This document shows positions 1-35,398 of a stretch of 35,398 nucleotides of DNA, piece after piece. The position numbers and the translations under genes were made by a program. The notes beneath the pieces are model-generated. The model had not been told where the DNA came from. It saw only the letters and a list, made by a program, of their open reading frames with translations, and searched no databases. How positions within the stretch are numbered: position 1 is the first letter of the stretch; each line of letters opens with the position of its first letter. The DNA comes from Candidatus Cloacimonadota bacterium (GTDB taxonomy: Bacteria; Cloacimonadota; Cloacimonadia; Cloacimonadales; JAMOQM01). Where the stretch lies: assembly GCA_027064005.1 (NCBI GenBank), contig JAMOQM010000073.1, positions 1-35,398 on the forward strand, written 5' to 3'.

Positions 1-76
1 AACACAGAAGTTAAGCTCATCAGCGCCGATGGTACTGCACTGGCAACGGTGTGGGAGAGTAGGTCGCTGCCATCTT
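1..76 (+). rRNA. rrf: 5S ribosomal RNA, 3' part only
   Basis: The window opens inside a 5S rRNA. The conserved stretch with ACAGAAGTTAAGC, then the GCGCCGATGGTACTGC segment and the closing GTGGGAGAGTAGGTCGCTGCCA are visible. About the first 40 nt lie outside the window. It is followed by an intrinsic terminator, so this is the 3' end of an rRNA operon. The exact 3' end is approximate. Confidence 0.95.
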
Positions 77-111
77 TTAAAATTAGGCTTTTTTTATAGA
101 TAAAAATATTT

Positions 112-149
112 AAAAAAAACAGCAACTTCGAAATGTTGCTGTTTTTTTT
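112..149 (+). terminator. Intrinsic terminator of the rRNA operon
   Basis: An 8-bp perfect stem, ACAGCAAC (119-126) with GTTGCTGT (135-142), encloses the loop TTCGAAAT and is followed by a run of T. The A-run before the stem pairs with the T-run, so it could also work on the other strand. Confidence 0.85.
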
Positions 150-222
150 GTGCTATAAGAATCAACTATCTCGAAATTATTGACACAAATTAGTCATTTA
201 ATATTTAAGCATAGAGGTGAAT

Positions 223-1245
223 ATGCTTAAAGAAAAAATATACTTTGTTAAAAAAACACTTACTTTTAAACGGTTATGGAATCTGATAAAAAATCAGACA
301 TCTTTTCTAATATCGAATTTATTACGTAAAAGTGTTATTTGGGGTTATCCTCCGGTTTTAATGATAGAACCAACCAATATTTGTAATTTAAAATGTCCAT
401 TATGTCCTTCAGGAAATGGTTCTCTTAAGAGAGAAAGAGGTTATATGGATTTTGAAATATTCAAAAAAACAATTGATGAAGTAAAAGACAAAACTATGAT
501 GTTAATTTTGTGGAATCAAGGAGAACCTTTTTTGAACAAACAATTCCTTAAGATGGTTAAATATGCTTCTGATACAGGTTTATTTATTCTTGTCTCAACA
601 AACGGTAATTATATTCCGGATGCTGAAGAAATTGTTCAATCCGGTTTAGATAGTTTGATCGTTTCTTTAGATGGTACAACTCAAGAAGTTTATAATAAAT
701 ATCGAGTAAATGGGAATTTATCCGAGGTCTTAAGGAATGCTCATAAAATTACAAACGCAAAGAAAAAATTAAAATCAAAGACGCCAATTGTGAAATGGCA
801 ATTTATTGTGATGAAGCATAATGAACACCAGCTAGAAGATATAAAAAAACTTGCCAAAGAAATTGAAGTGGATCAATTACAATTAAAATCAGTTCAAATA
901 TATTCCAAAGAAGATGTTAAGAATTTTTTGCCGAATAATCCGAAATACCGACGTTATAAAATTAATGGAGATAATTTCGAGTTGAAATACGGAATTAAGA
1001 ATAAATGCAAGAGATTGTGGCGTCAACCCGTAGTTAATTGGACAGGAGAGATGGCGGTGTGCTGTTTTGATAAGGATATTGATTATAAAGTTGGAAACAT
1101 CAAAGATTCAAAATTGATCGATATTTGGAAAGGTGATAAATTTAACAAAATGCGACAAATTATTTTAACAGACAGACAATCAATTCCAATGTGCAGAAAT
1201 TGTGGAGAAGGTGTAAAACTCAAAATAAAAGAGAAAAAAGTATAG
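223..1245 (+). CDS. Radical SAM/SPASM domain protein
   Basis: About 340 residues. The N-terminal third holds the radical SAM iron-sulfur motif CNLKCPLC (CxxxCxxC) preceded by EPTN, which binds the 4Fe-4S cluster that cleaves S-adenosylmethionine. The C-terminal part is cysteine-rich (a lone C before RLWRQP, then CC in MAVCCFD, then CRNCGEG), the pattern of a SPASM domain carrying auxiliary clusters. Such proteins modify peptides, sugars or cofactors; nothing nearby reveals a substrate and no precursor peptide is seen. I chose ATG 223 because GAGG at 214-217 is 5 nt upstream; the in-frame GTG at 217 overlaps that ribosome binding site. The family is secure, the reaction unknown. Confidence 0.88.
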   Translation: MLKEKIYFVKKTLTFKRLWNLIKNQTSFLISNLLRKSVIWGYPPVLMIEPTNICNLKCPLCPSGNGSLKRERGYMDFEIFKKTIDEVKDKTMMLILWNQGEPFLNKQFLKMVKYASDTGLFILVSTNGNYIPDAEEIVQSGLDSLIVSLDGTTQEVYNKYRVNGNLSEVLRNAHKITNAKKKLKSKTPIVKWQFIVMKHNEHQLEDIKKLAKEIEVDQLQLKSVQIYSKEDVKNFLPNNPKYRRYKINGDNFELKYGIKNKCKRLWRQPVVNWTGEMAVCCFDKDIDYKVGNIKDSKLIDIWKGDKFNKMRQIILTDRQSIPMCRNCGEGVKLKIKEKKV

Positions 1246-1345
1246 GAATTAATGCTCGAAACTTTATAATTAATTTAATAAAATATCGAATTTGCTCTTG
1301 ACGATAAAACGTTGAGATGAAGTTTTAAAAAAAAGGAGATGAAAA

Positions 1346-1726
1346 ATGAAAAAAATATTTTTAATCGTATTAACTATGGGATTATTTATTTCGGTGTTTG
1401 CTCAAACAACGCAGCAATTACATTCAAATTCCGGTAAAATCAAAAAGAAAAAAATCAATTACAAAAAAGCTTACTATAAGCTTTCTAAAGAAAATTCAAA
1501 ACTCAGAACGGAAAATAATAATCTAACAAATCAAATTGAAAAATTGGAAAGAATCCAAAAAATAATGAAAAAAAATTTGATTAATTGCCGTAAAGAATCT
1601 CAAAATTTGAGAAATAGGAACAATCGTCTTAAAGATGAAAATAAAATTTTAAAAGCCGAATTACGACAATACAAACCAAAGAAAAAAATATTAAAAAAGA
1701 AAAAGAAAATTATTAAAGTTAATTAA
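1346..1726 (+). CDS. Secreted lysine-rich coiled-coil protein, unknown function
   Basis: 126 residues. Residues 1-20 form a signal peptide (MKK, hydrophobic core, ending VFAQ). From about residue 45 to 108 the sequence has heptad-like spacing of L, I and N (SKENSKLRTENNNLTNQIEKL and onward), typical of a coiled coil. The last 20 residues are almost all K and I with one PK, so the mature protein is strongly basic. AAGGAG precedes the ATG at good spacing. It ends 10 nt before hisS, whose ribosome binding site overlaps this stop codon, so the two are probably cotranscribed. I do not recognise the family; an envelope protein binding an anionic polymer is possible. Confidence 0.8.
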   Translation: MKKIFLIVLTMGLFISVFAQTTQQLHSNSGKIKKKKINYKKAYYKLSKENSKLRTENNNLTNQIEKLERIQKIMKKNLINCRKESQNLRNRNNRLKDENKILKAELRQYKPKKKILKKKKKIIKVN

Positions 1727-1736
1727 GGAGAACAAA

Positions 1737-3005
1737 TTGGCTGCTAAATATTCGATTCCGCGAGGAACATTCGATATACTTCCTGAGAATAGTTATAAAT
1801 GGGAATACTTGAAAACAACTTTTAAAAAAGTTTGTGAGACATTTTGTTTTAAGGAGATAACGACGCCCATTTTTGAAAAAGCAGAATTATTTGAAAGAAG
1901 TTCCGGGGAATCTTCAGATATTGTTCAAAAAGAAATGTATAAGTTTACAGATAAAAAAGGACGTGTTTTTGCTTTACGTCCGGAAGGAACAGCTCCTGTT
2001 GTAAGAAGTTTCGTTGAAAATAATCTCGATAAAAGTTCTCCGGTTAATAAACTGTTTTATTATGGTCCAATGTTCAGGTATGACAGACCTCAAAAAGGCA
2101 GATATCGACAATTTTATCAATTCGGTGCGGAAAATTTTGGAAGTAAGACACCGTATTCTGATGCTGAAATGATCGCGATGGCATATAGTTTTATCAAAAA
2201 ATTAGGATTAAAAAATATTCGTTTGGAAATAAACTCGCTCGGAACAAAATCTTCAATGGAAAATTATGATCAGGCCTTAAAAGAATATTTTACGCCACAC
2301 TTTGATGATCTTTGTCCAGATTGTCAAAAAAGATTAGAGAAAAACCCTAAAAGACTTCTTGATTGCAAAGTTAAATCTTGTAAACAAATTGCGAAAGATG
2401 CTCCTAATTTGCTTGAATATTTGAGTGATGAAGATGCCAAACATTTTGAAGAAGTACAGAAATTTCTTAAACTCATGAACGTTCCGTTTGTTATTAATCC
2501 GAAAATTGTTCGAGGTTTGGATTATTATACAAATACGGTTTTTGAATTTCTTAATGATAATCTTGGAGCTCAAAATGCAATTATTGCCGGAGGAAGATAC
2601 AATAATCTTGTTTCAGAAGTTGGTGGAAATAATATTCCGGCGATTGGGTTTGCCGGTGGATTTAGCCGTTTATTGCTTTCTTTAGAAATTGAGAATCTTT
2701 TTATGGGTGAGCAATCAAAACCTGATATTTATTTTGCCGCAATTGGACAGGAAGTAAAGGAATCGGCAACAAAAATTATTCAAGAATTAAGAATTAATGG
2801 ATTTAAAGTAGAATTTGATTTTGAAAAAGGTTCTCTCAAATCGCAATTAAAATCCGCAAATAAATTAAAAACAAGATTTGTCGCAATTTACGGTGAGGAT
2901 GAAATTCAGAAAAAATCACTTGTTATTAAGGATTTTTTTGATAGTTCGCAAGAAGAAATATTAGTTAAAGATGTGATAAATTATTTCTCTAAGAAAATTT
3001 CTTGA
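1737..3005 (+). CDS. hisS: Histidyl-tRNA synthetase
   Basis: 422 residues, usual length for bacterial HisRS (EC 6.1.1.21), which charges tRNA-His using ATP. Class II motifs appear in order: motif 2 in LFYYGPMFRYDRPQKGRYRQF, the preceding LRPEGTAPVVR, the histidine-specific GLDYYTNTVFEF and AGGRYNNL, and motif 3 AIGFAGGFSRLLL, followed by the C-terminal anticodon-binding domain. The start is TTG at 1737 with AAGGAG at 1725-1730, 6 nt before it; the protein then begins with AAKYSIPRGTFDILP, the normal HisRS N terminus. The stop codon lies inside the -35 box of the groS promoter. Confidence 0.97.
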   Translation: MAAKYSIPRGTFDILPENSYKWEYLKTTFKKVCETFCFKEITTPIFEKAELFERSSGESSDIVQKEMYKFTDKKGRVFALRPEGTAPVVRSFVENNLDKSSPVNKLFYYGPMFRYDRPQKGRYRQFYQFGAENFGSKTPYSDAEMIAMAYSFIKKLGLKNIRLEINSLGTKSSMENYDQALKEYFTPHFDDLCPDCQKRLEKNPKRLLDCKVKSCKQIAKDAPNLLEYLSDEDAKHFEEVQKFLKLMNVPFVINPKIVRGLDYYTNTVFEFLNDNLGAQNAIIAGGRYNNLVSEVGGNNIPAIGFAGGFSRLLLSLEIENLFMGEQSKPDIYFAAIGQEVKESATKIIQELRINGFKVEFDFEKGSLKSQLKSANKLKTRFVAIYGEDEIQKKSLVIKDFFDSSQEEILVKDVINYFSKKIS

Positions 3006-3029
3006 CGTAGAACATTGGCACTCTAAAAA
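3002..3029 (+). promoter_or_regulatory. Candidate sigma-70 promoter for groS
   Basis: TTGACG at 3002-3007, 16 nt, then TAAAAA at 3024-3029. The -35 overlaps the hisS stop codon. The -10 is only a partial match, but its overlap with the CIRCE repeat supports the placement. Confidence 0.55.
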
Positions 3030-3041
3030 TGTGTTTGCTAA
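3015..3041 (+). promoter_or_regulatory. Degenerate CIRCE operator (HrcA site) before groS
   Basis: TTGGCACTC (3015-3023), exactly 9 nt, then GTTTGCTAA (3033-3041). The CIRCE consensus is TTAGCACTC-N9-GAGTGCTAA, so the left arm matches 8 of 9 and the right arm 7 of 9 with the correct spacer. Its position over the -10 of the groS promoter is where HrcA binds in known heat-shock operons. HrcA itself is not in the window. Confidence 0.75.
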
Positions 3042-3097
3042 ATGTAAAAAGCAGTTTATATTTTGAGTGATTAAAAAATTTAACGGAGGAAATTAAT

Positions 3098-3367
3098 ATG
3101 ATTTTAAAACCATTAGATGATCGAGTTATCATCGAAGCCAAAGATTTGGCTGTAAAACAGGTCGGAGGAATCTATATCCCTGATACAGCTAAAGAAAAAC
3201 CTCAAATGGGTGAAATTATTGCTGTAGGAAATGACGAAGATCTTAATGAAATCGTCAAGGTTGGTGATACCATTTTATATGCTAAATACGGTGGAACTGA
3301 AATTGAACTTGAAAATAAAAAGTACATTATTATCCAACGAAGCGATATTTTAGCTATCGTAGAATAA
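3098..3367 (+). CDS. groS: Co-chaperonin GroES
   Basis: 89 residues, slightly short for GroES. The N terminus MILKPLDDRVIIEAKD, the mobile-loop region AVKQVGGIYIPDTAKEKPQMGEIIAVG and the closing IIIQRSDILAIVE are characteristic. Seven copies cap the GroEL chamber. GGAGG lies 8 nt before the ATG. Unusually, groL does not follow: a terminator comes directly after the stop and the next gene is on the other strand, so GroEL must be encoded elsewhere. Regulation by HrcA is suggested by the CIRCE-like repeat about 57 nt upstream. Confidence 0.95.
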   Translation: MILKPLDDRVIIEAKDLAVKQVGGIYIPDTAKEKPQMGEIIAVGNDEDLNEIVKVGDTILYAKYGGTEIELENKKYIIIQRSDILAIVE

Positions 3368-3370
3368 TTA

Positions 3371-3397
3371 AAAAGCTCCTTCGGGAGCTTTTTTTTA
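3371..3397 (+). terminator. Intrinsic terminator after groS
   Basis: AAAGCTCC (3372-3379), tetraloop TTCG, GGAGCTTT (3384-3391), then a T run. The stable UUCG tetraloop and U-tract make it a strong terminator. Confidence 0.92.
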
Positions 3398-3486
3398 AAA
3401 CAAATTTTTCAAATTAATGAGAATTAAGGAATATAAGAATTTGCAAAATATATAAATAATAAGTATCTAATATTTTTTGTTAGTAG

Positions 3487-4794
3487 TTACATTGCTTCGT
3501 ATCCCATTTCGATTATTGCCTTTTTAACCGCTTCAATATCAAAATTCCCTTCTAATGAAACCAATTTATTTTCCAAGGAAACTACTGCATTTGTTACACC
3601 TTCGACTGATTTAGCGGCACGCTCTACATTAGCAGAACAATGGTTACAGGTCATTCCATTAACTTGGATGGTAATATTTTTATTTCCCATTTTTTTCTCC
3701 TTTCTAAAATATTTTCTGATCAATGATAATAAAAGTAATCCTAAAAAAAATGCGGCAATTGCGTAATCAAAATATGAAAAATTATTCATTTGATGATTCA
3801 TTGCTTTTAAGTTTGATATTGGATCAATTTTAGTGATTGCATAAATAAAGTCGAGTAGATAGCCAAATAAAATTGATAAAATACTAATAGAAACAAGGTA
3901 AATTGTGAGAACTTTTTTACCCAATACTTTTGATAAGACAGCGATTGTGGCAGCATTTGTTGCCGGACCGACTGCCAAGAAAACAAAAGCAATTCCGGGT
4001 GAAAATCCTTTCAACATCAGAGAAACTGCAATTGGTATTGATGAAGTTGCACAAATATACATTGGAATTCCGATCAAAATGACACCTAACATTCCCAAAA
4101 TTCCGGAATTAAAGCTACCGTTACTAAAGAAATTATCCGGAATGAAATATGAAATAATACCAGCGATAAGTATTCCGGCAATAAAATGCAGGGCAATATC
4201 ATCTAAAAATTCGATATAGGCATATTTGAACATATTTCTTATTTTTTCTAAAATAATTTTTAATTTTGATATCTTTTCTGCGGATGTGTTTTTTTGAATA
4301 TTTAGATTGGTAGAACAAGTTTCAGTGGTGCATTCTTTGGAAGATTTATCATAAAAAATACTATCTTTATTAGATAGAGAATCAGCATCAAAAAATTTCG
4401 TAATTATTCCTCCGACAATTCCCATAATAAACGCTGCAAGTGGTCTAAATATTGCAAAGATACCTCCCATCATTCCATAGGTAGCTGCTATGCTGTCTAA
4501 TCCGGTTTGAGGTGTTGAGATTAAAAATGACACAACCGAGGCTTTTGATGCACCGTTTTTTGCGAAAAACACAGAAGTTGGTACGACTCCACAAGAGCAT
4601 AAAGGTAGTGGAACACCTAGAATTGAAGCCTTAATTATTGACCATAAAGAATTTTTCCCGATATGTTTTGCAATCATATCTTTTTTGAAAAAAATATGTA
4701 AAATTCCAACGAAAGTTAAGCCCAACATTAAGAATTTCGCCATTTCTATAAACAGGAAAAAAGTTTCTTTAAAAATTCCTATTACAATATTCAT
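3487..4794 (-). CDS. SO_0444-type Cu/Zn efflux permease with C-terminal HMA domain
   Basis: 435 residues. The first ~365 form a permease of the DUF318/ArsP-like superfamily: many hydrophobic spans, the motif PLCSCGVVPTS near residue 61, and ISTPQTGLDS shortly after, all typical of the SO_0444 family of metal exporters. A hydrophilic, cysteine-containing loop (about 140-185, with CTTETC) splits two membrane halves. The C terminus (about 370-435) is a heavy-metal-associated domain with GMTCNHC, the two-cysteine site binding Cu(I) or Zn(II). Inner membrane; probable metal export by analogy. A GAGG ribosome binding site precedes the ATG. Monocistronic as far as visible. Family sure, substrate inferred. 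Confidence 0.85.
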   Translation of the reverse strand: MNIVIGIFKETFFLFIEMAKFLMLGLTFVGILHIFFKKDMIAKHIGKNSLWSIIKASILGVPLPLCSCGVVPTSVFFAKNGASKASVVSFLISTPQTGLDSIAATYGMMGGIFAIFRPLAAFIMGIVGGIITKFFDADSLSNKDSIFYDKSSKECTTETCSTNLNIQKNTSAEKISKLKIILEKIRNMFKYAYIEFLDDIALHFIAGILIAGIISYFIPDNFFSNGSFNSGILGMLGVILIGIPMYICATSSIPIAVSLMLKGFSPGIAFVFLAVGPATNAATIAVLSKVLGKKVLTIYLVSISILSILFGYLLDFIYAITKIDPISNLKAMNHQMNNFSYFDYAIAAFFLGLLLLSLIRKYFRKEKKMGNKNITIQVNGMTCNHCSANVERAAKSVEGVTNAVVSLENKLVSLEGNFDIEAVKKAIIEMGYEAM

Positions 4795-4947
4795 TAGTTC
4801 CTCTCTTTTTAATGAGAAGATAGTCGCTTTCCCAATTAAACAAAATTAATATTGAAATTCTTTTGTCAAATAGCAAGGCATTGTTTCTTGGTAACAATAA
4901 CTTAATAAAGGAATTTTATTATTTTTCTTTCTATGTTTTAAGTTTAC

Positions 4948-5490
4948 TTATTTGATGATTTTGTTTGGAGTTATAATCAAATCCATTTTTATATCGTGAA
5001 TTTCAGTGGGTAATGATTCGACTATTTGTTCGTCATAAGCAACAGCAATTTTTAAAGATTTTGTAGAGGAAAGAAACCTATCGTAGTAACCGCCACCATA
5101 TCCTAATCTATTCTTGTTAAAATCAAAAGCAACTCCGGGAACAACAATTAAATCAGGTGATCCGTTGAAAGCTTCACAATTAATTTTTGGCTCGAGCATA
5201 TTGAATCTGGTTGGTTCTAAATCATCCCAATCATAAATAACATAATTTGTTAACGTATTGGTTTTAAAATCGGTTCTCGGTAAAATTACTTTTATCCCTT
5301 TTGCTTGACATAAACGTATAATTTGTCTGGTATCAATTTCATTGTTCATTGGAAAATAGATGTGAATCGACGAGATATTTTTCAAATACGGAATTAATTT
5401 TTTATAAATTTCATAACTCTGAATAGTAACATATGCTAAATTAAATTTTTTACGTTGGAGTATTTGTTTTTTTCTAATTTTACTTTTCAT
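4948..5490 (-). CDS. 5-formyltetrahydrofolate cyclo-ligase
   Basis: 180 residues, normal length for the FthC/YgfA family (EC 6.3.3.2), which converts 5-formyl-THF to 5,10-methenyl-THF with ATP. The signature GYGGGYYDRFL sits near residue 129, preceded by VPGVAFDFNKNRLG; the N terminus KSKIRKKQILQRKK is the usual basic start and YFPMNNEIDT matches the substrate region. GAGGTAA precedes the ATG. It lies between the metal permease downstream and, divergently, the sigma-factor operon; neither seems functionally linked. Confidence 0.95.
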   Translation of the reverse strand: MKSKIRKKQILQRKKFNLAYVTIQSYEIYKKLIPYLKNISSIHIYFPMNNEIDTRQIIRLCQAKGIKVILPRTDFKTNTLTNYVIYDWDDLEPTRFNMLEPKINCEAFNGSPDLIVVPGVAFDFNKNRLGYGGGYYDRFLSSTKSLKIAVAYDEQIVESLPTEIHDIKMDLIITPNKIIK

Positions 5491-5702
5491 TTTATTACCT
5501 CACTTTTATAATCATTTTAAGATTTAATAATGCTCAGATTTGTCAAACATAACAAAAAGTTTATATTTAATTTGATGTCCTTTAATGATTTATATTGATT
5601 TAAAAATGAAGATAATTTTTTTGAATTCTAATTGTCAGAAAATTTAATTATTTTGTAACGTTATTGATGATAAGGCGTTTTGCATTAATGAAAGGAGATA
5701 AA

Positions 5703-6260
5703 ATGGAAGAAGAAAGAAAAATAATTTTAAGAGCAAAAAAAGATATTAAGGCTTTTAATTATCTTTATGAAAAATACTTTCCGCGTATTTTTAACTATGT
5801 AAATATGCGGGTACAAAATAGAGATATTACAGAAGAAATTGTGTCAAATGTGTTCTATAAAGCAATGAAAAAATTGTATCTTTTTAAATTTCAAAAAATA
5901 CCTTTTAGTGCTTGGTTATATAGAATTTCGATAAGTGAAATATCAAATTATTTTAGAAAAGAAAAAAAACATTCGAAGCTAAATCAAAACCTTTATATTG
6001 AAAAATCTATTTATAAATCAGTTGATATGGGAAATACTCCATCTTATGAATTTATTTATAAATATATTAGAATGCTAAATATTACTGACCAAGAAATCAT
6101 CACTTTAAGGTATTTTGACAAAAAATCTTTCGAAGAAATCTCTCAAATTATGAATATCAAAGAAAATACAGCTCGAGTTAGATTACATAGATCTCTAAAA
6201 AAATTACAATCTTTAATCCCTGAACAGGAGTGGAAAAATGAAAATAGAAGAATATCTTAA
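5703..6260 (+). CDS. ECF-type RNA polymerase sigma factor
   Basis: 185 residues from ATG 5703, chosen because AAAGGAG lies just upstream; the longer ORF from 5664 would read through that ribosome binding site. Sigma region 2 spans about 14-85 (FNYLYEKYFPRIFNYV, ITEEIVSNVFYKAM, FSAWLYRISISEISNYFR), and region 4 about 120-172, with helix-turn-helix KSFEEISQIMNIKENTARVRLHRSLKKL. The DQEIITLRYF segment before the helix-turn-helix is typical of group 4 sigma factors. Its last 23 nt overlap the next gene, the classic arrangement of an ECF sigma with its membrane regulator. Confidence 0.95.
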   Translation: MEEERKIILRAKKDIKAFNYLYEKYFPRIFNYVNMRVQNRDITEEIVSNVFYKAMKKLYLFKFQKIPFSAWLYRISISEISNYFRKEKKHSKLNQNLYIEKSIYKSVDMGNTPSYEFIYKYIRMLNITDQEIITLRYFDKKSFEEISQIMNIKENTARVRLHRSLKKLQSLIPEQEWKNENRRIS

Positions 6261-6675
6261 CGAAATAGATACTGATATTTCTCATCCCGGAATGTTCGCA
6301 ATTCAGCTTAAAGATGATTTGCAAAATAAATATTTCGGAAGAAGAAATAACTTTCAGTATTCTTTAATTGCTACAGCTGCTAGCATTATTTTGATGATTT
6401 TTTCAACATTACTTATTGTATATCCGGATCTTTCAGATAATATATTAGCTATTCTCGGCCATAAAACAAAAACTCCAATTTATTTGAGTGAAAATAAGAA
6501 CGAAGTAAATTCAGACCAAATTCCACTTGGTGGAAAGATTGCGAAAGTTAAAGATTTGTCTCAACTTAAGGATTCGAAAACCTATATTATCAAAAAAGTA
6601 CCGGGTCAAAATCATCGAAATATGTTTTATGTTTCGGAAATAGAATCTCATAAAAAACCATCTATAATTTATTAG
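6238..6675 (+). CDS. Single-span membrane protein, probable anti-sigma factor
   Basis: 145 residues with a short N-terminal cytoplasmic part (about 1-38), one membrane span (about 39-62, SLIATAASIILMIFSTLLIVY) and a ~80-residue outer domain rich in charged residues. It overlaps the sigma gene by 23 nt, implying translational coupling. Position, topology and size fit an anti-sigma factor, but the zinc-binding HxxxCxxC motif of the common ZAS class is absent and I see no clear family match, so the role rests on context. CAGGAG provides the ribosome binding site. Confidence 0.75.
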   Translation: MKIEEYLNEIDTDISHPGMFAIQLKDDLQNKYFGRRNNFQYSLIATAASIILMIFSTLLIVYPDLSDNILAILGHKTKTPIYLSENKNEVNSDQIPLGGKIAKVKDLSQLKDSKTYIIKKVPGQNHRNMFYVSEIESHKKPSIIY

Positions 6676-6683
6676 AGGCTAGG

Positions 6684-7610
6684 ATGATTTATAAGCAAAA
6701 TATACTAAAGGTTTCAAGACTTATTCATAATAAACTCTCTTTGAAAAAATTAGTAATTTTGCTTATTGTCATTTTTTTTAATTCGCTTATTTGGGCTTCA
6801 AATGCGATGATTGGAATTCAAATTGATGAAACAAATAATCATGAATTAATTATCAGCGGTATTTTAACTGATTCTCCCGGAGACAAATCCGGATTAGGTA
6901 TCGGGGATAAAATACTCTCAATTGACCATATTAAAATGACTACTCAAGAGGACGTTAGTAAATTTATTGAGAAAAAAAATGGTGGCGATATTATTACAAT
7001 TAAGGTTCAAAAACCAAATGGTTTGATTAAAGATTTGAATGTGGCTTTAGAAGATAGAAACAAAATGCTTCATAATCATCTTAATTTAAAGATAATAAAT
7101 AATTACCCAACATTTTCGGGTGTTAAAAGTCTTGATTTAAGTTCTCAGCTTTTGAGTTATTATTCAATTGAAAATGGAATTCTTGTTTCGAGTGTTGAGA
7201 TGAAATCTCCGGGCTATAAAGCAGGAATTAAAGCGGGTGATATAATTATTAGTGTTAATGATAAACAAGTTTTTTCCTCAGCTAATTTTAAAATAATTCT
7301 TAATTCATTTAAAGAAAAAGATGTCGTAAATATTAAAATTAAAAGAAAAAATAGAATTTTTATCAAAGAGATGAATATTGTAAAACAAGATAAAAATGAT
7401 GAAAGCACGATAGAATTTGATGTGAAAAATAACGTTTTGCTTTATGAAGATTCTCCAAGTAAGATTAATATTATTGATTTGAATGAAATACCGAAACTGT
7501 TCAAAAAATTAAAATCTGACAGTACAAAAGCCAACCTTAATTCCCAACTGAAAAAACTTCAAGAAGAATTAAATAAAATAAAAAATCAGATTGAAGAATA
7601 CTCTAAGTGA
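6684..7610 (+). CDS. Membrane-anchored tandem PDZ domain protein
   Basis: 308 residues. A hydrophobic segment (about 22-40, LVILLIVIFFNSLIWAS) is a signal anchor or long signal peptide. PDZ domain 1 covers about 42-122 (ISGILTDSPGDKSGLGIGDKILSID), PDZ domain 2 about 160-235 (GILVSSVEMKSPGYKAGIKAGDIIISVNDKQV). A C-terminal amphipathic coiled coil (about 278-306) follows. There is no trypsin-like or other protease domain, unlike DegS, DegP or RseP. GAGG is 5 nt before the ATG and the gene follows the anti-sigma candidate by 8 nt, so it probably helps sense misfolded envelope proteins for that sigma factor. The stop overlaps the convergent gene by 8 nt. Confidence 0.88.
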   Translation: MIYKQNILKVSRLIHNKLSLKKLVILLIVIFFNSLIWASNAMIGIQIDETNNHELIISGILTDSPGDKSGLGIGDKILSIDHIKMTTQEDVSKFIEKKNGGDIITIKVQKPNGLIKDLNVALEDRNKMLHNHLNLKIINNYPTFSGVKSLDLSSQLLSYYSIENGILVSSVEMKSPGYKAGIKAGDIIISVNDKQVFSSANFKIILNSFKEKDVVNIKIKRKNRIFIKEMNIVKQDKNDESTIEFDVKNNVLLYEDSPSKINIIDLNEIPKLFKKLKSDSTKANLNSQLKKLQEELNKIKNQIEEYSK

Positions 7611-9231
7611 CCAAAAAATCTTTTGCTTGATTTATTATTTTTTTATCAATTCCTAAAATTTCCGCAATAATTAAAGCTGCTCGTGGCGGGATAGAATCGT
7701 TTTCAACTTTCTCTAAATTGTAGTTCATAAATTGATGTAATATTCTTAAACGCTCATCCAAAGATTTATTGGCAAAAAGATGCAATGATTCATTGATTGA
7801 TTGTGAAATACCGGCAATTCGAAAATGCCCGGCTGATTGTATTTTTAACGGAGCTGAAAAATGGGTTGCGGAAAATGTAAAACCGCTTTTTTCCCCAAGA
7901 TTAGTCAAAATTGCTTGTGAGAAAACTTCTCCTTCCTCAGGATTTGTTCCTCTCGCAAATTCATCAATTAAGTATAATCCACGCCCGTTTTTATTCAAGA
8001 TATTGTTAATGGCAACTATTTCCATTCCGAAACTACTCAAATCCATTCTTCTGCTATTTGAGAAAGCACTGCTGAAAAATATGAAATCTACCAAAGGAAT
8101 TTTCGCTGATTTTGCAGGGATTGGAATAGAGTAGGAAGTCAGATAATGCAATTGTCCGATTGTTTTTAAAGCACTTGTTTTCCCCGCCATATTTGCACCG
8201 GTGATGATGTTTAATTTTTTATCAAAATCCAAATCAATTGTTTGATATTTTATCTTGGAATTTTCCATTTCTTCAAATATTGGGAGGTTAATTGCTCCTT
8301 TCGCTTTTATTTCATTGTTCTCTGAAATTTCAGGAATAATACATTTGTATTTATTCCCAAAATAAGCTTTAGCTAAAACAAAATCTATCTCACCAATTGT
8401 CTTTTCACTGATGATTAATTTATCTGAAAATGTACCAATAAATTCACTAATTTCTTTCCGACAATTTTCTTCTTCAATTATTACTTTTTCCAAAAGCTTG
8501 TTTAACTTTTTTTCAATTTCAATAATTTTATCCGTTTTCTTTAATTTGAAGGTAACATTGGTGAAATTTTCTGATTCTCGATAAAATAAATTGGAGTTAA
8601 TTATCTCGTCGAGATTAGTTTTATCATAACGAGAAATGATGAGAGTTTCCTCAATTCTCTGAGATTTCAGAAGTTTCTTTGCTTTATTTAATTGAAAGGT
8701 GAAGAGATATTTTTTCTCCCGAGATAAATCGGCGATAGAATTTCTTAAATATTTTAATTTTTCCGAATAAGAATTGTTTATATAAAAAGCAGGCGAATTT
8801 TGTTTATCTTTATCCAAGTATTCAAATAAATTTGTAAAATCTTCCATAGAAATATAGTTTGAAATGTGAGGATAAATTTCAGCTTTGATTTTTTGATAGA
8901 AATAAACAAATGACTTAATTTCCTGAATCTCAAATAATTCCAAGACATTTTCTTTTGATTTGATAATACTGACTGAAATATCTTCCAAATGTTTCAGGTA
9001 CAATTTTAGATTATCGTAAAGGCCTTTTTTTACTTTAAGAAGTTGCATAAAAATAGAAACTTTTTCAAATTCAATTTTAGCTTTTTCATTTTCTCCTGAT
9101 TTTAAAGGTGGATATTTTCGGAAAAATTTTTTTCCTAATTCAGAAGATATTTGGATTTTTTCGATTAATTTTGGAAGATTTAGAGCTTTGTAGCTGAGGA
9201 GATCTATATTTTGCATTATATTTTTTCCCAT
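7603..9231 (-). CDS. kamC: MutS-like ATPase, lysine 5,6-aminomutase reactivase component KamC
   Basis: 542 residues. The C-terminal half is a MutS domain V ATPase: Walker A TGANMAGKTSA (near residue 343), SFGMEI, Walker B LYLIDEFARGTNPEEGE (near 416) and FSATHF. The N-terminal half is helical and lacks the mismatch-recognition domains of MutS. Family knowledge: in lysine-fermenting bacteria a MutS-like gene next to kamA and kdd is annotated as KamC, which with KamB reactivates coenzyme-B12-dependent lysine 5,6-aminomutase. Gene order here (kdd-kamA-kamB-kamC) matches that cluster. The start is ambiguous between ATG 9231 and ATG 9216; the second has a weak GGGA ahead. Alternative reading: a generic MutS2-like protein. 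Confidence 0.85.
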   Translation of the reverse strand: MGKNIMQNIDLLSYKALNLPKLIEKIQISSELGKKFFRKYPPLKSGENEKAKIEFEKVSIFMQLLKVKKGLYDNLKLYLKHLEDISVSIIKSKENVLELFEIQEIKSFVYFYQKIKAEIYPHISNYISMEDFTNLFEYLDKDKQNSPAFYINNSYSEKLKYLRNSIADLSREKKYLFTFQLNKAKKLLKSQRIEETLIISRYDKTNLDEIINSNLFYRESENFTNVTFKLKKTDKIIEIEKKLNKLLEKVIIEEENCRKEISEFIGTFSDKLIISEKTIGEIDFVLAKAYFGNKYKCIIPEISENNEIKAKGAINLPIFEEMENSKIKYQTIDLDFDKKLNIITGANMAGKTSALKTIGQLHYLTSYSIPIPAKSAKIPLVDFIFFSSAFSNSRRMDLSSFGMEIVAINNILNKNGRGLYLIDEFARGTNPEEGEVFSQAILTNLGEKSGFTFSATHFSAPLKIQSAGHFRIAGISQSINESLHLFANKSLDERLRILHQFMNYNLEKVENDSIPPRAALIIAEILGIDKKIINQAKDFLVT

Positions 9232-10256
9232 TCATAAATATCAATTACCGGGATTTCGGGGAATGCCGTTCTGATTTTGCCACGCATTTCTTCACAATCA
9301 AAATTATTCCCGTTAACACCGTAACTATTAACCGCGATACCATCCAAATGAAATTTTATCAAACTGGTAATATCAGTGAGTTCAAATAGTTTTTTTAATT
9401 GGGTATCTGTCAGATGAAGATTTAGTGGATGTTTGATTAAGAGATTGGTTTTTTTTAACATTGGAACTATTTTAGAAAAAGATTTTTCTGTTATTGCTCC
9501 CGGGAAATAAACTTTATTTGGTTTAAATTCCGAAACTTGTTCTAATAGTGTTTTTTCATTTCCGAATAAATATTTTAAAGGCAATTCTACAATTCTTTTA
9601 TCTTTTAGAAGACAGATATTATCAGAGGATAAGACAGCTTGTTTATCAACAGGAATCTTGGTAAGAAAAAATATCTTTTTTAATTTTTCAACAATAGTGT
9701 TTAAATTTCCGGCAACCGGAGAAACAACGATAATTAAAGAATCTATTTCTTTGGATAAAGCAATTGATTTTCTGTCTAAAGCTCCATCAATAATAATATG
9801 GTTTGCCCCTTTTTCAAGAATGTGATTTGCCAAATTCAATTGAGATTTTACGGAAGCGGGACCAACAATTTCCGCCTCAATATTATTGTGTGTTTTCACT
9901 AACCAAAGTGGTTTTCCAACAGCATTAAAAGGTAATTTTTCAATAACTTCCAAAAAATGAGAATTGTGAATAATCTCGTGCGGAAGAGTTGTGTAATAAT
10001 AGTTGTTTGGAATAATGACTTTTGGCTTTTTATTACCACTTACCAAATCCAATTCTTCGCCATCTCGACCGGTGGTGATTATTCCGCAATTTCCAAGATT
10101 AGACTTTGATAGCAACCAATTAAGGAAAGTGGTCTTTCCTGAATTTTTGGAAAGACCAACTATCGCTGTAATTTTATTATTTTCAGAGAATATCCTACTA
10201 AGAATTTTATCTTTATTCGTGATGTTCTCTTTTACTTCTTTTTGTTTCCGGTCCAA
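9216..10256 (-). CDS. kamB: P-loop protein, lysine 5,6-aminomutase reactivase component KamB
   Basis: 346 residues. A Walker A P-loop, GLSKNSGKTT, lies near residue 33-43, followed by a nucleotide-binding domain with IIIDGALDRKSI near residue 155. No other family feature is obvious from sequence alone. The assignment comes from its place between kamA and the MutS-like gene, the same order as in lysine-fermenting Fusobacterium and Clostridium clusters. The start is TTG 10256, giving a 44-nt overlap with the end of kamA; no other start codon lies between it and the P-loop, so the overlap appears real and translation is probably coupled. GGAG is about 12 nt upstream of the TTG. Confidence 0.8.
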   Translation of the reverse strand: MDRKQKEVKENITNKDKILSRIFSENNKITAIVGLSKNSGKTTFLNWLLSKSNLGNCGIITTGRDGEELDLVSGNKKPKVIIPNNYYYTTLPHEIIHNSHFLEVIEKLPFNAVGKPLWLVKTHNNIEAEIVGPASVKSQLNLANHILEKGANHIIIDGALDRKSIALSKEIDSLIIVVSPVAGNLNTIVEKLKKIFFLTKIPVDKQAVLSSDNICLLKDKRIVELPLKYLFGNEKTLLEQVSEFKPNKVYFPGAITEKSFSKIVPMLKKTNLLIKHPLNLHLTDTQLKKLFELTDITSLIKFHLDGIAVNSYGVNGNNFDCEEMRGKIRTAFPEIPVIDIYEWEKI

Positions 10257-11457
10257 AAGATATTTTTTCTCCGTGGAAAAGTTTCATAATTCCTTCGGTT
10301 GATTTATAAGAATCTTTGCAGAATCCGGAATATTTTGATAAATCTTGATTTACATAATCAGGTTCAGTATAAGTTGTGATAACACCTTCGTAATTTCTTA
10401 AAATTACTTTGCCCGGCATTTGTGAAATAATATAGTTTGGTTGAACCGGTATTTTACCACCACCGCCCGGTGCATCAACTACAAAAGTTGGAACGGCAAA
10501 ACCTGAAGTGTGTCCTCTCAAAGATTCGATAATTTCAATTCCTTTTGAAACAGGTGTTCTGAAATGTCCGATTCCAACTGAAAGATCACATTGGTAAATA
10601 TAATAAGGTCTCACTCTGTTTTCAACTAATCTGTGTACGAGATTTTTCATTACATCTACGTTATCATTGATTCCTCTTAAAAGAACCGATTGATTTCCTA
10701 AAACAATACCGGCATTTGCAAGTTTTGCAAGAGCTTTTTTTGCTTCCGGAGTCATTTCGTTTGGATGATTAAAGTGAGTGTTTAACCAAAGCGGAGGATA
10801 TTTTTTAAGCATTTCGATAAGTTCATCATCAACTCTTTGTGGTAAAACAACCGGAATACGTGAACCGATTCTGATGATTTCAACATGGTCGATTGCGTAT
10901 AATTTTCCAATAATTTCATCTAATCTTTCTGTTGAAAGAGTTAAAGGATCTCCACCACTGAGTAATACATCTCTAACTTCTTCATGATCTCGGATGTATT
11001 CGATTGCTTTATCAATTTGACTCATTGGCATGGCAGAGTCAGTTTCACCGGCTTTACGTCTTCTTGTACAATGACGACAATACATTGAGCATTGATCTGT
11101 TAAGAGAAATAAAACTCTGTCCGGATATCTGTGAGTAAGCCCTGGAACAGGAGAATCAGCATCTTCATGAAGAGGATCTTTAATGTCCGAAGCTGAAACC
11201 ATTGCTTCAAATATTTTTGGAATTGCTTGCATTCTAACCGGATCATTTGGATCTTTTTGATCGATTATTGAGAAGTAATAAGGTGTGATTGCCATTCTAA
11301 AAGAAAAATTATTGTCTTTAAAAACAGCTTCTTCATCTTCAGTAAGAGTAATATATTTTTTTAATTGTTCAACATTTTGAATACGATTTCGGATTTGCCA
11401 TCTCCAATCATTCCAATCTTTTTCAGATACATTTTTTTTTATGTTTTCTAATTCCAT
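10213..11457 (-). CDS. kamA: L-lysine 2,3-aminomutase
   Basis: 414 residues, normal for KamA (EC 5.4.3.2), which converts L-lysine to L-beta-lysine using a radical SAM cluster and PLP. The CxxxCxxC motif is CSMYCRHC at residues 123-130. Further signatures are LLSGGDPLTL, RIGSRIPVVLPQR, VLLRGIND, and PGGGGKIPV, whose lysine is the PLP-binding residue. It is the first committed step of lysine fermentation. I start it at ATG 11457 behind AAGGA; a longer frame to 11505 reads through an RNA hairpin and that ribosome binding site. kdd ends 57 nt upstream, and kamB overlaps the 3' end. Confidence 0.96.
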   Translation of the reverse strand: MELENIKKNVSEKDWNDWRWQIRNRIQNVEQLKKYITLTEDEEAVFKDNNFSFRMAITPYYFSIIDQKDPNDPVRMQAIPKIFEAMVSASDIKDPLHEDADSPVPGLTHRYPDRVLFLLTDQCSMYCRHCTRRRKAGETDSAMPMSQIDKAIEYIRDHEEVRDVLLSGGDPLTLSTERLDEIIGKLYAIDHVEIIRIGSRIPVVLPQRVDDELIEMLKKYPPLWLNTHFNHPNEMTPEAKKALAKLANAGIVLGNQSVLLRGINDNVDVMKNLVHRLVENRVRPYYIYQCDLSVGIGHFRTPVSKGIEIIESLRGHTSGFAVPTFVVDAPGGGGKIPVQPNYIISQMPGKVILRNYEGVITTYTEPDYVNQDLSKYSGFCKDSYKSTEGIMKLFHGEKISFGPETKRSKREHHE

Positions 11458-11482
11458 ATTTTTCCATCCTTTTAAAAAGAGA

Positions 11483-11503
11483 GAGAGATGAAAAACATCT
11501 CTC
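11483..11503 (-). other. Perfect hairpin in the kdd-kamA gap, possible attenuator or mRNA stability element
   Basis: On the transcribed (minus) strand GAGAGATG, a 5-nt T loop and CATCTCTC form a perfect 8-bp stem, followed shortly by TCTCTTTTT and then the kamA ribosome binding site. The T-tract is interrupted, so full termination is doubtful; partial termination or protection of the processed kamA message is more likely. Confidence 0.6.
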
Positions 11504-11514
11504 AAGTTAACTAA

Positions 11515-12570
11515 TTAAGCATATCTTTCGACAAATAGTTTCATTAAAACAGGATTTCTTCTTAATAAATCAAGAGAAATTAATGCGTGATTATGTGCGT
11601 ATCCGTTTCCAAGAATCATATCAACATCAGCGCCAATTCCTTCTGCACCAAGAGCAGCTTTTGTGAATGAAGTTGCCATTGAGAAGAAATAAACCAAACC
11701 GCGATCTTTGGCTGCCATTATAGAAGCCATTTCCGTATTCTCAACATTTACGACATTGATAACGACGTCAGCCATTTTGCCATTTGTTAAACGTGATACT
11801 TCTTTTTCTATACTGATTGCATCGGTGGCATCAGCTATAACTATTTCATCACATCCGGTGTCTTTACAAACTTGGCTTTGTGATTTTTTTCTGATAACTC
11901 CAATTACTTTTCCGCTAACGCCAGCACGTTCTTTAGCAACGGCATTACAAAGTATCCCTGATTTACCATGAGCTCCAAGGATAACAACGTTATCGCCAGG
12001 TTTAACAAGTCTTTCAACTTGAGCAGGAGCACCAGCTACATCAAGGACAGAAAGAGCAAGATTTTCTTCCATATCAGAAGGTAATTTCGCATAAATTCCC
12101 GAGCTAAATAAAATAGCTTCACCTTCAATTTCTACTTGATCTCTATCAAGGTGAACTTTTTTAACTTTTTTAACTTTTAACGGTGTTAATGATAAAGAAA
12201 CAAGTGTAGCGATTTTATCACCAACTTTAACTTTTTCTTTCATTTCAAACTTAGGACCGATTTTTTTTACGATACCAATTAACATTCCGCCTGAACCGGT
12301 GTCTTCATTTTTGTGTTTACCTGTTCTATCTGTAAGATCAATTACATGTTCAGCAAAAGCTTTTTCTAAATCTTTATGACCTTGAGCTTCTAATTTATTT
12401 TTAATTTGATGAAATGAAGCTGAATCAATATTTAATCGAATAACGTCGATAAGCATCTCGTTATCCCAAATCTTTCCCATATCATTGTTTACGATTTTTG
12501 CCGGTTGAGGTAAAACACCTTTTGGCTCGATTACTCTGTGAGTTCCGAATCTATCTCCACCTGTTTTCAT
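11515..12570 (-). CDS. kdd: L-erythro-3,5-diaminohexanoate dehydrogenase
   Basis: 351 residues. Kdd (EC 1.4.1.11) oxidatively deaminates 3,5-diaminohexanoate in lysine fermentation, after the two aminomutases. The N terminus KTGGDRFGTHRVIEPKGVLPQPA is characteristic of this family, and a Rossmann nucleotide-binding site is seen in VVILGAHGKSGILCNAVAKE. ATG 12570 is chosen because a perfect GGAGG lies 5 nt upstream; the frame extends to 12600 but without a ribosome binding site. It is the first gene of kdd-kamA-kamB-kamC. The usual neighbours kce and kal, which act next, are not upstream in this window. Confidence 0.93.
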   Translation of the reverse strand: MKTGGDRFGTHRVIEPKGVLPQPAKIVNNDMGKIWDNEMLIDVIRLNIDSASFHQIKNKLEAQGHKDLEKAFAEHVIDLTDRTGKHKNEDTGSGGMLIGIVKKIGPKFEMKEKVKVGDKIATLVSLSLTPLKVKKVKKVHLDRDQVEIEGEAILFSSGIYAKLPSDMEENLALSVLDVAGAPAQVERLVKPGDNVVILGAHGKSGILCNAVAKERAGVSGKVIGVIRKKSQSQVCKDTGCDEIVIADATDAISIEKEVSRLTNGKMADVVINVVNVENTEMASIMAAKDRGLVYFFSMATSFTKAALGAEGIGADVDMILGNGYAHNHALISLDLLRRNPVLMKLFVERYA

Positions 12571-12741
12571 AATTCCTCCAATTTGTTTTTTTATTTGCAA
12601 AGATTATTAATAGTGGTTTATCAGTCAAATAAATTTTATTTTCAAAAAAAGATCAATTATTTTAGCTCTTTGAAATGAATAATGGTTTGTAATAAATAGC
12701 ATAAAATGTTTGTGTTATTAATACAAAAAGAGGTCAAATTT

Positions 12742-12777
12742 ATGCCGGAAGAAATAGGAGATATTTATGACAAATGA
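12742..12777 (+). other. Possible 11-codon leader ORF
   Basis: Reads MPEEIGDIYDK then TGA. AGAGG lies about 8 nt before the ATG. Its stop overlaps the start of the next small ORF as ATGA, the usual signature of coupled translation. It may instead be the 5' end of a single small gene broken by a frameshift. Confidence 0.25.
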
Positions 12778-12938
12778 TATTCGTTTTTGAGAAAAGTGTG
12801 TTAATTGTCAGTAGCTTACCGGATAGCAGTTATTGTAAAGTCTCAGGTTTCTACATAAATGAGCGGAAAAGTTATTATGGCTGGAAAAAATTTATTTCAA
12901 AGATAAAGAAATGCGGATTAAAATATTCCGATTTATAG
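12774..12938 (+). CDS. Possible small protein of 54 residues
   Basis: An open frame of 54 codons on the plus strand starting MIFVFEKSVLIVSSLPDSS and ending IKKCGLKYSDL. Residue composition is protein-like (hydrophobic strand near the N terminus, then a basic, aromatic C-terminal half with YYGWKKF). The start overlaps the stop of an 11-codon ORF; GGAG is about 12 nt upstream of the ATG. A perfect inverted repeat starts 11 nt after the stop. It matches no family I recognise and may be a true small gene, a gene remnant, or a chance frame. Confidence 0.35.
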   Translation: MIFVFEKSVLIVSSLPDSSYCKVSGFYINERKSYYGWKKFISKIKKCGLKYSDL

Positions 12939-12948
12939 GTTCGTGAAG

Positions 12949-12977
12949 TCAAATCCTATTTTAAAAATAGGATTTGA
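12949..12977. terminator. Perfect inverted repeat, probable bidirectional terminator
   Basis: TCAAATCCTATTTT (12949-12962), one central A, and the exact complement to 12977. It lies between the converging small ORF (+) and CotH gene (-). The T-tracts are inside the stem rather than after it, so it is an atypical terminator; an operator site is also possible. Confidence 0.5.
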
Positions 12978-13030
12978 TTCACTGTTTAAATTTGTATTTA
13001 TTTTTAATCTGACATTGTCTTCAAAATATT

Positions 13031-15778
13031 CTATTTTATTACCATCAATTTTGTTGTTTTAGTATATTTCCCATTTTTAATATGCAAGAAATAAACTCCG
13101 CTCGGAACGGGATGATTAAATTTATTCATTCCATCCCAATTCATAGAATGAACGCCTTTCGCGATTTTTTCACTTCTTAAATTTCTAACTTTTTGACCTT
13201 TAATATTGTAAATATCCAAGCTTGTTGGGGAATCATTTTTTACAGAGAAGGCGATATTTATTATGATGCGTTTATTATTTTCTAAATATAACGGGTTTGG
13301 ATAGCACATCAAAACGGATGAAATTTGCGGGTCAACATTATCTCCGTTACCGGTAGAGTTAGAATTTATTGCTCCCGGGGTTCCATGATTTTCCGAAGCG
13401 GTCCAATTTTCTGCAAGATTATTATCCTGATCAGGATTGATTAATTCGAGAGTCGGTCCATTTCCATCCGGTTCGATTGGCCAAGGTTCATCATCATCAT
13501 ATTGAACCTGATCAACGATTAAACCGTTATTATCATAAAGTCGAATTAATTCTCCACCACCGGAAAGTCCAAAATCGAAATCACCGATTTTATTAATTAC
13601 ATCCGGGAATAATGTCGAGAAATCGGCATCATTTTTCGTCAGAACCAAGTAATTATTTGAATCCAAAATTGTTCCTTGCGGAATAATAAATTGGTGCTCA
13701 TCATCACTATCTTTAAATATCCAGTTACTCAAATCAACACTTTCCTCGGAATTATTAAAAAGTTCAATCCAGTCGTCACAATCAAAATCATCTGCCGAGT
13801 TGTAATTGATTTCATTAATAACAATATTTGGAGTGAGTTCGTCAAAGTTATTAAAATTATCAATTTGTTTAGAAGTGATTTCATTTAATGAAGGGGAAAG
13901 AAGCTGTAAATTATCACCAATTTGAAGATTAAAATATAATCCGTCAATTGATTCATCAGTTGGAAAATACAGCTCTGAAAGATCTTTATTTGACGTTACT
14001 ATCAAAGTAGAATCCGGTTGAATGATTGTTCCAAAAGGTAAAATGAAATTTTTAAAATATTCGGAATAATTTAGATAACAATATGAAAGGTCAATTGGAT
14101 TTGTCCCGTTATTTTTTAATTCAACAAAATAATCGTTATTAGATTTGTAAATATTTTCAAAACTGACTTGATTGATATTCATTTCGGTTGGAATTTTATT
14201 GAGTGCCAGCATAATATTTTTATAATATGCAAGATAAAAAATGCCATTGTAAGGATAGCTATAACGATTATTTTGATGTAATAATTTGGACATTTCATTA
14301 ATTTCATCTTGGAGACTTTGTTTAGCTTTTGCAATAGCTTTTTCCGAATCCGATTCATAATTAATATATGAGTAAACAATTATCCCTTCCGGTAAATTTG
14401 AAGTATCTAAAGTATTTCCATAAACTAAATCATCAGCATTTTCATCGTTATGATTTCCGTCATCAAATAAATGAAGGGTAGCAAAATCAAAATCTCCTCC
14501 CAAGTCACCAAAAGAAATATTATAAGCATAAATTACCAGCATTCCTTGAGATTGAGGAGATGTTACTTTGAAATCAACAATCGGATTTTGAGAGGTAGGA
14601 AAATCATTAACAACATGATAATCCGAGAGTGGTTGAGAATGAAAATTTGTAAATCCGTCTAAAAAATCCTGACGTGATGATAAAAAATTATGTAAAACTG
14701 CCATTTCATTATCAAATTCTTCATTTGAACAAATTTTTAAACTATCGGCTTGATTGTAAAAATCCTCGGCAATTAATTGATGAGTAGCGTCTATTTCATT
14801 ATTGAGATATTCAAATCCGGTTGTGCGAATTTCATTAACTCTGTCCCAGAATTGTTGATTATAATCAGAATTATCCATTAATCGTCTAAATAAAACTTCA
14901 TGTTCCAAATTTGTAGTTGATTCCAAAGATTCCATATCCGGATCGTAATAATCATAAGGAGCTATATTTCCGAATGAACCGTCATTATCCCAAGGGAAAA
15001 AACTATATTTGCCGGTATCGGAATTGTTGTAAAAGTATTGGTTTTTGGTAAAGCAATCAATACTGGAAAGAGTGAATTCAGTAGCGAAATAATTGATGAC
15101 ATTTGAAATTTCAATTTTGTTAGAAATTTCATTATCAAAATCTTGCTTTGAAGAAAAATAAAGCCAATATAAGAATGCTTGGAAGTCATTGTAGCCGGTA
15201 ACTTCATTAACTTTTTTATCCCAAGTGATATGATAATCAGAAAAATTAAGCATCGGAGACATTGTTGCGGCATGATTATATGCTTTAAAAACATCGCTTT
15301 CCGGTAAATTTCTATCACTGAGAAATTCTTCATCAACATTTTCTATTTGAATAAATAATCCCATATGATTACCATTTACAAAAAGGTTTCGATATTGAAC
15401 ATTAGAAGAAATATATCCCATTTCTTGATAGAATTTCATCATTAGATAATTTCTCATTAAAGATTTGTCTTGATATTCGGCATTAAGATTTAATTTTCTT
15501 TTGCCGAAGATATTATTTGTATTTTCAAATTTTACTTTCCAAGATCGTTTTTCAGGAAAGAATGATAATGATGATCTCCCGCGATATTTTACTTCACAAG
15601 GATAGGTGATGGTGTCTTCAATCGTGAATGTTGCTGAATAATAATGATCTGATAATGGATTATTTAACAATGAGTCAAAACTTGTTTGAGCTAAAGTAAT
15701 CTCATAACTTGGAAGAGTCATTACTCCGAAAAGATTGGAACAAACAATCAATAAAACAAATAGATAGATTTTTTTCAT
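13031..15778 (-). CDS. CotH-family surface protein with lamin-tail domains and C-terminal sorting domain
   Basis: 915 residues. Signal peptide 1-18 (MKKIYLFVLLIVCSNLFG). Residues about 40-400 form a CotH kinase-like domain: CEVKYRGRSSLSFFPEKRSWKV, the KRKLNLNAEYQDKSLMRN segment and FFPWDNDGSFG, the last carrying the metal-binding DxD-like acidic residues of this family of atypical protein kinases. One degenerate and one clear lamin-tail (LTD) domain follow; the clear one begins NIVINEINYNS near residue 660 with DWIELFNNS and VDLSNWIFKD. The last ~80 residues (IYNIKGQKVRNL, MNWDGMNK, VPSGVYFLHI, TTKLMVIK) are a FlgD-like/type IX-type sorting domain. Likely exported and held at the cell surface. 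AAGGAG precedes the ATG. Confidence 0.87.
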   Translation of the reverse strand: MKKIYLFVLLIVCSNLFGVMTLPSYEITLAQTSFDSLLNNPLSDHYYSATFTIEDTITYPCEVKYRGRSSLSFFPEKRSWKVKFENTNNIFGKRKLNLNAEYQDKSLMRNYLMMKFYQEMGYISSNVQYRNLFVNGNHMGLFIQIENVDEEFLSDRNLPESDVFKAYNHAATMSPMLNFSDYHITWDKKVNEVTGYNDFQAFLYWLYFSSKQDFDNEISNKIEISNVINYFATEFTLSSIDCFTKNQYFYNNSDTGKYSFFPWDNDGSFGNIAPYDYYDPDMESLESTTNLEHEVLFRRLMDNSDYNQQFWDRVNEIRTTGFEYLNNEIDATHQLIAEDFYNQADSLKICSNEEFDNEMAVLHNFLSSRQDFLDGFTNFHSQPLSDYHVVNDFPTSQNPIVDFKVTSPQSQGMLVIYAYNISFGDLGGDFDFATLHLFDDGNHNDENADDLVYGNTLDTSNLPEGIIVYSYINYESDSEKAIAKAKQSLQDEINEMSKLLHQNNRYSYPYNGIFYLAYYKNIMLALNKIPTEMNINQVSFENIYKSNNDYFVELKNNGTNPIDLSYCYLNYSEYFKNFILPFGTIIQPDSTLIVTSNKDLSELYFPTDESIDGLYFNLQIGDNLQLLSPSLNEITSKQIDNFNNFDELTPNIVINEINYNSADDFDCDDWIELFNNSEESVDLSNWIFKDSDDEHQFIIPQGTILDSNNYLVLTKNDADFSTLFPDVINKIGDFDFGLSGGGELIRLYDNNGLIVDQVQYDDDEPWPIEPDGNGPTLELINPDQDNNLAENWTASENHGTPGAINSNSTGNGDNVDPQISSVLMCYPNPLYLENNKRIIINIAFSVKNDSPTSLDIYNIKGQKVRNLRSEKIAKGVHSMNWDGMNKFNHPVPSGVYFLHIKNGKYTKTTKLMVIK

Positions 15779-15955
15779 GATAAACTCCTTTTTTTATAAT
15801 AAATTGTTTTTGTTTTTATTTCGTCAAGAATTTTTAATATTGTCATTTTTCAAAATTTCTCAAAAAGGGGAAATGGCTGGATTTTGGGTAATTGCGGATA
15901 GAATTTTATACAATAGCTAAATTGTTTTTAAGTGAAACATCAATAATTTGTTAAT

Positions 15956-15985
15956 AAAAATACCGACAAGAAATTCTTATCGGTA
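15956..15985 (-). terminator. Intrinsic terminator of queC
   Basis: On the minus strand a stem of TACCGATAAGAA and TTCTTGTCGGTA (one G-U pair) is followed at once by TTTTTATT. The pairing is better on the minus strand than on the plus strand, which fits termination of queC. Confidence 0.88.
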
Positions 15986-16008
15986 TCAGTAAATATGATA
16001 AATTATTC

Positions 16009-16695
16009 TTACCAATCAATTTGGATTTTATACGGAATTGGATCTTTCAATTTAGCTTCTTTAAATGCTTTAATTCTTAAATGACAACTATCGCAAGTTC
16101 CACAAGCTTTATCATTAGAACGATAACAACTCCAGCTAAATTCAAAAGGACAGTTCAATTCTTTGCCTTTTTTTACGATTTCGGCTTTTGTCATATGGAT
16201 TATCGGTGTCATAATTTGGATTTTTGTCTCATCTTTGGTTCCGAGATCAATAGTTTTATTATAAGATTTATAAAAACTTTCCCGGCAATCAGGATATCCG
16301 GAACTGTCTTCTTCAACTGCTCCAATGTAAATTCTTTGAGCACCAATAACTTCCGCCCAGGAAACACCAATGGCAATTAAATGAGCATTTCGAAATGGGA
16401 CATAAGTATTTGGCACCGCGTCTTCTTCATTATTATGATTCTTAATTGTGAGATTATCATCAACTAAACTTGAGCCGCCTATTTTTCTCAAATAATCAAT
16501 ATCCACACTCAACGTACCGCTCGGTTTGTAAAATTTGGTTAAATTTTCAAAACATTCCAATTCTTTTAATTCGGTTTTTTGACCGTAATTAGCGTGTAAA
16601 AAATATATTTCATCACTTTCTTCTTTAGCAATAGCAGTTGTAACCAAGCTGTCCATACCGCCACTTAATAGTATGATTGATTTTATTTTATCCAT
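16009..16695 (-). CDS. queC: 7-cyano-7-deazaguanine synthase
   Basis: 228 residues. QueC (EC 6.3.4.20) makes preQ0 from 7-carboxy-7-deazaguanine, ammonia and ATP on the path to queuosine. The ATP-pyrophosphatase loop LLSGGMDSLV is near the N terminus, VPFRNAHLIAIGVSWAEV and YIGAVEEDSSGYPDCR in the middle, and the zinc-binding cysteines (SCYRSNDKACGTCDSCH) near the C terminus. ATG 16695 is chosen, with GAGG 8 nt upstream; an in-frame TTG at 16701 is too close to that site. No other queuosine gene is in the window. Confidence 0.96.
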   Translation of the reverse strand: MDKIKSIILLSGGMDSLVTTAIAKEESDEIYFLHANYGQKTELKELECFENLTKFYKPSGTLSVDIDYLRKIGGSSLVDDNLTIKNHNNEEDAVPNTYVPFRNAHLIAIGVSWAEVIGAQRIYIGAVEEDSSGYPDCRESFYKSYNKTIDLGTKDETKIQIMTPIIHMTKAEIVKKGKELNCPFEFSWSCYRSNDKACGTCDSCHLRIKAFKEAKLKDPIPYKIQIDW

Positions 16696-16715
16696 TTTCA
16701 AATCCTCTATTTTTA

Positions 16716-16752
16716 ATTTGACACATTTTGTATATATGATTTAATGTCAAAT
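16716..16752 (+). promoter_or_regulatory. Flagellin promoter within an inverted repeat
   Basis: TTGACA (16718-16723), 16 nt, TTTAAT (16740-16745) is a good sigma-70 promoter pointing to the flagellin gene. The same segment is an inverted repeat, ATTTGACA-N21-TGTCAAAT, which could be an operator shared with divergent queC. The minus-strand TTGACA lacks a -10 at normal spacing. No sigma-28 or sigma-54 site is convincing. Confidence 0.55.
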
Positions 16753-16816
16753 GGTTAGTTAGAAAAGCATTTATCGGTAGTTCCCGCATTGCCATAAAAA
16801 TCTCGCGGAGGTTGTT

Positions 16817-17704
16817 ATGGCTTTAGTAATAAATACAAATTTGTTGGCAAATTTTGCGTCCGGCAGTTTAAACAATATTTATAACAATTTATCAAAATCG
16901 GTGGAAAGATTATCAACAGGTTTAAGAGTAAATAATGCTTCCGATGATAGTGGTGCTTTGTTATTGAGTGAACAATTAAAATCCCAAATGACAGGTTATA
17001 AACAGGGAATAAATAACATTCAGGATGGTGTTTCTTTATTGCAAACAGCAGATGGAGCATTAAGTCAGATTGATATTGATTTGACAAGAATGAAAGAATT
17101 GGCGGAAGCTGCGGCAACCGGGACTTATGATGCTAATGATCGGTTGACTATGAATTCCGAATTTCAGGAAATGGGTGCCGAAATTGACAGATTAGCTTCT
17201 TCGACAACTTTTAACAGCATAAATTTATTGGACGGTTCACTTTCGGCTCATACAAGTTGGACATCTTCCGGTGGCTGGGTTAATCCTAATAACGGGGTCT
17301 TAATTCATTTTGGAAACGGAATTTCAAGAGCTAAAGATTATTATTATATCGCTTTACCGAATATGCAAACTACAAGACTATTTTCTAATCAATCGCTTTC
17401 CGTTTCAACCTCTGCCGCCGCTCAAAATGCAATCTCATACATAAACACCGCAATGATAATGAAGGAAAATGCCACAGGTTATGTGGGAGCTTTGGAGAAT
17501 AGACTGGATACAACTTTAGGCGATTTGGAAATGAAATACGACACTTTGGAAAATGCCAGATCGAAAATATTAGATACGGATTACGCTACAGAAATTACTG
17601 ATTATTTGAAAAATTTGGTTCTTGCTCAATCAGCAACTGCAATGTTAGCACAGGCAAATACTTTGCCACAATTAGCATTAACACTGTTGAAAAGTTCGGT
17701 ATGA
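16817..17704 (+). CDS. fliC: Flagellin
   Basis: 295 residues, short for flagellin. The N-terminal D0/D1 region (about 1-140) has LSKSVERLSTGLRVNNASDDSG, QGINNIQDGVSLLQTADGAL and STTFNSINLLDGS. The C-terminal D1/D0 region (about 215-295) has GALENRLDTTL, ENARSKILDTDYATE and MLAQANTLPQLALTLL. Only about 70 residues lie between, so the variable outer domains are nearly absent and the filament surface would be slim. The gene stands alone: no other flagellar gene, chaperone or second flagellin is in the window. GCGGAGG is 6 nt before the ATG. Confidence 0.95.
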   Translation: MALVINTNLLANFASGSLNNIYNNLSKSVERLSTGLRVNNASDDSGALLLSEQLKSQMTGYKQGINNIQDGVSLLQTADGALSQIDIDLTRMKELAEAAATGTYDANDRLTMNSEFQEMGAEIDRLASSTTFNSINLLDGSLSAHTSWTSSGGWVNPNNGVLIHFGNGISRAKDYYYIALPNMQTTRLFSNQSLSVSTSAAAQNAISYINTAMIMKENATGYVGALENRLDTTLGDLEMKYDTLENARSKILDTDYATEITDYLKNLVLAQSATAMLAQANTLPQLALTLLKSSV

Positions 17705-17711
17705 TTTTGGG

Positions 17712-17733
17712 AAACCTAAGGTTTATTCTTTTT
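17712..17733 (+). terminator. Weak terminator after flagellin
   Basis: AAACC (17712-17716), 3-nt loop, GGTTT (17720-17724), then ATTCTTTTT. The stem is short and overlaps the last codons of the convergent nitroreductase gene. Confidence 0.4.
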
Positions 17734-18298
17734 CAATATTTAGAATAAGATTTTTAGTAGGAATTTTTGGAACGTGATGAATATCTTTTTCATCTCTCCA
17801 ATATTTCAAATTTTTTGAAGCAACCTCGAGCTGAACTTTTTCAATAGGTTTTCCTAAAGCGATAACGTAAAGGATTTTATAAATGTCATCAATCTCCATA
17901 TCTTTTTGCAATTTTTCTTTATCAATAGAAGCAAAAATGCATCCGCCCAATTTTTTTTCGGTAGCTGAAAGCATTATTGTTTGCATCGAAATACCGGCAT
18001 CACAAAAAGTGTAATTATTTATATTCTTTGATAAAATAATTATGAAAGCGGTTGGTCTTTCGGATGGAATTGGTCCATCCCAATTCGGTAAAGAAGCTGC
18101 CCATTTTAGTGATGAAAATATTTTTGTATTGTTTTGTTCATCATTATAAATTAGATATCGAAGAGTTTGGGTATTTCCGTGAGATGCGGAAAAATGAGCA
18201 TTGTCAATCAAATCAATTAAATCATTTTTAGATATTTTGTAAGTTGAATCAAATTTGCGATAAGTTCTTGTTTTTTTGATAATATCCTTAAAAGCCAT
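17723..18298 (-). CDS. Nitroreductase family protein
   Basis: 191 residues, typical for FMN-dependent nitroreductases. The N-terminal FKDIIKKTRTYRKFD is the usual FMN-phosphate-binding start (R-xx-R-x-F), followed by LIDNAHFSASHGNTQTLRYL, a variant of the conserved A-x-x-APSxxNxQP region. The later DAGISMQTIMLSATEKKLGGC and YVIALGKPIEK are also diagnostic. Substrate unknown: quinones, nitro compounds or other electrophiles are reduced by relatives. GGAGG is 4 nt before the ATG. It ends 18 nt from the convergent flagellin gene. Confidence 0.9.
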   Translation of the reverse strand: MAFKDIIKKTRTYRKFDSTYKISKNDLIDLIDNAHFSASHGNTQTLRYLIYNDEQNNTKIFSSLKWAASLPNWDGPIPSERPTAFIIILSKNINNYTFCDAGISMQTIMLSATEKKLGGCIFASIDKEKLQKDMEIDDIYKILYVIALGKPIEKVQLEVASKNLKYWRDEKDIHHVPKIPTKNLILNIEKE

Positions 18299-18340
18299 TT
18301 TCCCTCCTAAATAATGTTCTTAAAGTGAAACATTGTGCAT

Positions 18341-18365
18341 AAAAAAAAGGGGAATAAATCCCCTT
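18341..18365 (-). terminator. Intrinsic terminator of rpsO
   Basis: On the minus strand AAGGGG, a 7-nt loop, CCCC and then a long T run (plus-strand A run 18341-18348). It begins about 14 nt after the rpsO stop. Confidence 0.88.
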
Positions 18366-18378
18366 AAAAAAACTCCAT

Positions 18379-18648
18379 CTATTTTCTCAGTCCGAGAGCT
18401 TTAAGAATTTTTCTGTAACGTACAACATCGTTTTTTTTAAGATAATCAAGGTGATTTCTTCTTTTACCGATGATAGTTAACAAACCACGTTTAGTATGAT
18501 AATCCTTTTTGTGAATTTTCAAGTGTTCTGTTAAATATTTAATACGTTCAGTCAATAAAGCAATCTGAACTTCGGGTGAACCAGTATCTGACTCATGGAG
18601 TCTAAACTCTGCCATGATAGCTTCTTTAGCTTCTTTGGATAATGCCAT
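18379..18648 (-). CDS. rpsO: 30S ribosomal protein S15
   Basis: 89 residues, exactly the usual S15 length. Characteristic sequence: [41 protein letters not shown] and [11 protein letters not shown]. It binds the central domain of 16S rRNA early in 30S assembly. ATG 18648 is chosen with GGAGG 8-9 nt upstream; an in-frame extension to 18684 lacks homology and crosses that ribosome binding site. In many bacteria pnp follows rpsO; here a terminator and a nitroreductase follow instead. Confidence 0.97.
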
Positions 18649-18721
18649 TTTGCACATCCTCCTTGTATATATTTTAAAACACAATTATTTTCTGTGTTTA
18701 TTATGTAAAGAATTTTATTAT

Positions 18722-20161
18722 TTAAGCTTTTGCATTCATGGCAATATTTCTAAATCTTGCCGGTGCAACACCGTGAGAAAGATGTAAAGCTTGTCCGGGT
18801 TCACCTTTTCCACATTGGAAAGTCCCGTGATATTGCCATTCTTCTTCGCCGCAAATTCTGTCACAAGCATTCCAAAAATCTTTTGTTATTCCATAATATG
18901 TAGGTTCTTTTACGATTCCGACAATTTCACCGTTTTTAATTTTCCAACCAATTTCTGTTGTGAATTGGAAGTTATTACGATTATCATCAATAGACCACGT
19001 TTTAGTATTATCAACAAGATATCCGTTTTCTGTTTCGGAAATCAAATCTTTAAGACTGCCTTTTCCCGGAGCTAAACAGAAGTTAGTCATTCTTACAAGT
19101 GGGAAGTTATCACCGGTAACGGCAATCATATTTGAACTGGGTTCCAGTCCTAATAAAGGAGCGATTTCTCTCGAAGTTTGTTGATCAACCAAAACACCGT
19201 TTTTAATAATATTAACTTTTTTACCTTCAATACCTTCATCATCAACAATGTGGAATCCCATACCGTTTTTATCGGAGGAATCACTGTAAATATTAACAAT
19301 ATCAGAACCATATTTGAAATTACCGAGCATATCAGGTTTGATAAATGTTTTTCCGGCGTAAGATATTTCTTTCCCGAAAATTCTATCGGCTTCAGTTGCA
19401 TGTCCGACAGATTCATGAAGTTGGAGAGCTAAATGTCCGCCTCCGATAATGATATCTGCTTTCTCATGTTCAACAATTGGAGCTTTTAATAAATCGATAG
19501 CTTCTTTGATAACGATTTCGGAATTAGTTTCAAAATCCATTTTTTCCAAAGCTTCAAAACCTGCTCTTCTCCCTGCCATATGTCCGGGGAAAGTTCTTGA
19601 ATATACATGATTTCCATCTGAAGATAAAACATTAAAGACGGGCTTTGTATCATAAACTAAAGAATCTACGAATGTGTTTTCAGTATTTGCATAAATTTTA
19701 TATTGTCTAAAAAATTCTGAATAAACATAAGAATGAACAATTTTATCATTGGTTGTAAGTTTTTTAGCAATCTTTCCCAAATAATTAATTTTCTCGTCAT
19801 CTTTCATCAAAAAGGGATCTTTTTCCGGTTTGAAAAAATAACTGCCGGTAATTGCTTTGTGGGGAGATAATTTAATTTTATCTCTTCTGAAAATACTGCC
19901 GGTTTCAGCGTTTTTGATTGCTCTTTTCATTGCTTTTTCGATGGAAGTTTTATCAAATTTATTGGTTCCGGCAAATCCCCAAGTTCCGTTAATTAATACT
20001 CTAATTCCGAGAGAAATATCATCAAAATTTTTACTTATGGATTTGAATCCTCCATTTTCAAAATAAATAAATTCATTGTCTTGGGAAGTTAATCTCACAT
20101 CTGCAAATTCAATTTTTGGAAGATTCAATTTATTTATGATGTCATATACTAATTTTTTCAT
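18722..20161 (-). CDS. tldD: TldD family metallopeptidase
   Basis: 479 residues. The TldD zinc motif HESVGHATEADR (HExxxH) lies near residue 248, and the C-terminal GGEEEWQYHGTFQCGKGEPGQALHLSHGVAPARFR-like region is typical in content and spacing (GKGEPGQ, SHGVAP). TldD with TldE forms a cytosolic hetero-dimeric peptidase that degrades unfolded peptides and matures certain ribosomally made peptides. It follows the TldE gene by 8 nt and has its own GGAG ribosome binding site; the pair is clearly one operon. Confidence 0.94.
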   Translation of the reverse strand: MKKLVYDIINKLNLPKIEFADVRLTSQDNEFIYFENGGFKSISKNFDDISLGIRVLINGTWGFAGTNKFDKTSIEKAMKRAIKNAETGSIFRRDKIKLSPHKAITGSYFFKPEKDPFLMKDDEKINYLGKIAKKLTTNDKIVHSYVYSEFFRQYKIYANTENTFVDSLVYDTKPVFNVLSSDGNHVYSRTFPGHMAGRRAGFEALEKMDFETNSEIVIKEAIDLLKAPIVEHEKADIIIGGGHLALQLHESVGHATEADRIFGKEISYAGKTFIKPDMLGNFKYGSDIVNIYSDSSDKNGMGFHIVDDEGIEGKKVNIIKNGVLVDQQTSREIAPLLGLEPSSNMIAVTGDNFPLVRMTNFCLAPGKGSLKDLISETENGYLVDNTKTWSIDDNRNNFQFTTEIGWKIKNGEIVGIVKEPTYYGITKDFWNACDRICGEEEWQYHGTFQCGKGEPGQALHLSHGVAPARFRNIAMNAKA

Positions 20162-20169
20162 TATTTCTC

Positions 20170-21501
20170 CTAAATAGTCTTTGTTGATGAAGTTATGTTG
20201 AAATTATTAACTTTAACATGTGGCATTTTTATCAAAGAAATATCAAATTCTCCGTAATTTTCACTAAAAGGTACAATACTTGATTTGTTCTCAATTTCAG
20301 TAATATTATTCAAAATATCTGAAATTTTTACGGTAAATCTTAGATTATTTACAACATTTTTTAATTCACCATTTTCAATCAAAAAGGTACCGTCACGAGT
20401 TAAACCGGTCAAAGAAGTTTCTTTTGGATTAATAAAATTCATATAATGAAGGCTTGAAATATAAATTCCGTGTTTAACTCCGGAAATCATTTCTGCCAAA
20501 TCTTTATCACCTTCGTCCATAACGAGACAAGAGCCGTTAGCTCCATTTTCTTCCAAGCCTGTTTTATATGAATAATAATTATCAACCATAAAGTTTTTGA
20601 AAACACCATTTTTGATTAATTCTGTTTTTTGATAAAGATGACCGTTCCCATCATATTTGAAAGGAATAAGGTCGGGATCAGAAGGATTATCTGTCAAAGT
20701 AATATTTTCAGGGAAAATCTTTTCATTAATTTTACCTTCAAAAAAACTTTCTTTTTGATCTAAACTACCGGCTGTCATTCCGTAAGTTAAATAGGATAAA
20801 TATTCCCCGATGCAACGAGGTGCAAGAATTACTTCATAATGTTTAGCCGGAAGATCGACCACTCCGAATTTGGCAGTTTGAACTTTGAGAATTAAACTTT
20901 CAAGAAATTTATCAACATCAAGTTTTTCTAATGAAACGCTACCAAAACTTTCTAAAACTGTTACTTGATTTTCTTTTGAAACAGCTTTAACTTCTAACAT
21001 TATCGGAGAATAGGTTTCTGCTTTATTCAGTCCATTACTGTTTATGATATAGTTAGTTACGTTGTTTACTATAAATGTGCCGTAAATTTCAAAGTTGTAT
21101 TTTTTTACCGCTTCGGAAATTTTCTGAAGTATTTCTATTTTTTGGGCTAAAGTTACATTTTCAACATTATTTACAACAGAATGTTCTTCGGCAATTCTCG
21201 TATCTTTTTCTAAATCAACAAAATCATTATCTTCAGGTAATGAGTCAATAATTTCTAAAGATTCAGAAATTTTTTCCTCAACTTTAACCAAATCAGGGTT
21301 TGACATTGCAAAACTGTAAGGTTTTTTATCTTTATATATCGAGACTTGAAGGTTTACATTTTCTCGCCGGATATTATAATTAATTTGGCTTTGGTAAAAA
21401 CGCAGGAAATCAGTTTCCCAAGTTTGATAGCTAAAACTGATTTTAATATTATCATATTTTTTGCACAAATCCGCTAATCCGGTTCTCATTTTTTCAATCA
21501 T
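20170..21501 (-). CDS. tldE: TldE/PmbA family protein, partner of TldD
   Basis: 443 residues, normal for TldE/PmbA. It lacks the HExxxH zinc motif, as expected for the non-catalytic partner. Family features are the N-terminal helical region, the central YEVILAPRCIGEYLSYL-like segment (AKHYEVILAPRC), and the C-terminal GLTRDGTFLIENGELKNVVNNLRF, close to the canonical G-x-R-x-G-x-x-I-E-x-G. GGAG lies 5 nt before the ATG. First gene of the tldE-tldD operon. Confidence 0.92.
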   Translation of the reverse strand: MIEKMRTGLADLCKKYDNIKISFSYQTWETDFLRFYQSQINYNIRRENVNLQVSIYKDKKPYSFAMSNPDLVKVEEKISESLEIIDSLPEDNDFVDLEKDTRIAEEHSVVNNVENVTLAQKIEILQKISEAVKKYNFEIYGTFIVNNVTNYIINSNGLNKAETYSPIMLEVKAVSKENQVTVLESFGSVSLEKLDVDKFLESLILKVQTAKFGVVDLPAKHYEVILAPRCIGEYLSYLTYGMTAGSLDQKESFFEGKINEKIFPENITLTDNPSDPDLIPFKYDGNGHLYQKTELIKNGVFKNFMVDNYYSYKTGLEENGANGSCLVMDEGDKDLAEMISGVKHGIYISSLHYMNFINPKETSLTGLTRDGTFLIENGELKNVVNNLRFTVKISDILNNITEIENKSSIVPFSENYGEFDISLIKMPHVKVNNFNITSSTKTI

Positions 21502-21526
21502 AATGACTCCTTTTTTTTTATATTTT

Positions 21527-21554
21527 TATTTATATTTCGCTGTTAAGTTGTCAA
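21527..21554 (-). promoter_or_regulatory. Promoter of tldE-tldD
   Basis: On the minus strand TTGACA (21554-21549), 16 nt, TAAATA (21532-21527); a closer TATAAA box overlaps at 14-nt spacing. It lies about 26 nt upstream of the tldE start. Confidence 0.6.
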
Positions 21555-21691
21555 TAATATTATTGAAAGCATAATAAATTCTATAAATAATGGATACTGC
21601 TATTTTCTATGCTTATCGAAAACGTATTTGATATTTTAAGTCTTTATAGATTGTTAGAATTCATTTCAAGCGGTTCCGCTAATCTTTGAAT

Positions 21692-21721
21692 AAAAAAAAG
21701 GAAAGAGTTTAATCTTTCCTT
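21692..21721 (-). terminator. Terminator of the poly-gamma-glutamate operon
   Basis: Minus-strand AAGGAAAG, 8-nt loop, CTTTCCTT followed by a T run (plus-strand A run 21692-21699). It starts about 20 nt after the stop of the acidic-tail gene and no other terminator is seen back to pgsB. Confidence 0.88.
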
Positions 21722-21742
21722 CTCAAATTAAATTATTGTGAA

Positions 21743-22024
21743 TTAATCGTCGTCATCATCAAAATCATCGTCATCATCATCTTCTTCTTCGTCTGACATC
21801 CAGTCAGGGCAAAACAATAAATCCTCGCTATAATCCCAACCATCGACAAATTCCAAACCGTATTGCATTAAAAGGCTTTCTTCCCAAAGAGAATAATAAA
21901 CAACTCCATCATCAATTTTATATACAAGAACAGGATGACTGTATTTTCTCAAATTATATTTTTCATTATTAATTAATTGGAAAAAATCTATAATTTTTTT
22001 CCGATCTTTTTCTGTTTTCATCAT
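21743..22024 (-). CDS. Small protein with poly-aspartate tail, unknown function
   Basis: 93 residues. The first ~75 look like a folded domain (KDRKKIIDFFQLINNEKYNLRKY, VYKIDDGVVYYSLWEES) with aromatic and cysteine residues; the last ~16 are almost all D and E. No signal peptide or membrane span, so it is probably cytosolic. GGGAG precedes the ATG; the start may be one codon later (two ATGs in tandem). It is 18 nt downstream of the barrel gene and just before the terminator, hence the last gene of the PgsBC operon. Not a family I recognise. Confidence 0.75.
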   Translation of the reverse strand: MMKTEKDRKKIIDFFQLINNEKYNLRKYSHPVLVYKIDDGVVYYSLWEESLLMQYGLEFVDGWDYSEDLLFCPDWMSDEEEDDDDDDFDDDDD

Positions 22025-22042
22025 TTTAAAAAACTCCCGAAT

Positions 22043-23074
22043 TTATAGTGAGAAAGAGTATTTGAATCCTAAAGAAATTCCGTTAAGGTCATAATCTTTG
22101 ATATTACTCAGATTCTCATCAGTTGCACTAACTTTTCGAGAGGTGTTTGTGACGTCCAGAAAAATATTTGTATTGTTTAACAAATTATATTCGATTCCAA
22201 ATCCAAGATTGAGGATTTTATCTTTTCTCCCGCTGTGAATCGGGTCTAATGATTCATATAAATCTGTTGTAAAATAGCGTTGTTCAAAAGATGCGGAAGC
22301 TTTAATTCTCAGGTATTTAGGGAACAACTTTTTAATTTTTTTTGATTGGATTTTCAAAGAATAGATATTACTTTCGTATTGGGGATCTCTGACATATCCT
22401 GAATAACTTTCCGGTGATAAAATAGAATCGTTACCTTCAAATTTTATATAAGAATATTTCATTTTTAAATAAAACGGTTTGAATGAATGTTTAAATCCCA
22501 AGCTACCCGAAAGTTTATTGCCGTCATATTCGGTGAAATATTTATTATAGTAGAGTTGAGCAAAAGATGCGTCAAATAGGATGAAATTTTTACCGTTGAT
22601 TTTATAAAAGCCGTTCATTGTATATTTTTGTTTATCATATTGATAATCTTCATATTTTCCGGTTCCGTCATGATCTATATATTTGCGGACAAATATTTTA
22701 GGATAATATGAATAAGAATAAGTCATGCTTAATTTATCCAAATATTTTTTACTTATTCCAATCTTAAATGAAGTAGTCGATTTCAGATTATTTTCAATAA
22801 AATTATGCTGATGAACAGAGAAAAACGGTGATATTTTGAAATTCTTAAATTTTAATTTTCCGGAAACATTAAAGTAGGAATTTATTATTAAATCATCTTT
22901 TGTTTCGATATAAGAAAAGGCATTATTTCCGTCATTAAATTTATCAATATCTTGTGATGAAAGATGATACGGATTGTCAGTATATTTAGTAGATACTCCG
23001 AAGCTTATATTGGTTTTGGCATAAATAAATGTGGAGAAAATCATCATTAAAAACAAAGGGTAAATTTTTTTCAT
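22043..23074 (-). CDS. Probable outer-membrane beta-barrel protein in the PGA operon
   Basis: 343 residues with a signal peptide (1-19, ending TFIYAK). The mature part is made of alternating hydrophobic/polar stretches rich in Y, F, S, K and N with strands such as KLSMTYSYSYYPKIFV, KPFYLKMKYSYIKFEG and LRIKASASFEQRYF, and ends GISLGFKYSFSL, all in keeping with an outer-membrane beta-barrel of about 14-16 strands. No named family is recognised. It follows the basic secreted protein by 11 nt in the pgsBC operon, so a role as an exit channel or anchor for the polymer is a reasonable inference. Confidence 0.75.
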   Translation of the reverse strand: MKKIYPLFLMMIFSTFIYAKTNISFGVSTKYTDNPYHLSSQDIDKFNDGNNAFSYIETKDDLIINSYFNVSGKLKFKNFKISPFFSVHQHNFIENNLKSTTSFKIGISKKYLDKLSMTYSYSYYPKIFVRKYIDHDGTGKYEDYQYDKQKYTMNGFYKINGKNFILFDASFAQLYYNKYFTEYDGNKLSGSLGFKHSFKPFYLKMKYSYIKFEGNDSILSPESYSGYVRDPQYESNIYSLKIQSKKIKKLFPKYLRIKASASFEQRYFTTDLYESLDPIHSGRKDKILNLGFGIEYNLLNNTNIFLDVTNTSRKVSATDENLSNIKDYDLNGISLGFKYSFSL

Positions 23075-23085
23075 ATTAATTCCTA

Positions 23086-23886
23086 TTATTTATTTAATCT
23101 GAAGAATATTTCTGTGTCTGAAATCGGTTGAAAAGTCAGAACGTGTTTTCCTGAAGATAGACTAATCGTAAACTTTTTACCTCGAGAAAGAGGTTGTTTA
23201 TGCAAAGAATATTTTTTGGAAATCTTTTGAGGGATAGAAATTGTCTTAACTTTTTTCCCATCAATTAAGATGTTGAATTTAACTTCATTATTGGGATTTA
23301 ATAAGGATTTTGCGTAACCGATAATTTCGCCGTTAATTCCGTTCAAAGTGTAAATTACGGGAATTTTTTTATTTCCACCAAAGAAAGTAATTCGTTTTTC
23401 AGAAGAAATATTTTTTATGAAAACAACATTTTTACTTTTAGATGCTTTGTAGCTTTTAGTAGAGATTTTTTTCTTGCTTTCTCTAAATATCCTAAAGTAA
23501 GCATTGCGGTTATTCGTATTAATTCTAATAAGATGTTTACCGGGATTGAGATTTAGTTTTATCGGTTCAAAAATCCAATATTTTCCAACTTGTTTTTTGG
23601 GTGCAATTGTGTAATTTTTGGCAATATTATCAATTGCGATTGTAAAAGACACAGGCTTTCCTTCTTTTTTTTCGATAATTTCCACTTTGATGATTTTTTG
23701 TCGTGAAATCTCAATTGAAAGAAAATCATCTTTTTCAGATCGGTAGAAATAATATTTTTTCTGACCTTGCTTAATCAGACGTTTTGTCCCTTTTTTGATA
23801 AATTTAAGAGGTGTCCATTTTTGATTATTTGCAGCGAAAATATTCAAAGTAAAAATCAGGATGAGTAGAGTTAAATATTTTTTCAT
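23086..23886 (-). CDS. Strongly basic secreted protein in the PGA operon
   Basis: 266 residues. Signal peptide 1-18 (MKKYLTLLILIFTLNIFA). The mature protein is predicted to be beta-rich and carries about twice as many K/R as D/E residues (for example FIKKGTKRLIKQGQKKYYFYR and FRESKKKISTKSYKASKSK). It contains repeated LNPGKHLIRI- and LSSGKHVLTF-like segments, each in a strand-turn-strand setting, hinting at duplicated beta domains. The ATG follows the stop of pgsW directly, with GGAG inside the end of pgsW. Function unknown; in an operon making a polyanion, a periplasmic polymer-binding role is the simplest guess. Confidence 0.75.
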   Translation of the reverse strand: MKKYLTLLILIFTLNIFAANNQKWTPLKFIKKGTKRLIKQGQKKYYFYRSEKDDFLSIEISRQKIIKVEIIEKKEGKPVSFTIAIDNIAKNYTIAPKKQVGKYWIFEPIKLNLNPGKHLIRINTNNRNAYFRIFRESKKKISTKSYKASKSKNVVFIKNISSEKRITFFGGNKKIPVIYTLNGINGEIIGYAKSLLNPNNEVKFNILIDGKKVKTISIPQKISKKYSLHKQPLSRGKKFTISLSSGKHVLTFQPISDTEIFFRLNK

Positions 23887-25008
23887 TTATAACTCCTGAT
23901 CCGGATCAATGATATTATTTACGATATGTCTCTGTTTTCTATCGATACTAATTAAAACAAAAATAATGATTAGCAGGATTGTCAAACATACGGAAGCAAC
24001 AGTTACATTAAGTATTTTAGATGAGAATATTTTACCGACTCCGACTTTTGGAATTGATTCCGGAGCGATTTCCAAATCATATTTTTTTGCCAAATCGTTT
24101 GCTCTGTAAACGTGAATAATCGGAGTATTTTTCATCGCGAATTTCATAATAACATTTTCTTTAGGAAGTTTTTTATCAGCCAAATTAAAATGAACACCGG
24201 TTTTTATGATTTTTGCAGTAAGATAATTCCCAACATTTGTTACGCCGGTTCCGATGTTTATGAAAGCTTTGATTTTTTTATTTTTAGGAACATTTTCCAA
24301 ATAAATCTTCATTCGTTTATTGATATTTTCATCCAAAGATTTTTCTTTAATAAATTCTACATTATTGCGTTTTATAGCTTCTTCAATTAATTTCCTTCCT
24401 TCTGAAGATAGTCCGCGTCCGATATCTTTACCGCCACCAAGACTGGCAGCAACGCTTTTGAAATTTATCAATTTATGTTTGTATAAAACCGATTCCATAT
24501 CTAAAAAAGTAAAATCCTCTCTATTCGCTCCGAATTGAGAAGAGCCTACTGAAGAAATAATAATAGGATGCAGTTTCAGAGTTTTAATTGCTGCATATAA
24601 AGCTAAATTTTCTCCGGGGTTTGCACCGGTCAAACCAACTGCAACGTAATCACCCTTTGAAAGTTTTGCTTTTTTTAATAATGAAACAAAAGCTGCGGAG
24701 ATATTTGGATTTAAAGCCGTTAGTTTATCGGAAATGATTCCCGGACTTGTAGTAATTTCGCTATAATTAAGTCCGATTAATCCTGTTTGATTGGGGTCAT
24801 TTGTCTTATCGATTTTCAAATTTCTTTTAATAGCTTCTTCTTTCAGAATAGATAAAAAGTTATTCATTAGCTTTGCTGATTCAATTTTTTTATTATAGTG
24901 TTTTGCTTTTACAATACGATGACTTGTCTGAGAAATATAAAATAATCCTACAGAAAAAATAGCCATTACAACTAAAGTCCATAATGATCTTAATGATGGT
25001 CTAAACAT
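23887..25008 (-). CDS. pgsW: Poly-gamma-glutamate system protein PgsW
   Basis: 373 residues. An N-terminal membrane span (LWTLVVMAIFSVGLFYI, about 8-26) and a C-terminal one (VASVCLTILLIIIFVLISI, about 335-355) enclose a ~300-residue domain with GLTGANPGENLALYAAIK, SSVGSSQFGANR, SLGGGKDIGRGLS and INIGTGVTNVGN. This pattern fits the poly-gamma-glutamate system protein family that accompanies PgsB and PgsC in some diderms (PgsW), in place of the capsule retention PgsA. ATG 25008 is chosen, with GAGG 9 nt upstream and an 8-nt overlap with the end of pgsC; the longer frame begins at a GTG inside pgsC. Confidence 0.85.
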   Translation of the reverse strand: MFRPSLRSLWTLVVMAIFSVGLFYISQTSHRIVKAKHYNKKIESAKLMNNFLSILKEEAIKRNLKIDKTNDPNQTGLIGLNYSEITTSPGIISDKLTALNPNISAAFVSLLKKAKLSKGDYVAVGLTGANPGENLALYAAIKTLKLHPIIISSVGSSQFGANREDFTFLDMESVLYKHKLINFKSVAASLGGGKDIGRGLSSEGRKLIEEAIKRNNVEFIKEKSLDENINKRMKIYLENVPKNKKIKAFINIGTGVTNVGNYLTAKIIKTGVHFNLADKKLPKENVIMKFAMKNTPIIHVYRANDLAKKYDLEIAPESIPKVGVGKIFSSKILNVTVASVCLTILLIIIFVLISIDRKQRHIVNNIIDPDQEL

Positions 25009-25456
25009 TAAAACTAACCTCCCCACCGGAAATGATTGTTAAAATTAATCTAACAATTACTGCGGCAATTAACATTACGGAAATAGTTTTTACAACGCCT
25101 TGTCTTTCCATCCAATTGGCAATTAATCCCGGGATAATGTATCCGATTGATTGAAGGTCTAAATCATAAATTGAGAGACTTCCAAAAACTATATTTCTTG
25201 ATAACCATCCGAAAATAAAACCGAATAAAATTGCGAGAACCATTCTTCTCTTTCCATATAACAGCGTAAACATGGAAATAATTTTAATTACACCTAAAGT
25301 AAGTAAACTAACTAAAAGAGTTCCGATAATTTGCATAGGATGATCCAAATACATTGCAATATATCCGGGGACAACAATTCCACCGGCAGATGCACCTAAA
25401 AGTTCATTAAAAAGTAAGCTGATTATTACACCAAGCCCAACAGCAGCCTCGACCAT
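25001..25456 (-). CDS. pgsC: Poly-gamma-glutamate synthase membrane subunit PgsC/CapC
   Basis: 151 residues, usual for PgsC. Four to five membrane spans; the signature GASAGGIVVPGYIAMYLDHP follows the first span, and YIIPGLIANWMERQGV the later loop. PgsC pairs with PgsB to polymerise glutamate and move the chain through the inner membrane. The ATG directly follows the TAA of pgsB and the 3' end overlaps pgsW by 8 nt, so translation is tightly coupled. Ribosome binding site GGGAGG. Confidence 0.95.
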   Translation of the reverse strand: MVEAAVGLGVIISLLFNELLGASAGGIVVPGYIAMYLDHPMQIIGTLLVSLLTLGVIKIISMFTLLYGKRRMVLAILFGFIFGWLSRNIVFGSLSIYDLDLQSIGYIIPGLIANWMERQGVVKTISVMLIAAVIVRLILTIISGGEVSFNV

Positions 25457-26635
25457 TTATTTACCTCCCAAGGATTTTTCTTTGAAATATTTTACTATTT
25501 GACCACCATATTTTCTAGCTCCGGCAATATTTCCGATTCCGACAATATGTGATTCTTTTATGGTTAATTCTTTAATTTTATCAAAAAGGATATTTGTTTC
25601 CAATTCCCCCAATTCTCTCAATTTTTTTTCATCAATTTTTCTTTTCAAAGCATCTTTATAAAGCTGTTCGGTTCTTTCTCCGGTTAGAAGCAGATAATCA
25701 AAATCCAATTCTGCACAAACATCAAGAAGTTGGATTGAACGAAAATATCTGTCCGCTCTGGAATTTAAAATAATGATTTTTTGTTGTCCGGATTTAAGAT
25801 GACTGATGATATTGAGCCAAATCATTTTTGTTGAATCAGGATCATTGGCAGCGAAAACATTATAAAATACAATTTTTTTATTATTTTCTTCGACTGTATA
25901 TTTTTTCAAAGCACCCGGATCCGGTTGCATTTCCTGCATTCCCTTTAGAGCAACATCTCGCGGGACTCCAATTTTTTTACAGATTTCCAAAGATAAAGCA
26001 ACGTTATCAGGATGTTCAATATATCTAAAACCTTCCATTTCTTCAGGAGATATTTCGGTTGGTGAGATAGAGTGAATTTCCGTATTTCTTTTTTTAGCTA
26101 CATCTTCCATTGTTTTAAATTGTTCACGTTCTGAAGTATAGCAAACGCCATTATCCGGAATAGTATTACACAAACATTTTGTAACGCTCTCAATTGTTTC
26201 TCCCATCAAATCAAGATGGTCCAAGCGAGAATTTGTTATAACGGAAATTGTGGATTGAACAAATTTTCTCTCAGTTATCCATTGTAAAACAGGATTTACA
26301 GCCATACATTCAATAACGATAGCATCCGGATTTTTTGCGGCAGCATAGCGAAAAATATATTTTTGTTCAATGATATTTGCACCTGCTAATCTAATAATTG
26401 CCGACTCAGTTCCATCTTCATGAATTACTCTTGGAAGAGTTCCGGTTGTTTTTGCAATAGTTTTCAATCCTCCGGCTCTCAAACCGGCTGAAATTAATCT
26501 GGTAACACTTGATTTTCCACGTGTACCGTTTACATGAACTCTGACAGGGATTTTTTTTATATTTCTATAATGCCTTAAATATTCAATAATCCAGAAGATT
26601 ATCAAAGCGAGAGTGGCAAAAATTAATATCAGCAT
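25457..26635 (-). CDS. pgsB: Poly-gamma-glutamate synthase PgsB/CapB
   Basis: 392 residues, normal for PgsB. An N-terminal membrane anchor (about 1-18) is followed by a Mur-ligase-type ATP site VHVNGTRGKSSVTRLI, then KTTGTLPR, ECMAVNPVLQW and VITNSRLDHLDLMG, all diagnostic. It activates the gamma-carboxylate of glutamate with ATP and adds the next residue, working with PgsC. First gene of a six-gene operon. GGA precedes the ATG. No PgsA/CapA-type protein or gamma-glutamyl hydrolase is found in the window. Confidence 0.96.
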   Translation of the reverse strand: MLILIFATLALIIFWIIEYLRHYRNIKKIPVRVHVNGTRGKSSVTRLISAGLRAGGLKTIAKTTGTLPRVIHEDGTESAIIRLAGANIIEQKYIFRYAAAKNPDAIVIECMAVNPVLQWITERKFVQSTISVITNSRLDHLDLMGETIESVTKCLCNTIPDNGVCYTSEREQFKTMEDVAKKRNTEIHSISPTEISPEEMEGFRYIEHPDNVALSLEICKKIGVPRDVALKGMQEMQPDPGALKKYTVEENNKKIVFYNVFAANDPDSTKMIWLNIISHLKSGQQKIIILNSRADRYFRSIQLLDVCAELDFDYLLLTGERTEQLYKDALKRKIDEKKLRELGELETNILFDKIKELTIKESHIVGIGNIAGARKYGGQIVKYFKEKSLGGK

Positions 26636-26696
26636 ATTTATTCCTTCTACTTTTTAAGTAAACAAATGCAATTATCGTTCCTAAAAAAAAAGATTG

Positions 26697-26725
26697 CTTA
26701 TAAATGAGCTATTGATAATTTACAA
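26697..26725 (-). promoter_or_regulatory. Candidate promoter of the pgsB operon
   Basis: Minus strand TTGTAA (26725-26720), exactly 17 nt, TATAAG (26702-26697). Located about 60 nt before pgsB in the divergent gap shared with the gene at 26739. Confidence 0.55.
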
Positions 26726-26738
26726 CTAAGGTAGTTTA

Positions 26739-28130
26739 ATGAAAAAAATAATAATTATATTCTTTATCTTCGTATTTTTCAATAAGTTATTGGCTTTTAA
26801 TCCTCTTTCAGGGAATTTTGCCGATGACTATCAATATCAATTATTCCGTTCTTGGATAGATTTCGGGCAATTCCCCTCTGATAATCCCGCTTTTATGTCA
26901 AAAAATGAAATTGTTTCTTCTTATCATAATTCCAAAAAAGATAGTGTAACAATAATTTTCTCAATGAAAAAAGAACTTATTGTCGGGATGTCAGAAATGT
27001 TCCAAAATCCCTTTCCAAAAAATAAAGATTGGCTTGAATATCAAAATGAAATTGGAATGTTTTTATTTAGATTAAACACAGACTCACCTAATTATCTTAT
27101 TGATTTGATGAAAGATAAAAAATTTTCAATACAATTTCAAGGTTTAAAGTCAAGAGAAGCTCTTTTAAAGATTAAAACTGTGCAAAAAAAATCGGTTGTT
27201 CACTTAAAAAATATCTCGATTGAGGATAGTTTGAAGCCAAAAGTAACTCTCAAAACAAACATCGGAGTAATAGAATTATTCCTCAATAAAACACCTGATT
27301 TAATTTTAGAAACGTCTATGAAAAAGCAGAGAAATTTTTCTGCAAAAAAAGAAATTAAAACAAGAAAATTACAAGTTTCTAAAAAACAAGTTCAAACTAA
27401 GAAGATGTATTCAAAAATGTTCAATGATTTACAGGATAAAGATTTAATAGGTCTCGAAAAATTTATTATAGAGCATAAAAATGATAAAATTTATAATCAA
27501 ATAATGAATAATAGAATAAAAGATTTAAAAAATTTTGTGAAAAACAATTTTAAGATAAATGAAGAAATTAACTTTGTCGAAGATAAAATTATCATTAGAA
27601 GGAAACGCTTCAAAGATTTTTCTGCCGACCTTGTATTTAGATTTGAAAAAGATGACGATGGATATTATCTTTATCCTGACAATGAGTTTAAAATGCAAGG
27701 TAATAATCTTATTATTGATGAAGAAAGAGTTAAGTTTTTTCAGATTGAACAAGCGGAAATAAATAAAATTATTCCGGCGATTTCTGAAATGATATTACTG
27801 CATAGAACAATTGGGACCAAATTATTTAATTTCCTGATTCACAATGATCAGGCAAATACGCTTTTGATATTAAATGGTAAAAAACGTAAAACATTTCATT
27901 TTAAAAATTATGCCACCCTTTTACTTTTACTGAATCAATATTGGGAGGATCGCGTTGTCTATTATAAGATTTTGAGTGTAAAAAAAGTTAACAACAACAT
28001 TGAAATTGAAAGTGCATTAATTTCGCAAAACCAAGCCATTTCAGATTTTGCAAGTATTAAGATGCAATTAAATCATAATTTTAAAGTTGACTTAATTCAA
28101 GTTTCTTTATTTCCTGAAATAAAAAATTGA
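26739..28130 (+). CDS. Secreted protein of unknown function
   Basis: 463 residues. Signal peptide 1-19 (MKKIIIIFFIFVFFNKLLA). The mature part starts with FNPLSGNFADDYQYQLFRSWIDFGQFP, then a region with beta character up to about 200, a K-rich stretch (about 190-225, KKQRNFSAKKEIKTRKLQV) probably flexible, and a C-terminal half of mixed alpha/beta. No motif is recognised and I find no clear relative. It ends 11 nt before the cyclase gene and is likely cotranscribed with it; a periplasmic partner for that sensor-like protein is possible. A ribosome binding site (AAGGTAG) lies ahead of the ATG. Confidence 0.8.
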   Translation: MKKIIIIFFIFVFFNKLLAFNPLSGNFADDYQYQLFRSWIDFGQFPSDNPAFMSKNEIVSSYHNSKKDSVTIIFSMKKELIVGMSEMFQNPFPKNKDWLEYQNEIGMFLFRLNTDSPNYLIDLMKDKKFSIQFQGLKSREALLKIKTVQKKSVVHLKNISIEDSLKPKVTLKTNIGVIELFLNKTPDLILETSMKKQRNFSAKKEIKTRKLQVSKKQVQTKKMYSKMFNDLQDKDLIGLEKFIIEHKNDKIYNQIMNNRIKDLKNFVKNNFKINEEINFVEDKIIIRRKRFKDFSADLVFRFEKDDDGYYLYPDNEFKMQGNNLIIDEERVKFFQIEQAEINKIIPAISEMILLHRTIGTKLFNFLIHNDQANTLLILNGKKRKTFHFKNYATLLLLLNQYWEDRVVYYKILSVKKVNNNIEIESALISQNQAISDFASIKMQLNHNFKVDLIQVSLFPEIKN

Positions 28131-28141
28131 TTGGAGATTAA

Positions 28142-30307
28142 ATGAAGGTTAATGCTATGAAATGGATCCGTATTTGTATCTTTTTTATATTGCTTCAAAA
28201 TATATTTCCACTCTATTCTTTTAACTCTTCAAATAAAAAATCAGTTCAAAATAATGAGAATTCGCCATTTGATGATAAAATCAAAATTGCCACAAAATTG
28301 GTCGGTAAAATTGATGATAACGCTTTTGATTATTGCAAGAAGCTGTTAGCTGAAGTTCCTGAAGAAAAATATCCCGAGCAAAAATCTAAAGTGGCGGGGT
28401 TATTAGGTTCAATTTCTAGTGCAAAAAATGATTTTTATAATGCTAAAAAATATTATCATCTTTCGAATAAATATAATACAAAAAAAGAGATCTTTGCTTC
28501 CAATTGGTCGGAACTGGGTGTTATTTATTATAACTTGTACAAGCCGGACTCTTCTTATTTTTATTTGAATAAATCTATGGAATTGGCTAAAAGTTTGAAA
28601 GATTCCACACTTATAGCAAAAAATTATTTTAGATTTGCTATTATGTATGCTAAATCAGATGATATAAAAAAATCAATTATTCTCTCAAATAAAGCGATCA
28701 AATATTATAAAACTCATTTTCTTTATGATGATTTAATTGCAGTCAAGATTCACCTTGCCGGATGTTATCAAAAAATATCGGATTATGAACGTACAATAAA
28801 AATATATTTGGAAACACTACAATTAGCTACAATAAAAAAAATCAATTCTAAAATACCTGTGATTTATAATAATCTTGGGATTACATATTTCTATCTAAAA
28901 AATTATGATAAAGCTTTGGATTTTTTCAATAAAGCTTTGAATCTAAAAACAGGCAAAAATAATGAGAAAAGAGCGAGTACTCTTCATAATATTGGTATGA
29001 TTTATAGAAATATAGAAGATTATTCCAAAGCAATCGATTATTATAATCAGGCATTAAAAATTAGAATAAAGGAAAAAGATACCTTAAAAATTGCCGCTAA
29101 TTATATTAATCTCGGCAATGTTTATCGTGAACAAAAAAAGGCAAAAAAAGCTTTAGAATATTTCAAAAAGGCTTATAGTTTGAATAAACATTTTAAAAAT
29201 ACTACTCTTGAAATTAGTGCTTTAAGTAATTTTGCTCTGATTTACTCTTATTTAAAAAATAATGCATTGGCTGAAAAATATATTGAAAAATCGCTAAAAT
29301 TGGCCAACAAACAAAGTTCTAAAAAAATTAAAGCCACAACTTATAAAATAGCGTCTTATGTTTTTAGTAAAAATGGTGATTATGAAAAGGCTTTGGAATT
29401 TTACAAAGAATATAATAAGATCAACAATGACATATTTTCTTTAAGGAAATCAAAACAAATTGCTAATATGCAAATTAAGTACGAAACTGAAAAGATTGAG
29501 AATGAAAACAAGGTCTTAAAAGCTCAAGAACTTCTTAAAACAGAGACTTTGGCGAAAAGCAGGACCTTAAATATCAGTCTGATTGGATTTTTGTTATTCT
29601 CTCTGGCAATAGTTATCATTCTTATTCAAAAATATATTTATTCTACGCGAGCCAAAGCTATTATTGAAAATGAAAAAAATAAGGTTATTCAGATTATTAA
29701 AAATATTCTTCCTGCCGACGTTGCCGATGAGATAATTGAAAGTGGAACTTATCGAGCCAGAAAATTTGCCAAATCAGCCGTATTGATTACTGACTTTGTT
29801 AATTTTACCCAAATTTCATCTAAACTTCCTCCGGAAACAATGATTAATGAACTTAATGAATTGTATTCTGCCTTTGATAATATTGCCGAAAAATATTCTT
29901 CGGAAAGAATCAAAACGATTGGTGATGCCTATTTCGCAGTAAACGGACTTTCAGAGTCAAATCCATATTCATTAGAGAATATAGTAGAACTCGGTTTGGA
30001 AATGATGGAATTTCTCAAAGCAAGAAATAAAAAAAGTGAAATAAAATGGGAAATAAGAGTTTCTGTTGTGAGTGGAGAAATTATTGGGGGAATTGTCGGT
30101 ATAGATAAATATCTTTTTGATGTTTTTGGTAATACGATAAATCTTGCTTTTAGATTAAACTCTGTTTGTGATCCGATGCAATTATTTGTTTTAGAAGAAG
30201 ATGCTGATAAATTAAAAAATATTTTCAATTGTAATTTCGTGGGATCATTTCTATTAAAAGGGAAAGGATATCACAATTTATATTCAATTGAAAAATATCA
30301 TTTTTAA
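28142..30307 (+). CDS. TPR-repeat class III adenylate cyclase
   Basis: 721 residues. A signal anchor (about 8-25) is followed by roughly eight tetratricopeptide repeats (about 60-430; for example NLGITYFYLKNYDKALDFFNKAL and NIGMIYRNIEDYSKAIDYYNQAL), a coiled coil (about 435-475), one membrane span (about 478-497) and a cytoplasmic cyclase domain (about 540-720). Catalytic residues are in place: metal aspartates in ITDFVNF (about D550) and IGDAYF (about D595), adenine-selecting K591 and D660 (FDVFG), transition-state N667 and R671 (GNTINLAFRL). The K/D pair points to ATP rather than GTP. The TPRs would lie in the periplasm, so the protein can sense outside and make cAMP inside. GGAG precedes the ATG. 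Confidence 0.92.
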   Translation: MKVNAMKWIRICIFFILLQNIFPLYSFNSSNKKSVQNNENSPFDDKIKIATKLVGKIDDNAFDYCKKLLAEVPEEKYPEQKSKVAGLLGSISSAKNDFYNAKKYYHLSNKYNTKKEIFASNWSELGVIYYNLYKPDSSYFYLNKSMELAKSLKDSTLIAKNYFRFAIMYAKSDDIKKSIILSNKAIKYYKTHFLYDDLIAVKIHLAGCYQKISDYERTIKIYLETLQLATIKKINSKIPVIYNNLGITYFYLKNYDKALDFFNKALNLKTGKNNEKRASTLHNIGMIYRNIEDYSKAIDYYNQALKIRIKEKDTLKIAANYINLGNVYREQKKAKKALEYFKKAYSLNKHFKNTTLEISALSNFALIYSYLKNNALAEKYIEKSLKLANKQSSKKIKATTYKIASYVFSKNGDYEKALEFYKEYNKINNDIFSLRKSKQIANMQIKYETEKIENENKVLKAQELLKTETLAKSRTLNISLIGFLLFSLAIVIILIQKYIYSTRAKAIIENEKNKVIQIIKNILPADVADEIIESGTYRARKFAKSAVLITDFVNFTQISSKLPPETMINELNELYSAFDNIAEKYSSERIKTIGDAYFAVNGLSESNPYSLENIVELGLEMMEFLKARNKKSEIKWEIRVSVVSGEIIGGIVGIDKYLFDVFGNTINLAFRLNSVCDPMQLFVLEEDADKLKNIFNCNFVGSFLLKGKGYHNLYSIEKYHF

Positions 30308-30355
30308 CTTTCGCTCTCAGTATTTTCATAAAAAATTAGGTAAGGATATTATTCT

Positions 30356-31279
30356 GTGACAAAAAAAATCAAAATAAAAACAAAATGGGCAGTTATCGTA
30401 AACCCGAATGCCGGTAAAACATGCAAAAACCACCATATAGGAAAATTGAAAAATTTACTGAAAAAATATTCTTTTCATTTCAAATTATTCATAACCGAAA
30501 ATTATCAACACGCCTTGCATCTTTCTGAAGAATTAGTCCTTGATGGATATAGAAAAATTATTGCAGTCGGCGGAGATGGCACGATTAATGAAATTGTAAA
30601 CGGAATAATGAATTCCAAATTGAACAATGATGTTATTTTAGCATTTATCCCTTCCGGAAGTGGGAATGATTTTGTCAGAACGATAGGAATTCCTAAAAAT
30701 TATGAAAAAGCAATAAAACTTATCAAAGAAAATTTTCAAAAACCAGTGGATGTGGGACAATTAAATAATCAATATTTTATTAATACTTTAGGAATTGGTT
30801 TTGATGCAAAAATTGCTAAATCAGCGAATAAAATAAAATTTGTCGGCGGAATTTTGAAATACATTTTAGCTTTATTAGAAAATTTAAAAAATCCGGAAAC
30901 ATACAATCTGGCTTTCAAAACAGATAATGATTTATTTCGAAATGAAACAATTCTTTTGTCGGTAGGAAATGGTAAATTTAGCGGAGGTGGATTCCCTTTA
31001 ACTCCGGAAGCTTCACCGTTTGATTCAAAGGCGGATATTTGTTTGGTCAGTAGTATCTCTAAATTTGAATTAGTAAAATCACTACTTATGGTTTTAAGAA
31101 GCAAACATAAAAACCATCCGGCTGTGGATATTTTTCAAGCAAAAGGAATTGAAGTTAAATCGGATCGCGATGTTGATATTTATATTGATGGTAAAATTCC
31201 TATTCTTGAAAATTATCGAAGATTTTCAATAAAAATTTTGCCAAAAAGAATCAAAATAATTGTACCTAAGGAAAAATAA
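30356..31279 (+). CDS. YegS/BmrU-type diacylglycerol (lipid) kinase
   Basis: 307 residues, GTG start with AGGA 9 nt upstream. The DAGK catalytic signatures are present: VNPNAGKT, VGGDGTINEIVNGIM and PSGSGNDFVRTIGIP in the N-terminal domain, then NTLGIGFDAKIAKSANK and GNGKFSGGGFPLTPEA in the C-terminal domain. These enzymes phosphorylate diacylglycerol or other lipids with ATP at the membrane. It is followed at 1 nt by rarA. Lipid substrate cannot be told from sequence. Confidence 0.92.
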   Translation: MTKKIKIKTKWAVIVNPNAGKTCKNHHIGKLKNLLKKYSFHFKLFITENYQHALHLSEELVLDGYRKIIAVGGDGTINEIVNGIMNSKLNNDVILAFIPSGSGNDFVRTIGIPKNYEKAIKLIKENFQKPVDVGQLNNQYFINTLGIGFDAKIAKSANKIKFVGGILKYILALLENLKNPETYNLAFKTDNDLFRNETILLSVGNGKFSGGGFPLTPEASPFDSKADICLVSSISKFELVKSLLMVLRSKHKNHPAVDIFQAKGIEVKSDRDVDIYIDGKIPILENYRRFSIKILPKRIKIIVPKEK

Positions 31280-31280
31280 T

Positions 31281-32582
31281 ATGACAAATCAGCTTGATTT
31301 ATTTGAAACTATTCGCAAAACAGATATTCCTTTAGCAGAAAGAATTAGACCTGATAAAATCGAAGATATTCTCAATCAAGAAGCGTTGTTGTCTGAAAAT
31401 TCGATTTTGAGAAAAATGATAGAAGAAGATTCTTTTTCGTCCTTTATTCTTTGGGGACCTCCTGGTTGTGGAAAAACGACAATAGCAAGATTAATCGAAC
31501 AAAAAACGAAGCATAATTTTATCTCATTTAGTGCCGTATTTTCAAGCATAAAAGAGATTAAAAGTATCATGAAAGATGCTCAATATGATATGCAATCTCG
31601 CGATATTAAAACAATCTTATTTGTGGATGAAATTCACCGATTTAGCAAATCTCAACAAGATGCTTTTTTGCCTTATGTTGAATCCGGAGCGATAATTTTA
31701 ATCGGGGCAACTACAGAAAATCCTTCTTTTGAAATAATTTCTGCTCTTTTGTCTCGGTGTCATGTTTTTGTTTTGAATTCATTGAAAAATGAGGGGATAA
31801 AAAAAATATTAATTTCAGGGATTAAATCTATAAATCCCGCTATCTCTTATCCTGACAATGTCTTAGATTATCTTAGTCAACTCTCGGGAGGAGATGCCCG
31901 TAAAGCTTTGAATAATTTGGAATTGGTGATGAAATACCCGGTTCAAGAAATCAATATTGAAAACATTCCCAAAATTCTTACACAAAAAACTATGTTTTAT
32001 GATAAAAATGGCGAAGAACATTACAATGTGATTTCAGCTTTACATAAATCTTTGCGAGGGAGCGATGTACAAGCCGGATTATATTGGTTGGCGAGATTGC
32101 TGGAATCCGGAGAAGATCCGAAATATATTGTCAGACGGTTAATTCGATTTGCTTCAGAGGATGTTGGATTAGCAGATCCAAACGCTTTAATACAGGCAAT
32201 TGCCGCCAAAGATGCAGTTATGTTTTTGGGGATGCCGGAATGTTCGACAGCTTTATCTCAATTGGTTGTATATTTAGCAACCGCACCGAAAAGTAATGCC
32301 GCTTATATAGCTTACAAAAGTGCCAAGAAAGATGCTTTAAAAACTTCACATTTACCGGTTCCATTAACAATTAGGAATGCTCCTACTCAATTGATGAAAA
32401 AATTGAATTATGGGAAAGACTATAAATATTCTCATGATTTTGAAAATGGATATTCATATCAAAGATATTTTCCGGATGATTTAGATGAAAAAATGTATTA
32501 TTCCCCATCCAAATTTGGGTTTGAAAAAGAGATTCAAAAACGCCTTGATTGGTGGGATAGTCTAAAACAAAAAAAAGAATAA
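31281..32582 (+). CDS. rarA: Replication-associated recombination protein A
   Basis: 433 residues. A clamp-loader-like AAA+ ATPase acting at stalled replication forks. RPDKIEDILNQ at the N terminus, Walker A WGPPGCGKTT (residues 59-66), Walker B LFVDEIHRFSKSQQDAFLP, sensor 1 LIGATTENPSFE, sensor 2 SGGDARKALNNLE, and the C-terminal tetramerisation region YWLARLLESGEDPKYIVRRLIRFASEDVGLADP-like sequence are typical. ATG 31281 is chosen with AAGGA upstream; the frame extends to 31260 inside the kinase gene but without a ribosome binding site. Confidence 0.96.
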   Translation: MTNQLDLFETIRKTDIPLAERIRPDKIEDILNQEALLSENSILRKMIEEDSFSSFILWGPPGCGKTTIARLIEQKTKHNFISFSAVFSSIKEIKSIMKDAQYDMQSRDIKTILFVDEIHRFSKSQQDAFLPYVESGAIILIGATTENPSFEIISALLSRCHVFVLNSLKNEGIKKILISGIKSINPAISYPDNVLDYLSQLSGGDARKALNNLELVMKYPVQEINIENIPKILTQKTMFYDKNGEEHYNVISALHKSLRGSDVQAGLYWLARLLESGEDPKYIVRRLIRFASEDVGLADPNALIQAIAAKDAVMFLGMPECSTALSQLVVYLATAPKSNAAYIAYKSAKKDALKTSHLPVPLTIRNAPTQLMKKLNYGKDYKYSHDFENGYSYQRYFPDDLDEKMYYSPSKFGFEKEIQKRLDWWDSLKQKKE

Positions 32583-32717
32583 GGTAATCAATTTCACTTT
32601 TTTTAGTTATATTCAAAGTAGAAAAAGATTTTAATTAAGATTTTAATAAAAAAATACTTTACGTATAAGTTGATTTCTCATTTAGGTGATTAATCAAAGA
32701 AATTCTTCGGAGGATTT

Positions 32718-34958
32718 ATGTTTTTCAATAGGAAAAAAATATTTTTCCCAATAATGCTTATGTTATTATCAATAAGCTTTTTATCAGCAAATAATATTAT
32801 TCTGAAAATTAATATTAAAGGGAATAGGAATATTGAGACAAATCTCATTACTTCCGTTCTAACTTTCGGGGTCGGTGATGAATTGGATCAAGAGAAAGTT
32901 AGCAAATCAATAAAAAATTTATATAACTTGAATATCTTTTCCGATATTACTGTAGATGCGGAACCATTGGAGTCCGGTGTAGAAATTGATATCGCTTTAA
33001 AAGAATTCCCAATCATTAATAATATCAAAATCGAGGGGAATAAAAAACTTTCTGATGATAAGATTGAAGAATTAATGACAATTCATAAAGAAAGTTATTT
33101 GGCACCTTATCTTGAGAAAGAAACTACAAGAAAAATAAAAGAAGAATATCGAAAGAAAATGTATAACCTTGCTAAAATCAATTATAAGACTAAGAAAATT
33201 GATGCTACTCATGTTGATTTAATAATATCTATTGAAGAAGGTAAAAAGGTTTCTATTAAAAAAATAGATATTTTGGGTAATAAACAAGTCAAAACAAAAA
33301 AAATATTAGGATTAATGAAAACTAAAAGATCCAGTCTTTTTAGGTCAGGGAAATTTGAAAAAGATAAATTTGAAGCTGATCTTGATAAAATTATTTCCTA
33401 TTATAATAAAAACGGATTTATGGATGCCAGAATTGTTTCTCATCAAATTGACAATATCAATCCGACTTCTTTGAAAATTACCATCGTTATTTCGGAAGGG
33501 AAAAAATATTATTTTGGGAAAATTACAGTTGAAGGAAATAAAAAATTTCCGGATGAGACAATTATCTCAAAATTCAGATTTAAAAATCACGAAGTTTTTA
33601 ATCAGGAAAAATATCAAAAACAACTGACCGAAGTCTATTCATTATATCATGAAGAAGGTTTTATTTATGCTAAATTTGATCAGGAATTTATTAAAAACGG
33701 TGATATCGTAAATATAAAATTAAAAATTACCGAAAATGTTCGAGCCAAAATTCATAAAATCTTAATATCGGGAAATAAAAAAACTAAAGAAAAAATCATT
33801 CGTCGCCAACTTGCAATTTCACCCGGAGATTATTTCAGACAGTCAAAAATAGTTAAATCTCAGCAAAATATATACAATATGGGATTTTTTGAGCCTGACA
33901 TCGCTCTCGATTATCAACCGATTAATTCAAAAGGCGATATTGATTTATCTATCAAAGTTAACGATAAAACTTCAGGAACTGCAAACGGTGGAGTTGGTTA
34001 TAATAGTCAGGATCATTTTGTGGGACAATTTACAATTTCTCATAACAATTTATTTGGTAATGCCTGGAAATCAGCATTAAAATGGGAATTTGGAGGATCG
34101 ACTCAAAACTTTACTTTCTCATTTACAAATCCTTATCTTTTCGATTCAAACACTTTGGCAGGATTCCATATTTATGACACAAATAAAGAATGGAGCTCAT
34201 TCAATTATAAACTTCAGACAGTCGGTGGAGGAATTACTCTCGGTCGGAGTTTATATTTGTTAAATTATTCTAAAATGACAATTGGATATTCTTTATATAC
34301 AAAAAAATATCAAATTATCGACAAAAGCGAAACAGATATCTCAGACAATTTGACAAGATTAGATAGTCTCGGATGGCAATATACAAGTTCCGTAAACGTC
34401 TCATTCTCAAGAGATTCAAGAGACAATTTCTTTTTTCCAACAAATGGTTCCCAGTTATATTTGTACTCCGAAATTGCCGGAAAAGCATTGGGCGGAGATT
34501 TTAATTATTTTAAGCAAATCGCTCAAGTAAGTTGGTACACAAAACTTATCTGGAAATTCTCTCTGAGAAATAAATGGAGATTTGGATACGTTACCGGTTT
34601 AGGGAATAATAACACAATTCCACCGGATATTAGATTTTATTTAGGTGGAACCGGACCTGACGGGATTCGTGGTTTTGCCGATCGTTCTATTGGACCAAGT
34701 GATGGCGGTTTACGTGAAATTATTTATTCTTCGGAAGTTGCATTTCCAATTGCCGGTGAACAAATTATCGGTTTAGGATTTTTTGATTCGGGAAATAGTT
34801 TTAATAAATTAGAAAATTTCAATTTTCTTGATTTTAAAAAAGGAACCGGAGTTGGAATTCGCGTGAGAAGTCCTTTCGGTTTAATAGGTTTTGATTATGC
34901 CTATAATTTGAATGATAAAAAATGGGAACCGCATTTCCAATTCGGAACAACGTTTTAG
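32718..34958 (+). CDS. bamA: Outer-membrane protein assembly factor BamA
   Basis: 746 residues. Signal peptide 1-24, then five POTRA domains (about 25-410; each with a pattern like IKIEGNKKLSDDKIEE, IDILGNKQVKTKKI, ITVEGNKKFPDETII, ILISGNKKTKEKIIRRQL), and a C-terminal Omp85 barrel (about 420-746). The loop-6 motif is seen as GGTGPDGIRGFADRSIGP (V/IRGF), followed by the terminal strand ending FQFGTTF, with the C-terminal aromatic residue typical of outer-membrane proteins. It inserts barrel proteins into the outer membrane and shows the cell is diderm. CGGAGG precedes the ATG by 6 nt. No skp or lptD neighbours in the window. Confidence 0.96.
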   Translation: MFFNRKKIFFPIMLMLLSISFLSANNIILKINIKGNRNIETNLITSVLTFGVGDELDQEKVSKSIKNLYNLNIFSDITVDAEPLESGVEIDIALKEFPIINNIKIEGNKKLSDDKIEELMTIHKESYLAPYLEKETTRKIKEEYRKKMYNLAKINYKTKKIDATHVDLIISIEEGKKVSIKKIDILGNKQVKTKKILGLMKTKRSSLFRSGKFEKDKFEADLDKIISYYNKNGFMDARIVSHQIDNINPTSLKITIVISEGKKYYFGKITVEGNKKFPDETIISKFRFKNHEVFNQEKYQKQLTEVYSLYHEEGFIYAKFDQEFIKNGDIVNIKLKITENVRAKIHKILISGNKKTKEKIIRRQLAISPGDYFRQSKIVKSQQNIYNMGFFEPDIALDYQPINSKGDIDLSIKVNDKTSGTANGGVGYNSQDHFVGQFTISHNNLFGNAWKSALKWEFGGSTQNFTFSFTNPYLFDSNTLAGFHIYDTNKEWSSFNYKLQTVGGGITLGRSLYLLNYSKMTIGYSLYTKKYQIIDKSETDISDNLTRLDSLGWQYTSSVNVSFSRDSRDNFFFPTNGSQLYLYSEIAGKALGGDFNYFKQIAQVSWYTKLIWKFSLRNKWRFGYVTGLGNNNTIPPDIRFYLGGTGPDGIRGFADRSIGPSDGGLREIIYSSEVAFPIAGEQIIGLGFFDSGNSFNKLENFNFLDFKKGTGVGIRVRSPFGLIGFDYAYNLNDKKWEPHFQFGTTF

Positions 34959-34964
34959 AAAATT

Positions 34965-34994
34965 GTAGAGACGCACGACTGTGCGTCTCTCTAC
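34965..34994. repeat. REP palindrome, copy 1
   Basis: GTAGAGACGCAC, loop GACT, GTGCGTCTCT, then an extra CT before AC. It starts 6 nt after the bamA stop. Nearly identical to copy 2 at 35184, the difference being a 2-nt CT duplication that breaks the outer end of the stem. Confidence 0.85.
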
Positions 34995-35045
34995 GTGCAA
35001 TCCATCCAAACCATTTTCATCGTTGGGTTTATTTTTTAATTGTTC

Positions 35046-35181
35046 CTATATTACAATGGTATGTATTTGATTGGGCATTAAAATAAATTCATCCAAAAAT
35101 AATTCATTTCGTATTTTGAACAATTTCAACCACTATATTTCCACAATTTTTCCATAATCAGATAGAATCATTTTATCATTT
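35046..35181 (-). pseudogene. Remnant of a REP-associated tyrosine transposase (RAYT)
   Basis: Minus-strand reading gives NDKMILSDYGKIVEI, a stop, WLKLFKIRNELFLDEF, then ILMPNQIHTIVI and a second stop. This matches the core of Y1/RAYT transposases, which typically read like MILNEYGKIVE...WL...LDEFVIMPNHIHGIII. Two in-frame stops and a Q in place of the first H of the HUH motif show that it is dead. Only about 45 codons survive, without the catalytic tyrosine. It lies between two REP palindromes of the kind these enzymes mobilise. Confidence rests on motif recognition from memory. Confidence 0.72.
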
Positions 35182-35183
35182 CC

Positions 35184-35211
35184 GTAGAGACGCACGACTG
35201 TGCGTCTCTAC
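35184..35211. repeat. REP palindrome, copy 2
   Basis: GTAGAGACGCAC, loop GACT, GTGCGTCTCTAC: a perfect 12-bp stem, extended to 13 bp by flanking C/G. Frame reading gives RRDARLCVST, a peptide that turns up wherever this repeat type enters genes. Confidence 0.88.
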
Positions 35212-35270
35212 GATGAAATTTTTTTGGTATTATTTTATTTTAAAATCTTATTGTTTCTATTTGATAACAT

Positions 35271-35297
35271 AAAAAAAGCCCCGTCAATTGACGGGGC
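35271..35297 (-). terminator. Terminator of the valS gene
   Basis: A perfect GC-rich palindrome GCCCCGTCA-AT-TGACGGGGC (35278-35297) followed on the minus strand by seven T (plus-strand A 35271-35277). It lies 7 nt after the stop codon. Confidence 0.93.
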
Positions 35298-35304
35298 AGA
35301 TTTT

Positions 35305-35398
35305 TTATAATCCTTGATAAATTGCTTTAACTTTATCTAATTTATCTTTAACTTCTTTAAATTTCATTTTTTCTTTTTCAAGAATTTTTTCGGGAGCG
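35305..35398 (-). CDS. valS: Valyl-tRNA synthetase, C-terminal end only
   Basis: The last 30 codons are visible, from APEKILEKEKMKFKEV to KAIYQGL and TAA; the rest lies beyond the window. The A-P-E-K-(I/V)-(L/V)-x-K-E-x-x-K pattern followed by a lysine/leucine coiled coil is the standard C-terminal arm of ValRS, which contacts the tRNA. Other coiled-coil proteins could end like this, so the call is likely rather than certain. Confidence 0.78.
   Translation of the reverse strand, partial: APEKILEKEKMKFKEVKDKLDKVKAIYQGL

Follow-up and report, generated by a model that had tools for sequence, protein, structure and literature searches.

We report that poly-gamma-glutamate (PGA) loci of the Cloacimonadota encode a conserved component, here called X, which is a dedicated companion of the PGA genes in this phylum. 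We lean towards the reading that X is a periplasmic adaptor that would, together with the product of the neighboring gene Y, guide PGA from PgsBCW across the outer membrane. The window, that is, the whole stretch of DNA analyzed (35,398 nucleotides, contig JAMOQM010000073.1 of a Candidatus Cloacimonadota bacterium), carries the following genes:

25457..26635, minus strand: PgsB, poly-gamma-glutamate synthase (TIGR04012, 420.8 bits against a cut-off of 222.7)
25001..25456, minus strand: PgsC (TIGR04011, 130.2 bits against a cut-off of 96.45)
23887..25026, minus strand: PgsW (TIGR04332, 314.3 bits against a cut-off of 100)
23086..23886, minus strand: X, strongly basic here, a predicted exported protein whose two halves (residues 22-141 and 142-266, approximately) are apparently related and putatively beta-sandwich-like
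22043..23074, minus strand: Y, probable outer-membrane beta-barrel, from its signal-peptide-like start and the family matches of its relatives
21743..22024, minus strand: Z, short and acidic (pI 4.05), ending in a poly-Asp tail

PgsB, PgsC and PgsW all score above curated cut-offs, placing the locus with the PgsB/PgsC poly-gamma-glutamate synthases and the TIGR04332 family, and the polyanion synthase that the initial annotation had seen alongside X is indeed there. The X reading frame is real, encodes 266 aa and has a signal-peptide-like N-terminus; as had also been noticed, its ATG directly adjoins the stop of pgsW (pgsW ends at 23887, gap 0). The true start of pgsW is probably the internal ATG at 25008, because many relatives begin with M(F/Y)RPSL or MMYRPSL, and the listed GTG at 25026 would be too early. 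Neither X nor PgsW matched a CapA/PgsA-type family at E values up to 1, and a search of the genome for a CapD-like gamma-glutamyltranspeptidase found none.

The association of X with the PGA genes extends across the phylum. With the window X as query, 56 matches were found in 55 of 124 genomes, and each of the 56 starts no further than 1.5 kb downstream of a same-strand PgsW match. A second search, with a divergent type of X, returned 46 matches in 44 genomes, 43 of them again at most 1.5 kb downstream of PgsW on the same strand; the divergent type is present in 43 genomes, from families f10 and f13, and the search also touched the window-type gene of genome G060. The two types are homologous (hhalign E 2.8e-10 over 226 columns, and 1.7e-6 over 218 when other columns are used). 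Together, the 102 matches represent 100 genes, the G060 gene appearing in both searches and a broken gene in G115 being counted twice, and 99 of the 102 lie downstream of PgsW. The exceptions are one match in G068 and two in G069 (contigs C32 and C133); in G068 and on C32, X adjoins Y, and PgsW is missing or on another contig. Counted by genome, 97 have both X and PgsW, seven PgsW only, one X only and 19 neither. X is therefore found in 98 of the 124 genomes, that is, in 97 of the 104 with PgsW and in one of the 20 without it (G068, where X sits at a contig end). Close homologues in genomes lacking pgsBC had been raised as a point against a link to PGA; inside the phylum, 19 of the 20 genomes without PgsW are also without X. 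PgsB above the cut-off is present in 103 genomes and Y in 105.

The match on contig C133 is a stand-alone second divergent X (L131:2921-3802), with neither a pgs gene nor Y in the 7 kb read, and is the sole such case among the 102 matches.

We read 41 loci, which were selected for spread over families, so that the counts do not describe a random sample: 35 carry X (34 with Y), six lack it, and three (L086, L094 and L109) are incomplete. PgsW and X are separated by -23 to +107 bases in the loci read, the broken copy at L109 excepted. At that locus, PgsW and the N-terminal part of X lie in one 559-aa frame (L109:1054-2733) with X broken mid-way, which could reflect a genuine fusion or an error in sequencing. 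Directly after Y, Z is encoded at loci of families f1-f6, f8, f9 and f11; the f10 and f13 loci examined all lack it there. No X match passes the limit in seven of the 104 PgsW-bearing genomes, one of which (G051) encodes a 173-aa version of X. At five loci (L084, L085, L091, L104 and L105) Y directly follows PgsW with no X, and at L130 Y and Z lie apart from PgsW and X is missing. X is thus dispensable in places, which argues for an auxiliary rather than an essential role.

X has no match among 72,556 plasmid records. Outside the phylum, a pattern scan returned one PgsW relative, in the Kosmotogales (L031), which have an outer sheath. The genes there run in the order PgsW-PgsB-PgsC (L031:5037-7701), neither X nor Y adjoining, and X and Y profiles found no match in that genome, an empty result of a kind that carries little weight.

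Profile comparisons support a view of X as two related halves. The N- and C-terminal halves align with hhalign at E 6e-5 in the divergent type, at 5e-4 and 1.7e-4 across types, and at a weak 0.043-0.053 in the window type (29 of 30 X sequences, the truncated L023 left out). The internal duplication suspected in the initial annotation thus holds at profile level, for the divergent type and across types, and is weak for the window type taken alone; the GKHLIRI and GKHVLTF segments behind that suspicion are both present, one close to the end of each half. The 173-aa version of X at L090 (match E 7e-4) fits a duplication as well.

A single-sequence model of X is usable only over about residues 55-148 (from residue 149 the mean pLDDT is 50.7) and is, at low confidence, all beta outside the signal peptide and a single short helix. 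Within the top 1000 Foldseek chains, residues 51-152 best resemble TM1070 (1nc7, Z 7.6) and also resemble LecB, CBM35 and CBM6 at Z of about 5, a value that is common and no proof of kinship; phage and pilus domains appear among the rows too. The model suggests that the N half, and by inference the C half, is beta-sandwich-like. A fold matching an unrelated enzyme had been named as evidence against a PGA-related role; the N-half model points to small beta-sandwiches, with no recognised catalytic domain. No Pfam family matches window X over its cut-off, the C half giving weak signals to CE2_N (E 0.006, 17.1 bits against a cut-off of 27.9) and DUF6805 (E 0.028), and no TPR family was found for X or 24 relatives. 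Alignments of X also show conserved Tyr positions. We rejected an enzymatic role for X, given that the window protein matches only weakly, and to accessory domains (CE2_N, DUF6805 and GH115_C). Profile matches to PDB entries (1d2p, a collagen adhesin, E 0.0007 over 202-248; others from 0.02) are short and were set aside as chance or common beta repeats.

Y, which follows X, is about 340 aa long, has a signal-peptide-like start by a crude rule and is probably an outer-membrane beta-barrel, judging from its relatives. Of these, seven of 32 match OMP_b-brl (best E 2.5e-7) and five of 32 match BBP2_2; window Y matches neither at E 0.05. The last residue is Phe in 20 of the 32 relatives and Leu in window Y, which has a weak C-terminal match to EpsL (TIGR03014, E 6e-4, 19 bits against a cut-off of 275). 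The Y profile matched no solved barrel by sequence, and a single-sequence model of Y is poor (pLDDT 31.5, pTM 0.20). An outer membrane is probably present, since the genome has Omp85-family genes, the best of which (E 6.8e-50) is an Omp85/BamA-type outer-membrane assembly gene in the window, at 34047-34949. At three loci (L070, L071 and L072), X and Y are fused into a single protein of 639-642 aa that starts with the signal, continues with X and ends with the barrel. Barrel proteins with an N-terminal domain carry that domain on the periplasmic side, so the N-terminal place of X in these fusions makes a periplasmic location most likely.

In family f2, the Y reading frames of seven loci read carry a charged extension of about 35-60 residues before the signal sequence, with an RPIIL or PIIM motif recurring at the junction, reminiscent of an extended signal peptide:

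L076:5376-6548, Y with extension
L077:6152-7306, Y with extension
L078:5572-6747, Y with extension
L079:6646-7797, Y with extension
L080:3105-4232, Y with extension
L081:5841-6974, Y with extension
L082:5082-6218, Y with extension

The clear excess of Lys and Arg that had first drawn attention to X is real: mature X (residue 19 on) has 54 K/R against 16 D/E (net charge +38, pI 10.3). In net charge per residue it ranks second of 45 signal-peptide-like reading frames of its own genome, 2.1 s.d. above their mean, and in basicity third of all 257 reading frames of at least 100 aa, over 312,622 bases (the window plus 20 stretches) and with signal-peptide-like starts called by a crude rule. The top of the 45 sampled is another window reading frame, of 126 aa (1346-1726).

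A net positive charge is common, being found in 27 of 30 X proteins or X parts (median +17, pI 9.8; loci L070-L082 were left out of this set as repeats of genomes already present). By score, the three closest relatives are the X parts of the fusions, and these carry a net negative charge (-7, -7 and -13; -6, -10 and -12 with other boundaries); we therefore ruled out bulk charge complementarity as the conserved feature. At the 34 loci that encode both X and Y, the net charge of X is positive 25 times, zero twice and negative seven times. X is more basic than its own Y in 33 of these 34 (one tie), and more basic than the periplasmic part of PgsW in 32 of 35.

Individual basic positions are conserved instead. 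An alignment of 25 mature X sequences (the 30 minus L018, L020, L023, L027 and L030) has 12 columns that are at least 80% K/R and one that is at least 80% D/E. At the same threshold, Y has seven K/R and nine D/E columns, and the periplasmic part of PgsW eight and 13 (Fisher p 0.008 for X against Y and 0.003 against PgsW). These p-values are guides only, because the sequences are related and relatedness is uncorrected, and the Y alignment covers more families than the X alignment. The three net-negative relatives have K/R at all 12 conserved basic columns, and window X at 10 of them. When basic columns were picked from the other 22 sequences, the acidic three keep 12 of 16; they keep 17 other conserved X columns at 57%, a figure that requires identity and so is not strictly comparable. 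The divergent type shows a smaller basic excess, with 12 basic and eight acidic conserved columns after its signal. The two halves also have a basic position in common: columns 69 and 193 correspond in the window type, as do 67 and 195 in the divergent one, and when the types are aligned with each other 193 pairs with 195, with 69 and 67 offset by two residues. At these positions window X carries Glu (69) and Lys (193).

Since relatives that are net negative keep their K/R columns, conservation lies in particular basic sites rather than in bulk charge. Such fixed residues fit a local surface that would bind a polyanion or a partner better than they fit bulk charge, and contact with PGA would be one use of it. 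Of the proposal that X is a charge-complementary partner of PGA, the dedicated companionship with PGA genes stands, and the high net charge proves not to be conserved.

Gene order, co-occurrence, the signal-peptide-like start, the X-Y fusion, the profile-level duplication and the conserved basic sites are computed results; we infer the periplasmic place of X (from its position in the fusions), Y as a pore, the fold of the C half, the contact with PGA and the direction of travel. In the model that we favor, synthesis of PGA at the inner membrane would fall to PgsB and PgsC, and PgsW would take the place of the usual CapA/PgsA. X, as two tandem beta-sandwich-like domains, would lie against the periplasmic face of the barrel Y, where its fixed Arg/Lys sites would guide the polyanion into Y and then out of the cell. 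Precedents are AlgE, in which a polyanion is described as passing through an electropositive pore (PMC4118822), and PelC, a periplasmic ring on the barrel PelB (PMC12141448).

In the main rival reading, X acts as a scaffold: it links PgsW to Y or aids the assembly of Y, makes no contact with the polymer and uses its basic residues to dock partners or lipid. In PelBC, a key charged residue first read as funnelling the polymer serves docking (PMC12141448); by analogy, the conserved basic residues of X may do the same. The X-Y fusion, the placing of X between PgsW and Y and its loss in places where Y stays all suit a scaffold. However, almost all conserved charges in window-type X are positive, as suits a polyanion, and docking alone leaves the greater basicity of X over Y (33 of 34 loci) unexplained, so that we hold a pure scaffold to be rather unlikely, though worth serious attention. 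We consider it improbable that X is a CBM-like glycan binder that anchors the export line to the wall through peptidoglycan or LPS. The likeness of the N half to LecB, CBM35 and CBM6, the weak CE2_N and DUF6805 signals of the C half and the conserved Tyr positions would agree with such a role, but Z values near 5 are common, the best fold row is TM1070, and the Pfam matches of window X stay below their cut-offs. CE2_N, moreover, appears in two of 25 relatives, and the best match overall is to an unrelated family, in one relative (E 0.0025).

The remaining alternatives concern charge itself, and to both we give very little credence. Closest to the initial annotation is the idea that X, once secreted to the cell surface, cross-links PGA into a polycation-polyanion matrix; the net charge of +38 here and the net positive charge of 27 of 30 X proteins or X parts are what it would predict, but the fusions of three genomes put X N-terminal to the barrel, which suggests the periplasmic side, and the closest relatives are acidic. 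The charge of X could also merely reflect a Lys-rich, A+T-rich genome: the G+C content of the window is 0.30, and PgsW is basic here (pI 9.9) and acidic (pI 4.9-5.3) in the three genomes with an acidic X. This explanation is already largely contradicted by the rank of X within its own genome (second of 45), by its excess over Y and PgsW in nearly all loci and by its 12 basic conserved columns against one acidic. We thus retain the adaptor model.

The conserved W-X-Y order provides named candidates that make the gap in PGA export by diderms testable. Synergistetes, Planctomycetes and Fusobacteria are bacteria with two membranes. PGA capsule genes have been reported in most phyla, including these three, and diderms need at least one further protein for PGA to cross the outer membrane; in the available part of the same source, the B. 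anthracis gene set CapABCDE comes with no named outer-membrane component or exporter (PMC5542703). PGA genes have been described in three Cloacimonadota genera (PMC8542988), and a 2026 paper describes a Cloacimonadota PGA operon of three genes, CapB, CapC and CapA/PgsF, with a Gram-positive-type organization (PMC13082233). That operon is probably the same locus, in the same phylum, as the one described here; the operon section of the paper describes no X, Y or Z, and its main text is without the terms "outer membrane" and "periplasm". Its authors speculate that PGA aids syntrophy in Cloacimonadota (PMC13082233), a phylum on which the adaptor model would, if true, bear. Among the literature matches listed (titles and abstract openings, mostly from outside subscription journals), none gives an outer-membrane route for PGA. 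Since neither these matches nor the available parts of the operon papers give such a route, X, Y and Z do not appear to have been described as components of PGA export; the kind of export line, with a synthase, a periplasmic part and a barrel, is known.

The locus shares PgsB and PgsC with the Bacillus capBCA/pgsBCA operons, and differs from them in having PgsW instead of CapA/PgsA and in the addition of X, Y and Z. Its proposed layout, an inner-membrane synthase with a periplasmic part and a barrel, is like that of AlgK/AlgE, PgaA, BcsC and PelB/PelC, in which the periplasmic part and the barrel are sometimes one chain. Unlike in these exopolysaccharide exporters, X has no TPR match, the polymer is a poly-amino acid, and the Y profile matches no solved barrel. 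Among barrel families, window Y is weakly similar to EpsL, and some of its relatives match BBP2_2 and OMP_b-brl. The modest-confidence model of the X N half is like CBM35/CBM6, LecB and TM1070 (Z 5-7.6), with no sequence match over cut-off. More tentatively than the adaptor role itself, we put forward as a possibility that a tandem beta-sandwich X with fixed Arg/Lys sites stands in for the TPR scaffold known from exopolysaccharide systems and passes PGA on to Y as a dedicated barrel; such trans-envelope secretion of a poly-amino acid would explain how PGA leaves bacteria with two membranes.
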